A program made the translations under genes and the position numbers. Shown here piece after piece: positions 1-64,000 of a stretch of 64,000 nucleotides of DNA. The DNA is from Deltaproteobacteria bacterium tcs-42. Its GTDB lineage: Bacteria; Desulfobacterota; Desulfuromonadia; Desulfuromonadales; Geopsychrobacteraceae. Under the pieces are notes generated by a model, which made no database searches, was not told where the DNA came from, and worked only from the letters and a program-made list of their open reading frames with translations. The stretch spans positions 1 through 64,000 of the forward strand of contig LLYT01000003.1 in the NCBI GenBank assembly GCA_002049545.1. The letters are read 5' to 3'. The stretch's first letter is position 1. Every line of letters begins with the position of its first letter.

Positions 1-61
1 CTCACAAAATCAAGGACTTAGAAACCAGCCCTCGATTTTGGTCGCCCGTCCATGGGCTCCA

Positions 62-83
62 CAGGCTGTTTTTCAACAGCCTG
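62..83. repeat. hairpin downstream of the response regulator
   Basis: A perfect 9-bp inverted repeat (CAGGCTGTT / AACAGCCTG) with a 4-base loop lies immediately beyond the stop codon of the minus-strand response regulator. It has no clear T-run on that strand, so it may be a weak terminator or a dispersed palindromic repeat. The bases at about 41-64 resemble the right arm of the intergenic hairpin at 12628-12698. Confidence 0.5.
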
Positions 84-1421
84 CTACAGCCCGTAAAGTT
101 TCATTTTTTCCCACAGATTTTTGCGGCTGATCCCCAGAACTTCGGCCGCTTCGGTTTTATTGCCACTGGTTTTTTTCAAAGCGCTCCGAATACATTTTTT
201 TTCAGTAACGGCGACAGCAGCAGCAAGGTTTGACTCTTTAGTTTCGATTAAGTCGTTTTGAATTCCACTGATCTCCATCGGCAGGTTCCAAAGCTGGATC
301 TGCGGTGCCGGAGCCAATACAGTTACCCGTTCCAGGATATTTCTTAACTCGCGAACGTTGCCGGGAAACGGATATTTATTCAGAGCCTGGGAAGCATCGC
401 CTGAAAGGCTGAACTCTACCCCCCTCTCTTTCCCAAATTTTTCCAGGAAATAAGCGGTTAATTCCAGAATATCTTCTTTCCTTTCCTGCAAAGTTGGAAC
501 CGCTATGGGAATAACTTGAAGGCGGTAGTAAAGATCTTCTCGAAACTTCCCTTTTCTAACCTCTTCGGCAAGATTTTTGGTGGTGGAGCAAAGAACCCTG
601 ACATCAATCTTGATCGGGTTTTTTCCACCAACCCGTTCAATTTCTTGCTCCTGCAATACCCGCAGTAACTTGACTTGCAGGACAACGGGCATGTCACCGA
701 TTTCATCAAGCAGGATAGTCCCCTGATCGGCCAACTCAAATTTACCGATAGACGTTTGATCGGCACCAGTGAACGCCCCTTTTTCGTGACCGAACAACTC
801 CGATTCCAGAAGTCCGCTTGGAATTGCCGCACAATTGACCCGGATATAGGGCTTGTCAGCACGCCGGCTTTCATAGTGGATAGCAGCAGCAACCAGTTCT
901 TTACCGGTACCGCTTTCACCATGGATAAGAACCGTCGAATCGGATTGCGTTACTTGACTGATCAGGTTGAGCATCCGTTGCATCGGGGCACTGGAACCAA
1001 TCAGAGGCTGGCGTTGGTCACAGCAATTTTCCAGAGAAACACAGCGTGCCTTAATAGTCAGAATGTTCAGAAGGCGCTCAACCCGTAAGGTCAGGTCATC
1101 CAGATCAAACGGCTTTAAAATATAATCTGCCGCACCTTTTTTCAGACAGTTCAATGCATCATCGGTATTACCGTGAGCTGTAATCAGAATCACCTCGGTA
1201 CGCGGTGAGAACTGCTTGACTTCATCGAGTAGTTTCTCCCCATCGATACCAGGCATACGAATATCGGAGATAATCAGGTCGTAGTTGTTCTTTTTCACCA
1301 AACTTAAAGCATCGGTTCCATTGGTTGCCTGATCCACCACCCAGCCATGATTCTTTAAACGATCAAGCACCGTTATACGCACAATCTCTTCATCTTCAAC
1401 GACCAGAATTCGTGTATTCAT
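84..1421 (-). CDS. sigma-54-dependent response regulator (NtrC family)
   Basis: 445 aa with the full NtrC layout. The receiver domain (about 1-120) has phospho-acceptor Asp53 in SDIRMPG. The AAA+ domain has Walker A GESGTGKE at 168-175 and the sigma-54 contact loop GAFTGA at 215-220. A Fis-type helix-turn-helix sits at the C-terminus (about 405-445). It should bind enhancer sites and drive open-complex formation by RpoN polymerase. It lies 23 bp downstream of the cognate kinase in one minus-strand operon. The divergent haoCA genes carry a sigma-54 promoter and paired inverted repeats, so haoCA is the likely target; that link is inference. Family assignment is firm. Confidence 0.95.
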   Translation of the reverse strand: MNTRILVVEDEEIVRITVLDRLKNHGWVVDQATNGTDALSLVKKNNYDLIISDIRMPGIDGEKLLDEVKQFSPRTEVILITAHGNTDDALNCLKKGAADYILKPFDLDDLTLRVERLLNILTIKARCVSLENCCDQRQPLIGSSAPMQRMLNLISQVTQSDSTVLIHGESGTGKELVAAAIHYESRRADKPYIRVNCAAIPSGLLESELFGHEKGAFTGADQTSIGKFELADQGTILLDEIGDMPVVLQVKLLRVLQEQEIERVGGKNPIKIDVRVLCSTTKNLAEEVRKGKFREDLYYRLQVIPIAVPTLQERKEDILELTAYFLEKFGKERGVEFSLSGDASQALNKYPFPGNVRELRNILERVTVLAPAPQIQLWNLPMEISGIQNDLIETKESNLAAAVAVTEKKCIRSALKKTSGNKTEAAEVLGISRKNLWEKMKLYGL

Positions 1422-1444
1422 CCAGATTCCTCAATTGGTGTCAG

Positions 1445-3010
1445 CTATTGAAAAGGGACTGTCAGGGTAAAGCAAGCACCGCCATAAGGACTGTCTTGCA
1501 CAGAAATGTTACCACCTAGGCGTTCGATCAATGAATGAGAAACAGAAAGCCCCAGCCCTGTCCCTTCGCCAACCTCTTTGGTGGTAAAAAACGGTTCGAA
1601 AATCTTATCTTGATTTTCCTCGGCAATACCGGGTCCGTCATCAGAAATTTCAATATGAATGGATCCCATATGCAAGCGGCTGTACACGTGAATTGTTCCG
1701 CTATCTTTCCCGATAGACTGGACAGCATTAGCCGCCAGGTTTATGATCACCTGACGCAAGGCTTCAATTCCGGTCATCACCTGCTTGCCGATATTTAACT
1801 GCAAATCCAGTTGGATATTTTTATGACCCATACAGATTAATTCTACGCAGTCCTTAATTTCGCCATCAATATCACCAGATTTTATTTCCAGAGGTTCTTT
1901 CCTGCCGATATTGAGAAGTTGCTGGACAGTTCCCTTAATTCTATCGATTCCCTGGCCGAGCAAGGTCAGATAACGGTTTTGCAACTCCGGTTGATCCAGG
2001 TTCCGTTGCATTGTCTGGACACAGTTCTGCATCCCGCCGAGGGGATTATTGATTTCATGTGATATCCCGGCAACCAGACGCCCCAACGCTGCCTGCTTTT
2101 CACTCTGAAATACCTGCTCACGGATTGTATCAAGCTCCCGCTGTGAGGTTTCCAGTCGTTGACAAAGTCGACGAAAATGTTTACTCAGCACCCCTATTTC
2201 ATCATTGCGGTCAATTGCTCCGGAGTGATTGGAGAAAGGTTGTTCAGGATAGTGATCCATGGCGTCAGCAAGCAACTTTAACCGTCTGCCGACCAGGGAA
2301 TTAAAAAGCAAGTATAGACTGAGGGAAACAATTATAATTGTTGCCAGCGCAATACCCAGCAACATTCGGTTGTTAGTCTTTATTTCTGCATAAGCCCAGT
2401 CCATCGGAATCGTAACATTCATCCCCCCACGAATATCTCCGATGATATACCTCTCTCGGCTATGGCACTGGAGACATTGAGAATTAACTGTCAGAGGAGC
2501 CATATAGCGCAAACGGTAGTTCCCCTCAACCCGTTCTATCTCAATCGCCTCACCGGCACCGGCAGCGGCAGCAAAGCTCTCCAGACTACGTCGTTCAAAA
2601 CTGTCAGGGGCGTTATCCGGGTTGACCGGTTGCAGACTGGTAACATTAAACTGTCCCATCCCCTCTTTTGCCGCATAGGCCGACAGCTCCCGAGTGACCA
2701 TGGCAGGGTTACGCTTTACCAACCAATTGCCCTGCGCGTCCTGAATTGCACCCTGCTCAAGAAATGGATTGCTTTCCACTCCGGGAGCTTTGACCAAGAA
2801 AAGACCGTTGTGATCCGAGACCCATTGCCGGGTCAAACGGATCTGAGTGAAGAGCATTTTAGCCTGCTGGGTCGCATGCTCAACCACCAGATCTTCCTGA
2901 AAATCGGAGGTTCGATAAAAAGTGATTCCATACGAAATGCAAATCACCAGGCTGATCAAAAGAATTAGTTTGGTTTTTAACTGCATATAAAAGGAAACTC
3001 TATTAATCAT
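1445..3010 (-). CDS. membrane sensor histidine kinase with periplasmic c-type haem domain
   Basis: 521 aa. TM1 is at about 14-32. The periplasmic region (about 35-210) resembles the DUF3365/Tll0287-like family and carries one c-type haem motif, C179-x-x-C182-H183. TM2 is at about 216-238, followed by a HAMP-like linker, a coiled coil, a HisKA box with His318 in SHEINNPLGG, and a C-terminal HATPase with GTGLGLS. A covalent haem outside the membrane suggests sensing of redox state or a small ligand such as NO or nitrite; the ligand is not visible in the sequence. It is the first gene of the operon with the sigma-54 activator and diverges from haoCA. A second possible start is Met9 (2986); neither start has a strong Shine-Dalgarno sequence. 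Confidence 0.93.
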   Translation of the reverse strand: MINRVSFYMQLKTKLILLISLVICISYGITFYRTSDFQEDLVVEHATQQAKMLFTQIRLTRQWVSDHNGLFLVKAPGVESNPFLEQGAIQDAQGNWLVKRNPAMVTRELSAYAAKEGMGQFNVTSLQPVNPDNAPDSFERRSLESFAAAAGAGEAIEIERVEGNYRLRYMAPLTVNSQCLQCHSRERYIIGDIRGGMNVTIPMDWAYAEIKTNNRMLLGIALATIIIVSLSLYLLFNSLVGRRLKLLADAMDHYPEQPFSNHSGAIDRNDEIGVLSKHFRRLCQRLETSQRELDTIREQVFQSEKQAALGRLVAGISHEINNPLGGMQNCVQTMQRNLDQPELQNRYLTLLGQGIDRIKGTVQQLLNIGRKEPLEIKSGDIDGEIKDCVELICMGHKNIQLDLQLNIGKQVMTGIEALRQVIINLAANAVQSIGKDSGTIHVYSRLHMGSIHIEISDDGPGIAEENQDKIFEPFFTTKEVGEGTGLGLSVSHSLIERLGGNISVQDSPYGGACFTLTVPFQ

Positions 3011-3035
3011 AAGGGTTTATATGTTTGCCTTGGCT

Positions 3036-3085
3036 GCTACCGAACGGTAACATGGCTGGCAAGGCAAAGGCTACCCTCTGGTAAC
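3036..3085. promoter_or_regulatory. two putative activator (enhancer) sites, GCTACC-N4-GGTAAC
   Basis: Two copies of the same interrupted palindrome, GCTACC-N4-GGTAAC, lie at 3036-3051 and 3070-3085, centres 34 bp apart. The N4 spacers differ (gaac, ctct) while the arms are identical, as expected for protein-binding sites. They sit about 50-100 bp upstream of the sigma-54 -24 box, the usual place for NtrC-family enhancers. A further 9-bp inverted repeat (TTTGCCTTG at 3024-3032, CAAGGCAAA at 3060-3068) brackets the first site. Binding by the adjacent regulator is inferred. Confidence 0.7.
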
Positions 3086-3136
3086 AAAAACAACATTCAA
3101 TATTACATATGTTAGTGAAAAACAAAGTATTTATTA

Positions 3137-3152
3137 TGGCATAATCTTTGCT
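3137..3152 (+). promoter_or_regulatory. sigma-54 promoter of haoCA
   Basis: TGGCAT at 3137-3142 and TTGCT at 3148-3152 place the invariant GG and GC exactly 10 bases apart, close to the consensus TGGCAC-N5-TTGCW. The predicted transcript start is near 3162-3164, leaving a leader of about 125 bases before haoC. The operon next door encodes a sigma-54 activator. Confidence 0.8.
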
Positions 3153-3286
3153 ATATCAAAATAAGGTGGATGATTTGTTGCTTTTGAATCAACATCTGAT
3201 ATTAATTATTGCTGTAGCTATTATGTCATTAGATGAAACTCTCTCGAAAAGAATTATGACTGCCACTCAAGTAAGGAGGTGATTGA

Positions 3287-3859
3287 ATGTCGAGTAAAAA
3301 AAACCCGAAGCCAAAGATGTCCGCGGCAAAGAAAATGTGGATTTTGGGAGCGACGTTTGGCGTTGTGGGTGCGATGGTTCTGGTTCTGGCTTCGGGCTTT
3401 ATGGTTGAGTCAACCAACACCGATAAATTTTGTGTTAGTTGCCATGTCATGGAGCCCTTTAGAACCTCGTGGAAAGCTTCTGTCCACGGCGGTAAAAACC
3501 CGCAGGGGTTTACTGCACAATGTGTCGATTGCCATCTGCCACATGACGGTTTTGTCAATTATCTGGTCACCAAGGCAAGAACAGGGTTAAGCGACGTTTA
3601 CCACAATTTTTTCATTGATGGGGAAAGCTTTGATTGGGCCGCAAACACCGAGGAAAATCGGCTTAAATTCACTTTTGACAGCGCCTGTCACCGTTGTCAC
3701 CACAATTTGACCCCACCGGGAATATCAACAGGTGGCTTTATCGCTCACCGGGCCTATATGAGGGGCGAGGCAAACAAAATGTGTGTTGAGTGTCATATGC
3801 ATGTTGGTCACAAGGATATGCTGCGGACAGTCGAAGAATTTTATGCAACGCAAAAATAA
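3287..3859 (+). CDS. NapC/NrfH-type membrane tetrahaem cytochrome c (HaoC-like)
   Basis: 190 aa. A short lysine-rich cytoplasmic N-terminus is followed by one TM anchor (about 17-40) and a periplasmic domain with four CxxCH haem motifs at 49-53, 79-83, 134-138 and 166-170. NapC/NrfH proteins take electrons from menaquinol and pass them to a periplasmic multihaem reductase. The next gene, 22 bp away, is an octahaem HAO-like cytochrome, an arrangement described as haoCA in Campylobacterota. The start has a consensus Shine-Dalgarno, AAGGAGGTG, 6 bases upstream. Four haems match NrfH. The role as quinol dehydrogenase for the neighbour is inferred from context. Confidence 0.92.
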   Translation: MSSKKNPKPKMSAAKKMWILGATFGVVGAMVLVLASGFMVESTNTDKFCVSCHVMEPFRTSWKASVHGGKNPQGFTAQCVDCHLPHDGFVNYLVTKARTGLSDVYHNFFIDGESFDWAANTEENRLKFTFDSACHRCHHNLTPPGISTGGFIAHRAYMRGEANKMCVECHMHVGHKDMLRTVEEFYATQK

Positions 3860-3881
3860 CTAAGCGAAAAGGAGGTTTCAA

Positions 3882-5240
3882 GTGAAACAAATTTATGGAA
3901 AAATTGGACTGATCAGCCTTGCCTGTCTGCTGGTCTGGAGTGGGATGGCCTTTGCTGCTAATACCCCGAACCTGGCGCCGAAAAAAATCGTGGTTAAACG
4001 CGGATACACCAAAGAGGCAGCCAAATGTGTCGAGTGTCACGCCGATAAGACCCCAGGGGTGGTCTCTGATTGGAAGACGAGTCGCATGGCAAATGCCGGT
4101 GTCTCTTGTTACGATTGTCACGTGGTTGAAGCAAGCTCACTAATGGCGAGCCAGTGCTCGGGCCTCAAGGGGACCGACATCATGATCTCACCAATGGTCT
4201 CTTCCAAAACCTGCTCTCGCTGTCACCCCTCTGAAGTGGACGAATTTTTAAAAAGTGCTCACGCCGACCTGTCACGTGACGCAGTTTATGACGAAGAAAA
4301 GGCTGCGGGTAAGTTGGTTGGGCTGCAACTACAGCATGAAGGTGCCGGCTTCCTTGGTGTTGAGCCAGGTTCTTTGGTGAACGAAGCTTCTCGGACTTCC
4401 GGTTGTGCCGTATGCCACGGTAGTGTGGTCGAGGTTGGCCCCGACAACAAACCGATCAAGAGCACTTGGCCCGGCGGCGTCGGTACTCTTTATCCCGACG
4501 GTTCGGTAGGTAACTGTACCGTATGTCACACCCGTCATGGCTTTTCAATCGCCGAAGCCCGCAAGCCGGAAGCTTGTGCCAGCTGCCACCTTGGCCCTGA
4601 TCATCCAAATATCGAAATCTACCATGAGTCCAAGCACGGCCAAATTTTCCTCACTGACGGCGAAGATTGGGAATGGGAAAGCGCAACCGGTACCTGGCAA
4701 CCAGGCGACTACCGTGCCCCAACTTGTGCAGTATGCCACATGTCCGGTATCGGTGAGCTTGAGACCACCCACAATGTCGCTGATCGTCTTAAGTGGGACC
4801 TGATGCACAAGCGCAGCGAAATTCGCAGCGGTGCCCGTGGTGACGGTGAAAAAGGTGATAAGTTGATGCGCAAAGTCTGCATTAACTGCCATGGACCAAG
4901 TCACACCGACAACACGCGGCAGATGCTTGATAGCGCAGTCGCTTTATACAACACGTATTGGGATGGTGCCGTGGAAATGAAGAAGGAACTCGCAGCCAAA
5001 GGTTTGCTGGGTGAGGATCCATGGCGTGATGGTTTCCAGGAATTGATGTACTACCTCTGGCATCATACCGGTCGTCGTGCCCGCCATGGTGCAGCTATGA
5101 ACGGTCCAGACTATGCACACTGGCATGGATTCTTCCAAATGTTCCAAGTATACAAAGATATGGAAGGTATCTATAATTGGCGTCTCGAAAACAATAAGAT
5201 CGAAGAACTAAGTACCGTTATGAGTACTGGACCAGAATAG
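3882..5240 (+). CDS. octahaem hydroxylamine oxidoreductase-like cytochrome c (HaoA)
   Basis: 452 aa with a Sec signal peptide cut near residues 25-26 (AFA|AN). It has eight CxxCH motifs at 49-53, 76-80, 111-115, 175-179, 212-216, 232-236, 282-286 and 333-337, the HAO complement. Asp240-His241 (GPDHPN) fits the Asp-His pair near the active-site haem. The C-terminal half has helical WHH and HWHG segments as in the family. In ammonia oxidisers HAO oxidises hydroxylamine. Homologues paired with a NapC/NrfH anchor and lacking cytochrome c554 partners are proposed to work reductively, on nitrite or hydroxylamine, and this pair fits that group. Whether the tyrosine that cross-links the P460 haem is present cannot be judged without alignment. 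The start is GTG with AGGAGG upstream. Confidence 0.92.
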
Positions 5241-5265
5241 GGTTCGTTGATATCTCTTGCCAGAC

Positions 5266-5297
5266 AAAAGCCCCCGTTTAACGACGGGGGCTTTTGC
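5266..5297 (+). terminator. rho-independent terminator of haoCA
   Basis: AAAAGCCCCCGT and ACGGGGGCTTTT form a GC-rich stem with a very short loop, ending in a T-run, 26 bp after the haoA stop codon. The hairpin is nearly perfect and would end the haoCA transcript. Confidence 0.9.
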
Positions 5298-5324
5298 TAT
5301 CCATCTTATTAAATAAAAGGTTCG

Positions 5325-5663
5325 ATGATGAAAAGGTTTTTTATTATTTTTCTATTGTTGTTACTTGCCACAAGTTGCTTTGCTTTGACAGAGAGTTTCG
5401 GCCCGCAATACGACACTGTCGTCAAGATATTTCAGGGAAAAGGCGAGCCGTATGCCATGGATGCCAACTGGAAAAGCCAGACGTTGCTAACCATAGGGGT
5501 TTTTAACCACAGCAAGGACTATGATCAATATGCAAGTCATGCCTGTGACGTCATTGAGAAAAATGGTTTTCAGGGAAAAGGTGTTGCGGCGCAGATTGTC
5601 GATATGAGAAAGCTGATAGAGAGCGAAGAATGGGTCGTATTGGGGGAGGCTCAATGCAATTAA
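5325..5663 (+). CDS. small secreted protein, unknown function
   Basis: 112 aa, not recognised. A hydrophobic N-terminal signal (about 4-21, ending SCFA) predicts export; the Cys in ATSC is only a weak lipobox, so cleavage by signal peptidase I is as likely as a lipoprotein. The mature part is about 90 residues with two cysteines, one in the last three residues, and no haem or metal motif. It starts 85 bp after haoA beyond a terminator, so it probably has its own promoter. ATG at 5325 and 5328 are both possible starts. Its stop codon overlaps that of the convergent ferredoxin by 4 bp. A link to the HAO pathway is only positional. Confidence 0.7.
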   Translation: MMKRFFIIFLLLLLATSCFALTESFGPQYDTVVKIFQGKGEPYAMDANWKSQTLLTIGVFNHSKDYDQYASHACDVIEKNGFQGKGVAAQIVDMRKLIESEEWVVLGEAQCN

Positions 5664-5872
5664 TCTGAAGATCGCTGTACTATTTTCAGTGCCTGGTGGG
5701 GACAGGCAGAAACGCAAACCCCACAATCGCAACACCGGTTGATGTCGACAACCACTTTTTTACTGCCGAAACCATCTGGAAATTCGGTCTCCAAAGTTAA
5801 GGCTGAATACGAGCAGGCAGCAGCACAAGATCCGCACCCCGTACATTTATCCAGAGCTGTAACGGTCATCAA
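5660..5872 (-). CDS. 2[4Fe-4S] ferredoxin
   Basis: 70 aa. Two classical cluster motifs are visible: CTGCGSCAAAC near residues 10-20 and CCDCGVCVSACP near 48-59. They are joined by a linker rich in Gly and Lys and together form a clostridial-type ferredoxin fold with no extra domain. It is a cytoplasmic low-potential electron carrier. It lies convergent to the secreted protein, with a 4-bp overlap of stop codons, so the two transcripts are antisense at their 3' ends. The partner enzyme is not in the window. Confidence 0.88.
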   Translation of the reverse strand: MMTVTALDKCTGCGSCAAACSYSALTLETEFPDGFGSKKVVVDINRCCDCGVCVSACPHQALKIVQRSSD

Positions 5873-6227
5873 AATATTCTCGGATCATGGGTGTAAGGGT
5901 GATGTAACGGGGCATGCCTGCTGTTGCCCCACTCTCATTTTCCGGTGACTGCTATTTTCTATTTAAAGCTTTCCAAAGTCAAACCCTGCAACAATCCTGC
6001 AGCATCACCCCACGATATTGTTCCAATACGCTGATGAAAACCATGGACTTTAATCCAGGACTTTCAGTCCCGATTTGTTTTACAGTTAATGGGTGCATTT
6101 TGTGGTGGGTGTTGTTATCCTGAGCGGCCAAATTGGATAATCGCCATTGAAAAAGGGGGAATTGTGGCGGGAACCATGCTCGATTTCAGGCCATAAAAAC
6201 AATAAAAATAACAGGTTATGTACTGAT
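5873..6227. other. 355-bp intergenic region upstream of trpG
   Basis: No conserved gene is visible. It must hold the promoter of the minus-strand ferredoxin and control sequences for trpG. One short frame in it ends with two adjacent Trp codons (see the candidate leader at 6034-6123). No T-run terminator hairpin was found. Confidence 0.5.
6034..6140 (+). promoter_or_regulatory. candidate trp leader peptide with tandem Trp codons
   Basis: A 29-codon frame (6034-6123) ends in LWWVLLS with two adjacent TGG codons six codons before the stop. Its last codons form a 6-bp hairpin (TTATCC at 6115-6120, GGATAA at 6135-6140). Position about 100 bp upstream of trpG fits a transcription or translation attenuator. 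Against it: no good Shine-Dalgarno, and no U-tract terminator downstream. A longer in-frame version starts at 5914. Confidence 0.3.
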
Positions 6228-6800
6228 ATGCTTTTAATGATTGATAATTACGACTCTTTTACCTACAACCTGGTGCAGTACTTTATGGAACTGGGTGAAG
6301 AGGTCAAGGTGATCCGAAATGATAAATTGACCCTTGCGGATATTGAACAACTGGCTCCCGATCGGTTGGTGATTTCTCCCGGGCCGTGTACGCCGAAAGA
6401 GGCGGGGATTTCGGTTGCGGCGATTCAGCAGTTTGCTGGTAAAATACCCATTTTGGGTATCTGCCTGGGACATCAGTCCATCACCGAGGCATTTGCCGGA
6501 AAAGTGGTGCGGGCTGATCGTTTAATGCATGGTAAAACCAGCCCGATTCATCATGATGGTCATGCCCTTTATCAAAATCTGCCCGATCCTTTTACGGCAA
6601 CACGTTACCATTCCCTGATTGCCGAGCGGGAGAGTTTCCCCGCTTGCTTGAACATCACCGCATGGACCGAAGAAGGGGAAATTATGGGGTTGCGGCATCA
6701 AGAATTACCGGTGTGGGGTGTGCAGTTTCATCCCGAATCCATTCTGACAACTGAGGGGATGGATTTGCTGGATAATTTTCTGCGTCTGTCGTCCGGGTAG
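6228..6800 (+). CDS. trpG: anthranilate synthase component II (glutamine amidotransferase)
   Basis: 190 aa from ATG 6228, whose product begins [14 protein letters not shown] as in TrpG/PabA. The reading frame stays open to 6147, but that extension is not conserved. It is a class I glutamine amidotransferase with nucleophile Cys79 in GICLGHQ and the His/Glu pair in FHPES near the C-terminus. It supplies ammonia to TrpE (or PabB) for anthranilate (or aminodeoxychorismate). Followed by trpD, so TrpG is the better name, though a shared PabA role is common. No trpE precedes it, which is unusual for a trp cluster. Confidence 0.93.
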
Positions 6801-6947
6801 TGTCACCTGAACCACAGAGAGAGCGGGGCTCAGAGAGGGGCGACTTCTTTTAGCCTGTACCCTGTTCTGAAGACCAAAGAGCTTTTGGCATTTCTCTGCG
6901 GCACAGTGCCTCAGTGGTAAAATGTTGAATACAAGAATATAATATCG
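6801..6947. repeat. intergenic imperfect inverted repeat, trpG-trpD gap
   Basis: The gap has a partly symmetrical layout: ACCACAGAG near its left end answers CTCAGTGGT near its right end (8 of 9 positions as an inverted repeat). No gene is visible. It is similar in character to the palindromic DNA found in the other trp gaps. Confidence 0.4.
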
Positions 6948-6965
6948 ATGGTTGGAGATTTATTG

Positions 6966-8015
6966 ATGATTAAAACTGCGATTGCCAAACTGGTTGAACG
7001 GCACGATTTGAGTGAGCCGGAAATGATTGATGCCATGAATCAGATTATGGGTGGTGAGGCCACTCCGGCGCAGATTGGTTCATTTATCACTGCTTTGCGG
7101 ATGAAAGGGGAAACGATACCCGAAATTATCGGTGCAGCACGGGTGATGCGGGAGCGTGCCACCCCGATCCGGGTGGGTGATGTGGTCGATATCGACCGTG
7201 ATGATATTGATGTTGATCGCGAAACCATTCTGGATACTTGTGGAACCGGTGGCAGTGGAACCAGGAGTTTTAATATTTCAACGACAGTTGCGATTGTTGT
7301 TGCGGCATGCGGTGCTAAGGTTGCCAAACATGGGAACCGCAGTGTTTCATCTTCCTGCGGTAGCGCCGATGTTCTGGAAGAGCTTGGGGTGAAACTCGAT
7401 ATTTCACCCGAGCAGGTTGCCAAATCAATCGCCGCAGCGGGGGTCGGTTTTTTGTTTGCCCCGGCATTGCACGGAGCGATGAAGCACGCGATCGGCCCCC
7501 GGCGTGAGATCGGGATCCGGACGATTTTTAATCTCCTTGGACCGCTAACCAACCCCGCCGGAGCCGATCGGCAGGTTCTGGGGGTCTATCGTCGCGAGTT
7601 GGTCGAGCCATTAGCACAGGTGTTGCAACAGCTGGGTTGCCGGCGTGGGTTTGTGGTGCATGGCGAAGATGGCATGGATGAAATTACTTTGACCGGGACC
7701 ACCCTGGTGGCGGCAATTCAAGGCAATAGTGTTGAGCTGCACACCGTGACCCCCGAGGCGTTCGGATTTGAACGCTGTCAACTGGATGATCTGCAGGGGG
7801 GCGATGCCCGGCAGAATGCCACAATTGTCAACGCTGTCCTGGCCGGTGAACCCGGACCAAAGCTCGATATTGTCTTGTTGAACAGTTCTTATGCTTTGGT
7901 TGCTGCGGGACTGGCTGATGGCATTGATGCCGGCATTGAGCAGGCACGTGAAGCGATTACCAGTGGACGGGCCAAGGCGACGCTGGAAACCTTGATCGCG
8001 ATGACGAACCAATGA
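6966..8015 (+). CDS. trpD: anthranilate phosphoribosyltransferase
   Basis: 349 aa from ATG 6966, chosen over ATG 6948 because GGAG at 6954-6957 sits 8 bases before it and the product MIKTAIAKL matches the family start. TrpD transfers the phosphoribosyl group of PRPP to anthranilate. The glycine-rich PRPP loop is visible as [15 protein letters not shown], followed by KHGNRSVSS with the anthranilate-site residues. Length is normal for the family. Its stop overlaps the trpC start by 4 bp (ATGA), implying translational coupling. Confidence 0.96.
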
Positions 8016-8791
8016 TTCTCAATCGCATATTGCAGACTAAAAAGGACGAAGTGCGAGCTGAGCAGATTCGCTTGCCGCTGTCTGAGTTGAAAAAAAAGGT
8101 GGCAGACTCGGGTCAGGTGAGAGGTTTTGCCACGAAATTGCGTCAAGCTTCGGTCGCCGGTACCGCGATTATTGCTGAAGTGAAAAAAGGATCTCCTTCA
8201 AAAGGGATTATCCGGGACGATTTTGATCCGGTTGCGATTGCCTGCAGCTATGAAAGGGGGGGAGCCAGCTGTCTTTCGGTTTTGACCGATGAACAATATT
8301 TTTATGGTTCTCTCGATTATCTTGGACAGATTCGCGCGCAGGTTGATTTGCCTTTGCTGCGCAAGGATTTTATCGTCGATCCCTATCAGGTCTTTCAGGC
8401 GCGGGCCGCCGGTGCAGATGCCATTCTCCTCATCGCCGCTGCTCTCGAAGAAGGGCAGCTGTTGGAACTGGCAGAATTGGCAACCGGGCTTGAACTTGAC
8501 ATTTTACTGGAAGTGCACAACGGTGTCGAGCTGGAGCGAGCATTGCAACTGCCGGTTGATCTGATCGGTATCAATAACCGGAACCTGCAGACGTTTGTCA
8601 CCGATCTGGCTGTGACCGAACAACTGGCGGGAAAAATTCCTTCGCAGCAATTAGCCGTTGCCGAGAGTGGAATCCATAATCGGGCCGATATTGAACGGTT
8701 GCAACAATCGGGAGCCGGGGCGTTTTTGATTGGTGAGAGTTTGATGCGGCAAGATGATATTGAGGGGAAATTGCGGGAATTGTTAGGTTGA
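8012..8791 (+). CDS. trpC: indole-3-glycerol phosphate synthase
   Basis: 259 aa TIM barrel. Conserved strands include [13 protein letters not shown] (catalytic Lys), [28 protein letters not shown] and AESGIHN, all hallmarks of TrpC. It converts CdRP to indole-3-glycerol phosphate with loss of CO2. It is monofunctional: TrpF is a separate gene 409 bp downstream, not fused as in E. coli. Start overlaps the trpD stop. Confidence 0.97.
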
Positions 8792-9200
8792 TTTCTTAGA
8801 GTCAAGACCGTCGGTTCGCGGACCGACAGCCGCCTTCATTTTCTTTGAATCGCAAAGAAAACGAAGCAAAAGAAAGCTCTTTTTATTTCTGTCGCGAGTG
8901 GCTCTGCTACTTCTCAACGTTAGCTATATAGGGATGGGGTGCGGCTGCGTTGTCGCTGTTGTAGATTGTTACCAGGTGTCGGAAAGGTAGAGAACTGCTC
9001 ATTGATAAATTTCGTTCGTCGCCTAACGAAGCGCAAGCGCTTCTAATGGCGAACGGGTCAAGGGCAAGAACAACGAACAAAGGGATAGGTTGTTGTTATT
9101 GATCTTTTCCCCGTGTGACGCTGCCGGAATGAAAGCGGCGCCGCAACCCCGCGACCTTGACCTTGATTTTGAATAATAAGAACCCCACAGCCGACAACAT
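8792..9200. repeat. 409-bp intergenic region with three palindromes (trpC-trpF)
   Basis: No conserved gene. Three hairpins are visible: GTCGGT-N6-ACCGAC at 8810-8827; TTTTCTTTG-N5-CAAAGAAAA at 8839-8861; and a compound palindrome at 9013-9055, whose core GAAGCGC-AA-GCGCTTC is flanked by CGTTCG-T-CGCC and GGCGAACG. These look like dispersed intergenic repeats that have settled inside the trp operon. The only ORFs here are antisense fragments without family features. Confidence 0.6.
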
Positions 9201-9812
9201 ATGACGACAAAAATAAAAATATGCGGTATCACCAATATTGAAGACGCCCTCTTTGCCGCCAATGCCGGTGCCGATGCACTGGGGTTTGTTTTTTATCCCA
9301 AGAGCCCCCGTAACGTAGCCCCAGAGGTGGTCAAAGAGATTGTTGCGGCACTGCCGCCGTTTGTAACTACCGTGGGCCTGTTTGTTAACGCTCCGGCAGA
9401 AACGATCAGGCAGACCATGCTGGCTACCGGGTTGGACAGGGTCCAGCTGCATGGCGATGAATCCCCGCAGGATTGTTGCCTGCCGCCGTATCGAGTCGTT
9501 AAAGCCGTACGGGTCAAGGATGCTGCCTCTTTGGTTGGTATTGCTGACTATCAGGTGTCGGCTCTGCTGCTTGATGCCTGGAGCGATGACCATTATGGTG
9601 GTAGCGGCGAGAGTTTCGATTGGCAATTGGCTAAACAGGCGACCGGTCAGTCACCGTTAATCCTGGCAGGGGGGCTTGATCCTGCCAATGTTGCTCAAGC
9701 GATAGCAACCGTCAACCCGTATGCGGTTGATGTTTCCAGCGGGGTTGAAGAACGACCCGGTCGCAAAGATCACGCAAAAATTAAAGAATTTATTAAACAG
9801 GTGAGAAGATGA
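9201..9812 (+). CDS. trpF: phosphoribosylanthranilate isomerase
   Basis: 203 aa. The N-terminus [15 protein letters not shown] holds the catalytic Cys of the KICG motif; further TrpF signatures are [33 protein letters not shown] (general acid Asp) and a phosphate-binding [10 protein letters not shown]. It performs the Amadori rearrangement of PRA to CdRP. The 3' end overlaps trpB by 4 bp. No strong Shine-Dalgarno is visible before the ATG. Confidence 0.97.
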
Positions 9813-11011
9813 ATTATCAATATCCCGATGACCGTGGCCATTTTGGTGAATATGGTGGACGCTACGTTGCTGAAACCTTGATGCCGGCACTTTTGGAGTT
9901 GGAACAGGCGTATGCCGAGGCCAAACACGATCCCGAGTTCCAGCGTGAGTTTGATTATTACTTGCGCAACTACGTTGGTCGTCCCAGCCCCTTGTATTTT
10001 GCCGAACGCCTCACCGAAGAGTTGGGCGGGGCCAAAATCTATCTTAAGCGGGAAGATTTAAATCATACCGGGGCGCATAAAGTTAACAATACTGTTGGCC
10101 AGATTCTGCTGGCGCGACGGATGGGCAAAAAGAAAGTGATTGCCGAGACCGGTGCCGGACAACATGGCGTTGCGACGGCAACGGTTGCGGCTTTGTTCGG
10201 GATGGAATGTGAAGTCTTCATGGGAAAGGAAGATATCCGCCGTCAAGCACTGAATGTCTTCCGCATGAAACTTCTCGGTGCCAAGGTGATCGAGGTTGCC
10301 AGCGGGACAGCAACCTTGAAAGATGCCATGAACGATGCTCTGCGTCATTGGGTAACCCATGTTCGTGATACCTTCTATGTCATCGGTACCGTTGCCGGGC
10401 CCCACCCTTATCCTGAGTTGGTGCGGGATTTTCAGTCTGTTATCGGCAACGAAGCGAAACAGCAACTTCAGGAAGCCGAAGGTTGTTTACCCGATGCTGC
10501 CGTCGCCTGTATCGGTGGCGGTTCAAATGCCATGGGGCTGTTTTACCCCTTTGTTAATGATACCGAGGTGAGGCTGTTGGGGGTCGAAGCCGCCGGGCTC
10601 GGTGTCGATACCGATAAGCATGCCGCTTCAATCTCCGCTGGTAGCACCGGCGTGTTACATGGTAACAAGACTTATTTATTGCAAGATGACGATGGCCAGA
10701 TTCAGCATGCCCACTCTATTTCGGCCGGTCTCGATTACCCCGGTGTGGGGCCGGAACACGCTCTGTTAAACGATATTGAACGCGCCGAGTATGTAGCGGT
10801 AACTGATGATGAGGCGCTGGAAGCATTTCAGAAACTGACCAGGATAGAGGGGATTATCTCCGCGCTGGAAACTGCCCACGCCATTGCCCAGGTTATGAAA
10901 ATTGCACCAACCCTCGACAAAGATAAAATTTTGTTGGTCTCCTTGTCGGGACGGGGTGATAAAGATATGCACACCGTTGCCGACGCATTAGAAGAAAGGT
11001 TAAAGGTATAA
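9809..11011 (+). CDS. trpB: tryptophan synthase beta chain
   Basis: 400 aa, normal length. The N-terminal [19 protein letters not shown] is the standard TrpB1 start. The PLP lysine lies in [11 protein letters not shown], the phosphate-binding loop in GGGSNAMG, and the active-site Glu in ETGAGQHG. It condenses indole with serine in an alpha2-beta2 complex with TrpA. The canonical TrpB1 type, not the TrpB2 paralogue, is indicated by this N-terminus. It overlaps trpF by 4 bp. trpA is separated from it by a helicase gene. Confidence 0.97.
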
Positions 11012-11148
11012 GGTTAAAGGCTACAGGTGAAATGACGAGGTTAAAGTTGCAAGGATAAGGGATAAAGGTTTTAAACCTTCAATCTTGAACCTTGTACCTT
11101 GCCCCTCATGACTTGATCCCTGGGCCTTGAACCTTGCTCCTGTCATTT
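11012..11148. repeat. low-complexity inverted repeat in the trpB-helicase gap
   Basis: Purine-rich AAGGTTAAAGG units on the left face CCTTGAACCTTG units on the right, around a centre AAGGTTT-T-AAACCTT. The whole 137-bp gap can fold back on itself imperfectly. It also contains short direct repeats of ACCTTG. No gene. Confidence 0.5.
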
Positions 11149-12417
11149 ATGAAATTTAACGAGTTAAATCTTCCGGATGTCGTCCGGCAGGGGATTTCCG
11201 CCGCTGGTTTTGAATCTCTGACCCCGGTACAGGAAGAATCGATCCCTCTGGCTTTGGCTGGCAAAGATGTTGCTGCTCAAGCGCAGACCGGCACGGGTAA
11301 AACCGCCGCTTTTCTGATTTCCCTCTTTTGTCGTTTGCTCGATAAACAGCATGCCACCAGCAACAACCCCCGTGCTCTGGTGATGGCACCAACCCGTGAG
11401 CTGGTGGTGCAGATCTGTAAAGATGCTGAATTGCTGGGCAAATATACCGGTCTCAAAGTGCAGCCAATCTTTGGTGGTGTTGATTACGAAAAACAGCGTC
11501 AGGCACTGAAGGATGGAGTCGATATTATTGTGGCGACACCCGGACGCCTGATCGATTATGCCAAGCAACGGGTCTTCTCAATGCACCGGGTTGAGGCGTT
11601 GGTGATCGATGAAGCTGACCGGATGTTTGATCTGGGATTTATCAAAGATCTCCGCTATATCCTGCGTAAGTTGCCCCCCTTTGAAAAGCGCCAGACAATG
11701 CTTTTTTCGGCAACCCTGTCGGGACAGGTGATGGAGCTCGCTTATGAGTTCATGGATCTCGCTGAGCGGGTTGAAATTGCCCCGGAGAAAATGACTGCTG
11801 ATGGCATAGATCAGATTCTTTACCATGTCTCCAGGCGGGAAAAGTTTGCTTTGCTGCTTGGTTTGATGAAGCGGGACCGTGGGATGGAAAGGGTGCTGTT
11901 GTTTGTGAATACCAAAGTGGAGGCTGAGCGGCTGAATGCTCTGCTTTTGGCAAATGGTGCAGCCAGCGCAGTATTGTCGGGGGATATCCCGCAGAAAAAG
12001 CGGATGCGGATTCTTGACCAGTTCAAACTCGGTAGCTTGACCCATCTGGTGGCAACCGATGTTGCTTCCCGGGGTATTCATGTCGATGATGTGACTCACG
12101 TGGTCAATTATGATCTTCCGCAGGATCGCGAAGATTATGTCCATCGAATCGGGCGAACCGCTCGGGCTGGTGCCCGTGGACAAGCGATCAGTTTTGCCGA
12201 TGAAGAAATGGTCTACATACTGGAGGAAATTGAAGATTATATCGGCTACCGAATCCCCAGTGAGATGCCCCTGGACGATGACTTCTGTTTTACTTACAAA
12301 CGTGCCCAGCCAAAACGGAAACGACCTCCGGTGGAGAAACCTGCCGGACAGAGAAAACGCAGACCGCCAAGGCGGCGCCCTAAAGGTAAACCGAAAAAAT
12401 CTGCCCCTAAGGATTGA
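11149..12417 (+). CDS. DEAD-box ATP-dependent RNA helicase (RhlB/RhlE-like)
   Basis: 422 aa from ATG 11149 (MKFNELNLP, the Q-motif start); an upstream TTG at 11134 is open but unlikely. Motifs in order: Q motif with SLTPVQ, Walker A AQTGTGKT, PTRELV, TPGRLID, VIDEADRMFD, SAT, ATDVASRGI and HRIGRTARAG. The last 35 residues are extremely basic (KRKRPP, RKRRPPRRRP), an RNA-binding tail. It unwinds short RNA duplexes, likely in ribosome assembly or mRNA turnover. Its place between trpB and trpA is unusual; it may simply be inserted. Exact subfamily is uncertain. Confidence 0.93.
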   Translation: MKFNELNLPDVVRQGISAAGFESLTPVQEESIPLALAGKDVAAQAQTGTGKTAAFLISLFCRLLDKQHATSNNPRALVMAPTRELVVQICKDAELLGKYTGLKVQPIFGGVDYEKQRQALKDGVDIIVATPGRLIDYAKQRVFSMHRVEALVIDEADRMFDLGFIKDLRYILRKLPPFEKRQTMLFSATLSGQVMELAYEFMDLAERVEIAPEKMTADGIDQILYHVSRREKFALLLGLMKRDRGMERVLLFVNTKVEAERLNALLLANGAASAVLSGDIPQKKRMRILDQFKLGSLTHLVATDVASRGIHVDDVTHVVNYDLPQDREDYVHRIGRTARAGARGQAISFADEEMVYILEEIEDYIGYRIPSEMPLDDDFCFTYKRAQPKRKRPPVEKPAGQRKRRPPRRRPKGKPKKSAPKD

Positions 12418-12627
12418 ATTTGCAGCCAGTGCATGGATAATCCGACAGGTTCCCGGGGATTGAAGTGCTTAATTGCCAAGAAAATGATTGAAAACAGGGG
12501 CAATAATCAATTAAACTCACAGATTCGGACCAGTTTTTAAATGATCTAACCACTGTGATGCACTTGCAAAAAAAAGTATTAGATGGCTATGTAAATTTTT
12601 TGTAACTGTTCAGCAATGCCTTGAGGC

Positions 12628-12698
12628 ACCCATTCCAAGGGCCACTTTGCGCCGTTCGTCTGTCGCCGTCCGTGGCGACAGACGCCCTTTCCATGGGT
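12628..12698. repeat. 71-bp intergenic hairpin element
   Basis: In the 369-bp gap between the helicase and trpA, a perfect 11-bp stem CGTCTGTCGCC / GGCGACAGACG (12657-12667 and 12674-12684, 6-base loop) is embedded in an outer imperfect stem (12628-12641 and 12685-12698, 11 of 14 paired). It has no T-run. The right arm resembles bases 41-64 of the window, suggesting a repeat family. The rest of the gap shows no gene. Confidence 0.65.
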
Positions 12699-12786
12699 AC
12701 CACAAGCCCCTATCAGTAGTGGTGGTGAATAGTTACAATTTTTTTTGCATAGCCAGCAACCACTTAAGTCTACAGAAATGGTTAAA

Positions 12787-13593
12787 ATGTCACGGATTGC
12801 AACAACTTTTGCAGCACTGAAACAACGTCGGGAAACAGCTCTGATTCCGTTTGTGACGGCGGGGGATCCCGATCTGGATGCTACCGCAGAATTGATTCTG
12901 ACTTTGGCTGATGCGGGGGCCGATCTGATTGAACTGGGAGTCCCTTTTTCCGATCCCATGGCTGATGGGCCAACGATTCAGGCTGCGTCAGAGCGTGCAC
13001 TGGCGGCTGGTACAACCCTTGCCGGGGTTCTGCAACTGGTGACTCAGGTGAGGAAAAAGACCCAAACCCCATTGATTCTCATGGGGTATTACAATCCCGT
13101 ATTCTGTTACGGGGCTGAACAGTTTGTTCGGGACGCTGCTGCGGCCGGCGTCGATGCGCTATTGCTGGTTGATTTGCCTCCTGAGGAGAGCGGTGAGATC
13201 AGTGCGGTGATGCGGGAGTCCGGGATTGATTTGGTCACCTTGCTGGCACCGACAACCCCACCCGAGCGAATGAAACGTCTGGCAGCAGCTGCTGAGGGTT
13301 ATCTCTATTATGTTTCGATGACGGGGGTGACGGGGGGGCAAAAAATTTCTCCCGAAGCTATCCGGGTTGCCGTTGAGGAGCTCAAAAAAGTGGCAGCTGT
13401 CCCGGTTGCGGTCGGTTTTGGCATTACCACTGCTGAGGATGCACGAGCCGTCGGAGCGTTTGCTGATGGAGTTGTGGTGGGGAGCGCCCTGGTAAAAATT
13501 ATTGAAGAGAACGGGCAGAGTGAAGAGCTGCTGTCCAAGGTTGCAAAATTTATCGTTGAACTTAAGCATGAACTCACCGCCCCTGCAAACTGA
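12787..13593 (+). CDS. trpA: tryptophan synthase alpha chain
   Basis: 268 aa from ATG 12787 (MSRIATTFAALK, the family start and length); ATG 12778 and an open frame back to 12745 are alternatives. It cleaves indole-3-glycerol phosphate to indole. Visible motifs: catalytic Glu in LIELGVPFSDPMADGP, Asp in the same loop, MGYYNPVF, and phosphate-binding VGFGITT and VVGSALV. It is separated from trpB by a helicase gene and a 369-bp gap, so it may have its own promoter. No clear Shine-Dalgarno is seen. Confidence 0.96.
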   Translation: MSRIATTFAALKQRRETALIPFVTAGDPDLDATAELILTLADAGADLIELGVPFSDPMADGPTIQAASERALAAGTTLAGVLQLVTQVRKKTQTPLILMGYYNPVFCYGAEQFVRDAAAAGVDALLLVDLPPEESGEISAVMRESGIDLVTLLAPTTPPERMKRLAAAAEGYLYYVSMTGVTGGQKISPEAIRVAVEELKKVAAVPVAVGFGITTAEDARAVGAFADGVVVGSALVKIIEENGQSEELLSKVAKFIVELKHELTAPAN

Positions 13594-13649
13594 CCTCCCG
13601 GTTGATGGCTTGATGGTTCAGTTTTGGGTGCAAACTAAAAGGATGTTTC

Positions 13650-14498
13650 ATGGCCTGGTTTCGTAAGAAAAAAGCGTTAACCGCTTCTATTGAAAAGAAA
13701 AATGTGCAGGTGCCTGAAGGGGTCTGGACTAAGTGTAAAAACTGTCAGGAGATTATCTATGCCAAAGAGGTACAGCGTAATCTGAATGTCTGCCCTAAGT
13801 GTGATTACCATTTTCGCATTGGCGCTCGAGAGAGAATCGACCTGATTATTGATGAAGGAACCTTTGTTGAGATGGATGCGAAAATGCGTTCAGTCGATTT
13901 TCTCGAATTCAAGGACTCCAAAAAGTATAAGGAGAGGATCAAGGCAGCGGTCAAAAAAGTTGGCGATGGAGATGCGGTTATCTGTGGTGAGGGGGCTCTG
14001 GATGGTTTGCCCGTTGTTGTTGCGGTCTTCGATTTTTCCTTTATGGGCGGCAGTATGGGATCGGTTGTTGGTGAAAAAATCACCAGGGCAATTGAAAAAG
14101 GGTTGGAAACCAATGCCCCGGTCCTGGTTTTTTCATCCTCTGGCGGGGCGCGGATGCAGGAAAGTATCATGTCGCTGATGCAGATGGCTAAAACCAGCGC
14201 GGCTCTGGCAAAATTAAAAGCTGCCGGGATACCGTTTATTTCGGTGCTGACTGATCCGACGACGGGGGGGGTGACGGCCAGTTTTGCCATGCTCGGGGAC
14301 CTGAATGTTGCCGAGCCACGAGCCCTGATCGGTTTTGCCGGCCCACGGGTTATTGAACAGACAATCCGCCAGACCCTTCCCGAAGGTTTTCAGCGCTCCG
14401 AATATCTGCTGGAACATGGGATGGTTGATATGATTATTCCGCGTAAAGAGATGAAACGGAAGCTCTCTGAGTTGCTGCGAATTTTCACCAGAAACTGA
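13650..14498 (+). CDS. accD: acetyl-CoA carboxylase carboxyltransferase subunit beta
   Basis: 282 aa. An N-terminal zinc ribbon with CKNC and CPKC (about residues 28-50) is followed by the crotonase-like carboxyltransferase domain with [18 protein letters not shown] and [13 protein letters not shown]. AccA/AccD transfers the carboxyl group from biotin-BCCP to acetyl-CoA to make malonyl-CoA. The downstream folC partner is a conserved neighbour in many proteobacteria. accA is not in the window. GGATG precedes the ATG at 8-10 bases. Confidence 0.97.
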
Positions 14499-14529
14499 TG
14501 GTTTGGCCATCTTGTGATGTCAAAAGAAT

Positions 14530-15813
14530 ATGTTGGCTGCTAACTATCGAGATAGCTTGAATTATCTCTACTCGCTACAGCTTTTTGGGATTAAACTCGG
14601 GCTGGAAAATATCCGGGAGCTCTTGTCCCGGGTTGGGAGCCCACAAGATAGTCTGCGGATTATTCACATTGCCGGAACCAATGGTAAAGGATCCACGGCC
14701 GCCGCTCTTGCCAGCATATTTCATGCTGCGAGGATTCCAGCGGGGCTGTATACTTCGCCCCATCTCCATAGTTTTACTGAACGAATCAGAATTGATTCTC
14801 AGCAGATCGCAGAAGCTGAGGTTGTTGAGCTGATTGAGGTATTGCGTCCGCATGCTGAAGCATTGCGGACAACTTTTTTTGAGTTTACGACAGCTATGGC
14901 GTTGCTCTCTTTCCAGCGCCACGGGGTTCACTGGGCCATTCTCGAAACCGGGCTCGGCGGCAGGCTGGATGCGACCAACGTGGTCACTCCGGAACTCTGC
15001 CTGATAACGCCAATTGCCCTCGATCATACTGCTTATCTGGGGGCGGAGTTGACAGAGGTTGCTGCCGAGAAAGCGGGGATTTTCAAGCCCGATGTGACGG
15101 TGATCAGCGGATATCAGCAGACAGACGTTCAGTCCATTCTGCAACAGTACGCAGAGCAGCTGAGTATTCCCTTGTTACAGTTTGGGCAAGATTACCATTG
15201 GCACAGTGAGGTCAATTCCTTTACAGTTGCTGGAGCCAATTTTTCATTGGATAATATCAAGCCGAAACTGCCTGGTGTTCATCAACAACAGAATTTGGCT
15301 ATAGCCGCCGCCGCAGTGAATTATCTCTCTCAAAACGGCCTTGAAATAGACTCGAGTGAGATTCGGGAGGGGTTGGAGAAAGTCTGCTGGCCAGGGCGGC
15401 TAGAATGGTTGCCGGAACGCATCCTCCTCGATGGTGCACACAACCCGGCCGGGGCAAAAAAGCTTGCCACATACTTGCAGCAGCAAAACCTGACCCGATT
15501 GCATCTGATCGTTGGCTGCAAGGCAGACAAACAGAGCGAAGAATTATTGTCTGAGCTGCTGCCGTTTGTCGGTTGTGTTTACGCAACTCACCCTCCCGTT
15601 GATGAGGCTTTTCCTGCCGGAAAGTTGGTGCAGCAGGCGCGTGAGTCAGGTGTCTTGGCCAGTGAGTATGTTGACCCGGGCATGGCAATCCAGGCTGCGT
15701 TAGAGAATCGATCGGCGCACGAAGTTGTTCTGGTGGCCGGTTCTCTGTTCCTGGTCGCGGCGATCAGGGAGTTTTTGCTTCGGGATGTTCGTTCTCTGGC
15801 TATCACCATTTAA
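14530..15813 (+). CDS. folC: bifunctional folylpolyglutamate / dihydrofolate synthase
   Basis: 427 aa Mur-ligase-family enzyme. P-loop IAGTNGKGST at about 49-58; folate-loop segments TSPHLHSFTERI and LETGLGGRLDATN; C-terminal WPGRLEWLP and LLDGAHNPAGA. It adds glutamate to dihydropteroate and to folates. Together with folP in the same window it covers two adjacent folate steps. It follows accD by 31 bp, probably one transcript. Confidence 0.96.
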   Translation: MLAANYRDSLNYLYSLQLFGIKLGLENIRELLSRVGSPQDSLRIIHIAGTNGKGSTAAALASIFHAARIPAGLYTSPHLHSFTERIRIDSQQIAEAEVVELIEVLRPHAEALRTTFFEFTTAMALLSFQRHGVHWAILETGLGGRLDATNVVTPELCLITPIALDHTAYLGAELTEVAAEKAGIFKPDVTVISGYQQTDVQSILQQYAEQLSIPLLQFGQDYHWHSEVNSFTVAGANFSLDNIKPKLPGVHQQQNLAIAAAAVNYLSQNGLEIDSSEIREGLEKVCWPGRLEWLPERILLDGAHNPAGAKKLATYLQQQNLTRLHLIVGCKADKQSEELLSELLPFVGCVYATHPPVDEAFPAGKLVQQARESGVLASEYVDPGMAIQAALENRSAHEVVLVAGSLFLVAAIREFLLRDVRSLAITI

Positions 15814-15852
15814 CCTCTATTCCTGGAAGTTGTTATTTCTGCCGTTGCCGGA

Positions 15853-17958
15853 ATGACAAAAAGGTATTTTGGGAATCCCATGTTGTTGCGTGCTCTTATT
15901 TTTATCTCCCTTTGTATCGTTCCCGGTCTGGCACTAGCTGCTGATTGGGGGCAGGTTGGTGAGTCAGAACAGCCGGTTCAGCTTGAAGCCGATCAGTTGA
16001 GCTACGACAAAGATGCCGGCCTCTATCGTGCCAGTGGAGATGTTGAATTAATTCATGGGGATCTTGAAGTTCGCAGTCAGACTCTGAAGTGGAATCAAGT
16101 GAGCGGTGAAATTGACGCGGAAGGGGATGTGCAGTTGTTTTCTCCGGATGAAGAGCTTTTCGGCAGCAAGGCTCACTACAATTTACAAACAGGGACTGGC
16201 ACGGTAGAACATGGACATTTTTATCTGCGTGATGAGAATCTCCATGTTCGTGGGCAGAGTATCGAACGTCTCGGGGAACTTGACTATCGGGTTAAGGAAG
16301 GGACTTTTACCACCTGTGATGGCGATGTGCCGTCGTGGAAGTTTGGTGCCAGCCAGCTCGATGTGACAATGGGGGGCTATGCCCGCGCCCGTAACACCAT
16401 TTTTTATCTCAAAAATATCCCGTCCCTTTACTTCCCATATATGATTTATCCGGCAAAAACAGAGCGTGAATCGGGCTTGCTGATCCCGTCGATCGGTTAT
16501 TCTGATAAACGTGGATTTCATTATGGCGGTGCCTATTATCAGGTTCTGGGGATCAATCAGGATGCCACCGTGTATCTTGATTATTTGTCTGAGAAGGGGA
16601 TCGGCAAGGGGCTGGAATACCGCTATGTCTTTGGTCGTGGCAATGCTGGTGAAGCTCGGTTCTATCACATGAACGTCGATAAAGTTGACGGGGTTGAGGT
16701 TGATGAGGAGCGTTATGCCCTGGAATGGCAGCATGCTGGATTATTGCCGGGGGGCGTCCGGATGGTCGCTGATGCCGAGTATGTCAATGATGATGAGTAC
16801 TTTGAAGATTTTGGCAACATCGCCGAGGAATATAACAAAGACAAGGTTCAATCAATTTTTTCTCTGAGCAAAAACTGGGGGAAATATAGTCTGGTCGGGC
16901 AGCTGAAATATACCAAGGATCTTGAAGTTGATGACCCAACGACTTTGCAACTGTTGCCGCGTATCAACTTTGACGCTGCTCGACAGAGGATTGGCGAGTC
17001 TGTATTCTACTATGGACTGGAAACCGAATACAGCAATTTCTGGCGGCAAGAGGGGCTTCGTGGTGAACGGTTGATGGCACGACCGATTCTGGCGGCAAGT
17101 TTTCAATTATGGGATGCTGTTGGTGTCACTCCGGAAATCTCCTACCGTGAGCGTTATTATTGGAATTTAAATGATGATTCAGACTCCGGGCATGGAGGCA
17201 TTGTCGAATTTACCACAACCATCAACAGTCAGATTCAGAAGATTTATGATCGCCCTTTGGGTTTTTCTGGAAAGCTACGTCACTCTGTAGAGCCGGAGAT
17301 CGTCTATAACTATATCCCGGAGAAAGATCAGGATGATCTGCCTTATTTTGATCAATACGATGATATTGACGACGAAAATCAAATCGAGTACGCATTGGTG
17401 CAGCGCTTTACCTTACGCTTCGACAATGTCGATGGAGAATCTTCCTACCGGGAATTCCTCTATTTACGGTTATCGCAGGCTTATGATCTGACCGATGAAG
17501 CCAGCGAACAGAGGTTTCAGGATTTACGTATTGAGGCGCTGTTATTGCCAACGACATGGTTGTCTTTACGTACCGATACCACTTTAGATGTCGATTCGGG
17601 TGATTGGACCAAGGTTACTGTCGAGGGGAAAATTAAAGATCAGCGGGATAATTCATTAGGGGTGGATTATCGATATGATTCAGTCAATGCCATTGATTAC
17701 GGATCGGTTAATCTGAGTGTCGCTTTTCTCAAGCCGGTTTATCTGAATTATCAGCAACGCTATGAATTTTCTACCAATGAACAGCTGGAGCAGGTGATCG
17801 GGATTGAATACCGCCATCAATGCTGGAGCGTGCAATTGACTTTTCATGAACTTCAAGATGAAGATCAAGACGAAGATGACCGTTCTGTCATGCTGACATT
17901 TACCATGCGCGGTATCGGTTCGGTTGGCGGTTTGGATGGTAGCCTGGGTGGGATTTGA
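15853..17958 (+). CDS. lptD: LPS-assembly outer-membrane protein LptD
   Basis: 701 aa. Signal peptide ends near LALAADW. An OstA/LptA-like jellyroll follows (about 38-150, QLEADQLSYDKDAGLYRASG), then the LptD barrel with many aromatic alternating strands. It inserts lipopolysaccharide into the outer leaflet with LptE. The mature protein has only two cysteines, in TTCDGDVPSW and EYRHQCWS, where E. coli LptD has four; a single disulphide linking N-domain and barrel end is implied. ATG 15880 is an alternative start. The protein ends in a Gly-rich tail. Confidence 0.94.
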   Translation: MTKRYFGNPMLLRALIFISLCIVPGLALAADWGQVGESEQPVQLEADQLSYDKDAGLYRASGDVELIHGDLEVRSQTLKWNQVSGEIDAEGDVQLFSPDEELFGSKAHYNLQTGTGTVEHGHFYLRDENLHVRGQSIERLGELDYRVKEGTFTTCDGDVPSWKFGASQLDVTMGGYARARNTIFYLKNIPSLYFPYMIYPAKTERESGLLIPSIGYSDKRGFHYGGAYYQVLGINQDATVYLDYLSEKGIGKGLEYRYVFGRGNAGEARFYHMNVDKVDGVEVDEERYALEWQHAGLLPGGVRMVADAEYVNDDEYFEDFGNIAEEYNKDKVQSIFSLSKNWGKYSLVGQLKYTKDLEVDDPTTLQLLPRINFDAARQRIGESVFYYGLETEYSNFWRQEGLRGERLMARPILAASFQLWDAVGVTPEISYRERYYWNLNDDSDSGHGGIVEFTTTINSQIQKIYDRPLGFSGKLRHSVEPEIVYNYIPEKDQDDLPYFDQYDDIDDENQIEYALVQRFTLRFDNVDGESSYREFLYLRLSQAYDLTDEASEQRFQDLRIEALLLPTTWLSLRTDTTLDVDSGDWTKVTVEGKIKDQRDNSLGVDYRYDSVNAIDYGSVNLSVAFLKPVYLNYQQRYEFSTNEQLEQVIGIEYRHQCWSVQLTFHELQDEDQDEDDRSVMLTFTMRGIGSVGGLDGSLGGI

Positions 17959-18012
17959 TTTGTCCTTGTTGAGAGTCTGCGATGGTTCCGCCGTTGGTCT
18001 GCGAGGTGAGAT

Positions 18013-18345
18013 TTGAGTGCTGCTCGCGAGCCGGGAGAGTCCGGCAGAAAAAATTTACTCACCATCTGTTTGCTTATAGTTGTTCTGCTGATGTTCGCCT
18101 ATGCTGTATTCGGTAATCGTGGTGTTCTGCGAATTGTCCAGGCCGAACATCAGAAGCAGGAGTTGCAGCAGAGACTCACCGATTTACAGCAACAACAACA
18201 GCAACTTCGTATAAAAATTGAACGTTTACAGAAAGATAAGACTTATTGGGAGCAACTGGCACGGACGAAGCTTGGAATGGTTCGCGAGGGCGAGCTGATT
18301 TACCATCTCCCGGATAGTGATGCTGAAGAAAAGAGGCAGGAATAA
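18013..18345 (+). CDS. FtsB/DivIC-family septum formation initiator
   Basis: 110 aa from a TTG codon, with GAGGTGA just upstream. It has a short basic cytoplasmic N-terminus, one TM helix (about 17-37), then a glutamine-rich coiled coil (about 43-80) and the conserved tail TKLGMVREGELIYHL. FtsB/DivIC proteins form the FtsQLB-type divisome subcomplex. FtsB is the usual name in proteobacteria, but the DivIC family is broad. The stop lies 1 bp before the argS start. Confidence 0.87.
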   Translation: MSAAREPGESGRKNLLTICLLIVVLLMFAYAVFGNRGVLRIVQAEHQKQELQQRLTDLQQQQQQLRIKIERLQKDKTYWEQLARTKLGMVREGELIYHLPDSDAEEKRQE

Positions 18346-18346
18346 C

Positions 18347-20008
18347 ATGAAAGATCAATTGCGGCTGGCAATTCAAACGGCCTTGAAACAATGCTACGCT
18401 GACGGTTCCTTGACTTCTGGAGAATTGCCCGATGAAGTCCAACTGGAGATTCCCAAGAACCCCGAGCACGGGGATTTTTCTACCAACCTGGCAATGACAT
18501 TGGCAAAGCCTGAGCGTAAGGCACCACGAAAAATTGCCGATGTTCTGGTTGCTGCACTCCAGGGGAATCCTCTCTGCGATAAAATCGAGATTGCTGGCCC
18601 GGGGTTTATTAACTTTCGTCTTGCGGCAAGCTGCTGGTATGGTGTGCTCGACCAGATTACCGCGCAGGGGAGCAATTATGGTCGCAGCCAGATTGGTGCC
18701 GGGACAAAAATACAGGTCGAGTTTGTCAGTGCCAATCCTACCGGTCCATTGCATATCGGTCATGGTCGCGGTGCGGTGGTTGGTGATGCTGTGGCTGCGG
18801 TGTTGCAGGCTGCCGGTTTTGAGGTGCAACGCGAATATTATATCAACGATGCCGGAAATCAGATTTCGACTCTGGGGCGTTCAATTTTACTCAGGCTGCG
18901 AGAGTTGCAGGGTGAAACAATCGAGTTCCCTGTGGATGGATATCAAGCCGGGTATATTGCTGAACTGGCGGCAAAATATCGTTCCGAACAAGGTGAACTG
19001 TCGGGTGTTTCTGAAGCGGAAGCTATTGAAAGCTGCGCCCGCTTTGGTGTGGCAGAGGTTCTCACCTGGATTGAGGCCGATCTTAGGGATTTCGGGATAG
19101 AATTTGACCACTGGTACAGTGAAAAAAGCCTTTATGATCGGGCAATGGTTGATCAGGAACTGAATAAATTAAAAGAGAAGGGGCTCTCTTTTACGGAGGA
19201 AGGTGCCCTCTGGTTGCGTACCACCGAATTTGGTGACGACAAGGATCGTGTCCTGGTCAAGTCTGACGGCAGTTATACCTACTTTGCTTCAGATGTTGCC
19301 TACCATATGGAGAAGTTTGACCGCGGTTTTGATCGGGTTATCGATGTCTGGGGTGCTGATCATCACGGTTATATCCCACGTATGAAAGCCATGCTCGCTG
19401 GGCTGGGACACCCACCGGAAGATCTTGAAGTCCTGCTGATTCAGATGGTGAATCTGTTGCGTGATGGTAAGCCTTATATTATGGGGAAACGCTCCGGTAA
19501 TTTCATCACTCTGAAAGAGGTTGTCGGTGAAGTTGGCCGCGACGCCTGTCGTTTCTTTTTTCTGATGCGTCGTTGTGATAGTCAGCTCGATTTTGATCTG
19601 GAACTGGCCAAACAGCAGGGCAGTGATAATCCGGTATACTATGTTCAATATGCCCATGCGCGGGTTTGCAGTATCAATCGTAACGCGGCTGAAGCCGGGG
19701 TGAAAATACCTCAATCGGGAGAGATTGATTACAGTCGCCTGGAGTTAACTGAAGAATTAGCCCTGGTGAAGCAGTTGGCCCGGTTTCCTGAAACGGTTGT
19801 CAGCGCTGCTTTGAGCTATGAACCACACCGGGTCATTTTTTATCTTCAGGATCTTGCTGCCCAGTTTCACAGTTATTATAATCGCTATCGAGTGTTAGTT
19901 GATGACCCTGCATCAAGTCGGGCTCGACTCTATCTGGTGAATTCTGTGCGAACCGTTTTGGCAAATGCTCTACATCTGTTGGGGCTCTCTGCTCCAGAAC
20001 GCATGTAG
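18347..20008 (+). CDS. argS: arginyl-tRNA synthetase
   Basis: 553 aa from ATG 18347 (AGGCAGG upstream), just after the FtsB-like stop; the longer frame from 18317 overlaps that gene and is rejected. Class I synthetase: N-terminal Add-1 domain, HIGH motif in NPTGPLHIGHGRG, a KMSKS equivalent MGKRSGNFI (degenerate, as in many ArgRS), and the anticodon-binding DALR domain at the C-terminus (YYVQYAHARV onward). Normal length. Confidence 0.97.
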   Translation: MKDQLRLAIQTALKQCYADGSLTSGELPDEVQLEIPKNPEHGDFSTNLAMTLAKPERKAPRKIADVLVAALQGNPLCDKIEIAGPGFINFRLAASCWYGVLDQITAQGSNYGRSQIGAGTKIQVEFVSANPTGPLHIGHGRGAVVGDAVAAVLQAAGFEVQREYYINDAGNQISTLGRSILLRLRELQGETIEFPVDGYQAGYIAELAAKYRSEQGELSGVSEAEAIESCARFGVAEVLTWIEADLRDFGIEFDHWYSEKSLYDRAMVDQELNKLKEKGLSFTEEGALWLRTTEFGDDKDRVLVKSDGSYTYFASDVAYHMEKFDRGFDRVIDVWGADHHGYIPRMKAMLAGLGHPPEDLEVLLIQMVNLLRDGKPYIMGKRSGNFITLKEVVGEVGRDACRFFFLMRRCDSQLDFDLELAKQQGSDNPVYYVQYAHARVCSINRNAAEAGVKIPQSGEIDYSRLELTEELALVKQLARFPETVVSAALSYEPHRVIFYLQDLAAQFHSYYNRYRVLVDDPASSRARLYLVNSVRTVLANALHLLGLSAPERM

Positions 20009-20079
20009 GATGGCGTCGAAAAATTTTTTTCTTAGCCATCGGTTTTTTGTGAGTGCATCATGAAGGTAAAGGGGAGAGA

Positions 20080-20838
20080 ATGAAAAGCACGTCAAAAACA
20101 AGGACTCAAAGGCGGATGGAAAAGCGCCAGGCCGTTATTTTATTGGTGCTGGTGCTGGTCGTCTCTTTGGCCAGCTTTACCCTCGGGGTGATCGTTGGTC
20201 GTCGCGGTGCTGAACGAGATCTGGCCCACAAGCTTCAACAGACCGAGCGGGTACTGGTCGCCCAGTCACCCGATTCAGTTGTTGAGCCGGTTCCTGTGCC
20301 GACTGCAGAAAAGGTGACTGGAGAGAAGCCCGTTGAATCTGGAGCCGAAGAAACGGAATTGAGCTTTTACGACAACCTGGCAAAAGAGACTGCCCCTCTT
20401 GGCAGTGGAATCAATCTGGCTCCGGCGGAAGAACCTGAAGCTGTCGCGACCGTTCAGCCCCCTGTCGATCTGCCAGATCAGCCGATTGTGAAAAAAGCAA
20501 CAGAGGATCTTGCTGCGGTTGCTGTTGAGGGCTCAGCGCCGAGTGAAGCTGTGGTGGCCGTTCCTGAAAAGTCCAGCGCAGAAATGCCTCAAGTTGCCCC
20601 TGGTGGCAGTCATGCTGTTCAGATCGGCTCTTTTGGAGCTGCCGGAGATGCCATTGCCCTGAAGAAAAAAATGTTGGCCAAGGATTATCCCGCATTTGTG
20701 ATGGAAGCGGATCTTGGGAAAAAAGGCCTTTGGTATAGGGTCAGGATTGGCCCGTATGAAAATTCCGCGGTTGCAAAATCGGTGCAGGAGCTGTTGGAAG
20801 AGAAGGAGCAGGTTAAGGGTTTCGTCTCTCGCCAATAG
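20080..20838 (+). CDS. SPOR-domain membrane protein
   Basis: 252 aa from ATG 20080 (GGGGAGAG upstream); an open frame back to 20053 is less likely. Cytoplasmic basic N-terminus, one TM segment (about 17-37), a long Pro/Glu/Ala/Val-rich linker, then a SPOR domain at about 177-250 (HAVQIGSFG ... GLWYRVRIGPYE). SPOR domains bind glycan strands lacking stem peptides at the division septum, so a divisome or cell-wall role is likely. It follows argS with a 71-bp gap. Confidence 0.9.
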   Translation: MKSTSKTRTQRRMEKRQAVILLVLVLVVSLASFTLGVIVGRRGAERDLAHKLQQTERVLVAQSPDSVVEPVPVPTAEKVTGEKPVESGAEETELSFYDNLAKETAPLGSGINLAPAEEPEAVATVQPPVDLPDQPIVKKATEDLAAVAVEGSAPSEAVVAVPEKSSAEMPQVAPGGSHAVQIGSFGAAGDAIALKKKMLAKDYPAFVMEADLGKKGLWYRVRIGPYENSAVAKSVQELLEEKEQVKGFVSRQ

Positions 20839-20873
20839 GCAGCCGATCGGGGTGATTAGCCTTGATTTTTCGC

Positions 20874-20902
20874 TTGACATTTCCGCACCGGAAGACTATT
20901 TT
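20874..20902 (+). promoter_or_regulatory. sigma-70 promoter for the tRNA pair
   Basis: TTGACA at 20874-20879, a 17-base spacer, then TATTTT at 20897-20902. This is a strong housekeeping promoter whose predicted start lies a few bases before the initiator tRNA. Confidence 0.75.
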
Positions 20903-20915
20903 CCAGTGCTCATGT

Positions 20916-20992
<77 letters not shown>

Positions 20993-21028
20993 AAAGTAGA
21001 ACCCTCCACTGGAGGTTTAAATAAGTTC

Positions 21029-21105
21029 GGCGGTGTAGCTCAGTTGGTTAGAGCATGCGGCTCATATCCGCAGAGTCCGGAGTTCGAATCTCTGCACCGC
21101 CACCA
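21029..21105 (+). tRNA. tRNA with CAT anticodon (elongator Met, or Ile2)
   Basis: A 77-base cloverleaf with encoded CCA: acceptor GGCGGTG / CACCGCC, D arm AGCTCAGTTGGTTAGAGC, anticodon loop CTCATAT on stem TGCGG / CCGCA, T arm with TTCGAAT. The CAT anticodon could be elongator methionine or isoleucine-2, whose C34 is converted to lysidine. The loop has T at position 38. tilS follows directly. I favour elongator Met but cannot exclude Ile2. Confidence 0.9.
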
Positions 21106-21109
21106 TTTA

Positions 21110-21145
21110 AAAGCCTTTCCCGCTATCGGGGAGGGCTTTTTTCGT
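21110..21145 (+). terminator. terminator after the tRNA pair
   Basis: AAAAGCCTTTCCC and GGGGAGGGCTTTT flank a short loop, ending in TTTTTT. It closes the two-tRNA transcript before tilS. Confidence 0.85.
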
Positions 21146-21205
21146 TTATATTAGGGGAGTTGACTTCAGGCTCCGAACAGATACTTCACAGGATTTTTTG
21201 CCCAC

Positions 21206-22558
21206 ATGACATTATCCCATTTAGAACAGGCGATTATCGATACTGTCCCTCCGGAAACAAGCCGACTTCTGGTTGCAGTTTCAGGGGGTGTTGATTCGGT
21301 CGTATTGTTGCATCTTTTGCGGTCGCTTTCGTGTTCCCTGAATTTTTCTCTTGAGGTTGCCCATCTGGATCACCAAATTCGCCCTGAGAGTACGCTCGAT
21401 GCTACTTTTGTCAAGGATCTCTGTGCTCAATGGAATCTCCTTTGTCACATTGAAACCCGTGATGTCTCAACGTTGGCTGTGCAAAAAAAAATCAGCCTTG
21501 AAATGGCGGGCCGGCAAGCTCGCCGCAAGTTTTTGCAACGGGTTGCAGGGAAAACGGGTGCGGAACGAATTGTTCTGGCTCACCATCAGGGTGACCAGGT
21601 TGAGACTTTTATGCTGCGCTTGCTGCGTGGAAGTGGGCAAAGTGGTTTGGCTTCTATGCCCGTTCATCAGGGGATCTGGTGGCGTCCTTTACTCAGTTGT
21701 TCGCGTCAACAGATCGTTGCTTATGCTCGACAGCATGAACTTGGCTGGGTTGAGGATCAGAGCAATTGTGATCCGGTTTTTTTGCGCAATCGACTCCGCA
21801 CTCAGTTGCTTCCACAGCTGCGTGAAATGAATCCCCGTATTGACAAGCATATTGCTGGATTGACGCAACAGTTTCAATCTGAAGAGGATTATTGGCAAAG
21901 GCAGGTTGAACAGACATTTCGGGTCCTGATTGTGTCGTATGGTGATGGTCTGCGCTTAAGTCGTCCCCTGTTGTTGGAGCAACATCCTGCATTACGGTTG
22001 CGCCTGTTACGTGAGGCGTTACGCCAACTTCGCGGCGATCTACAGAAAATAGAAGCAGTCCATCTGCGAGCCATAGAGGGGTTGCTGGCGGGACAGCGAA
22101 GTCAGGCTCAGTTGGACCTGCCGGGTTGTTGGGTTGCCCGGCGCTATGAATCTCTCTGGTTCCGGGATGCGGCTCCGGAAAAGTCGAAGCCTTTTGACCT
22201 CCCCCTGCCCGTTCCCGGAGAGTTAGAACTTCCCGATGGGCGTGTGTTGCGTGTCTGTTTACAGGATGAACAAGAAGGGGAGTCGCCGCATGTTGCCGAA
22301 TTTTCCCTGGCCGATGTCACACCGCCATTACGGGTCCGGAGTTGGCGAGCGGGAGATCGGTTTGAGCCGTACGGGATGGTTGGACATCAGAAGTTGAAGC
22401 GCTTCTTTGCTGATCAGCGGATAGAGCTTGAAGAACGTTCAGGGACTCCATTGCTGGTGAGTGGAGATGGGATATTGTGGGTGGCTGGAAAGCGTCGTTC
22501 ATGTCATGCCGTTGCCGGGTTTGATGGTGGAACAATTCTGCGTGTTGAACTGTTGTGA
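21206..22558 (+). CDS. tilS: tRNA(Ile)-lysidine synthetase
   Basis: 450 aa. N-terminal PP-loop ATPase with the SGGVDS motif (about 28-33), AHLDHQIR, and HHQGDQVETFMLRLLRGSG. A TilS substrate-binding domain and a C-terminal domain (LPPLRVRSWRAGDRFEPYGM, KLKRFFADQRI) follow. It attaches lysine to C34 of tRNA-Ile2, switching AUG reading to AUA. A CAT tRNA lies 100 bp upstream. It is the first gene of the long block ending at tsaE. Full-length E. coli-type architecture. Confidence 0.96.
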   Translation: MTLSHLEQAIIDTVPPETSRLLVAVSGGVDSVVLLHLLRSLSCSLNFSLEVAHLDHQIRPESTLDATFVKDLCAQWNLLCHIETRDVSTLAVQKKISLEMAGRQARRKFLQRVAGKTGAERIVLAHHQGDQVETFMLRLLRGSGQSGLASMPVHQGIWWRPLLSCSRQQIVAYARQHELGWVEDQSNCDPVFLRNRLRTQLLPQLREMNPRIDKHIAGLTQQFQSEEDYWQRQVEQTFRVLIVSYGDGLRLSRPLLLEQHPALRLRLLREALRQLRGDLQKIEAVHLRAIEGLLAGQRSQAQLDLPGCWVARRYESLWFRDAAPEKSKPFDLPLPVPGELELPDGRVLRVCLQDEQEGESPHVAEFSLADVTPPLRVRSWRAGDRFEPYGMVGHQKLKRFFADQRIELEERSGTPLLVSGDGILWVAGKRRSCHAVAGFDGGTILRVELL

Positions 22559-22565
22559 CGGAGTA

Positions 22566-22604
22566 AAAAAAAGGACAAAAGGCTTGTTGCTCTACGTCCT
22601 TTTA
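22566..22604 (+). terminator. possible terminator after tilS
   Basis: AAAAAGGAC and GTCCTTTTAT flank a 19-base loop, 10 bp after the tilS stop. The stem is short and the loop long, so this is a weak call. Confidence 0.35.
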
Positions 22605-22689
22605 TGGTAGTTTTTTCAGCTAGTTTTACACGATTTGTCGGAACCGGAACTGCAACTTAAAATTTATAAAACACTCCATAGGGGGTCTT

Positions 22690-24672
22690 GTGAGCCAATT
22701 CCAGAAAAATTTAGCACTGTGGCTGGTCATCTCTTTGTTGATGATCATGCTCTTCAATATGATGACACAAAAAGATACCGAGCAGAAACAGATCAATTAC
22801 ACTGAGTTTCTCAGTGCTGTTGATGATGGTCAGATAACCAATATTACCTTCCAGGGCAGCCAGCTTACGGGAGTATTTACCGATGGCAGCAAATTTCAGA
22901 CCCATGCTCCACGGGATGAGCAACTGATCCCTGAGTTGAAAGAGAAGGGTATCGTTATCGAAGCCAAACCGGTTGATGATCAGGGATTCTGGTTTACTTT
23001 GCTGATTTCATGGGGACCGATCCTGTTGTTGATCGCAGTCTGGATTTTCTTTATGCGGCAGATGCAGGGGGGTGGTGGAAAGGCAATGAGCTTTGGCAAG
23101 AGCAAGGCCAAGTTGCTGACCGATACTCAAGGATTGGTGACGTTCAAGGATGTTGCCGGGGTTGATGAAGCCAAGCAGGAACTTGAAGAGGTCGTTGAGT
23201 TTCTGAGAGATCCGAAGAAATTTACCAAGCTTGGCGGAAAAATCCCTAAAGGGGTTTTGCTGGTTGGTTCGCCTGGAACCGGTAAAACACTTTTGGCTCG
23301 TTCTGTCGCCGGTGAGGCGGGGGTCCCTTTCTTTACTATTTCGGGTTCCGATTTTGTTGAGATGTTCGTCGGGGTTGGTGCCAGTCGGGTTCGTGATTTG
23401 TTCCTGCAGGGCAAAAAGAATGCCCCGTGTATTATCTTTATTGATGAAATTGATGCCGTTGGTCGTCACCGTGGTGCCGGTCTGGGTGGCGGTCATGATG
23501 AGCGTGAACAAACTCTGAACCAGTTACTGGTAGAGATGGATGGTTTTGAATCAAATGAAGGTGTCATCCTGGTTGCGGCGACCAACCGTCCTGACGTTTT
23601 GGACCCGGCGTTGCTGCGTCCGGGGCGTTTTGATCGTCAGGTCATGGTGCCACGTCCCGATATTAAGGGGCGGCATAAAATCCTGGTTGTCCATTCGAAA
23701 AAAGTTCCAATGGCTGACGACGTTGATCTTGAAGTCATTGCCAAGTCGACCCCGGGATTTTCTGGTGCCGATCTTGCCAATCTGATCAATGAAGCCTCGT
23801 TGCTGGCCGCCCGTGGCAATAAAGCCAAGGTCGACAAGGATGATTTTGAGGCTGCCAAAGATAAGGTTCTGATGGGTGCCGAGCGGCGCTCCATGGTGAT
23901 TACCGAAGAAGAGAAAAAAGTGACCGCTTATCACGAAGCTGGTCATGCTCTGGTGTCTCTGCTGACTCCCGGTTCGGATCCGGTTCATAAGGTGTCGATT
24001 ATTCCGCGCGGTCGGGCTATGGGTGTGACCATGTTTCTTCCCCCGGAAGAAAAATATAGTGAAACAGCTTTAGGGTTGCACATCCGTATCCGCTCCCTGC
24101 TGGGTGGCCGGATTGCCGAGGAGTTAACCTTTGAATCGGTGACCAGTGGTGCCAGTAATGATCTTGAACGCGTCACTGCGATTACCCGTAAAATGGTTTG
24201 TGAGTGGGGCATGAGTGAAAAGATCGGCCCGGTAGCTTTTGGTGAAAAAGAGGGTGAAGTCTTTCTCGGCCGCGATATGGGACATGTGAAGGAATACAGT
24301 GAAGCAACTGCTGTGGAGATTGACAATGAAATCCGCAGGATGATCACTGAAAACTATGATGTGACCCGTACTTTGATCCGAGACCATCAGGAGCAATTGA
24401 TCGATTTGTCAGAGCTGTTGCTGGAGAAGGAAACCCTCGATAGCACTGAAATCCTTGAGGTTGTTTTCCCTGATGGTGTTCCTGAATATTTGCAGCCCAA
24501 AGTTGTAGAGCCGGTAGAAGAAGCGGTGCAGGAAGAGCAGAAGCAGGAAGATGATTTTAGTTTTGAAACTGACGTTGCTGCTCCTGAATCTGCAGATGGG
24601 GCTGATAAAGAGAAAGATGAAGTAGCGCCGACATCTGAGCCCAAGGAGGAGGAAGAGACTCGTGAGTCGTGA
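22690..24672 (+). CDS. ftsH: ATP-dependent zinc metalloprotease FtsH
   Basis: 660 aa from GTG with AGGGGG upstream. TM1 (about 8-24), periplasmic FtsH-extracellular domain, TM2 (about 103-122), AAA+ module with Walker A GSPGTGKT, Walker [12 protein letters not shown], a second region of homology [17 protein letters not shown], and the zinc site HEAGH at 415-419. The C-terminal 60 residues are highly acidic and low in complexity. It degrades membrane and regulatory proteins, including LpxC in E. coli. Walker A has Ser where Pro is usual (GPPGTGKT). The stop overlaps the folP start. Confidence 0.97.
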
Positions 24673-25529
24673 GGCTCGTGAATTCTCTATCACTGTCGGG
24701 ACGAAATTGTCAGCTTGATTTGACACTCCCATGTATTATGGGAGTGTTGAATATTACCCCCGACTCTTTTTCGGATGGCGGTCGATACCTCGATTCAGAT
24801 ATGGCCGTGCGACAGGGATTGGCGATGCAGCAGGACGGTGCCGCCATTCTCGATATCGGTGGAGAAAGTACCAGGCCAGGGGCTCTCCCCGTTTCAGCTG
24901 ACGAAGAGCTGGAGCGGGTTATTCCGGTTATAGAAGGTCTGCGGCGGAAAACTGATATCCCCCTTTCCATTGATACCAGCAAGGCGGTGGTTGCCAGCAA
25001 GGCCGTTGTCGCTGGAGCTAACTTTATTAATGATATTAGTGGACTGACCTTCGATCCCGCAATGGCTGCCGTCGCTGCTGAAACGGGTGCCGGTCTGTTT
25101 CTCATGCATACCCGTGGCCGACCCGAGGTTATGCAGCAGCACACTGAATATCAGAATTTGTTAACCGATGTTATTGTCAGTTTGCACCACAGTATCGATC
25201 TGGCTTTGGCGGCAGGGATTGATCGTGATCAACTGGCTGTGGACCCTGGAATCGGGTTTGGTAAAAGTGTTGCAGGGAATCTGGAGCTGTTGCAGCACCT
25301 GGATGAATTACACCAGCTGGGTTGTCCGGTTCTGTTGGGAACATCGCGAAAAAGCTTTATTGGAAAGATCCTGGGACAAGACGATCCGCAGGAACGTCTT
25401 TTTGGGACTTTGGCTACGATTGCTGCGGGGGTGAGTCGGGGAGTGCATATTTTCCGGGTACACGATGTTCGCCCGGCACGTGAAACTGCGCTGGTTGCCT
25501 GGTCGATCAGGGAACAGCGGCTTCCCTGA
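24669..25529 (+). CDS. folP: dihydropteroate synthase
   Basis: 286 aa from GTG overlapping the ftsH stop by 4 bp. TIM barrel with [51 protein letters not shown] and GTSRKSFIG, the complete DHPS signature set. It condenses pABA with dihydropterin pyrophosphate and is the sulfonamide target. Order ftsH-folP-cdaA-cdaR-glmM is common across bacteria. A tandem repeat [11 protein letters not shown] is visible at about residue 107. Confidence 0.96.
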
Positions 25530-25584
25530 TTGATGGCCTGGCCGTTTTTAAAGTCTCTAAACTTTTTCTTTTCACTATTTAGTC

Positions 25585-25590
25585 TATAAT
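25585..25590 (+). promoter_or_regulatory. candidate -10 box upstream of cdaA
   Basis: A perfect TATAAT lies 36 bp before the cdaA ATG in the 96-bp folP-cdaA gap. No good -35 hexamer is seen at 16-18 bp, so promoter activity is uncertain. Confidence 0.35.
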
Positions 25591-25625
25591 GATTCCATTA
25601 AAATAACCTTGGCACGGTGGCTGCG

Positions 25626-26417
25626 ATGTTAGATGTCTTCACAAATATCCGTCTGCTCGATATTCTGGACATCTGTATTGTTGCTTTTATCATCTATCGG
25701 ATTATTCTCCTCATCAAAGGAACCCGCGCGGTTCAAATGCTCCTTGGCCTGGCGGTTATCCTGGCCGTTTATATGGCTTCCCGGGTTGGGGACCTATATA
25801 CCCTTAACTGGTTCCTGAGTAATTTTCTTTCTTCAATTATCCTGGTAATCGTCGTTATTTTTCAGAACGATATCCGGCGGGCACTCATGCATGTCGGACG
25901 TAATCCTTTTCTGGGCGGAATGAATTCAGATGAAGAATCTGCGGTCATTGATGAGCTGGTTAAGGCTTGTGGTGCTTTAGGGGGGCGTAAAATCGGGGCA
26001 TTGATTGCTATTGAGCGGGACAATGGGATTAATGACATTCTTGAATCGGGAACAGTTATCGATGCTCGCGTATCTTGTGAGTTGATCAGGGCAACCTTTA
26101 TGCCTTCATCCCCTCTTCATGATGGTGCTCTGGTGATACAGCAGGGTCGTTTGGCTCAGGCGGGGTGTTTTTTGCCCTTGAGTCAGGGGCTTGAATTGAC
26201 CAAGGATCTTGGCACTCGACATCGTGCCGCTATCGGGTTGACCGAATTGGCTGATGCGGTGGTGATTGTTGTTTCGGAAGAGACTGGAAAAATTTCTGTT
26301 GCCGTGAATGGCGGTATGACCCGGAACCTGGATGCGACGAGTCTGAAAAAGGTTCTCAGACGTTTATTGCAGCCGCGTAAGGTTAAGAATACGAAGCAAA
26401 AGCAGAAGAAAGGGTAG
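25626..26417 (+). CDS. cdaA: diadenylate cyclase CdaA
   Basis: 263 aa from ATG 25626; GTG 25617 is in frame three codons upstream. Three N-terminal TM helices, then a DisA-N (DAC) domain with DGALVI and RHRAAIG, the DGA and RHR active-site motifs that bind ATP. It makes cyclic di-AMP from two ATP. It is followed by a YbbR-domain gene (CdaR) and glmM, the classic cdaA-cdaR-glmM operon in which CdaR and GlmM modulate the cyclase. The C-terminus is lysine-rich. Confidence 0.95.
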   Translation: MLDVFTNIRLLDILDICIVAFIIYRIILLIKGTRAVQMLLGLAVILAVYMASRVGDLYTLNWFLSNFLSSIILVIVVIFQNDIRRALMHVGRNPFLGGMNSDEESAVIDELVKACGALGGRKIGALIAIERDNGINDILESGTVIDARVSCELIRATFMPSSPLHDGALVIQQGRLAQAGCFLPLSQGLELTKDLGTRHRAAIGLTELADAVVIVVSEETGKISVAVNGGMTRNLDATSLKKVLRRLLQPRKVKNTKQKQKKG

Positions 26418-26422
26418 GTCGG

Positions 26423-27103
26423 ATGTTCAAGTTGCTGACCGAAAATTGGACATTAAAATTAATTTCCCTGTTTCTTGCGTTGTTGCTCTGGATGTTCATT
26501 TTGGGCGAACGGCGTCTCGAAGTGGGCTATCGGGTTCCCCTGGAACTGCAGAATATCCCCGAAGGGCTGATGGTTGTTAACGAAGTGCCCACTCTGGTTG
26601 ATGTCAGGGTGAGTGGTCCACGGACTTTACAAATGAAGGTCACCCCGAATGATATCAGCATAGTTGTCGATCTCGCCGATCTGAAGCCAGGATTGACAAC
26701 GTTCAAGCGGATGGAAGAGAGGCTCAATCTGCCGAGTGGTTTACAGGTGACGCGTTTGTCACCATCATTCATTGATTTAAAACTCGAACGGATCAAAGAG
26801 AAATTGGTGCCAGTCAAGATTCTCCTGACGGGCGAGCCAATATCCGGTTTTACGCTTCACAGTGCCAGAGCTGTCCCCGATGAGGTTATTATTGAAGGGG
26901 GCGAGACCGAGTTGAAAAGTATCAGTGAGGTCGCAACTGAAGAGGTGAGTCTGGATGGTGTCAACGAGGGTTTTTCCCTGATAGTTCCTCTGGATCACCG
27001 TGGCACCTATACATATTTTAAAGATGAAAAAACCACCGAGGTTCAGGTTGAAATTCAATCTGAGCAAATCTTGCCACCTGCAGAGAAGAACGATTTAGAG
27101 TAG
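26423..27103 (+). CDS. cdaR: YbbR-domain protein CdaR
   Basis: 226 aa. One N-terminal TM helix (about 10-27, LISLFLALLLWMFILGE) and an extracytoplasmic part with two YbbR-like repeats (about 35-120 and 125-205). It lies 5 bp after cdaA and before glmM. In firmicutes CdaR regulates CdaA activity; the same is inferred here. Other YbbR proteins have up to four repeats, so this one is short. Confidence 0.87.
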   Translation: MFKLLTENWTLKLISLFLALLLWMFILGERRLEVGYRVPLELQNIPEGLMVVNEVPTLVDVRVSGPRTLQMKVTPNDISIVVDLADLKPGLTTFKRMEERLNLPSGLQVTRLSPSFIDLKLERIKEKLVPVKILLTGEPISGFTLHSARAVPDEVIIEGGETELKSISEVATEEVSLDGVNEGFSLIVPLDHRGTYTYFKDEKTTEVQVEIQSEQILPPAEKNDLE

Positions 27104-27135
27104 CAATCGACTGAAATAGAAGCGGAAGGGGAAAG

Positions 27136-28503
27136 TTGAAAATGGAGAAAAAACTGTTTGGCACCGATGGGGTGCGGGGTGTTGCCAATATTGAACCGAT
27201 GACGACCGAAGTGGCGATGCAACTCGGGCGGGCAGCAGCTTTTGTGTTTAAGGATGAGACAAAAAACCGTCGACATCGAATTGTCATTGGTAAGGATACC
27301 CGGCTGTCAGGCTATATGATTGAAAATGCGCTGGTTGCTGGAATCTGTTCGATGGGTGTTGATGTCCTGATTGTCGGGCCACTCCCGACGCCAGGGATTG
27401 CTTTTCTGACTTCATCAATGCGGGCCGATGCCGGTGTCGTGATCAGTGCTTCGCATAACCCCTATCAGGATAATGGGATTAAATTTTTTTCGGGGAGCGG
27501 ATATAAGCTTCCAGATGATCTTGAGCTGAAAATAGAAGATTTGATTATTAACAACCGTCTCGATGAGTTACGCCCGATTGCCGATGATGTTGGAAAGGCC
27601 TATCGTATTTCTGATGCTATTGGCCGCTATGTAGTTTTTCTGAAAAATACCTTTCCCAAGGATCTTGATCTTCAGGGACTGAGGATTGTCCTCGATTGTG
27701 CCCACGGGGCTGGATATAAAGTTGCTCCTGCCGTATTAACCGAATTGGGCGCCGAAGTGATTCCGATTGGTGTTGACCCAAACGGAATGAATATCAACGA
27801 TGGTTGTGGTTCGATGCATCCGGAAGTGATGGCAGAGAAGGTTCGTGAATATCGGGCCGATCTGGGAATCGCTTTGGATGGTGATGCTGACCGGGTTATT
27901 TTTGTTGATGAAAAAGGGGTCGAGGTTGACGGTGATCATATTATGGCTCTTTGCGGGACCGAGTTGATCAAGGCTGGTCAGCTTAAGAAGAACACGGTTG
28001 TCGCTACTGTAATGAGTAATATGGGTCTTGATATCGCGATGCAAAAGGTCGGCGGAAAGGTGGTTCGCACCGCAGTCGGGGATCGTTATGTCGTCGAAGA
28101 GATGCTCAAAGAGGGGTACAGTCTTGGTGGCGAACAATCGGGGCATATGATTTTTCATGATCACAACAGCACGGGTGACGGCATCCTTTCAGCTTTGCAG
28201 GTTCTGGCGATCATTCAGCGCAGCGGGGAAAAACTTTCGCAACTAGCGCAGGTGATGACTTCTCTGCCTCAGGTTCTCGTCAATGTTCGGGTGCGGAAGA
28301 GAGCCGATCTGCATGGTATTGCTCCTGTCAAGGAAGTCATTGATCAAGTTGAAACCGAACTGGGTGACAAAGGACGAGTCCTGGTGCGTTATTCGGGAAC
28401 CGAACCATTGCTGAGGGTCATGATTGAAGGGGAGAATCAGGATCGCATTGATATCCTTGCTGATCAGGTTGCGGGGGTTGTTCGAGAACATTTAGGTGCT
28501 TAG
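27136..28503 (+). CDS. glmM: phosphoglucosamine mutase
   Basis: 455 aa. FGTDGVRG at the N-terminus, catalytic serine in [13 protein letters not shown], metal loop DGDADR, sugar-specificity GGEQSGH and phosphate loop [13 protein letters not shown]. It interconverts glucosamine-6-P and glucosamine-1-P for UDP-GlcNAc, feeding both peptidoglycan and LPS. A start two codons in (27142) is equally possible; GGAAGGGG precedes both. Confidence 0.97.
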
Positions 28504-28574
28504 CAGGCGCATCTCCGTTTGTTTCTGCTGTCGTGATTGAAGTGTTTGAAAAAACTGACCAAGGAGTTTGAAAA

Positions 28575-29291
28575 TTGGCAAAACTAAGTGTCAATGTTGA
28601 TCATATTGCAACAATTCGAAATGCCCGTGGGGTTTCGGAGCCCGATCCTGTCGCCGCTGCTGTTCTGGCAGAACTTGCCGGGGCTGACGGCATTACCATC
28701 CATTTACGGGAAGACCGTCGCCACATTCAGGATCGGGATGTAGAAATTATGCGGCAGACAATAAAAACCCGCTTGAATCTCGAAATGGCTCTGACCGATG
28801 AAATGGTGGCCATTGCTCTAAAAACACTTCCCGATTCGGTGACACTGGTTCCGGAAGGACGCCACGAGCTGACGACCGAAGGGGGACTGGATGTCCTTCT
28901 GCTGCAAAATACACTGAAGCAGAAGATAGATTTGTTGCGGCAAGCGGGGATTATTGTCAGTTTGTTTATCGAGCCAGATATTGAACAGATCAAGGCCAGC
29001 CACAAAGTTGGTGCCGATTATATGGAAATTCATACCGGTCTGTACTGTGAAGTACGGACTGAAACCGAGCGCAGCGAACAACTGCAGCGGATTGAATTAG
29101 CGATCAGTGCGGCGCGCAAACTTGGTCTTGGGATCAATGCCGGACATGGGCTCGACTATCGTAATGTTTCCAGAATGGTTGCTCTGTCGGGAATTGAAGA
29201 ATTTAATATTGGCCACAGTATCGTTTCACGTGCAGCTCTGGTGGGAATGGAGCGAGCGGTGCGTGAAATGGTCGAATTATTGAAAGGGTAG
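28575..29291 (+). CDS. pdxJ: pyridoxine 5'-phosphate synthase
   Basis: 238 aa from TTG with AGGAG upstream. TIM barrel with SVNVDHIATIRNARG, HLREDRRHIQD, LVPEGRHELTTEGGLD, SLFIEPD, MEIHTGLY and GINAGHGLDY, the full PdxJ set. It closes the pyridine ring from 1-deoxyxylulose-5-P and aminoacetone-P. pdxJ-acpS adjacency is common in proteobacteria. pdxA is not in the window. Confidence 0.97.
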   Translation: MAKLSVNVDHIATIRNARGVSEPDPVAAAVLAELAGADGITIHLREDRRHIQDRDVEIMRQTIKTRLNLEMALTDEMVAIALKTLPDSVTLVPEGRHELTTEGGLDVLLLQNTLKQKIDLLRQAGIIVSLFIEPDIEQIKASHKVGADYMEIHTGLYCEVRTETERSEQLQRIELAISAARKLGLGINAGHGLDYRNVSRMVALSGIEEFNIGHSIVSRAALVGMERAVREMVELLKG

Positions 29292-29294
29292 CCT

Positions 29295-29672
29295 TTGGCA
29301 ATTATCGGGATCGGAACCGACCTGGCTCGCATTGAGCGGTTCCGAAAATTCCTCGCTCCGGATGATAAAGTATTAAAGCGAATCTTTAGTGATGAAGAGC
29401 GACAGTATTCACTGGCAAAACGTGATCCCGTGCCGCATCTGGCTGCCCGTTTTGCTGCCAAGGAGGCCTTCCTGAAAGCACTGGGAACCGGCTTGCGGGA
29501 TGGACTCGCCTGGCGGCAGGTTTGTGTGGTGCTCGATTCTTTAGGTTGCCCATCGCTGTTAATTTCTGACCGTGCAGGTGAAATGATGGCTGAGCGTGGA
29601 GTTGCGAAGGCTCATCTCAGTTATTCTCACGATGGTGATTATGCCGTTGCTACAGTTGTTCTGGAGGATTGA
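29295..29672 (+). CDS. acpS: holo-[acyl-carrier-protein] synthase
   Basis: 125 aa from TTG, 3 bp after pdxJ. IIGIGTDLARIERF (Mg-binding Asp) and AARFAAKEAFLKALGTG (Mg/CoA Glu, catalytic region) are the two AcpS signatures; the end has HLSYSHDGDYAVA. It transfers 4'-phosphopantetheine from CoA to ACP. Overlaps the next gene by 4 bp. Confidence 0.95.
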   Translation: MAIIGIGTDLARIERFRKFLAPDDKVLKRIFSDEERQYSLAKRDPVPHLAARFAAKEAFLKALGTGLRDGLAWRQVCVVLDSLGCPSLLISDRAGEMMAERGVAKAHLSYSHDGDYAVATVVLED

Positions 29673-31234
29673 TGAGACTCTGTAGTGCCAGTGAAATCAT
29701 GGCTGCTGATCGGCAGGCGATCGACGAACTCGGGTTGCCCGGCGTTGTGCTGATGGAGAACGCGGGTCGAATTTGCAGCGAACGGTTTGACCGTGAGTTC
29801 AGCGATCACTTTCCCGCTTCCGTTGTGATCATTGCCGGGCGCGGAAACAATGGTGGAGATGGTTATGTTATGGCTCGAGTCCTCGCTGAGCGCGGTTGGC
29901 GAGTCACAACTCTGGTTCTTGGTTTGGAAGACGCTATCTCTGGCGATGCCGGAGTTATGCTGAATATTATCCGTAAATTAGGGCTGCAGATTCACTTTAT
30001 TGAAGATATTTCAGCCTTGAAAAATCATTTTTCTGCTGCAGCACCCGCTCTTATTATCGACGCGATTTTCGGAACGGGGTTGAATTCTGATGTGCGTGGT
30101 TTGCAAGCAGAGGCAATAGCTCTGATCAATGGCGCAGATGCAGCAGTATTTGCTGTCGATATCCCTTCAGGAGTTGATGGTTCGACAGGGCGAATTTGTG
30201 GGCGTGCGGTGAACGCCGATCTGACTGTGACTTTTGACCACGCCAAGATTGGTCACGGTAGCCAGCCGGGTGCGGTTTGTGCCGGGAAACTGAAGGTTGT
30301 TGATATCGGGATTCCGTTGACTGGACGCAAACAATTCTCCAGTCATGTTCATCTTCTGGATAAAACAGAGGTGCAAGCACTTTTGCCGGAGCGTTCAACC
30401 GTTGGTCATAAAGGAAAGTTTGGACATTTATTAGTCCTTGCGGGGTCACCTGGAAAAACCGGGGCAGCAGTCCTGTCCGGAAGTGCGGCGGTTCGGAGTG
30501 GGTGTGGATTGGTAACTGTTGCCACGCCGGCGTCGGTTCATGATATTATTGAAGTGAAGCTGACCGAAGCGATGAGCTGTTCCCTGATCGACCAGGATGG
30601 CTTGATTTCGTTGCAGGCACAAGCGCAAATTGAACAGTTGCTGGCCGAACGACAGGCTTTGGCACTTGGTCCAGGTTTGGGGCAAAGTTCGGGCCTGATT
30701 GAGTTGATCAAAGTATTAATCGCCTCTATACCGGTCCCCACAATTATTGATGCTGATGGGTTGAATCAACTGGCAAAATGTCTGGAGTGTTTGCAGGGGC
30801 GCAGCGATCAACCATTGATTCTGACGCCACATCCGGGAGAGATGGCTCGTTTGACGGGATTGACCGTTAGCGAGATTGAGTCCAATCGTTTTGAAATTGC
30901 GCAAAATTTTGCCGCTAAACACGGAGTTATCCTGTTGTTGAAGGGGGCGCGTACCATCATTGCCGCACCCGATGGGCGGGTTAATATTAATTCCACCGGA
31001 AATGACGGCCTTGCAAGTGGTGGGAGTGGTGACGTTTTAACCGGTTTGATCGGCGGTTTGTTAGCTCAAGGGATGGATGGTTTTTCTGCTGCAACTCTGG
31101 GAGTTTGGCTGCATGGCCGAGCTGCAGAACGGGTTGCAGATTTACAGGGGACAGCGGGGATGTCTGCTTCTGATCTACTTCCTCAACTGCCGGTTGCGCG
31201 ACAAGAACTGGCGAAAGGAGTCCGCTCATGTTGA
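29669..31234 (+). CDS. nnr: bifunctional NAD(P)H-hydrate epimerase / ADP-dependent dehydratase
   Basis: 521 aa fusion. The N-terminal YjeF_N epimerase domain (about 1-215) has GRGNNGGDGYVMAR and DIPSGVDG; the C-terminal ribokinase-like dehydratase domain (about 230-515) has LVLAGSPGKTGA, ALGPGLGQ, DADGLN, LTPHPGEMARL and GSGDVLTG with its catalytic Asp. It repairs damaged NADH and NADPH hydrates. Start overlaps acpS; end overlaps the CBS gene by 7 bp. Confidence 0.95.
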   Translation: MMRLCSASEIMAADRQAIDELGLPGVVLMENAGRICSERFDREFSDHFPASVVIIAGRGNNGGDGYVMARVLAERGWRVTTLVLGLEDAISGDAGVMLNIIRKLGLQIHFIEDISALKNHFSAAAPALIIDAIFGTGLNSDVRGLQAEAIALINGADAAVFAVDIPSGVDGSTGRICGRAVNADLTVTFDHAKIGHGSQPGAVCAGKLKVVDIGIPLTGRKQFSSHVHLLDKTEVQALLPERSTVGHKGKFGHLLVLAGSPGKTGAAVLSGSAAVRSGCGLVTVATPASVHDIIEVKLTEAMSCSLIDQDGLISLQAQAQIEQLLAERQALALGPGLGQSSGLIELIKVLIASIPVPTIIDADGLNQLAKCLECLQGRSDQPLILTPHPGEMARLTGLTVSEIESNRFEIAQNFAAKHGVILLLKGARTIIAAPDGRVNINSTGNDGLASGGSGDVLTGLIGGLLAQGMDGFSAATLGVWLHGRAAERVADLQGTAGMSASDLLPQLPVARQELAKGVRSC

Positions 31235-31677
31235 CTGCACGAGATATCATGACCAAAAAGGTTGTTTCCGTTACATTGACAACCAGCCTGAAAGATTTGG
31301 CAAAAATATTTGTGCAAACGCGCTTCAGTAACCTGCCAGTCTTGAATGAAGCTGAAGAGCTGGTTGGGGTTGTTAGTGAGACCGATCTGGTTGAACAGCA
31401 TAAGCCCCTCCACATTCCAACGGTTATGACCTTGTTTGATTGGGTTTTTACTCTGGGGAGTGAAAAACGTTTTAAAGAAGAGGTTGATCGGGTGACCGCG
31501 GCGACAGTTGGTGACCTGTGCCATAAAGATCCTGTGTCTTGCTCTCCCGATACGACAGTTGGTGAACTGGCCGGGCTGATGAGTCAGCATAAGGTTCATT
31601 TGTTGCCCGTTGTTGATGACGGAAAGATGGTTGGTGTGCTGGCTCGACTTGATTTGATCCGGGTGATGGAGGATTAA
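31228..31677 (+). CDS. two-CBS-domain protein
   Basis: 149 aa made of a CBS pair: first CBS about 3-58 (ARDIMTKKVVSV ... NLPVLNEAEELVGVVSETDL), second about 89-146 (VGDLCHKDPVSCSPDTT ... LLPVVDDGKMVGVLARLDLIRVM). Such stand-alone pairs bind adenosyl nucleotides and act as energy sensors; the partner is unknown. It overlaps the end of nnr and ends 1 bp before tsaE, so it belongs to the operon. AAAGGAG precedes the ATG. Confidence 0.9.
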   Translation: MLTARDIMTKKVVSVTLTTSLKDLAKIFVQTRFSNLPVLNEAEELVGVVSETDLVEQHKPLHIPTVMTLFDWVFTLGSEKRFKEEVDRVTAATVGDLCHKDPVSCSPDTTVGELAGLMSQHKVHLLPVVDDGKMVGVLARLDLIRVMED

Positions 31678-31678
31678 T

Positions 31679-32182
31679 TTGGGTTTGGGGGCTATTGTCA
31701 GTGGCAGTGAAGCGCAGACACTCGAATTAGGAAAAAAACTGGGTCGGTTGTTGAAACAACCGACTTTAATCCTGTTGCAAGGTGATTTAGGGGCGGGCAA
31801 GACGGTTTTCGCACGAGGGGTTGCCCGTGGGCTGGGTGTTGATCCCGATACCCCGATTACCAGTCCGACTTTTACCCTGATGAATCATTACCGGGCTCGA
31901 CTGGATCTTTACCATTTCGATTTATATCGTCTGTCTGACCCCGATGAATTGATTGAAATCGGTTTTGATGACTACGCTCATGGTTCAGGGATCGCTCTGG
32001 TTGAATGGCCGGAAAAGCTGGAGAACCCTGAAACTCCTGGGTTGTGGGTTCACTTGCAGCGTCTTGATGATGAGCGGCGGGAGATAGTTTTTTCACCAAA
32101 AGGTGATATAGACGAAGAGTTGCTTGAGCGTCTTCGTAGTTATGTTGATAGTAATTCAAGTATTTCCATCGAGAGAGTCTAA
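31679..32182 (+). CDS. tsaE: tRNA threonylcarbamoyladenosine biosynthesis ATPase TsaE
   Basis: 167 aa from TTG immediately after the CBS gene. Walker A LQGDLGAGKTVFARGVARGL, then TSPTFTLMNHY, LYHFDLYRL, and Walker B-like GIALVEWPEK. TsaE acts with TsaB and TsaD in t6A37 synthesis. The C-terminus overlaps the stop of the convergent Xre gene by 4 bp, marking the edge of the accessory patch. Confidence 0.95.
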   Translation: MGLGAIVSGSEAQTLELGKKLGRLLKQPTLILLQGDLGAGKTVFARGVARGLGVDPDTPITSPTFTLMNHYRARLDLYHFDLYRLSDPDELIEIGFDDYAHGSGIALVEWPEKLENPETPGLWVHLQRLDDERREIVFSPKGDIDEELLERLRSYVDSNSSISIERV

Positions 32183-32427
32183 AGCCTGCCAATTCCTTTC
32201 AGAAACTCCTCAAGGTTACAATCTAGAGCATCGAGCCAATCACATAGTTCGATAAAGTCCAATCTGCGTACCAATGTTTCGATTTTGGTGACTTGGGTTC
32301 TGTCGATATTGAGTGATTTAGCAACTGTGCTTTGATTGATATTTTTTGCTTTCCGTACCCGCTTGAGATGATTGATGAGTTCAATATATCGTGGGTCATG
32401 GATGCTTTTTATCTGACCATAATCCAC
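32179..32427 (-). CDS. Xre-family DNA-binding protein
   Basis: 82 aa from GTG 32427. The frame stays open to TTG 32526, but those 33 residues are unlike the family and contain a DNA palindrome, so I prefer the short form. The body IHDPRYIELINHLKRVRKAK leads into a helix-turn-helix (INQSTVAKSLNIDRTQVTKIE) and a C-terminal ELCDWLDALDCNLEEFL. This resembles small Cro/CI-type regulators and antitoxins. No toxin gene is attached. A perfect palindrome just upstream (32438-32458) may be its operator. Start choice is uncertain; the HTH is not. Confidence 0.75.
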   Translation of the reverse strand: MDYGQIKSIHDPRYIELINHLKRVRKAKNINQSTVAKSLNIDRTQVTKIETLVRRLDFIELCDWLDALDCNLEEFLKGIGRL

Positions 32428-32437
32428 TAAAAGACTG

Positions 32438-32458
32438 AAAGTGCGAAAATCGCACTTT
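32438..32458. promoter_or_regulatory. palindromic operator candidate for the Xre gene
   Basis: AAAGTGCG at 32438-32445 and CGCACTTT at 32451-32458 form a perfect 8-bp inverted repeat, extendable to 9 bp. It lies 11 bp upstream of the preferred GTG start. Autorepression by the Xre protein is inferred. Confidence 0.5.
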
Positions 32459-32584
32459 ATTGCTTGATTCGCGTCCCTACTCCCTCTAGAATCTGACTCG
32501 TAGATATCTCGGGGGGGCTTGTCCAAAATTTAAAGACAATCAGGTGGCTCCGTCATTTTTACAGCCTCGGAGTTTATAGAGTGA

Positions 32585-32845
32585 TCAGGCTGCGGTTAGA
32601 TCCTTAATTTCCCAGCCGGGGAAGACAAGAACTGCCGGATGACATTTGAGTGCCCTTCCCAAGACTTTAGCTCTTTCTACGCCAATTTTTATTCTGTTAT
32701 TTTCGATTCCCGAGATGGTGGACTGCGGGATTCCGGTAAGTTGTGCCAATTCGGATTGACTAAACTCTTGCAGTTCACGCATGATCCTCACCGATTCTCC
32801 GACAGATACCTCAATAGTTCGTTTTGCTTTTCTATAATTTTTCAT
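32585..32845 (-). CDS. Xre-type antitoxin (HigA-like)
   Basis: 86 aa from ATG 32845, preceded by AGGAGA; the open frame to 32989 overlaps the toxin and is rejected. An N-terminal strand with MKNYRKAKRTIEVSVGE precedes a helix-turn-helix (SQSELAQLTGIPQSTISGIE) and a C-terminal segment HPAVLVFPGWE. It follows the toxin gene by 1 bp in the toxin-first order typical of HigBA. It should neutralise the toxin and repress the operon. Confidence 0.87.
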   Translation of the reverse strand: MKNYRKAKRTIEVSVGESVRIMRELQEFSQSELAQLTGIPQSTISGIENNRIKIGVERAKVLGRALKCHPAVLVFPGWEIKDLTAA

Positions 32846-32846
32846 T

Positions 32847-33128
32847 TTACTTTCTCCTGTAATCGTGAGGAGTGATGTCGATAACTTTGATATACAGTTT
32901 TTTGTTTTCAACTTTATAAATAATTCTATATTGTTTTCCCAGTCGTGATGACCTGAACCCCTGCCATTGGCCCTTGAGTGCTTCATCATGAAACCCTTTG
33001 ATTAACCTCAGTCCTTCAGATCCTGAAATTTCAGCAATATCTTTCCATTTTTCATATCGCTTTAGAACCTCAACCGGTATTTTAGCAAGTTTCCTAACTA
33101 ATGAATGGTGCTCATATATTTCCCACAT
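32847..33128 (-). CDS. RelE/ParE-superfamily toxin (HigB-like)
   Basis: 93 aa. The C-terminal half has the RelE-fold pattern GFRSSRLGKQYRIIYKVE and the ending DITPHDYRRK, with His and Tyr near the end as in HigB/YoeB-type mRNA interferases. It is first in a two-gene operon with an Xre antitoxin. There is no Shine-Dalgarno, and the predicted transcript start coincides with the ATG, so it may be translated from leaderless mRNA. mRNA cleavage is the family expectation; the target is unknown. Confidence 0.87.
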   Translation of the reverse strand: MWEIYEHHSLVRKLAKIPVEVLKRYEKWKDIAEISGSEGLRLIKGFHDEALKGQWQGFRSSRLGKQYRIIYKVENKKLYIKVIDITPHDYRRK

Positions 33129-33134
33129 ATTAAA

Positions 33135-33163
33135 TTTATACTAGATTGTATATGGTATGTCAA
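33135..33163 (-). promoter_or_regulatory. toxin-antitoxin promoter with embedded operator
   Basis: On the minus strand TTGACA (33163-33158), a 17-base spacer, then TATAAA (33140-33135). The -10 ends 6 bases before the toxin ATG, so +1 falls on or next to the A of ATG. A palindrome TATAC-N6-GTATA (33137-33152) covers the -10 and spacer, well placed for repression by the antitoxin. Confidence 0.75.
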
Positions 33164-33276
33164 CGGGCTGGTTTAAATAATAATTCTTGAAAATAATTTT
33201 GACCGGTCATCAATTTACTGATAAAAAGTGAAGCTCTACAAATTACTGATGCTGATGTTGCAGGAGGATGAAACTG

Positions 33277-34845
33277 ATGGGTAAGGTTTTATTGTATGAT
33301 ACAACATTAAGGGACGGAACTCAGGCTGAAGATATCTCATTTCAGGTTGAGGATAAGGTTCGGATTGCCAAACGTCTGGATGATTTGGGGATCGATTATA
33401 TTGAAGGTGGATGGCCGGGTTCAAACCCGAAAGATATCACTTTCTTTCAGGCAATCCAGAGTGAAACGCTGCTGCATAGTAAAATCGCGGCCTTTGGATC
33501 AACACGGCGAGCCAGAATAACACCGGCTGAAGATAATAATATTCAGATGCTGATTGAGGCCAAGCCAGATGCTGTAACGATTTTTGGTAAAACCTGGGAT
33601 TTTCATGTCCGCGAAGCCCTACGGATATCCTTGGAAGAGAATCTGGAGTTAATCAACGACTCTCTGGTTTATCTCAAACAACGGGTCCCCGAGGTTGTTT
33701 ACGATGCAGAACACTTTTTCGATGGTTATAAATCTGATCCGGAATATGCCCTGAAAACTTTGCAGGCCGCAGCCGATGCAAAAGTTGACTGTATTGTTCT
33801 TTGTGATACTAACGGCGGCACATTGCCCCATGAATATCCTGCGATCATGGCTGCAGTCAAAAAGGCAGTTTCTGCACTGATAGGTATCCATGCCCATAAT
33901 GATAGTGGTTGTGCCGTGGCAAATTCACTGACGGCTGTCGATTGTGGGGCTGTCCATGTCCAGGGAACCATTAATGGATTTGGTGAGCGCTGTGGTAATG
34001 CTGATCTCTGTGCTATCGTCCCATCGTTAACTCTGAAAATGGGGCACGACTGTCTCGGGGACGATAAATTGGCGACGCTGCGGAGCGCCTCACGCTATGT
34101 TTATGAACTTGCAAACCTGACACCCAATAAGCATCAGGCCTATGTGGGTAATTCAGCTTTTGCTCATAAAGGTGGGGTTCACGTCTCTGCGATTCAACGT
34201 CACCCCGAAACCTATGAGCACATTCGCCCTGAATTGGTTGGTAATCGGACCCGGGTTTTGGTCTCTGATCTGTCTGGTCGTTCAAATATCCTTGCTAAAG
34301 CCGTAGAATGTGGTATTGAACTCGATAGTAAAGACCCGACAACGTTGGAGATTCTTGAAGATATCAAGGAGCTGGAGAATCAGGGCTTTCAGTTCGAAGG
34401 TGCGGAAGCCTCCTTTGAATTGTTGATGCTGAAAGCGATGGGGAAGCTCAAACGCTATTTTTCTGTACCCGCATTCCGGGTGATCGATACCTTGCGCGAG
34501 AGCGATCAGGAGCCTGTCTCGGAAGCGACAGTCAAGGTGAAAGTCGGTGGCAAGATTGAACATACCGCTGCTGATGGAAATGGTCCGGTCAATGCGCTCG
34601 ATACTGCCCTGCGTAAGGCGTTGATCAGTTTTTATCCACAGATTGCTGGCGTGAAATTGCTCGACTATAAAGTGCGGGTCCTGCCGTCGAATCGGGGGAC
34701 AGATTCGGTGATCAGGGTGCTGGTGGAGTCTGGTGATCAGGATGCGCGCTGGGGCACTGTCGGGGTTAGTAGTAATGTGATAGATGCTTCCTATCAGGCT
34801 CTTGCAGATGCGTTAATTTTTAAATTATATAAAGATAACCAGTAG
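33277..34845 (+). CDS. cimA: (R)-citramalate synthase
   Basis: 522 aa from ATG 33277, 10 bases after AGGAGG; ATG 33268 is only 1 base from it. The HMGL-like TIM barrel has [28 protein letters not shown] and [13 protein letters not shown]; the C-terminal LeuA-allosteric domain starts near residue 390. The E-G-G-W-P pattern places it with CimA rather than LeuA. It joins acetyl-CoA and pyruvate, opening a threonine-independent isoleucine route that Geobacter is known to use. The allosteric domain implies isoleucine feedback. Confidence 0.93.
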
Positions 34846-34869
34846 TTAAATGGAAAAATAGCGTCCTTT

Positions 34870-34906
34870 AGCGGCTCATCTCTGGCGAGGTGAGCCGTTG
34901 TTATTT
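34870..34906 (+). terminator. terminator after cimA
   Basis: GGCTCA and TGAGCC flank an interior TCTCTGGCGAGG, followed by GTTGTTATTT. A moderate hairpin with a mixed T-tract, 25 bp after the cimA stop. Confidence 0.65.
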
Positions 34907-35095
34907 GGGTCGTCAAATAAATAACGATATATTTTCTGAACGTCAAAATAGTGACGATGAGGTTTGTCGCTCAGTTTGTCGGCATCCCAGATTGGGATGT
35001 TTGAATATCTCAACATTGTTGCGGCGTCCCCGCTGCGGCAATGGTGCTCCATATCGTCAATACAATGACGATATGGAGCTGTTTTTATTGAAGCA
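34907..35095 (+). ncRNA. hairpin-rich non-coding region ending in a strong terminator
   Basis: Four hairpins follow one another on the plus strand: CGTCA-N6-TGACG (34941-34956), CATCCCA-N3-TGGGATG (34983-34999), an imperfect TTGC...GCAA near 35019-35041, and a perfect 14-bp stem GCTCCATATCGTCA / TGACGATATGGAGC (35046-35079) followed by TGTTTTTATT. An 88-codon frame across it has no family features. This looks like a structured small RNA or a leader with terminator, not a protein gene. No known family was recognised. Confidence 0.4.
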
Positions 35096-35216
35096 CCGAG
35101 TTTTTTGCAGCCAAGGGGATCAATATTATAAGAAAATAGAATTCTTCAACCTCTAACTGGTTGAAACAAAAGCTAAATATTTATTTCATATCGTCTATTC
35201 TTCTGATCCGGAAAAT

Positions 35217-35232
35217 TTGGCACAACTCATGT
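35217..35232 (+). promoter_or_regulatory. possible sigma-54 promoter upstream of the zinc-ribbon gene
   Basis: TTGGCAC at 35217-35223 matches the -24 element; 10 bases after its GG comes GT instead of GC (ATGT at 35229-35232). The spacing is right but the -12 box is poor. A 7-bp hairpin (35250-35272) lies in the predicted leader. Confidence 0.4.
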
Positions 35233-35298
35233 AGGCATCTGTCAATAAAGCGTTACTGAGAGTCTGTGACGCTAACATATCTGTGATGGGGGTCTATG

Positions 35299-35454
35299 AT
35301 GAAGTGTCCAAAATGTAAGGGAAGGATGTATACCGAAAAATATTATGATTATGTTCGAGCTTTTGATGCCTGGAAGTGTACTGCATGCGGGGAGGTTATC
35401 GATCCGGTGATCTTAGCTAACCGATCACGCTGCAATAGTGCTTCAATAGGTTGA
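35299..35454 (+). CDS. small zinc-ribbon protein, unknown function
   Basis: 51 aa from ATG 35299, with an adjacent ATG at 35296; GGGGG lies about 7 bases before. MKCPKCKGRMY and DAWKCTACGEVI give two CxxC pairs 23 residues apart, a classical zinc ribbon. The rest is short and basic. It has its own terminator 24 bp downstream and a possible sigma-54 promoter. It could be a transcription or translation accessory protein or a regulator; the sequence does not say which. Confidence 0.75.
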   Translation: MKCPKCKGRMYTEKYYDYVRAFDAWKCTACGEVIDPVILANRSRCNSASIG

Positions 35455-35477
35455 TAATCGTTAAAATAGTGAAACTC

Positions 35478-35506
35478 AAGGCCGAAGTTATTCTTCGGCC
35501 TTTTTA
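35478..35506 (+). terminator. terminator after the zinc-ribbon gene
   Basis: A perfect 10-bp stem AAGGCCGAAG / CTTCGGCCTT with loop TTATT runs into TTTTTAT. Classic rho-independent terminator. Confidence 0.9.
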
Positions 35507-35558
35507 TCTGGTAGTATTTCCTGTACTCCTGATGGTAGTTAAACTCACAACCGTTAAG

Positions 35559-36167
35559 TTACTGCTGACTGGTCTTCCTGAAGGTTAACAACACCTTGAC
35601 CAGGCCAATAAGTGCTATCCCGAAAAAAAACACCCCCCGCCAGACAACCGGCTGCTTTCCTTCACTGATAAAGATTGTGTTATCGGTTATCGGAATATTC
35701 ATTGATGTTAACAAGTCAGTCAGTTTCTTCTGATTTGAGTCAGCGACAAGGTTGTTTGCTGTCATGCCGGTTAATTGTCGTTGCGCTAGGAAAAATTGTT
35801 GGTTGTCTCGAAGGAAGGCCTGCTGTTGTTCGTCTGTTTCGAGCATGAAATGGTATGTTTTTAATGCATCAATGATTTCTGGATCGCGGGATTCAAACCA
35901 GATTTCCAGCTTGCTGCTATCTGGAGTCGATTTTAGTGGGACGAGGAAGGAGTCGATTTCCAATGTTCCCGACATATTTATCGCTTGTAATAAATCCTGA
36001 TAGCCACCATGGACAGTGAGCCATTCACGGGGTGCTCCAGTCGCTTCTAGGTCAACGATAGAAATTTCCAGCGGTTCGGGGTTGCGTAATAGTAGACTTA
36101 AATCCGCATAGCCGAGCCAACCGAGGATCAGGCAGATTGCAATAATGGTGACGCGAAATTGTTTCAT
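35559..36167 (-). CDS. predicted membrane protein, unknown function
   Basis: 202 aa, not recognised. An N-terminal TM helix or signal anchor (about 5-23), an extracytoplasmic region of about 140 residues with no cysteines, and a C-terminal TM helix (about 175-195, VVWRGVFFFGIALIGLVKVLL) followed by a basic tail. Both ends therefore probably face the cytoplasm. The middle has helices rich in Gln and Leu. It is a single gene, separated from epmA by a strong terminator. Confidence 0.75.
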   Translation of the reverse strand: MKQFRVTIIAICLILGWLGYADLSLLLRNPEPLEISIVDLEATGAPREWLTVHGGYQDLLQAINMSGTLEIDSFLVPLKSTPDSSKLEIWFESRDPEIIDALKTYHFMLETDEQQQAFLRDNQQFFLAQRQLTGMTANNLVADSNQKKLTDLLTSMNIPITDNTIFISEGKQPVVWRGVFFFGIALIGLVKVLLTFRKTSQQ

Positions 36168-36192
36168 GGGTGCTTTCCTGTTTGCTGCTGCT

Positions 36193-36221
36193 GAAAAAAA
36201 AGAGCCGCCCGGAGGCGGCTC
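36193..36221 (-). terminator. terminator of the efp-epmA transcript
   Basis: On the minus strand GAGCCGCC-TCCG-GGCGGCTC is followed by eight T. A perfect 8-bp GC stem with a tight loop, about 180 bp after the epmA stop. The 231-bp gap holds no gene. Confidence 0.9.
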
Positions 36222-36398
36222 AAAGTATTACAAATAATTATCTGAACTACAAGTATCTTTCTGTCAGGCAGTTTCACCAGTGTGGTTCACAACAGCTCCC
36301 TTTTGGATGATCATTGATGCAATGACCAAAGTCGGGAAGGGGAGTGGAATGGCGTTGTGCTTCTGATACAAACATCCATTCTGGGTATTCCAGAGGGA

Positions 36399-37313
36399 TT
36401 AAAGTTGTTCAGGTGTGAAAGCAACAACTTCATCGATCCTGGTTTTATCGCATAACAGCATTATCAGACGATCAACACCAAGTGCGATTCCAGCAGCAGG
36501 AGAAAGAGAGGTAAGTTCTTTAAGAAATGGTTCCGGGGAGGGGTAGGGGGGCTTGCCCTGTTTACGTCGTTGTGATTCTTCTCTGGTAAAGCGTTGCCGC
36601 TGTTCCACTGGATCGGTCAGTTCTGAAAAACCATTGGCAAGTTCCAGACCGCCGATATACAACTCGAAGCGTTCTGCCACCTTGTGATCAGAGGTTTTTT
36701 TTCTCGCGAGTGAGGCATGTTCTACAGGGTATTCAGTGAGAAAAATCGGCCGATCTGTAGGGAGATTTGGTTCAATTTCGAGGGCAATGATAGGGTCAAA
36801 TTTATCCGTCGCAAGGGCTATTTCCAGTGGTATTGAGCTGAATTGTGAAAACGCTTCAGTAATCGTCATGCGTGGCCAGGGTGGGGATAAATCAATACTC
36901 TGCCCTTGTTTGTTGAGTTGCTGCCCTGAATTTAGATGCAGCAGCATAGCTTCACAGTCGAGCATCAATTGGTGGTAATCACAATCACTTCGATACCACT
37001 CCAGCATGCTGTATTCCGGTAAATGTGTGGTGCCTCGTTCACCGGCACGCCAACAATGACAGACCTGAAACAGTTTATCATAGCCGGCCGCCAATAGCCG
37101 TTTCATGCAGAGTTCTGGAGATGTCTGCAAGAACCAGTCTGTAGATGGAATTGCATCTATATGGAGTTCGGGTGCATTGGCGGGGATTCTGTAGGGCGTT
37201 TCAATCTCAAGAAAATCCTCCTCAATAAAGAAAGCCCGGATCTGTTGGATGAACCGGGCTCTTTTTTTAAGGGTCTCTTGTTTATAAGCTAATTGCCAGT
37301 TTGGCTCTGCCAT
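36399..37313 (-). CDS. epmA: elongation factor P beta-lysine ligase (EpmA/PoxA-like)
   Basis: 304 aa, a class II lysyl-tRNA synthetase catalytic core without the anticodon-binding domain. Motif 2 region LFQVCHCWRAGERGTTHLPE and motif 3 GIALGVDRLIMLL are clear. EpmA ligates (R)-beta-lysine to a lysine of EF-P, and efp is the adjacent upstream gene (they overlap by 1 bp). No epmB (lysine 2,3-aminomutase) is in the window. The start ATG overlaps the last base of the efp stop region. Confidence 0.94.
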   Translation of the reverse strand: MAEPNWQLAYKQETLKKRARFIQQIRAFFIEEDFLEIETPYRIPANAPELHIDAIPSTDWFLQTSPELCMKRLLAAGYDKLFQVCHCWRAGERGTTHLPEYSMLEWYRSDCDYHQLMLDCEAMLLHLNSGQQLNKQGQSIDLSPPWPRMTITEAFSQFSSIPLEIALATDKFDPIIALEIEPNLPTDRPIFLTEYPVEHASLARKKTSDHKVAERFELYIGGLELANGFSELTDPVEQRQRFTREESQRRKQGKPPYPSPEPFLKELTSLSPAAGIALGVDRLIMLLCDKTRIDEVVAFTPEQL

Positions 37314-37876
37314 TATTCTTTGACGCGGGTCACGTAGTTTCGGGTGCGGGTGTCAATCTGAATCAAGGTTCCTTCTTCTACAAAGGAAGGAACTTGCAGG
37401 GTATAGCCGGTCTCGACTGTGGCAGGTTTGTTGTTTCCGGCTGCAGTATCCCCCTTGACCCATGGATCTGACTGGGTAACACGCAGATTAACAAAAATGG
37501 GGAGGCTGATACCGATGGCGCGCTCACCATACATCAGGATTTCTACATCCATATTATCGACGAGAAAATATTTATCGTCGCCCAGAGTTTCTTCGGTCAG
37601 GATGATCTGTTCGTAGGTTTTCTTGTCCATAAAGATATAACCACTATCATCCTGATAGAGATACTGCATATCGCGCTCTTCTAGACTGGCCGGTGCAAAA
37701 GATTCGCCGCTACGGTAGGTACGATCAAACAAAGCTCCGGTAATCATATTGCGGAGCTTGCATTTATACAGGGCCTGCCCTTTTCCCGGCTTGGTGAAAT
37801 CGTACTGAACAATGACGTGTGGCTCCTCATCGATCAGCAATTTAAGCCCTTTTTTCAGATCAGAACAACTGTACAT
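37313..37876 (-). CDS. efp: translation elongation factor P
   Basis: 187 aa with three OB-like domains. The modified-lysine loop reads TKPGKGQAL with Lys32, the counterpart of E. coli Lys34; the C-terminus has the Ser/Thr-Gly pattern QIDTRTRNYV. EF-P rescues ribosomes stalled at polyproline. It is preceded by AAAAGGAGAAAC and coupled to epmA, which marks the beta-lysyl type. Confidence 0.97.
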   Translation of the reverse strand: MYSCSDLKKGLKLLIDEEPHVIVQYDFTKPGKGQALYKCKLRNMITGALFDRTYRSGESFAPASLEERDMQYLYQDDSGYIFMDKKTYEQIILTEETLGDDKYFLVDNMDVEILMYGERAIGISLPIFVNLRVTQSDPWVKGDTAAGNNKPATVETGYTLQVPSFVEEGTLIQIDTRTRNYVTRVKE

Positions 37877-38125
37877 ATGTTTCTCCTTTTAGATGTATTA
37901 ATTTTTAGAGGCGCTATTTAAGCATAATCGCACTCGGTTGGCCACCGCAAAAGCCGGCATCAAAAGCATGGGCTCAAAATTAAAGTGGGTGCGGAACCAT
38001 TTCTGGGCACTCGGATCAGCTCGGTTTGAACGGGCGGTGGAGGCAGCTCTGTCGATATGGTCAAGATCCTTTCTTTTGACTCTGATCTGTTAAGGAACCT
38101 GTCGGAGTATATGGACTGACTTTCC

Positions 38126-39427
38126 TTAGAGTGGTGCCGCATGGCGAACCTTTTCTGACTGCTGTCGACGTTGACAATAGAGGTAAAGTGATTCCAGCAT
38201 CTCTGCGGCCAACAACAAGCCGATGGCGACGGTAATACCGGAAACCGGGGGTTGCCAGGTCACGAGAGGCCACCAGAGAACGAGGAGAAATCCACTTTTT
38301 AAAAGGGTCGAACGTCCCAGTTGTCCGGTTTGATCAGCACCGGCAAACCAGCCGCGCAACAGATTGGTCAGCCCATAGAAGAGGGGGAAGATTGAGCATG
38401 CTGCCAGTGGTAATTGCAGATAAAGACGCAGATCAGTTTCTACTCCAAGGAGTTGGCCAAGGACAAATTGGTTCAGAGGTCCTGCGGTCAATAAAACCAG
38501 GATACCAAGCCCAGTGGAGATAATAAAACTGAAGTGGAGCAGTGTTCGGCTGTCATCGATTGTTTTGACCAGAGTCAGATAGGCTTGCTGAAGATTCCGC
38601 ATCGGCCCGGCGAGCAGGAACAGAAAACCGCGGATGACACCAAACGCTGCCAGAGCCAGAGCACCATCATGCAATCGACCGATAATTGAGCTGATCAGCA
38701 AGGGGATTGTTTGTTGCAGGCACGATGAATAGGCCAATGGAAATGAATAGCGGAGAATCTCACCTGTGGTTTTTTCCGTTTCGCCTTGATGCTCCGGGAG
38801 GCCAATTTTCCAGGCCAGCCAGGATATAACCAGTGTCTCTGTCACGACGCAGCTGACGAGTGCAAAAGCGCCGAATTGGGCACCATAAAACCATTTGTGT
38901 CCTACCATGAGAAATATAAACAACGCCGCGACTCTAACTCCAGTAGCGAATGAAACCAGGCTGGTTTTTCGAGCGCGAATAATCAACCCTTGGCAGAAAC
39001 CACGGATGCCGGTAAAAAACGGGAGGAAGGCTAATATGTACAGAGCTTTTTTTGCCTCGACGGCAACTTCAGCGGGGGTGCCGAGAAGTCGAATCAGGAC
39101 CAGATCCCCCAGGGGGGTAAAAGCGATTAATGCCAACATAATTGCCACGTAAAAAGCGACCAGGCCGATAAATATCAGAACTCCGAGCACCGATTTACGT
39201 CCGCGCGCCATAGCGATGGTAATTGTGTGGTTCTGATACGAAGGGGAGGCGATAAACAGATGGACCACCAGTGCGACCGACATGCCGGCCAGGGCCGTGA
39301 TGTAATCGTCAAGCCTGGCCAGGGCGCCATTGATGACGGTGTGGGAAATGCTCATCAGCTGGACGTTGAGGACTAACGGGAAAAAGAAAAAAGCAATCTC
39401 GCGAGTGGTCAGACCCTTCTCATTCAA
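38126..39427 (-). CDS. MATE/MOP-superfamily membrane transporter
   Basis: 433 aa from TTG 39427, which overlaps the gph stop; the frame is open to 39520 but that part lies inside gph. About 12 TM helices arranged as two halves, with a conserved-looking GIRGFCQGLIIRARKTS between helices. It resembles multidrug / lipid flippases of the MOP superfamily and, loosely, ANKH-like transporters; the substrate is not predictable. The C-terminus is basic. It is the last gene after yggS-gph on the minus strand. Confidence 0.8.
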   Translation of the reverse strand: MNEKGLTTREIAFFFFPLVLNVQLMSISHTVINGALARLDDYITALAGMSVALVVHLFIASPSYQNHTITIAMARGRKSVLGVLIFIGLVAFYVAIMLALIAFTPLGDLVLIRLLGTPAEVAVEAKKALYILAFLPFFTGIRGFCQGLIIRARKTSLVSFATGVRVAALFIFLMVGHKWFYGAQFGAFALVSCVVTETLVISWLAWKIGLPEHQGETEKTTGEILRYSFPLAYSSCLQQTIPLLISSIIGRLHDGALALAAFGVIRGFLFLLAGPMRNLQQAYLTLVKTIDDSRTLLHFSFIISTGLGILVLLTAGPLNQFVLGQLLGVETDLRLYLQLPLAACSIFPLFYGLTNLLRGWFAGADQTGQLGRSTLLKSGFLLVLWWPLVTWQPPVSGITVAIGLLLAAEMLESLYLYCQRRQQSEKVRHAAPL

Positions 39428-40064
39428 AAGAAGACCCTGGAAACAGTTGGAGTAGATCGGTTGATTGTTCGGCATGAAAGTCGGTTTCCAGACCATCGGT
39501 GTGCCCCATTCCGTAAGCACAAAAGCAGGTTGCTGCCCCCGCTTTAAGAGCCGCGTAGAGATCGGTGTGATGATCGCCGATCATAACGGCCTGTTGCGGA
39601 TCAGCACCCAGATCTTCGAGAGCTCTGGCCACCGGAAGTGGATGGGGTTTTTTTTCTGCATAGCTGTCACCGCCAACGATGACTTTGAAATGATTGACCA
39701 GGTCCAGCCCTTTAAGCAATTTCATGGTCAATTGGTAGGGTTTATTGGTGACGATCGCCATTTTGTCTGCGGGGTGGTTATTCAGGAGTTGTGCAATTCC
39801 CGGATAACAACGGGTGTGATCAAGCAGGTGTTCACTATAGAATTGCATAAACCGATCTGTGTGAGCTGGATGATAGAGATCGTCTCCAAGAGCCCGCTGG
39901 ACCAGAGTGCTGACCCCATCACCGACCATATAAGCGACTTGTTTTTCTGGTAAAGGTAAGCAATCCAATTCAGCGCGGAGCAGATTCAGTGAGATCGTTA
40001 GATCGGGAACCGAATCAACCAGAGTGCCATCCAGATCAAAGAGTAGATAATTGATGTTTTTCAT
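39420..40064 (-). CDS. gph: phosphoglycolate phosphatase-like HAD hydrolase
   Basis: 214 aa from ATG 40064 (MKNINYLLFDLDGTLVDS); the frame open to 40124 overlaps yggS. HAD motif I DLDGTLVDS with nucleophile Asp, motif II IVTNKP, motif III Lys in the AEKKPHP segment, motif IV MIGDHHTD. Typical Gph subfamily 1 enzyme, removing 2-phosphoglycolate from DNA repair; other small phosphates are possible. It starts 2 bp after yggS ends. Confidence 0.9.
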   Translation of the reverse strand: MKNINYLLFDLDGTLVDSVPDLTISLNLLRAELDCLPLPEKQVAYMVGDGVSTLVQRALGDDLYHPAHTDRFMQFYSEHLLDHTRCYPGIAQLLNNHPADKMAIVTNKPYQLTMKLLKGLDLVNHFKVIVGGDSYAEKKPHPLPVARALEDLGADPQQAVMIGDHHTDLYAALKAGAATCFCAYGMGHTDGLETDFHAEQSTDLLQLFPGSSFE

Positions 40065-40065
40065 T

Positions 40066-40764
40066 TTAAGCCTTTTTAACCCGGGCGCCAAAGATTGCTG
40101 TGCCAACTCTGACCAGTGTCGCACCTTCTTCTACCGCCACCTCAAAGTCACCACTCATTCCCATCGAGAGTTCGATCATCTCAACGCCGGGAAGTTGTAA
40201 CCTGCCGATCTGTTCAGAGAGTTCGCGCAGTTGCTTGAAAAAGGGACGAACCTGCTCAGGATCGTCGGAGTGGGGGGGGAGGCACATCAGTCCCTTAATT
40301 CTTAAATGGGGTAACGGAGCCACCGATCGCACCAGACTTTCCAGGTCTTGAGGGTCACAGCCCGATTTGCTGGCTTCATCACCGACATTGATCTGTAGAA
40401 GAATATCGACAGAGCCATCAATCTTTTCCCATTGACGGTCAATTTCTTTAGCGAGAGAGAGGCGATCAACGGAGTGGATCATCGTGACTTTGCCGCGCAG
40501 GTATTTAACTTTGTTGCTTTGCAGTCCGCCGATGAAGTGCCACTCAACCGGGGCCTTAACCAGCGGCTCTTTATCACGGAATTCCTGGACATAACTTTCT
40601 CCGAACAGTTTCTGTCCGGCGTGAAAGGCTGTTTCGATCTGTTTAGCTGGTTTGACCTTGGAGACGGCAATCAGATTGACTTGTGAAGAATTTCGTCCGA
40701 CTTTTTGGCAGACCATGTCGATCCGTTCATGGATTTGCGCAATATTGGTGGCAATTTTGTTCAT
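40066..40764 (-). CDS. PLP homeostasis protein (YggS/PLPBP)
   Basis: 232 aa from ATG 40764 with GGGAG 10 bases upstream; the longer frame to 40800 is less likely. Single-domain alanine-racemase-like barrel; PLP lysine in LIAVSKVKP, then WHFIGGLQSNK, DILLQINVGDEASKSGC, GLMCLPPH and SMGMSGDFEVAVEEGATLVRVGTAIFG. It binds PLP and buffers its supply; deletion elsewhere upsets amino-acid pools. Confidence 0.95.
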   Translation of the reverse strand: MNKIATNIAQIHERIDMVCQKVGRNSSQVNLIAVSKVKPAKQIETAFHAGQKLFGESYVQEFRDKEPLVKAPVEWHFIGGLQSNKVKYLRGKVTMIHSVDRLSLAKEIDRQWEKIDGSVDILLQINVGDEASKSGCDPQDLESLVRSVAPLPHLRIKGLMCLPPHSDDPEQVRPFFKQLRELSEQIGRLQLPGVEMIELSMGMSGDFEVAVEEGATLVRVGTAIFGARVKKA

Positions 40765-40851
40765 CGAATCAAGCTCCCCACTGGACTGATTTTTGACCAC
40801 AGAGGCCCTGAATCATAGTCGTGTTTTGTCATCTGTCCCCCTGGATCAGGT

Positions 40852-41439
40852 TCATATCAATAGTGGCACACCCAGTTCTTTCATCGCCAGCGTCAGCTTA
40901 CATAAAGGGAGACCGACGACATTGGTGTAGCTCCCTTCAATCCGGGCAACAAAACAGATTCCAAGTCCCTGGATTGCGTAAGCTCCAGCTTTATCGGCGG
41001 GCTCTCCAGTGGTAATGTAGCCTGTGATTTCCGCATCTGTCAATTGACGAAACCAGACTTTGGTGCTGACCGCTTCGGTACGTTGTTCTCCCGTCTGTCG
41101 ATCAAGAACCGCATAGCCCGAAAGAACCCGGTGTTCCCTCCCCGAGAGTTGCTTTAACATTGCTGCTGCGTGATCTTCATCGTCCGGTTTACCAAGGATC
41201 TGGTTATCGCAAAGGACGATAGTGTCGCTGCCGATAAACCAGCGACCTGTCATATTCTCCCGCTTTGCCACTTCGGTTGCTTTGTCGAGACTTAAACGGA
41301 CCACATGTTCTTCAGGTGTTTCTCCAGCGAGGATGTGCTCCTCAGTAGAGCTGGGGATGACCTGAAATTTGAGACCGATCTGTTGGAGTAATTCTCGCCT
41401 GCGTGGTGACGCCGAGGCCAAAACAAGCTGATTTTCCAT
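40852..41439 (-). CDS. maf: Maf-family nucleotide pyrophosphatase
   Basis: 195 aa from ATG 41439, which overlaps the trmFO stop (TAATG). Signature LASASPRRRELLQQIG, then STEEH, VVRLSLDKATEVA, IGSDTIV (catalytic Asp) and TTGEPADKAGAYAIQG. Maf proteins hydrolyse non-canonical or modified NTPs and affect septation. The subfamily (dTTP/UTP or m7GTP) is best read from the three specificity residues, which I did not assign. Confidence 0.94.
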   Translation of the reverse strand: MENQLVLASASPRRRELLQQIGLKFQVIPSSTEEHILAGETPEEHVVRLSLDKATEVAKRENMTGRWFIGSDTIVLCDNQILGKPDDEDHAAAMLKQLSGREHRVLSGYAVLDRQTGEQRTEAVSTKVWFRQLTDAEITGYITTGEPADKAGAYAIQGLGICFVARIEGSYTNVVGLPLCKLTLAMKELGVPLLI

Positions 41440-42764
41440 TATTGATACTCCCGGTTGACCATGACCGCTTCCCACCACTGCGGCAGTGCAGCAAGAGCCC
41501 GTTCAGCCATGGCCAGGCGGCGGTCAGAACGTTTCATTTTGCGCTTCAGTTGCAGCGGTGGGAAAAGGCCGTAATTGATGTTCATCGGCTGGAAGCTGGA
41601 TTCTTCAGCCGCCGATAGATGGCTTAATAGCGCACCAAGGGCCGTTTCTTTTGGCGGCAAAGAAATTGTTTCGCCACGGAGCTGGTAGGCGGCAAAAATT
41701 CCGGCCAGAAATCCACAGGCTGCCGATTCTACGTAACCTTCAACCCCGCTCAATTGACCGGCGGCATAGATGTGTGGTGCTGCTTTGAATTGAAGTGATT
41801 CGTTCAAACATGCCGGAGCATTGATAAAGGTATTGCGATGCATACTGCCAAGCCGGGCGAAGTTGACCTGTTCCAGTCCTGGAATGGTGCGGAAAATTCG
41901 TTTTTGTTCGGGATAGGTGAGACGGGTCTGAAATCCAACCAGATTAAACAGTGACGCGTGGCGATTATCCTGACGTAACTGCAGAACAGCGTAAGGGGGG
42001 CTGCCGGTTTTCGGATCGGGAAGACCAACCGGTTTCATCGGTCCGAACGAGAGGGTTTGGGCGCCGCGGCTGGCCATCTCCTCAATTGGCATACACCCTT
42101 CGAAATGGATCAGTTTCTCAAACTCGCGCCCGGCAACCTTGTCGGCATCAACCAGCTCCTGAACAAAGCGAAAGTATTGTTCTTCATTCATCGGGCAGTT
42201 GATATAATCATCACCACCTTTATCATAGCGGGAAGCACGCCAGGCAATATTGAAATTGATTGAATCAACTTCAACAATGGGTGCAATGGCATCATAAAAA
42301 TAGAGATGCTCACTTCCGGTTAAATCTGCCAGTTCAGTGGAAAGGGGATCGGAGGTCAGTGGACCACTGGCAAGGATAGTTGTCTCCTCTGTTGGTAATT
42401 TGGTTATTTCTTCACGGAGCAGTTCGATATTTGGGTTCGCGGCAATTTTCGTGCTGATATAGCTGGAAAATTCATCCCGATCAACTGCCAGAGCACCTCC
42501 GGCTGGCACTGCCGTGGCGTCAGCTGCTTCGATAAATAAAGAACCGGTGCGTCGCAACTCTTCTTTAAGGCAACCAACAGCGTTATTCATCCCGGCACCA
42601 CGTAGACTGTTTGAGCAAACCAGTTCGGCCAAGCCTTCGCTCTGATGTGCCGGGGAAAATTGCAGCGGTTTCATCTCGTACAATTTGACCTGACACCCCT
42701 CTTGTGCCGCCTGCCAGGCTGCTTCGCATCCGGCCAGGCCGGCACCGATAACGGTAATTTGCAT
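41439..42764 (-). CDS. trmFO: methylene-tetrahydrofolate tRNA (uracil-54) methyltransferase
   Basis: 441 aa. FAD-binding [14 protein letters not shown] at the N-terminus, then [45 protein letters not shown], and a C-terminal [21 protein letters not shown]. TrmFO makes ribothymidine-54 using CH2-THF and FADH2, in place of the SAM enzyme TrmA. It sits between topA and maf; the topA-trmFO order is common in bacteria with TrmFO. Confidence 0.96.
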
Positions 42765-42788
42765 TTGTTGATCCTCTGTAGGGGCGCT

Positions 42789-42857
42789 TCACGAATCGCC
42801 CTTTCGCATTGTGGCAATGACAATTTGTGTAAGGGCAATTGATGAATTGCCCCTACG
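42789..42857. repeat. pair of palindromic intergenic repeats, trmFO-topA gap
   Basis: Two related hairpin units lie side by side: GTAGGGGCG...CGCCCTTT (about 42779-42804) and AGGGCAATT-N4-AATTGCCCCT (about 42833-42855), both with GGGGC/GCCCC arms. This is the pattern of a dispersed repeat family. No gene. Confidence 0.5.
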
Positions 42858-42862
42858 TTTAA

Positions 42863-42897
42863 ATGCAAAACCGGCCGAACCTTTTGGCTCGACCGGT
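42863..42897 (-). terminator. terminator of topA
   Basis: On the minus strand ACCGGTCGAGCC pairs with GGTTCGGCCGGT (12 pairs, two G:U) around AAAA, followed by TTTGCATTT. It lies 26 bp after the topA stop. Confidence 0.75.
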
Positions 42898-42922
42898 CGA
42901 TTGTACAATATGTTTGTTATCT

Positions 42923-45340
42923 TCAGGCGTCTTTTTTAGCTGCTGTTTTGCTCTTAGTCGTTTTTTTTGCAGGAGCTTTCTTCGCCGCAGTTTTTGTTGT
43001 CGCCGTTTTTTTCTTTGCTGCAGCTTTCTTCTTAGCCGGAGCCTTCTTTGGTGCGGCAGCCTTTTTGACCGGAGGGATTAGCTCCTTTTCCCAATCACAA
43101 TTTTCCTGTGGACAGCGTTGTACTGTCCCCCAGCGTTTGGTCACTTTGATCTCTGTCAGTGGCCATGCACATTTCGGGCATGGCTCCTTCTTGGGTTCAT
43201 TCCAGAGAGCATATTTACATTTAGGGTAGCGATTACAGGAGTAGAAGATTTTTCCAAAACGGCTCTTCTTCTCCATCATTTCCCCTTCACCACATTCCGG
43301 GCAGGTGATGCCAAGGGATTTGGGCTTTTCCAATGGTTGAATGTTTTTACATTTTGGATATCCGCTACAAGCGAGGAATTTTCCATAGCGCCCCGTTTTG
43401 ATCAGCATGGGGGAGTCACATTTTTCACACTTTTGATCTGAAATAACGGGTTCCTCTGCCTCTTTGCCATCGCTGTTTAACGGTTCTGTGTGGCGGCAAT
43501 CGGGAAACCCGGAACAGGCGAGAAAACGACCTGATCGACCAAGCTTGATCACTAACTCTTTGCTGCACTCAGGGCAGACTTTGTCGGTTTTTTCGGTTGT
43601 GATATCTGCTTTGCTGACCTCCTGATCCTTACGTCGCAGCAGAGCAATAAAGGGATCCCAAAACTTTTTCAGTAATGGCGTCCACGCCGCTTCCCCACGA
43701 GAAATTGCATCAAGCTCTTCTTCCAGTTCGGCGGTAAAGTCATAATCAACATACTGGCTGAAATGTTCTGTCAATAATTTGGTGACGACTCGTCCGGTAT
43801 CTTCGGGGTGGAAAGTACGTTTTTCCAGGTAGACATATTTTCTGGTGACCAGGGTATTCATAATGCTGGCATAGGTCGATGGCCTGCCAATTCCGTACTC
43901 TTCGAGAATTTTTACCAGACTGGCCTCGGTAAAGCGAGGCGGAGGCTGGGTGAAGTGCTGCTCAGGTGTCAGTTGCTCATTGCTGAGTTTTTCCCCTTCG
44001 CTCAATGGTGGCAGTAATCCCTCTTTATTTTCGTCGTCGCCGTTGTCAGTCCCTTCTATGTAGAGTGCCATAAAACCGGGAAAACGTATTGTCTGACCGG
44101 TTGCGCGAAAAACATAACGTTCGCCGGCGGCAATATCGACTCTGGTTGCATCGAAAATGGCCTGAGTCATTTGTGAAGCGACGGTTCGTTTCCAGATTAA
44201 TTCATAAAGGCGTTGCTGGTCAGAGCTTAAGTATTGTTTCAGCTGCGCTGGAGTTCGGGTGACTGATGTTGGTCGAACGGCTTCATGAGCTTCCTGGGCG
44301 TTTTTACTCTTGTTGCGGAAGACCCGCGGTTTGTTCAGGGCGTAGCTTTTGTCGTAAAGTTGGCAGATAACCTCACGTGCTTCGCTGGTTGCCACGTCTG
44401 ACAGGGCTACTGAGTCGGTTCGCATGTAGGTAATCAGGCCATGTGTCCCATCTTCGACCTTAATTCCTTCATACAGTTTCTGTGCAACACTCATGGTTTT
44501 TCGTGCCGAAAAACCAAGTTTACGGCTGGCTTCCTGTTGCAGTGTGCTGGTGATAAAAGGGGGGGCAGGGTTGCGTTTGCGTTCTTTCTTTTCCAGCGAA
44601 GCGACCTGGAATTGTACTTGTTTCAGCTCTGCGAGGATATCTTCAGCCTGCTTTTGTGTGCTGACTGCAAATTTAGTCAGTTTTTTCCCGTCGCAAGAGT
44701 GGAGCTTTGCTGTGAATTGGCTTTTGGCAAGATTGGCCAGAAGGGCTTCAATCGTCCAATATTCGCGTGGTTTAAATGTGTCTATCTGATCCTCACGTTC
44801 ACAAATCAGGCGCAAGGCAACCGACTGTACTCGTCCCGCAGACAGCCCATAGCGGATTTTCTTCCACAGGAATGGCGAAAGATTAAAGCCCACCAGATAG
44901 TCAAGAATTGAGCGGGCCTGTTGAGCATCGACCATATCGCGAGCGATCGAGCGTGGGCTGGCGATTGCCTCAGTGATTGCCTGCTGCGTGATTTCCTGGA
45001 AGGTCACCCTTTTAACGACCGGTTTTTTAGCTTTTTCATCGATGCCCAGGGCTTCTAGCAGGTGCCAGGCAATCGCTTCCCCTTCACGGTCGAGGTCAGT
45101 TGCAAGAATGAGTTCAGCACTTTTGGCAACTTCTTTTTTCAGCACGCTGATATGTTTTTCACTGTCTGCCAGAACTTGATAATTGGGTTTGAAATCGTTG
45201 TCTGTATCAACTGATCCCTTTTTACTCGGCAGGGCGCGAACGTGTCCGTAAGAAGCAAGAACTTTGTAACCCTTGCCAAGAAATTTTTCGATGGTTTTTG
45301 CTTTCGCCGGGGATTCGACGATAACCAGTGATTGTGCCAT
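42923..45340 (-). CDS. topA: DNA topoisomerase I
   Basis: 805 aa type IA enzyme. TOPRIM domain with SLVIVESPAKAKTIEKFLG and TDLDREGEAIAWH; catalytic tyrosine in GLITYMRTDS. Four C-terminal zinc-ribbon repeats begin CPEC, CEKC, CPEC and CPKC (about 590-755). The last 50 residues are a lysine/alanine/threonine repeat resembling eukaryotic histone H1 tails, which should add non-specific DNA affinity. It relaxes negative supercoils. AAAGATG context at the start with AGAGGAAAAAG upstream. Confidence 0.97.
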   Translation of the reverse strand: MAQSLVIVESPAKAKTIEKFLGKGYKVLASYGHVRALPSKKGSVDTDNDFKPNYQVLADSEKHISVLKKEVAKSAELILATDLDREGEAIAWHLLEALGIDEKAKKPVVKRVTFQEITQQAITEAIASPRSIARDMVDAQQARSILDYLVGFNLSPFLWKKIRYGLSAGRVQSVALRLICEREDQIDTFKPREYWTIEALLANLAKSQFTAKLHSCDGKKLTKFAVSTQKQAEDILAELKQVQFQVASLEKKERKRNPAPPFITSTLQQEASRKLGFSARKTMSVAQKLYEGIKVEDGTHGLITYMRTDSVALSDVATSEAREVICQLYDKSYALNKPRVFRNKSKNAQEAHEAVRPTSVTRTPAQLKQYLSSDQQRLYELIWKRTVASQMTQAIFDATRVDIAAGERYVFRATGQTIRFPGFMALYIEGTDNGDDENKEGLLPPLSEGEKLSNEQLTPEQHFTQPPPRFTEASLVKILEEYGIGRPSTYASIMNTLVTRKYVYLEKRTFHPEDTGRVVTKLLTEHFSQYVDYDFTAELEEELDAISRGEAAWTPLLKKFWDPFIALLRRKDQEVSKADITTEKTDKVCPECSKELVIKLGRSGRFLACSGFPDCRHTEPLNSDGKEAEEPVISDQKCEKCDSPMLIKTGRYGKFLACSGYPKCKNIQPLEKPKSLGITCPECGEGEMMEKKSRFGKIFYSCNRYPKCKYALWNEPKKEPCPKCAWPLTEIKVTKRWGTVQRCPQENCDWEKELIPPVKKAAAPKKAPAKKKAAAKKKTATTKTAAKKAPAKKTTKSKTAAKKDA

Positions 45341-45427
45341 CTTTTTCCTCTAGAAGTCTCTTCTCTGTATAGACAGAAATTGGTAAATATGAAAAAGGTC
45401 TTTTAATCGCAAAACCTTATAGTTTCT

Positions 45428-45907
45428 TTAGTGGTAAATCTGATCCCAGTCGTTTTCCAGCCAGCAGTTTATTTCTCGTAACCAGAGGTCACTCGAACGT
45501 GATAACAGGATCAGGATCGTAATCAGCTTGATCTCTTGTTCATTGATGGAATCTTCTGTTGAACGCAGTGCCCGATCCATAATCTCCTCCTGTGCTTGAT
45601 TTGAAAGGAGTCCCATGGTGCGAACTTTAACTAAAAAACCTCTTGCTTCAGTCGTAAGTTTTTGTTGCTCCTGGTTGCTGAATAGCCGATGGGTGGGTTG
45701 ATGCATCAGTGGAGTCTCTATTGCCGATTCAGCTTGAGGTTGAAGTGCAATGGTCTCCATCCAGGAAAAAGCATCATTGATGTCATCAGCTTCGAAGCCG
45801 ACAGACATGAGTTCAGCCATCAGCTCTTGTTCGCTGACGGGGGTATTTTCCGCTCCCAGAACATATTGGGCGATCAGGTTGACAATCGCCAAAACTCGCT
45901 CACGCAA
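45428..45907 (-). CDS. Smg/DUF494-family protein
   Basis: 159 aa, mostly helical and acidic, matching the Smg (DUF494) family in length, in MRERVLAIVNLIAQYVLG, and in the C-terminal LKLITILILLS...WLREINCWLE pattern. Function is unknown; smg is often next to dprA and topA, as here. In E. coli it was named from its position near fmt/def. No catalytic motif is visible. AAGGAACC-type weak ribosome site (AGGTTCC on the other strand) precedes it. Confidence 0.85.
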   Translation of the reverse strand: MRERVLAIVNLIAQYVLGAENTPVSEQELMAELMSVGFEADDINDAFSWMETIALQPQAESAIETPLMHQPTHRLFSNQEQQKLTTEARGFLVKVRTMGLLSNQAQEEIMDRALRSTEDSINEQEIKLITILILLSRSSDLWLREINCWLENDWDQIYH

Positions 45908-46002
45908 GGAACCTCCAAGAAAAGTTGGTCTGAATGACTATGTTCGTAACAAGAACACGCTTCAATCCGTATAGTCCGACAAGCTTCCAGATCAGCACAA
46001 AA

Positions 46003-47091
46003 TTATAGTTGGCTGCGAATATAATGGTTTCCGGGGAGTGTTTGAATCCCGCCCCGGAGCTCTAGGTCGAGTAAAATAACGGAAAGCTCCATGGGAGTCA
46101 AGCCGCATTGACGGGCGATTTCATCACTATGCAGGGGCTCATATCCAAGTAAATGGAAGACTTTCAGGGCCGGCTCGTCAAGCTGCTCAGTAAAATTATT
46201 GGATTGTCTCTGTTCTTTCCGGGATGGTTGATTCGGCCAGAGCACTTGTAAAATATCTGCAGCTTCAGTGACAAATTGCGCCCCTTCTTTCAGCAGGCGA
46301 TTGGTTCCCCTGCTGTTGGGATTTTGTAACGCTCCCGGAACCGCGAACAGCTCGCGTCCCTGTTCCAGGGCAAAGTCGCCGGTAATCAGGGAGCCACTTT
46401 TTTCAGCAGCTTCAACAATCAACACACCACGACTAAGCCCACTGATGATTCGATTTCGCCCCGGAAAGTGTCCGGCAAGGGGGGGTGTCTCGGGTGGATA
46501 TTCGGTGATGATGCCATTTTCGTACTGAATTTCGTCGAATAGTTGGCGGTTTTCTGGCGGATAAATTTGGTCAATGCCGCAACCCAGAACAGCAATTGTC
46601 GAACCGTTGCCATCCAACGCTCCTCGATGTGCGGCACTATCAACGCCACGTGCCAGACCGCTGACAATACAGATATTGTGCTGTGCAAGGGTTGTAGCCA
46701 GTTTTCTGGTCAGAGCCAGCCCGGCACTGGTTGCCCGTCGTGAACCAACAATCGCAAAGCCATCATTGGCAGGTAATTTCCCACGCAGATACAACAGAGC
46801 TGGAGGGTCATGGATTTCACGCAGCAAAGGTGGGTAATCATCATCCCAGAAACTGATCAGCCGGACTTGCAGTGATTCAATTTTATGACAAGTTTGTTGA
46901 AACTTCTCGCTGTTTTCCGCTGGGATTTTGTTGTAAAGCTTGCCGCGCAGACCGGCTTCCCGCCAATGCTGTGGCGGCGCCTGCAGTGGAGTCGTGAAAT
47001 TGCCGAAGCGTCGGTAGAGCTTGAACAGGGCAGTTCGTCCGAGACCCGGTGTCAGGTGCAGCCTTAGCAATGCTCGTTGTGATGCGTTCAT
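46003..47091 (-). CDS. dprA: DNA-processing protein DprA
   Basis: 362 aa from ATG 47091, with GGAGGGG upstream; the open frame to 47148 crosses a terminator. An N-terminal SAM-like region (about 1-60) precedes the Rossmann-like DprA core with FAIVGSRRATSAG, VSGLARGVDSAAHRGAL, GCGIDQIYP, FPGRNRIISGLS and EQGRELFAVPG, and a C-terminal winged helix (about 295-362). It loads RecA on incoming single-stranded DNA. No com genes are in the window. Confidence 0.95.
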   Translation of the reverse strand: MNASQRALLRLHLTPGLGRTALFKLYRRFGNFTTPLQAPPQHWREAGLRGKLYNKIPAENSEKFQQTCHKIESLQVRLISFWDDDYPPLLREIHDPPALLYLRGKLPANDGFAIVGSRRATSAGLALTRKLATTLAQHNICIVSGLARGVDSAAHRGALDGNGSTIAVLGCGIDQIYPPENRQLFDEIQYENGIITEYPPETPPLAGHFPGRNRIISGLSRGVLIVEAAEKSGSLITGDFALEQGRELFAVPGALQNPNSRGTNRLLKEGAQFVTEAADILQVLWPNQPSRKEQRQSNNFTEQLDEPALKVFHLLGYEPLHSDEIARQCGLTPMELSVILLDLELRGGIQTLPGNHYIRSQL

Positions 47092-47124
47092 TGTTCCCCT
47101 CCATAATGGCGACTTGTTGCCAAT

Positions 47125-47157
47125 AAAAAAGGATTGAAGTGACTTCAATCCTTTTTT
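47125..47157. terminator. bidirectional terminator between LysM gene and dprA
   Basis: AAAAAAGGATTGAAG / CTTCAATCCTTTTTT form a perfect 15-bp stem with loop TGA and a T-run in both directions. On the minus strand it ends the LysM-protein transcript before dprA. Confidence 0.9.
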
Positions 47158-47181
47158 AATAATAGATATCTTTTTGTGAAA

Positions 47182-48198
47182 TCAATCAGTGATAATCGAA
47201 ACTTTATCTCCAATAGATGCGGCATTAACACTTTTTATAATAATAGCAGAAGCGGTTTTTGCCCTGGTTTCGATGGTGATCGCAGCACCCAGGACGGCAT
47301 CCGGTAATTGAATGGTTCCGACCTGTTTGATGATCTCGTCAGAAACCTTGCGCGGGCGTGAAAGATAGAAAAGGTTTCCACTGACCAGTCCATCGTCGCT
47401 TCCTAAATTGACAAATACGATATCGTTGGTTGAAAGGGTCCCTTTTTCATCCCGTGCTGCAATAACGTACCCTTCTTTGTCCGTTGTACCGCTCTGCAGA
47501 GTGATTTCTTTGCGCTGTGGGGTATATTCAAACAGTTCAGCACCTCGTGCAATTTCACGGAAAACATCACCAATTTTGGCAACGACAGTGTCGCCATTAA
47601 TTTCTGTAACATGCAGGAAACCCAGATTGTTCATCATGGGGCCTAATGGCTTGTCTGTGTGTGGGTGCTTGACCATATCGCCACGCTCAAATAATCCGTA
47701 GGTATCACCAACAGAGACATCCGAGAGCTCTTTCATTTTGAGAAAAACCACATCATTTTTAGTCAGCAAGATGCGATTATCAACCGAATCAACCAAAATC
47801 CCGAGAGGTTCTTCATTGGTAAGGATAAACCCATCACCGCTGCCTGTCGCTTTGATCTTGATCGACTCATCCGCCTTGTCAACAGAGGAAGTTTTGATCT
47901 GGCTGCCATCTGTTTCTTTCTCAGCTTCCGGGTAGGCGGGGATAATTTCCAGACGGCCATCCAGAATGCGCACTTTTTGTCCGGGGAAAATTAGATGGGG
48001 ATTGGTAATATCCGGGTTTTTTGCCCAGACATTTGGCCAGTAGTATGGATCATTCATGAATTTCTCAGAAAGATCCCATAGGGTATCCCCTTTCTTGATT
48101 GTATAAATTTGCTCGTCAGCAGCAGTGGCCAGACTTGTTCCTGACAAAACCAGCAAGAAAACCAGCAGAGATAACCAGCGAAAGAGATTCTGTGTCAT
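47182..48198 (-). CDS. secreted LysM-domain protein
   Basis: 338 aa. Signal peptide ends near LATAADE (residue 27). One LysM motif at about 32-82 (YTIKKGDTLWDLSEKFM ... PGQKVRI), then a Lys/Glu linker and an all-beta C-terminal region (about 115-338) seen in other LysM proteins of this group. LysM binds peptidoglycan, so the protein is likely periplasmic. It lies 30 bp after the CpoB-like lipoprotein gene, a plausible operon for envelope maintenance. The function of the C-terminal part is unknown. Confidence 0.88.
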   Translation of the reverse strand: MTQNLFRWLSLLVFLLVLSGTSLATAADEQIYTIKKGDTLWDLSEKFMNDPYYWPNVWAKNPDITNPHLIFPGQKVRILDGRLEIIPAYPEAEKETDGSQIKTSSVDKADESIKIKATGSGDGFILTNEEPLGILVDSVDNRILLTKNDVVFLKMKELSDVSVGDTYGLFERGDMVKHPHTDKPLGPMMNNLGFLHVTEINGDTVVAKIGDVFREIARGAELFEYTPQRKEITLQSGTTDKEGYVIAARDEKGTLSTNDIVFVNLGSDDGLVSGNLFYLSRPRKVSDEIIKQVGTIQLPDAVLGAAITIETRAKTASAIIIKSVNAASIGDKVSIITD

Positions 48199-48228
48199 TA
48201 GCTTCCTCTCAGACAGAGCTATGAACCG

Positions 48229-48948
48229 TTAATTTTCCGGTTCGGTGCTCCGGTAAATTTGTTGCGCTTCCGGACTTTCTGGGTAGCGGTTGCGTAACTG
48301 CTCAAGGACGTTATCAACTTGTATCTGTAGCCCCTCCTGGCGATAGATCTGTGCCAGCTGAATAAGTGCTGCCGGGGCTTTAGCCTGGGCATTTGGATCA
48401 GCGGTAATGTGCTGAAAATTGGTTATAGCCAGGTCGTTTTTTCCCTGGGAACGTTGAGAACTGGCCAGCCAGTAGCGGGCGTTAGGAGAATATTGGTGTT
48501 CTGGAAAATCACGCAGAAAATCTTGAAACCCGGTTTCCGCAGATGATAAATGACCGGAGGCCAGATTTGAAAATGCTGCAAGATAGGCTGATGCTGATGC
48601 CGCGACGCTAACAACTTCGTGATTGACAGTAGATTGGGTTGGAGTCTCTGTCGGCATTGTTACCGGTGTAGCCGGGGGCTCCAATATTTCGGGGGCTTCC
48701 AGAAAGCTTTGATTGTGCTGAGGAGGTATATTCTCAGCACTCAATTGTTGCTGGAGCTGAGTCAGGTGCTGCTGTAGCTGTTGCATTTGATCTGCTTGTT
48801 GCGCTTGTTGCTGTTTTATTTCATCCAACTGTGTTTTTAATGCGTCAGATGGTACAAGGCTCGGTGTGGGAGCACAGGAGCTCAGTAAAAAGGCAAGTCC
48901 CAGCAATAGGGTCAGCCTGGTGACTAGAAATAAGTGGGGATGATTCAT
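48229..48948 (-). CDS. CpoB/YbgF-like lipoprotein with coiled coil and TPR repeats
   Basis: 239 aa. Signal peptide with lipobox LLSSC (Cys25), then a glutamine-rich coiled coil (about 40-75), a Pro/Thr linker, and tetratricopeptide repeats from about 115 (LAAFSNLASGHLSSAETGFQDFL, YSPNARYWLASSQRSQGKNDLAI, KAPAALIQLAQIYRQ). This is the layout of CpoB, which coordinates peptidoglycan synthesis with Tol-Pal. No tol or pal genes are nearby, so the name is structural only. Confidence 0.83.
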   Translation of the reverse strand: MNHPHLFLVTRLTLLLGLAFLLSSCAPTPSLVPSDALKTQLDEIKQQQAQQADQMQQLQQHLTQLQQQLSAENIPPQHNQSFLEAPEILEPPATPVTMPTETPTQSTVNHEVVSVAASASAYLAAFSNLASGHLSSAETGFQDFLRDFPEHQYSPNARYWLASSQRSQGKNDLAITNFQHITADPNAQAKAPAALIQLAQIYRQEGLQIQVDNVLEQLRNRYPESPEAQQIYRSTEPEN

Positions 48949-49071
48949 GCTAATGTGTCTCCACGCGGTTCTTCCATAATAAAAATAAAAACTAATCAGT
49001 AAAAATTATAGCCTTCTTAGCAGGTTGTCAAGTTGGAAAGATGAGAATGCTCCAAAAAAACACCTTAAATA

Positions 49072-49767
49072 TCATTTTTTATGAGGGATTTCTCGAATCA
49101 AGAGGTTCAGGGAGCGCCCTGAGGTTAAAATAATGCCCCGATTTGTCAGATTGTTTTTCAGGAAACTTCTTAACTCAGCCATTTTATCCGCCGACATGTC
49201 CCGATATTGGGGTAATTTATGGGTGAAAAAGTCAGCTTCGTCGGTAAACAAAAAATCGACATCAAAGTGATATGTCGGACTTAATATCCAGCCCTTTAGA
49301 TTCTGCATTGCAGTCATGGCCGCTTTTTTTTCCACACTTTCATCGCCACTTCCAGCACCGAACCGCTTTTTCACCTCGAGAAAAGAGCCGCTATCTCCTG
49401 GCTCAACAATGACTATTTTACCATTATTTTTCAGCAAACTCCCTGAGTGGCAAAGGTTGTCAATCATTTTGTCTTTCGGGATATGGTGCAGTGACAGGGT
49501 GTAAATAACAATATCGAAAGAGCTGGCAGGGAGATCCGGGATGCCATCTGGAGTATAGATGAATTCTATATTCTCTGCGGTTAAGCCCTTTTTAGCCTGC
49601 TCCAGAACCTCAAGATTCAAGTCGGTTGCTACAATTTGGTTGGCGTACTCAGCCATATCACTGGTCATCCGTCCGCTTCCACAACCGATTTCCAGAATGG
49701 TTGCTCCGGTTAGGGGGGCGTGAGAGTTGATGGTTTGGATATATCTGTTGTCTGGATCGAGAATCAT
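49072..49767 (-). CDS. class I SAM-dependent methyltransferase
   Basis: 231 aa from ATG 49767, preceded by AGGAGAG; the open frame to 49851 is not supported. Motif I ILEIGCGSGRMTSDMA binds SAM, followed by IVATDLNLEVL (motif II) and IVIYTLSLHHIPKDK (motif IV); the rest is typical of UbiE/small-molecule methyltransferases. Substrate unknown. It is alone between the CpoB-like gene and the divergent U32 gene. Confidence 0.87.
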   Translation of the reverse strand: MILDPDNRYIQTINSHAPLTGATILEIGCGSGRMTSDMAEYANQIVATDLNLEVLEQAKKGLTAENIEFIYTPDGIPDLPASSFDIVIYTLSLHHIPKDKMIDNLCHSGSLLKNNGKIVIVEPGDSGSFLEVKKRFGAGSGDESVEKKAAMTAMQNLKGWILSPTYHFDVDFLFTDEADFFTHKLPQYRDMSADKMAELRSFLKNNLTNRGIILTSGRSLNLLIREIPHKK

Positions 49768-49925
49768 CGATCTCTCCTGTTGAATGTGAAATAAGAGTTG
49801 AGTCATTCTAGCAAAAGGAGGCAAAGACGAGGCTATTTTTTTGCTTCCCACAGACTGCTCCGAATTTTCTGTTTATGCTATGCTCCGCCAGATGTTTTAA
49901 AATAACATTATCAGGGAAGATTTAA

Positions 49926-51149
49926 ATGACACGAAGAATGGATAGAAACAAACCCGAATTACTGCTGCCCGCCGGGGATATGCAAAAGCTGAAAACGGCG
50001 ATCCGCTTTGGAGCCGATGCGGTTTATCTCGGCACTGCCGATTTTGGTTTGCGGGCCCACGCCGGAAATTTTGATGTTGAGCAATTACGTATTGCCCGGA
50101 AGTTGACGCGCGAGGCCGATGTTGCCCTCTACCTGACCCTCAACGCTTCGCTGCGCCCGGATGAATTTTCCGCCCTGGAAAATCTCCTTGAAGAGCTGAA
50201 GCCCCTCGATCTGGATGCCTATATTATTGCCGATCCCGGTGTGCTGGCGACGATTCGCAGGGTTGATCCGAAGCGGTCGATTCACCTTTCGACCCAGAGC
50301 AACAGCTGCAACCCCCAAACCGCTGAATTCTGGCGCAATAACGGCGTCAGTCGTATCAATCTGGCCAGGGAATTAACTCTGGATGATATCTGCGGCTTTG
50401 CCGGGCAGACCGAGATCGAACTGGAGTGCTTTGTCCATGGTGCCATGTGTGTTGCCCATTCGGGACGCTGTTTGCTGTCAACGGCGTTACTCGGGCGCAG
50501 CGCCAACCGTGGTGATTGTGCCCAGCCGTGCCGCTGGAATTATGCGCTGGTCGAAGAGACCCGCCCGGGAGAAAGCTTTGCCATTGAAGAGGATTATCGC
50601 GGCACCTATATCATGAATAGTCGCGATCTTTGTCTGGTAGATCAATTACCGCAGTTGCTTGCTGCGGGGATCGACAGCTTCAAGGTTGAGGGGCGGATGA
50701 AAAGCCTCTATTACGTGGCGACGACGGCGCGGATTTATCGTGATGCCATAGATCGCCTCTGGGCCGATCCAACCGACATTGATCCTCTCTGGAGTGAAGA
50801 GCTGGAGAAAGTGAGCCATCGTCCTTACGATACCGGCTTCCTGTTCGGTCACGACGATGCCAAAATTCATTCTGCCGATACCCATTATGTCCGTACCCAC
50901 GATTTTGTCGGTTTTGTCCGAAGAGACGATGACGGCCTCTGGGTCGAAGGGCGGAACCGGTTTTTGCTGGGGGATGAGATTGAACTGATCGGCCCCGGGA
51001 TGCGCCAACAAAAAATCAAGATTAATGAAATTAAAAATTTATCCGGGGAATTACTTCCCGCAGGACAACCGAACTCTCAACTCCGCCTGCAATTACCCGA
51101 TTGGGCCGAAGAGGGTGACCTGCTCCGTTTGGAAAGGGCTGTGAAATAG
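49926..51149 (+). CDS. peptidase U32-family protein (TrhP/RlhA-like)
   Basis: 407 aa. N-terminal PELLLPAGDMQKLKTAIRFGADAVYLG and the U32 signature ELECFVHGAMCVAHSGRC with further conserved cysteines in NRGDCAQPCRW, which in family members hold an Fe-S cluster. Members such as TrhP (YegQ) and RlhA hydroxylate uridine or cytidine in RNA rather than acting as proteases. The C-terminus has the small beta domain. Its stop is directly followed by ATG of a broken M48 copy. GGGAAG precedes the ATG. Confidence 0.88.
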   Translation: MTRRMDRNKPELLLPAGDMQKLKTAIRFGADAVYLGTADFGLRAHAGNFDVEQLRIARKLTREADVALYLTLNASLRPDEFSALENLLEELKPLDLDAYIIADPGVLATIRRVDPKRSIHLSTQSNSCNPQTAEFWRNNGVSRINLARELTLDDICGFAGQTEIELECFVHGAMCVAHSGRCLLSTALLGRSANRGDCAQPCRWNYALVEETRPGESFAIEEDYRGTYIMNSRDLCLVDQLPQLLAAGIDSFKVEGRMKSLYYVATTARIYRDAIDRLWADPTDIDPLWSEELEKVSHRPYDTGFLFGHDDAKIHSADTHYVRTHDFVGFVRRDDDGLWVEGRNRFLLGDEIELIGPGMRQQKIKINEIKNLSGELLPAGQPNSQLRLQLPDWAEEGDLLRLERAVK

Positions 51150-51226
51150 ATGAAACTATTGCTGCTATCCATCTACCTTGTTGTCACTGCAATCCGCTTT
51201 GCCCTGGACTGGATCAATATCCGTCA
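51150..51226 (+). pseudogene. 5' fragment of an M48 protease gene
   Basis: The first 25 codons of the downstream M48 gene (52793-52869) recur here. The protein sequence MKLLLLSIYLVVTAIRFALD is identical and about six bases differ, all at synonymous positions. After the codon for R in NIR the similarity stops and AT-rich foreign-looking DNA begins. Silent-only divergence implies that the copy was under selection as a real gene before being broken. Confidence 0.85.
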
Positions 51227-51307
51227 AGGGAGGTTTGTAATATTAACTTTACTAAGAACCTCATAAGGTGTAAAGTATGTTTTGCATTTTAACGGTGGGG
51301 TTGCGAT

Positions 51308-52528
51308 ATGGATTTTACAGTACTGTTGGAAGAGCAGCACAGGCGTCTGCGTCACATTGCCATCACCAATAAGCGCTATCTGTACGATCAAATAAACTGG
51401 GATAACCGTTGCAGTCTGATTGTGGGTCAAAGAGGGGTCGGAAAAACGACCCTGATGCTGCAGTACTTGCGAGACAATCATCGCAATTCTGTTACAACTC
51501 TGTACGTATCGGTAGACAATCCCTTTTTTAAACACCTCTCTCTTTATGAGTTTGCCACCGAATTTGAGAAACACGGCGGCAAGGTCCTCTTTATCGATGA
51601 GATTCATAAATATAAAGATTGGGCAATCCATATAAAAAATATCTATGATGCAACCGAACTTAAACTGGTTCTCTCCGGTTCATCAATGATCCAGATACAC
51701 ACAGAAAATGCCGATTTAAGTCGCAGGGTCAGGCTTTATCGCCTGGCCAATCTATCATTCAGGGAATATCTTGATTTCAAGAATATTGCCAGGCTGCCAG
51801 CTGTTTCTTTTAAAGATATCTTGCAAGATCATGTTGCCATAGCAGACGATGTGTCTTCTAAAATCAAGCCATTGGCACATTTTGAAGAATACCTGCTCAA
51901 CGGTTGTTATCCCTTTATGTTGCAAGATGACGGCAATTACCACCACCTGCTGATGGGAATCATCAATCAAATACTTGAAGTCGATCTCCCCTATTCAACC
52001 AATATCAACCATTCACAAATAGACAAAATTAAAAAACTGGTCTACCTGTTAAGCACCTCAGTACCGTTAAAGCCCAATATTACGAAACTGGCTGCCGCAA
52101 TTGAGGTCTCTCGTCCTACCCTGCAGGAGTATATCCACTATTTGGAACTGGGAAGTTTGACCAATAGCGTCAATCAAAAAGCAAGGGGCTATGGGGTTAT
52201 GCAAAAGCCCGATAAGCTTTTTATGTACAATACCAACCTGATGAGAACCATATCCCAAAACTGCAACAAGGGGACACAGAGAGAAACGTTCTTTGTCAAT
52301 CAGATAAAGAGCAGCCTCTACAATCAGGCAAATTTTCTTGATGATAGTATCCTCCTGCCAGCAACGGGCGACTTTACGATTATGAATAAATATACCGTAG
52401 AGATAGGCGGCAAAAACAAAACCTTTGAACAGTTGAAAGAGACCCCCGACGCATTTGTCCTGGCAGATGGGATAGAGGTGGGGTACGGAAAAAAAATACC
52501 GTTGTGGCTGTTTGGTTTTATGTATTAG
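51308..52528 (+). CDS. DUF4143-type AAA ATPase, inserted
   Basis: 406 aa. N-terminal AAA_14 domain: Walker A GQRGVGKT at 40-47 and Walker B VLFIDE at 93-98; C-terminal DUF4143-like region (about 240-406) with ARGYGVMQKPDKLFMYNTNLM. Such proteins are common, patchily distributed and of unknown function, sometimes linked to mobile DNA. Base composition is visibly more AT-rich than that of its neighbours, and broken copies of the U32 and M48 genes flank it. No other mobility gene is visible. A short hairpin GGGGG...CCCCC follows at 52645-52666. Confidence 0.9.
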   Translation: MDFTVLLEEQHRRLRHIAITNKRYLYDQINWDNRCSLIVGQRGVGKTTLMLQYLRDNHRNSVTTLYVSVDNPFFKHLSLYEFATEFEKHGGKVLFIDEIHKYKDWAIHIKNIYDATELKLVLSGSSMIQIHTENADLSRRVRLYRLANLSFREYLDFKNIARLPAVSFKDILQDHVAIADDVSSKIKPLAHFEEYLLNGCYPFMLQDDGNYHHLLMGIINQILEVDLPYSTNINHSQIDKIKKLVYLLSTSVPLKPNITKLAAAIEVSRPTLQEYIHYLELGSLTNSVNQKARGYGVMQKPDKLFMYNTNLMRTISQNCNKGTQRETFFVNQIKSSLYNQANFLDDSILLPATGDFTIMNKYTVEIGGKNKTFEQLKETPDAFVLADGIEVGYGKKIPLWLFGFMY

Positions 52529-52644
52529 TGGCCATCGGGACAATGAACCTGCGCAGGAAGAAGATTTCTTTGGAGGGTTTGAAATGCCTCGGAAAGCATT
52601 CGAAAATTTAACCATTTAAGACGAGTTTGACGGTTTTCACGAAA

Positions 52645-52666
52645 GGGGGACATTCTATATACCCCC
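52645..52666. terminator. hairpin downstream of the DUF4143 ATPase
   Basis: GGGGG and CCCCC enclose ACATTCTATATA. It lies 117 bp after the ATPase stop at the right edge of the inserted segment. It could be a terminator or the end of a mobile element; no T-run follows. Confidence 0.4.
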
Positions 52667-52786
52667 CACTTTCCTTTGATATTGGTTTTCTATTGGAGTG
52701 ATGAGGATGCTAAAATCCATCCCGCCGGTATTCACTATATCCGCATCCGCGATTATGGCGGCTTTGTGCGTCGAGAAAGGTCTTAG
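52667..52786 (+). pseudogene. internal fragment of a peptidase U32 gene
   Basis: Translation around 52700-52786 gives DEDAKIHPAGIHYIRIRDYG and GFVRRE, close to HDDAKIHSADTHYVRTHDFV and GFVRRD in the intact U32 gene (50850-50925). Homology reaches back with frame shifts to about 52667 (D-x-G-F-L). It ends in TAG, 6 bases before the M48 start, and lacks the last 70 or so codons of the real gene. Confidence 0.8.
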
Positions 52787-52792
52787 AACTAG

Positions 52793-54055
52793 ATGAAACT
52801 GTTATTGCTATCTATCTACCTTGTTGTCACTGCAATCCGCTTTGCCCTGGACTGGATTAATATCCGCCATCGGCAAAAGTCCCGGCAGCCTCTACCCGAT
52901 GCATTTGCCGGACAGATCGATGAAGAGCGGCTTGATCACAGCGATACCTACGCTCTGGCGGGGGACAAGGTTGGTTTTATCGAGGATATTGTCGGCGTAT
53001 TGTTGACCCTGGTGTTTCTGTTTTGGGGATTGCTCCCCTGGTACGATCGTCTGGTCGCCGGGTTTTCGGACAATTTTATCTTCAGCGGACTGCTGTTTTT
53101 TGCTCTGCTGGCTCTGGTTCAGTTGCTGGTTGGCATCCCTTTTTCCCTCTACAGAAATTTTATTCTGGAGGAACGTTTCGGTTTTAACCGGATGAGTTTC
53201 AAACTCTGGTGCATCGATCTGCTGAAATCTCTAATAATCGGTTCACTGCTCTTTGTGCTGCTGGGAGGCGGCGCATTTTGGCTGGTGCAATGGGCGCCGC
53301 AAAGTTGGTGGCTTTGGGTCTGGGGATTCTGGGCCGCTGTTTCCATATTTTTGATGTATCTTTCCCCTTATCTGATCGAGCCGCTGTTTTTTAAATTTAC
53401 CCCCTTGGCAAAAATTGAACTGGAAACCGAAGTTCGTGATCTGCTGGAAAAAGCGGGAGCTCATGCGGGAAAGGTTTTGCAGGTCGATGCTTCTCGGCGC
53501 AGCGGTCACAGCAATGCTTATTTTACCGGAATCGGTAAGGTCAAGCGGGTGGTGCTGTTTGATACCTTGATGGAGCAGTTGGATGACAAGGAACTGTTGG
53601 CAGTCCTGGCGCATGAGCTGGGGCACTGGCGTTGCGGACATATCCGTCAACAATTGATCAAAGCTCAGTTTGTTGCTCTATTCAGTTGCTGGCTGGCGTT
53701 TACGCTGCTGAACAGTCAGATTTTGCCCGGCTGGCTGGGGCTGGAGCAACTCTCTTTTGCCGGTCAAGTGTTGGTTCTGGGGTGGTTGGGTTCTCTGCTG
53801 GGGTTTTTCTGGACGCCACTTGGCAGCTGGTGGTCACGCCGGCATGAACGGCAGGCGGATCAGTTTGCCATCAATATGGTTGGCAGTGGGCAGGAGCTGG
53901 CTTCCGGGCTGGTGAAGCTGGCGCGTGAAAATCTGAGCAACCTGTTTCCCCATCCATTGTACGCTGCGGTTTACTATTCCCATCCTCCATTGGTGGAGAG
54001 GGTGTTATGGCTGCAGAAGGGGAAAGTGAAAATTAAAACATCTGCAGATCAATAA
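52793..54055 (+). CDS. M48-family zinc metallopeptidase (Ste24-like)
   Basis: 420 aa integral membrane protease with about seven TM helices. Zinc site HELGH at 274-278 with a third ligand in HERQADQFA, matching CAAX-prenyl-protease-1/Ste24 relatives. Conserved LYRNFILEERFGFNRM and SRRSGHSNAYFTGIGKVKRVV are present. Bacterial members process or degrade membrane proteins. The gene normally follows the U32 gene; here they are parted by about 1.6 kb of inserted DNA. Confidence 0.93.
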   Translation: MKLLLLSIYLVVTAIRFALDWINIRHRQKSRQPLPDAFAGQIDEERLDHSDTYALAGDKVGFIEDIVGVLLTLVFLFWGLLPWYDRLVAGFSDNFIFSGLLFFALLALVQLLVGIPFSLYRNFILEERFGFNRMSFKLWCIDLLKSLIIGSLLFVLLGGGAFWLVQWAPQSWWLWVWGFWAAVSIFLMYLSPYLIEPLFFKFTPLAKIELETEVRDLLEKAGAHAGKVLQVDASRRSGHSNAYFTGIGKVKRVVLFDTLMEQLDDKELLAVLAHELGHWRCGHIRQQLIKAQFVALFSCWLAFTLLNSQILPGWLGLEQLSFAGQVLVLGWLGSLLGFFWTPLGSWWSRRHERQADQFAINMVGSGQELASGLVKLARENLSNLFPHPLYAAVYYSHPPLVERVLWLQKGKVKIKTSADQ

Positions 54056-54266
54056 AGCGGTTATTGTCATCAATGGTTAGGCGAAACCGTCCGTGGATAC
54101 CGTTGTGAGTCAGAAATGGACGTAATCTTGCGGCTGGAAAGTGGAGGCGTTTTCCACACTCTGAGACAACTTGAACCGCGTTGGCGGTTCCCTGGTAATA
54201 TTGTAGGTATTGCTGTTGACTGATTTGCAGGCGGAAGTAGAATTGTTTTTTCGACTGTGTCGTCAT
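54033..54266 (-). CDS. DUF2835-family protein
   Basis: 77 aa. The line FYFRLQISQQQYLQYYQGTA, then GKRLHFPAARLRPFLTHNGI and HGRFRLTIDDNNRFIDL fits the DUF2835 family of small soluble proteins of unknown role, found mostly in gamma- and deltaproteobacteria. It is convergent with the M48 gene and overlaps its 3' end by 23 bp. Confidence 0.85.
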   Translation of the reverse strand: MTTQSKKQFYFRLQISQQQYLQYYQGTANAVQVVSECGKRLHFPAARLRPFLTHNGIHGRFRLTIDDNNRFIDLQMF

Positions 54267-54321
54267 TTTGTGTTTTATCCAGGGGGGCTGTGGGCTCCCG
54301 CTGGAATCGGAGAGGGTTATA

Positions 54322-54495
54322 ATGCTGATCTATAAAGTTGTCGAAACCAGCCAGGTTGATGATCTGAGTCTGGAGAATATTCTCAATACCTGGACAGCTC
54401 AAGGCTGGCAACTTGAAGGAATCCATTTTGCCATGCGTGAAGCGAGCCGTCGTCCGGGGATGGCGTTTGTCACTTTCACTCGTGAAGAAGAGTGA
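54322..54495 (+). CDS. DUF4177-like small protein
   Basis: 57 aa from ATG 54322 with GGAGAGG upstream; the frame open to 54268 crosses the divergent promoter region and is rejected. MLIYKVVETSQVD and NTWTAQGWQLEGIHFA fit the DUF4177 pattern of small alpha-beta proteins (WxxQGW motif). It ends in a highly charged FTREEE. No function is known. It diverges from the DUF2835 gene. Confidence 0.75.
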   Translation: MLIYKVVETSQVDDLSLENILNTWTAQGWQLEGIHFAMREASRRPGMAFVTFTREEE

Positions 54496-54513
54496 GAACG
54501 TATTGTAGTAAAC

Positions 54514-54623
54514 TCGGGACTGCCAGTTCCATCGGGGGCTGTCCCAGATGTTTACGGGCTATGAAAATACGGTGGTTCGCGTCGCAAAAGCCTGGGACAG
54601 CCCCCGTGCGGGGACAGTCCCGA
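54514..54623. repeat. 110-bp inverted-repeat element
   Basis: Left arm 54514-54546 and right arm 54592-54623 are complementary: TCGGGACTG/CAGTCCCGA outside and CGGGGGCTGTCCCAG/CTGGGACAGCCCCCG inside, with a 45-base loop. The arms contain GGGACTG and GGGGCTGTCCC motifs reminiscent of REP or IS200-type palindromes. No transposase is in the window. Confidence 0.7.
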
Positions 54624-54656
54624 TTTTGCTGGTATACGTCCCAGGAATACTACCTT

Positions 54657-55622
54657 TTAGTAAACTAATCCACCTTTCTTCCGTACTTTGCGCAAAGTTT
54701 TATTGGCGACATATCGCGCTTTGTCTGCTCCAGCGGTAAGTATTTTCCTTATCCCTTCGGGATCAGTCAGTAACTCTTTCCTTTTTTCTGTATAGGGGGC
54801 AAAGAAATCGCGGGCAGTTTCAAACAGTTCTTGTTTCACGTCACCATAACGGAGACCGGGGGTCAGGTAGCGCTGACGCAGTGCTTCAGTTTCCTCCTTA
54901 TCCAGGAACAAGCGATAAATCTGAAAGATGTTGCAGGTGTCGGGGTTTTTGGCTTCCTCCACCGGAGTGGGGTCGGTAACAATCCGCATAATCTGTTTAC
55001 GTAGAGCCTTCTCTTCCAGAAACAAATCGATGGTGTTGCCATAGCTCTTACTCATCTTGCGACCGTCCAATCCGGGAACGGTTGCAACATCATCATCAAT
55101 TTCCGGCTCCGGAACAGTGAACACTTCTCCATGTTCATTGTTATATTTTATGGCGATATCGCGGGCGACTTCCAGGTGTTGTTTCTGATCTTTACCGACC
55201 GGGACACGATCACTTTGAAACAGGAGGATATCCGCCGTCATCAGCACCGGATAGGCGAACAGCCCATGGTTCGGTTTAATCCCCTGGGCAACTTTATCCT
55301 TAAAACTGTGGCAACGCTCCAGAAGCCCCATCGGGGTGAAATTGGAGAGAATCCAGGTGAGTTCCTGAACTTCGGGAATGTCGGATTGTACCCAGAAGGT
55401 ACTTTTTTCGGGATCAAGCCCCAATGCGAGAAAGTTAGCAGCGGCTTCCAGAGTCCCTTTGGCCAGCGTTTTGCCGTCTGTAAGGCTGGTCATGGCGTGG
55501 TAATTTGCGATGAAGCAGAACAGATCTTCCTGCTCCTGGTAGTTAATCATCTTTTGCATCATGCCAAAAAAATTCCCCAGGTGGAGGGAGCCGGATGGCT
55601 GAATACCGGATAAAACTCGCAT
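54657..55622 (-). CDS. trpS: tryptophanyl-tRNA synthetase
   Basis: 321 aa class I synthetase. HIGH-equivalent SGIQPSGSLHLGNFFG at the N-terminus, KMSKS in GRKMSKSYGN (about 193-202), and the Trp-binding DILLFQSDRVPVGKDQKQH. Normal bacterial length. It charges tRNA-Trp. It lies 43 kb from the trp genes and on the opposite strand; no leader or T-box is seen upstream. Confidence 0.96.
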   Translation of the reverse strand: MRVLSGIQPSGSLHLGNFFGMMQKMINYQEQEDLFCFIANYHAMTSLTDGKTLAKGTLEAAANFLALGLDPEKSTFWVQSDIPEVQELTWILSNFTPMGLLERCHSFKDKVAQGIKPNHGLFAYPVLMTADILLFQSDRVPVGKDQKQHLEVARDIAIKYNNEHGEVFTVPEPEIDDDVATVPGLDGRKMSKSYGNTIDLFLEEKALRKQIMRIVTDPTPVEEAKNPDTCNIFQIYRLFLDKEETEALRQRYLTPGLRYGDVKQELFETARDFFAPYTEKRKELLTDPEGIRKILTAGADKARYVANKTLRKVRKKGGLVY

Positions 55623-55662
55623 TGTAATATTGACTCCAATATTTTTATGGTCATTGTCCGGA

Positions 55663-55807
55663 GATATATCCTTGTGATGTGTCTCCAGATGACCGATTGT
55701 TTGTTCAAAGGTGTGGTGGAGAGTCTCGTCGAGACCGAGACTCTCCTGAGTGTTTTAGCTGTTGTGGGTCGGATCTGTATTCAGGGGATGCGTCGCAAGG
55801 ATATATC
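55663..55807. repeat. 145-bp inverted-repeat element with central hairpin
   Basis: The termini are perfect 12-bp inverted repeats GATATATCCTTG (55663-55674) and CAAGGATATATC (55796-55807). Pairing continues inward with mostly transition differences. At the centre lies an 11-bp hairpin GGAGAGTCTCG / CGAGACTCTCC (55718-55746). No ORF. It resembles a miniature mobile element or a folded RNA. Confidence 0.6.
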
Positions 55808-55816
55808 CCTTGAATA

Positions 55817-56044
55817 CTATTCTTGCTTCTGCTGTTCTCCCATCATCGTTGCAAATTGCAACAGCTGCTGCAGATCCATACCGCTCTCTTTGAGGATTCC
55901 GAGCAGAACCGGAAACAGCTGCATCATGAAGCCGGGCTCTTTGATGACATCTTTAGTCAAAGCGGGCAGGGTATCAATGATAACAGCTTTTTTTTCTTCA
56001 ATTGTAAGCTCCAAAAGCGCCGATTTTATAGCTTCGGTTGTCAT
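55817..56044 (-). CDS. small helical protein, unknown function
   Basis: 75 aa, not recognised. Strong ribosome site AGGAGA 7 bases before ATG supports translation. Predicted almost wholly helical, with amphipathic segments TIEEKKAVIIDTLPALT and MMQLFPVLLGILKESG and a Met/Gln-rich end. No cysteine, no signal peptide. It lies between lon and trpS on the same strand. It could be an adaptor or regulator of a neighbour, but nothing in the sequence shows this. Confidence 0.65.
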   Translation of the reverse strand: MTTEAIKSALLELTIEEKKAVIIDTLPALTKDVIKEPGFMMQLFPVLLGILKESGMDLQQLLQFATMMGEQQKQE

Positions 56045-56118
56045 TTAATTTCTCCTGTTGATCAAGTATGATGGCGACGCCATCCCATGAGTTTTTGCGA
56101 AAGCATCAAATATTATGA

Positions 56119-58548
56119 TTAAGCATTGAAGGCGATTTTGAAAACTTCTGTATATTCTTTGACAAAGTGAATTTCTATCCCTTCACGCAGGTAATCGGCC
56201 AGATCGTCATAATCTTTTTTATTCTCGTGTGGAAAGATCAGGGTTTTCAGACCGGCTCGGCGCGCAGCAATGGTTTTTTCTTTGACGCCACCGATGGGGA
56301 GAACATTACCGGTCAATGACAGTTCCCCGGTCATTCCAAGCTTTTGACGGACCGGTTTCTCCATAATCATCGATAGTAGAGCGGTGGTCATCGTTACTCC
56401 TGCTGAGGGGCCATCTTTGGGGGTTGCTCCAGCCGGAACGTGCAGGTGGATGTAGTGGTTGTCAAAGTAATCTTCCGCTATCTTATATTGTTCAAGATGG
56501 CCCATGACATAAGAATAGGCAATTTCTGAACTTTCAACCATCACCTTGCCCAGTTGTCCGGTCTGCTTGAATCCTTTTGTTTTACTCTTCATGGAGGTCG
56601 CTTCAATCTGCAGAGTTGCGCCCCCCATACGAGTCCAGGCCAGGCCGGTGACGACTCCCGGGGAATCCTTGAGCAATTCTTCCTCAGCGAATACCGGCTT
56701 GCCGAGATAGTGTTCAATGTCGTGTTTGGTTACCCGCACCTTTTCTGTGCGTCCTTCGGCAAATTCCATTGCCGCTTTCCGCATAATTTTTTTAATTTTA
56801 TTTTCCAGACTACGGACCCCGGACTCCCGGGCATAGCGATTGACAATATCACCAAGGGCCGCTTTGTTGATGCTGACCTGGGTTTTGGTCATGCCGTGGC
56901 TTTTGAGTGCTTTGGGGATCAGAAAGCGACGGGCAATTTCCAATTTTTCTTCGAGGATATAGCCGGAGAGGCGAATAACTTCCATCCGATCGAGCAATGG
57001 TGCAGGGATGGTGTCAATTTGATTGGCCGTAGTAATAAACATGACATTCGAAAGATCAAAAGGGACGTCCAGATAGTGATCGCGAAAGCTGTCATTCTGC
57101 TCTGGATCGAGGACTTCCAATAGGGCCGAAGCGGGGTCGCCCTGGAATGATGCGCCGATTTTATCAATTTCATCCAGCATCAATACCGGATTGGCTGTCC
57201 CGGCACTCTTCATTGACTGGATTGCTTTGCCCGGCATGGCACCGATATAGGTGCGTCGATGACCTTTGATTTCGGCCTCATCACGCATGCCGCCAACTGA
57301 GAAACGATAGAACTTACGCTTCAGCGCATCGGCGATACTTTTTCCAACCGAAGTCTTGCCAACGCCGGGTGGGCCAACCAGGCAGAGAATGGATCCCGAA
57401 ATGTCCCCCTTCATTTTGCCGACAGCAATAAATTCGAGGATTCGCTCTTTAACATCATCCAGACCATAGTGGTCACGGTCGAGAACCCGTTGTGCCCGTT
57501 TCAGATCGTAGGCATCTTTACTGAATTTTCCCCAGGGGAGGATGGTGAGCCAGTCAAGATAGTTGCGGCTGACATTGTATTCTGGAGAGGATGGTTCAAT
57601 GAGCTGGAGTTTTTCGATCTCTTCATCAACTGCTTTTTGCGCTTCCTCATTCAGGGTCAGTTTTTTCAACCGTTTCTGATACTTTTCAATTTCGGAGACT
57701 TTACCTTCTTTTTCCAGTCCCAGTTCTTTCTTGATCGCTTTGAGCTGTTCCCGGAGGAAAAAATCACGTTGTTGAGCAGACACTTTTTCTTCGATTTGCT
57801 GAGAAATTTTATTTTGCAGCCGGGAAACTTCCAGTTCTTTTTTTAATAGAACCAGGACTTTATCGATTCGACGGTGAATGTCGAAGGTTTCCAGGACTTC
57901 CTGGAGCTCAAAGCCATCCGCATTGGTCAAGTTGGCAGCAAAATCTGTTAATCGAGCCGGATCGTCCATACTGGCACGGCCCAGAAACAGTTTAATCTCT
58001 TCCGAGTAGAGGGGGTTGATCTGCACCAATTCTTTCAGGGTTGAGATGATGGCCATCGAATAGGCCCGCAACTCAGGATTGTCACTATAAACCGTGCTGA
58101 GGAAATAGGTGACATCGGTGTAAATAATCTCATTGATTTCCAGAACTTCATCAATACTGAAGCGCTCCAGACTATTGACCAGAACGTGAGCACTGTCGTC
58201 TTCGACGTGAATTAGTTTGAGGATTTTTGCTGCAACTCCAACCCGTTGCAGATTGCTGGTTGAATCACTCTCGTCAAGTTCCTGCACCATGACCAGGCCG
58301 ATGGCTTGTGAGTCGGTCTCCATTGCCTGTTTGATGGTTTTGACGCGAGCTTTTCCGTTAACGGTCAACGGGATGATGACCCCCGGGAACGCCGGGCGTG
58401 GGCGTAGCGGGATGATTGGGAGTCGAGATGGCAGCATGTCGCGTGCCAGAACCAGACCCTCATCGGGAATGGCATGGACATCGGTATCGGTTTCTACTTC
58501 AATTTCGTAGTCGATCGATTCGTCGTGATCTTCAAAATTATCGTGCAT
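56119..58548 (-). CDS. lon: ATP-dependent protease Lon
   Basis: 809 aa LonA. The N-domain begins after an acidic leader (LPIIPLRPRPAFPGVIIPL), followed by a coiled coil, AAA+ with Walker A GPPGVGKTSVGKS and Walker B VLMLDEIDKIG, sensor residues, and the protease domain with catalytic Ser in PKDGPSAGVTM and Lys downstream. It degrades misfolded and regulatory proteins. GGGGAGACC precedes the ATG. The acidic N-terminal 25 residues are longer than in E. coli Lon. A small GGTAC-N6-GTACC hairpin is in its leader. Confidence 0.97.
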   Translation of the reverse strand: MHDNFEDHDESIDYEIEVETDTDVHAIPDEGLVLARDMLPSRLPIIPLRPRPAFPGVIIPLTVNGKARVKTIKQAMETDSQAIGLVMVQELDESDSTSNLQRVGVAAKILKLIHVEDDSAHVLVNSLERFSIDEVLEINEIIYTDVTYFLSTVYSDNPELRAYSMAIISTLKELVQINPLYSEEIKLFLGRASMDDPARLTDFAANLTNADGFELQEVLETFDIHRRIDKVLVLLKKELEVSRLQNKISQQIEEKVSAQQRDFFLREQLKAIKKELGLEKEGKVSEIEKYQKRLKKLTLNEEAQKAVDEEIEKLQLIEPSSPEYNVSRNYLDWLTILPWGKFSKDAYDLKRAQRVLDRDHYGLDDVKERILEFIAVGKMKGDISGSILCLVGPPGVGKTSVGKSIADALKRKFYRFSVGGMRDEAEIKGHRRTYIGAMPGKAIQSMKSAGTANPVLMLDEIDKIGASFQGDPASALLEVLDPEQNDSFRDHYLDVPFDLSNVMFITTANQIDTIPAPLLDRMEVIRLSGYILEEKLEIARRFLIPKALKSHGMTKTQVSINKAALGDIVNRYARESGVRSLENKIKKIMRKAAMEFAEGRTEKVRVTKHDIEHYLGKPVFAEEELLKDSPGVVTGLAWTRMGGATLQIEATSMKSKTKGFKQTGQLGKVMVESSEIAYSYVMGHLEQYKIAEDYFDNHYIHLHVPAGATPKDGPSAGVTMTTALLSMIMEKPVRQKLGMTGELSLTGNVLPIGGVKEKTIAARRAGLKTLIFPHENKKDYDDLADYLREGIEIHFVKEYTEVFKIAFNA

Positions 58549-58752
58549 GCAAGGTCTCCCCTTTTTGTAACCTGGATCCTGTTTTTCAGGTACTTTTCTG
58601 TACCTATCAGGGGGAAGATAATAACATCAGACTTGGAATGTCAACATGCCTGTTCCGGAAATCTTTTTGGCAAGGGGCATTTTCCAATCTTTCCCTTTGA
58701 CTTGAGGTATGGAATAATTCAATGAAACCCTCTAAACACTGAAAGGCTGCAC

Positions 58753-61434
58753 ATGTCGCAAAAAAATGAACGGGTCTATCTGATTGATGGCTCTTCTTAT
58801 ATCTATCGGGCTTATTATGCTATTCGCCACCTTTCTAACTCCAAGGGGGAAGCGACCAACGCGGTTTATGGTTTTACCAATATGCTTCTCACTTTGTTGC
58901 GTGAAGAATACCCCGATCGGATTGCGGTGATTTTTGACGCTCAAGGGCCGACATTCCGCAAGGAACTCTATCCAGAATATAAGGCCAATCGATCTGCCAT
59001 GCCTGAGGATCTGGTGCCGCAGGTTCCAGTGATTAAAGAGATCGTGCGTGCTTTTAAGATCCCGGCACTTGAGCAGCCGGGCTATGAAGCAGATGATATT
59101 ATTGCAACCCTGGCAAAACGTTATGCTGGCCAGGGGTTGGATGTCACTGTGGTGACCGGTGATAAAGATTTGATGCAGATTGTTGATGAGCGGATCCGCT
59201 TGCTCGATACAATGAAGGGGAAAGTTTCGGGGCGTGACGAAGTGATTGAACGCTTTGGAGTTCCGCCGGAACAGGTATTGGAAATACTCGGTTTGGCGGG
59301 GGATAGTTCGGACAATATCCCCGGAGTGCCGGGGATTGGTGAGAAAACGGCCAGCAGTCTGATTCAGGAGTTTGGCTCAATTGAGCAACTTCTGGCCAAT
59401 ATCGATCAGGTCAAGGGGAAAAAACGGCAGGAGAAATTAGGTGAATTTGCTGATCAGGCCAGATTGTCCCGGAGGTTGGCCGATTTAGTTTATGATCTTG
59501 AAATCGATATCACTCTGGATGATTTGTCTTTGCTTGACCCCGACCGGGAGGCCCTGGAGACTTTATTCAAACAGCTTGAATTTTCCAAATTATTACAAAA
59601 ATTTACAGCTCAACCGCTGCAGAATTCTAAAGCGGGAGACTATCTGGTTGTTTTGACCGAAGCTGAGTTGGACAGTATGGTTGCGCAACTTGAGGCTGCT
59701 GGACGTTTTGCTATTGATACCGAAACAACCAGTCTGGTTGCGGTGCAGGCCGAACTGGTTGGCCTCTCTTTTGCGGTTAAGCCGGATCATGGCTGGTATT
59801 TACCGATTGGTCATAGCTATTCGGGGGTGCCACAGCAATTGGCACGAACCCTGGTGTTGGAAAAATTGCGCCCCATGCTGGAGGATCCGCTCTACCGCAA
59901 GATCGGTCAGAACATCAAGTATGATGCTCTGGTTCTGCGCAATGCAGGAATTGAGCTGGCTGGAATTGACATTGATACCATGGTGTTGTCCTACGTGACG
60001 CACCCGCAATCCAAATCCCATGGTCTCGATGCTCTGGCTGTTGAGCACTTGAATCACCAGATGATCCCCTACTCTGAAATGACCGGCAGGGGTAAAAAAC
60101 AGATCTGCTTCAGTGAAGTTGAGATTGAAAAAGCGCTTCACTATGCCGCCGAAGATGCCGATATCACATGGCAAATAGCTGATAAATTGCTCCCGCAACT
60201 GCCCAGCGGAGAGATGGAACAACTGTTTCGTCAGGTTGAAATGCCGCTGGTTGACGTGTTGACCCGGATGGAATGGCGGGGAATTCGAATCAACGCCGAT
60301 TTCCTCGGCGAACTGTCTGGGCAGTTGGGCAAAAAACTGGCCATTCTGGAAGGTGAAATTCATACTTTGGCGGGGGGGACATTTAATATCAATTCGCCCA
60401 AACAGCTTGGGGAAGTTTTATTTGACAAGCTTGGCCTGCCAAAGGGGAAGAAAACCAAAACCGGATGGTCGACCAACGTTGACGTCCTCAACAATTTAGC
60501 GGCTGAGCATAATGTCGTGGCTAAAATTCTCGATTACCGTTCTGTCAGTAAATTGAAAAGTACCTATACCGATGCGTTACCGAGATTGATTAATCCGGCG
60601 ACGGGACGGTTGCATACCTCTTTTAATCAGGCTGTGACAGCCACTGGACGGCTCTCATCCAGCGACCCGAACCTGCAGAATATCCCTGTCAGAACCGCTG
60701 AGGGACGCCGGATCCGCGAAGCTTTTATCCCGGAGGATGGTTGGATTTTGTTGTCGGCCGATTATTCTCAGGTCGAGTTAAGGGTGATGGCACAGCTGGC
60801 TGATGTCCCGGCTTTGAAGGAGAGTTTTGTTGCCGGAGAAGATATTCATAAACGGACCGCCAGTGAGATATTCAATGTTTTTCCCGAGATGGTGACCGAT
60901 GAAATGCGTCGTCAGGCAAAGACGATCAATTTTGGTATCCTTTATGGTATGGGGGCTTTCAGCCTGGCTAAGGATCTGGGAATCAGTCGCGCTGAAGCGC
61001 AGCAGTTTATCGACCATTATTTTGAGCGTTACCCGGCTATTCTAAAATACCTGGACGAAAAAAAAGTGGAAGCGCACGAAAATCAATATGTGACAACGCT
61101 TCTTGGCCGTCGATGTGCAATCCCCGAAATCACCAGCAAGAATGGTGCTGTCCGCAGTTACGCTGAGCGAAATGCGATTAATTACCCGATTCAGGGGAGC
61201 GCTGCTGATATTATCAAGATGGCGATGGTGAATATTGACCAACGCCTCTGTGCTGAACAGTTACAAACCCGAATGTTGTTGCAGGTTCATGATGAGCTGA
61301 TTTTTGAAGTTCCAGAAGTGGAGTTGGATCGGGTTCGTGAACTTATCCGTGTGGAGATGGAGACTGCTGTGGTTCTTGACCTCCCTTTACAGGTCGATAT
61401 TGGAACCGGGAAAAATTGGGCAGAGGCTCACTAA
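58753..61434 (+). CDS. polA: DNA polymerase I
   Basis: 893 aa with all three domains. The 5'-3' exonuclease (about 1-290) has YLIDGSSYIYRAYYAI and GDKDLMQ. The proofreading exonuclease (about 300-485) keeps its acidic residues in AIDTETTS, IGQNIKYDALVL and HYAAEDADIT, so it should be active. The polymerase has DYSQVELRVMAQL (motif A), RQAKTINFGILYGMGAF (motif B) and LLQVHDELIFEVPE (motif C). It fills gaps in repair and Okazaki processing. It diverges from lon. Confidence 0.97.
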   Translation: MSQKNERVYLIDGSSYIYRAYYAIRHLSNSKGEATNAVYGFTNMLLTLLREEYPDRIAVIFDAQGPTFRKELYPEYKANRSAMPEDLVPQVPVIKEIVRAFKIPALEQPGYEADDIIATLAKRYAGQGLDVTVVTGDKDLMQIVDERIRLLDTMKGKVSGRDEVIERFGVPPEQVLEILGLAGDSSDNIPGVPGIGEKTASSLIQEFGSIEQLLANIDQVKGKKRQEKLGEFADQARLSRRLADLVYDLEIDITLDDLSLLDPDREALETLFKQLEFSKLLQKFTAQPLQNSKAGDYLVVLTEAELDSMVAQLEAAGRFAIDTETTSLVAVQAELVGLSFAVKPDHGWYLPIGHSYSGVPQQLARTLVLEKLRPMLEDPLYRKIGQNIKYDALVLRNAGIELAGIDIDTMVLSYVTHPQSKSHGLDALAVEHLNHQMIPYSEMTGRGKKQICFSEVEIEKALHYAAEDADITWQIADKLLPQLPSGEMEQLFRQVEMPLVDVLTRMEWRGIRINADFLGELSGQLGKKLAILEGEIHTLAGGTFNINSPKQLGEVLFDKLGLPKGKKTKTGWSTNVDVLNNLAAEHNVVAKILDYRSVSKLKSTYTDALPRLINPATGRLHTSFNQAVTATGRLSSSDPNLQNIPVRTAEGRRIREAFIPEDGWILLSADYSQVELRVMAQLADVPALKESFVAGEDIHKRTASEIFNVFPEMVTDEMRRQAKTINFGILYGMGAFSLAKDLGISRAEAQQFIDHYFERYPAILKYLDEKKVEAHENQYVTTLLGRRCAIPEITSKNGAVRSYAERNAINYPIQGSAADIIKMAMVNIDQRLCAEQLQTRMLLQVHDELIFEVPEVELDRVRELIRVEMETAVVLDLPLQVDIGTGKNWAEAH

Positions 61435-61455
61435 TAAAAGAGAGAGTATTTAGCC

Positions 61456-63990
61456 ATGAATTATACACATTTCAGAAATGGTTCTTCTTGTCCGGACTTA
61501 ACAGAAATCCCCCCTTTGGGATTAGACGCTGCGGCGTTGGGACAGGATTTTCGCCATTATTATACGAACAATCTGGGGCGTGACAGGAACTGCCGTTTGT
61601 CCCACTATGCCTATGAGGCTCTGGCTTTGGTGATTCGCGATCGCTTGATGGAGCGCTGGACTCAGACTCGATATGCATATGATAACAGTGGTTGCAAACG
61701 AACCTATTATCTTTCCATGGAATTTCTGATGGGACGCGCCTTGGGAAATGCGGTGTTGAACCTTGGTATCGAAGATGAGCTCACCAAAACCTTATCGAAT
61801 ATTTGTCTGGAGATGGAAGAGCTGGCTGATATGGAACCGGATGCCGGTTTGGGTAATGGCGGTTTGGGGCGCCTTGCCGCTTGCTTTTTAGATAGTTGTG
61901 CAACCTTGCAATTGCCGGTACAGGGTTATGGGATCCGTTACGAATATGGAATGTTCCGGCAGCATATTGTCGATGGTTATCAGGTCGAGGAACCCGATCA
62001 CTGGCTGGGGGCCGAAAATTGTTGGGAGGTTAAGCGCCCTGAATATAGCCAACGAATAAAGTTTGGTGGCCATAGTGAATTTATTGCCGATGTTACGGGA
62101 AGGCGCCGGGTGCGTTGGGTCAATACCCGCGATGTTCTGGCGGTCCCCTATGATGTTCCAATCCCCGGTTATCGGAATGGGACAGTCAATACCCTGCGTT
62201 TGTGGAAAGCGGTGGCGACTGAAGAGTTTGACCTGGATGAGTTTAACTCCGGTGATTATACCGGGTCGGTGGCCGCCAAGAATGAAGCAGAACAAATTAC
62301 GATGGTTCTTTATCCCAATGATTCCAGCGAGAATGGCAAAGAGTTGCGTTTGCGGCAACAGTATTTTCTTGCCTCAGCCAGTCTGCAGGATGTCATGAAC
62401 CGCTGGCTTATTACCGAGCAGGCCGATTTGAGTCAATTTGCTGAAAAAAATTGTTTTCAACTCAATGACACTCACCCCAGTTGTGCGGTCGCGGAATTGA
62501 TGCGTCTGCTGATGGACGAACAGAGTTTAGGCTGGAATGAGGCTTGGGAGATAACTCGGTCAACGATGGCGTATACGAATCATACTCTTCTGCCGGAAGC
62601 ATTGGAACGGTGGCCGGTACGGATGTTTCAGCTGTTATTACCGCGGTTGCTGGAAATTATCTATGAAATCAATGCCCGGTTTTTAAAGCAGGTGGCAGAA
62701 AGGTGGCCAGGGGATATAGAGCGGCAGCGACGAATGTCGATAATTGAGGAAGGACCGGAGCCACAGGTGCGGATGGCTTATCTGGCCATTGTGGGGAGTT
62801 TTTCTGTCAACGGAGTTGCGGAGCTCCATTCTCAATTGTTGCAGGAAGGGCTGTTCCGAGATTTTTACGAGCTTTGGCCGGAAAAATTCAACAATAAAAC
62901 CAATGGAGTGACCCAGCGGCGATGGCTGGCCTATTCCAACCCGGAGTTGAGCCGTTTAATCAGTGAGAAAATCGGCCACGAGTGGGTCACAGATCTTGGG
63001 CAGCTGAGCCGCTTGAGATCATTGGCTGATGATCCGGAATTTCAGCATCGGTGGCAGCAGGTGAAAGAATATAACAAGCAACGTCTGGCCGAACTGGTCA
63101 GAGCCGATTGTGGTGTCGATTTCCATCCTCAAGCTTTATTTGACGTCCAAGTGAAACGTATTCACGAATATAAGCGGCAATTGCTGAATATTCTACACGT
63201 TATCCATCTGTATGATCGGATTAAACGGGGTGATAATGGGGCCTCGGTTCCACGTTGCGTGTTGTTTGGTGGCAAGGCCGCCCCTGGTTACGCCATGGCC
63301 AAGCTGATTATCAAGCTGATCAACAATGTTGCTACTTTGGTCAATAATGATCCGGCGATTGGAGATCAGCTCAAGGTGGCTTTTTTGCCAAACTTCAGAG
63401 TTTCAGCAATGGAAGTTATTTGTTCCGGTGCAGATTTGTCGGAACAGATCTCGACCGCCGGGAAGGAAGCATCGGGAACCGGTAATATGAAATTTATGCT
63501 CAATGGGGCATTAACGATCGGGACTCTGGATGGTGCAAACATTGAGATTCGTGAGGAGGTTGGTGAAGAGAACTTTTACCTCTTCGGATTAACGACAGAA
63601 GAGGCGGAAAAGCAACGTCAAAATTACGATCCACAGACGATTATTGCTGCAAATGACGATTTAATGCGGGTTATGCAACTATTACAAAGTGGTCACTTTA
63701 ATCAGTTTGAGGCCGGGATATTTGATCCAATTATTGAAGCAATCAGAAGCCCACATGATCCATGGCTGGTTGCTGCCGATTTTGCCAGCTATGTTGCCGT
63801 ACAAAAACAGGTAGCACAGGCCTACCAGGATCAGCGGCAATGGAATCGGATGAGTATTCTCAATACCGCCGCAGGGGGGAAGTTTTCTACTGATCGTACT
63901 ATGCACGATTACAATGAGCAGATTTGGCAGTTGCCCCAGGTCCCGGCCCTTACTGTCCCTCGGGATCTTTCAGATGGGGCTGCCGATTGA
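61456..63990 (+). CDS. glgP: glycogen/starch/alpha-glucan phosphorylase
   Basis: 844 aa, the normal length of E. coli GlgP/MalP. PLP lysine in EASGTGNMKFMLNGALTIGTLDGAN; other conserved blocks are YLSMEFLMGRALGNAVLNL, GLGNGGLGRLAACFLDS, GYGIRYEYGMF, NDTHPSCAVAELMRLL and KRIHEYKRQLLN. It releases glucose-1-phosphate from storage glycan. It follows polA by 21 bp on the same strand, possibly co-transcribed. No other glg gene is in the window. Confidence 0.96.
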   Translation: MNYTHFRNGSSCPDLTEIPPLGLDAAALGQDFRHYYTNNLGRDRNCRLSHYAYEALALVIRDRLMERWTQTRYAYDNSGCKRTYYLSMEFLMGRALGNAVLNLGIEDELTKTLSNICLEMEELADMEPDAGLGNGGLGRLAACFLDSCATLQLPVQGYGIRYEYGMFRQHIVDGYQVEEPDHWLGAENCWEVKRPEYSQRIKFGGHSEFIADVTGRRRVRWVNTRDVLAVPYDVPIPGYRNGTVNTLRLWKAVATEEFDLDEFNSGDYTGSVAAKNEAEQITMVLYPNDSSENGKELRLRQQYFLASASLQDVMNRWLITEQADLSQFAEKNCFQLNDTHPSCAVAELMRLLMDEQSLGWNEAWEITRSTMAYTNHTLLPEALERWPVRMFQLLLPRLLEIIYEINARFLKQVAERWPGDIERQRRMSIIEEGPEPQVRMAYLAIVGSFSVNGVAELHSQLLQEGLFRDFYELWPEKFNNKTNGVTQRRWLAYSNPELSRLISEKIGHEWVTDLGQLSRLRSLADDPEFQHRWQQVKEYNKQRLAELVRADCGVDFHPQALFDVQVKRIHEYKRQLLNILHVIHLYDRIKRGDNGASVPRCVLFGGKAAPGYAMAKLIIKLINNVATLVNNDPAIGDQLKVAFLPNFRVSAMEVICSGADLSEQISTAGKEASGTGNMKFMLNGALTIGTLDGANIEIREEVGEENFYLFGLTTEEAEKQRQNYDPQTIIAANDDLMRVMQLLQSGHFNQFEAGIFDPIIEAIRSPHDPWLVAADFASYVAVQKQVAQAYQDQRQWNRMSILNTAAGGKFSTDRTMHDYNEQIWQLPQVPALTVPRDLSDGAAD

Positions 63991-64000
63991 AGCGGCAGGG

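Follow-up and report, generated by a model that had tools for sequence, protein, structure and literature searches.

The reverse hydroxylamine:quinone redox module (reverse-HURM) consists of HaoA plus NapC/CycB. For Nautilia, the parts of the published account drawn on here propose that HaoA and a NapC-type cytochrome form a nitrite-reducing module, and describe its expression as nitrate-induced (PMC3701875). In Desulfovibrio, NrfS-NrfR is a nitrite-responsive sigma-54 two-component system that activates nrfHA and has nap as a predicted further target (PMC6456213, PMC5701242). The NrfR motif is very similar to that of LurR, for example GTCCGCTTTTCAAGAC, and NrfR binds LurR-type sites (PMC6456213). 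When joined to signalling modules, Tll0287 domains show the properties of NO sensors, with NO bound on a covalent haem c (PMC12889525).

The DNA analysed here, referred to as the window, is a stretch of 64,000 nucleotides from Deltaproteobacteria bacterium tcs-42. The gap upstream of haoCA (3010–3287) contains two copies of the motif GCTACC-N4-GGTAAC with their centres 34 bp apart, and is flanked by a divergent kinase/NtrC-type regulator pair on the minus strand and by haoCA (3287–5240) on the plus strand. The predicted distal activator site, site 1 (3036–3051, plus strand, GCTACCGAACGGTAAC), is centred at approximately −119.5 from the predicted transcription start, and the predicted proximal site, site 2 (3070–3085, plus strand, GCTACCCTCTGGTAAC), at approximately −85.5. 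Downstream of both lies a predicted sigma-54 (−24/−12) promoter (3137–3152, plus strand, TGGCATAATCTTTGCT; predicted transcription start at about 3163), 67 bp after site 2 and 101 bp after site 1. The initial annotation had described two motif copies with this spacing upstream of a −24/−12 promoter, and the positions of all three elements bear it out. The features expected of a sigma-54 promoter of the enhancer-dependent class are present: −24/−12 GG and GC, repeated upstream dyads, and an activator with an AAA+ domain, a GAFTGA motif and a Fis-type helix-turn-helix.

That activator, the NtrC-type response regulator proposed to bind both sites (84–1421, minus strand; PF00072, PF00158, PF02954), has receiver, sigma-54 activator AAA+ and Fis-type helix-turn-helix domains, with GAFTGA at residue 215 and the recognition helix SRKNLWEKM encoded at 102–128 (minus strand). 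Its partner is a sensor histidine kinase (1445–3010, minus strand; PF11845, PF00512, PF02518) in which a periplasmic Tll0287-like (haem-c Cache) domain is fused to the kinase. The PF11845 match scored 70 bits against a cut-off of 24, and the domain carries the haem-c attachment motif CLQCH, read from the sequence at kinase residues 179–183 (2462–2476, minus strand). A sequence search of the sensor domain against the PDB gave no match. Orthologues of the kinase begin MQLKTK, which corresponds to window position 2986 instead of 3010; judged from this comparison, 2986 is probably the true start.

On the other side of the gap, haoC (3287–3859, plus strand; PF03264, four CXXCH) encodes a tetrahaem NapC/NrfH-type quinol dehydrogenase, whose best NCBIfam model was NrfH, below the cut-off (87.8 versus 134.2 bits). 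The product of haoA (3882–5240, plus strand; PF13447) is an octahaem HAO-like cytochrome c with eight CXXCH motifs and an HAO-family sequence. Among solved structures its nearest chain was 4qo5 (E 9e-49), with the oxidising HAOs ranking behind it. The close relatives found by gene name were from Desulfuromusa, including D. kysingii, whose cultured strain DSM 7343 has the cassette (L096). A strong terminator-like hairpin (GCCCCCGTT...AACGACGGGGGC followed by a T-run; 5267–5297) lies directly 3′ of haoA, and haoCA is therefore probably a two-gene transcript. Beyond it, a 112-aa small protein with a signal-peptide-like start is encoded at 5325–5663, and had no Pfam match.

The core G-TACC-N4-GGTA-C occurs at three places in the organism's own 2.55-Mb genome, two of them in this gap. 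Chance alone would give approximately 2.4 such places, and 0.0006 pairs no more than 250 bp apart; this count is post hoc, and the real test is conservation. The third strict site (C34:22853, GATACCCAGCGGTATC) is probably a chance occurrence. Lone exact sites were also seen within coding genes of the genus at L083, L085, L087 and L088, where they lack a −24/−12 promoter and are taken as chance, and the lone site at L086 is likewise without a promoter. When two mismatches were allowed, the genome scan became uninformative, giving 58 and 54 matches where the reversed control gave 82 and 78.

Conservation was surveyed in 136 genomes of the order Desulfuromonadales. Of these, 23 held the paired-site pattern and none the reversed-pattern control; an exact site followed by a −24/−12 promoter was found at 23 places in the same genomes, with zero matches for the controls. 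Within the genus, exact copies mostly came as tandem pairs with a constant spacing of 34 bp and a common direction. A phylum-wide search for a pair at 34 bp found nothing outside the order, by a pattern that is blind to the spacings of 32–33 bp seen at L100 and L111. Regions upstream of kinase orthologues had two sites in every readable case (29/29, site 1 being present in each), spaced 34 bp apart in 22, 33 bp in five, 32 bp in one and 31 bp in one; the weakest second copy, at L274, had four mismatches. In all 28 regions with a readable promoter, the promoter began 67–69 bp beyond the first base of site 2, and its GGCA and TGC were invariant in those 28, in a scan that required GG and GC but neither the rest of the consensus nor a fixed position. 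The geometry of the unit is thus almost fixed, with two sites 31–34 bp apart and a promoter 67–69 bp from site 2. In the loci with 34-bp spacing, the site arms were at 96–97% consensus, compared with 37% for the upstream flank, 49% for the inter-site spacer and 52% for the sequence between site 2 and the promoter. We read the element as a conserved enhancer.

Site 1 of the window is bracketed by a 9-bp inverted repeat, TTTGCCTTG (3024–3032) and CAAGGCAAA (3060–3068). This nested repeat had been noted in the initial annotation and is truly there, which might suggest that the sites are a chance repeat or the remnant of a hairpin around site 1. It is confined to the window: the longest counterpart in the 28 other orthologous regions was 7 bp, at one locus, and the others were 0–5 bp. 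The repeat was accordingly ruled out as a functional element, and the conservation of the sites, with no matches for the controls, refutes the chance or hairpin origin, to which we assign a negligible probability.

The two copies had also been called palindromes with differing spacers. Both are as described, but they are near-palindromes only (GCTACC as against GTTACC), and their direction is conserved. Of 58 sites, 51 have C at position 2 and 55 have A at position 15, and this conserved asymmetry gives each site a direction, which was always the same relative to the promoter. The spacer varies freely in site 2, where there is no trailing ACA. That of site 1 is constrained: it reads purine, mostly A, A (in 27/29) and mostly C/T, and ACA follows the site.

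Besides the window's own genome, 29 others had a kinase orthologue (30 in total), at 63–80% identity; the next best match was at 34%. The site pair and the kinase occurred together in 22 genomes, the pair alone in one, the kinase alone in eight and neither in 105 of the 136 (Fisher p ~1e-17). Seven of the eight kinase-only genomes were readable and each had two sites at 31–33 bp, while in the eighth the region is cut by a contig end. The one genome with only the pair, G055, is an assembly of 470 contigs without a detected kinase orthologue, and the absence is probably an assembly gap. Its site pair lies ahead of mobA, where the pair and promoter are perfect (L081:5117–5166). The association of the motif with the kinase and regulator (p ~1e-17; 29 of 29 regions) agrees with the proposal that it is the predicted binding site of the adjacent regulator.

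Absence of the motif upstream of orthologous haoCA loci had been named as evidence that would count against this proposal. Among 80 named haoA loci, nine had an orthologue of the kinase/regulator, and the motif was found in 9/9 of these. It was found in only three of the 71 loci without an orthologous kinase/regulator and was missing from the other 68. The motif therefore goes with the regulator, and not with haoCA. Two of the three exceptions, L099 and L104, have a PAS-type activator with a nearly identical recognition helix (GISRKSLWEK); in the third, L100, a response regulator starts downstream of haoA and its DNA-binding end runs off the contig. The PAS-type activator (L099:1011–2411, L104:2464–3859) has no receiver domain and lies just ahead of GTTACC-N4-GGTAAC sites, which at both loci precede a porin-haoC-haoA operon.

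The helix GISRK[NS]LWEK was present in nearly all activators adjacent to TACC-N4-GGTAAC, including three that adjoin molybdopterin oxidoreductases (L307–L309). The latter belong to a different two-component system, and their sites are accompanied by a −24/−12 promoter. In one outlying orthologue, L235, the C-terminus of the regulator reads GISRKNAFARR, perhaps owing to a sequencing frameshift. The haoCA regulator of Halodesulfovibrio (L126) shares 32% identity, carries another helix, and adjoins TGTCAGA-N4-TCTGACA; helix and site thus change together. A common site code across several activators is suggested by these sequences. The site alone does not identify its regulator, since the activators of L099, L104 and L307–L309 use the same motif. 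With at least two further types of activator carrying this helix beside TACC-N4-GGTAAC, another protein might read the sites at haoCA while the adjacent regulator works elsewhere. We regard this as unlikely, as the pair tracks the adjacent kinase and regulator throughout the order, and in each of the 29 regions that could be read it was situated in the divergent gap ahead of the kinase.

A factor of the CRP/FNR type such as HcpR was also considered as the binder, as its regulon is predicted to include nrfHA in Desulfuromonas and Geobacter (PMC1274295). The published HcpR motif, wyTTGACnnnnGTCAArw, does not match GCTACC-N4-GGTAAC (PMC1274295), and no TTGAC-N4-GTCAA was seen in the 3010–3287 gap; moreover, a −24/−12 promoter requires an enhancer-binding protein. 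HcpR was rejected on the mismatch of motifs, and binding by a factor of this type is very improbable.

The operon placed after the cassette differs between genomes. In most cassette genomes that lack haoCA, NrfH and NrfA follow, with scores of 669 bits for NrfA (cut-off 595) and 156 for NrfH (cut-off 134). NrfA was present in 18 of the 19 non-haoCA cassette genomes versus none of the ten of the haoCA type; in the sole genome without it, G082, the contig ends in nrfH. In G008 the contig stops before the target, and NrfA is encoded elsewhere in the genome. When the haoCA and nrfHA labels were placed on the kinase tree, four changes were needed, and well-supported branches make three of these unavoidable. 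The haoCA-type G009 is the fully supported sister of G019, which has nrfHA, and the nrfHA-type G071 and G073 are placed among haoCA types. The output operon has thus been swapped at least three times. The haoCA cassette of G030 comes from a draft genome, where its contig measures 5 kb, and might reflect transfer or contamination.

The closest kinase relatives of G009 are G019 and G008, yet its sequence between site 2 and the promoter was 86% identical to that of G058, in the Desulfuromusa group, compared with 33% for G019 and 29% for G008. The swap junction therefore appears to lie within the enhancer. We tentatively propose, at somewhat less than even probability, that the enhancer is a docking junction, at which nrfHA or haoCA, passing from one lineage to another with its own promoter and proximal site, is spliced onto a resident kinase/regulator pair. 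If so, unrelated enzymes would be exchanged beneath one unchanged sensor.

The motif had been offered as a means of finding the regulon genome-wide. In the organism's own genome the strict site-plus-promoter pattern matched once, at haoCA; the idea of a genome-wide regulon is borne out only in part, with wider targets seen in relatives. There, napA-like genes (L082 and L310, with similar arrangements in L109 and L111) and mobAB (L081 and L082) have sites and a promoter in front of them, and in L163 mobA-moeA has a site ahead of it but no recognised promoter. The napA-like proteins scored best against NapA models, under the curated cut-off. These targets concern the reduction of nitrate and the molybdenum cofactor used for it, in keeping with a nitrate/nitrite response. 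NrfA and a close NapA were both sought in the window's own genome and neither was found; hcp is present.

The sites could instead serve mainly to repress or autoregulate the kinase/regulator operon, given the divergent layout and the distance of only about 25–50 bp between site 1 and the kinase start. We consider such a role as the main one improbable, because the distance between site 2 and the promoter is fixed (67–69 bp) while that from site 1 to the kinase start, by the extrapolated start, varies from about 7 to 123 bp, and because the same sites precede napA-like and mob genes outside the divergent gap. Autoregulation may occur in addition to activation of haoCA.

From the sites, the promoter, their geometry, the co-occurrence with the regulator, the helix–site correlation and the exchange of output operons, all computed here, we infer DNA binding, the direction of regulation, the signal and the enzyme activity. 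It is highly probable, in our assessment, that the regulator encoded at 84–1421 uses the two sites as its upstream activating sequence, that they form part of a portable nitrite-response cassette, and that HaoCA stands in for NrfHA. A periplasmic signal, probably NO or a nitrite-derived species, would be received at the covalently bound haem c of the kinase; by analogy with other fused Tll0287 domains, the kinase probably senses NO through this haem. Once signalled, the kinase would phosphorylate the adjacent regulator, which would then oligomerise on sites 1 and 2, its GISRKNLWEKM recognition helix reading the oriented near-palindromes. The GAFTGA loop would act on sigma-54 to open the promoter at 3137–3152 and switch on haoCA, and the HaoCA produced would reduce nitrite. 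Elsewhere in the Desulfuromonadales, nrfHA would be the operon switched on by this same combination of kinase, regulator, sites and promoter. As haoCA and nrfHA alternate under the same switch, HaoCA is probably a nitrite-reducing enzyme here, and most likely replaces NrfHA as the nitrite-reducing system. It may carry out quinol-linked reduction of nitrite to ammonium, or to hydroxylamine that Hcp would then reduce.

The cassette offers a specific candidate binding motif, together with a recognition-helix code that would apply to a family of sigma-54 activators of the Desulfuromonadales, as well as independent, regulation-based evidence on whether the octahaem HAO-like cytochromes of anaerobic ammonifiers are nitrite reductases. 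If they are, haoCA could be annotated as a functional replacement for nrfHA in Desulfuromusa and its relatives, and the potential for nitrate reduction to ammonium in marine sediments, where surveys mostly target nrfA, would be counted differently. We found no description of GCTACC-N4-GGTAAC in the open literature, subscription papers being mostly outside the search.

The locus shares with NrfS-NrfR a divergent kinase and NtrC-type regulator, a sigma-54 promoter, proposed control of a probable nitrite reductase operon and, in relatives, sites at napA-like genes. It differs in its site, since GCTACC-N4-GGTAAC is not LurR-like (NrfR being compared by its published motif only), and in its output, which is haoCA here. 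In most relatives of the nrfHA type, the placement of the cassette and its promoter point to control of nrfHA. The helix comparison was made with the Halodesulfovibrio regulator; that regulator, as given above, has only 32% identity to the one here and a different recognition helix. The Halodesulfovibrio pair beside haoCA also has a Tll0287-like sensor domain: at L126:5081–5420, the gap that separates haoCA from a divergently placed regulator and hybrid Tll0287-type kinase holds the palindrome TGTCAGA-TTTT-TCTGACA. Judged by its sequence, this is a parallel system with another site, similar in form to published LurR sites. Like the reverse-HURM of Nautilia and Campylobacter, as far as the parts of the account drawn on here extend, the locus joins an octahaem HAO-like cytochrome to a partner of the NapC/NrfH type and belongs to genomes that lack NrfA (PMC3701875); here haoCA belongs to a sigma-54 cassette in which it alternates with nrfHA, and those parts describe no such cassette. 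With the upstream activating sequences of NorR, LurR and NtrC the element shares multiple dyad sites ahead of a −24/−12 promoter, but it has another sequence, a conserved site direction and a near-invariant spacing to the promoter.
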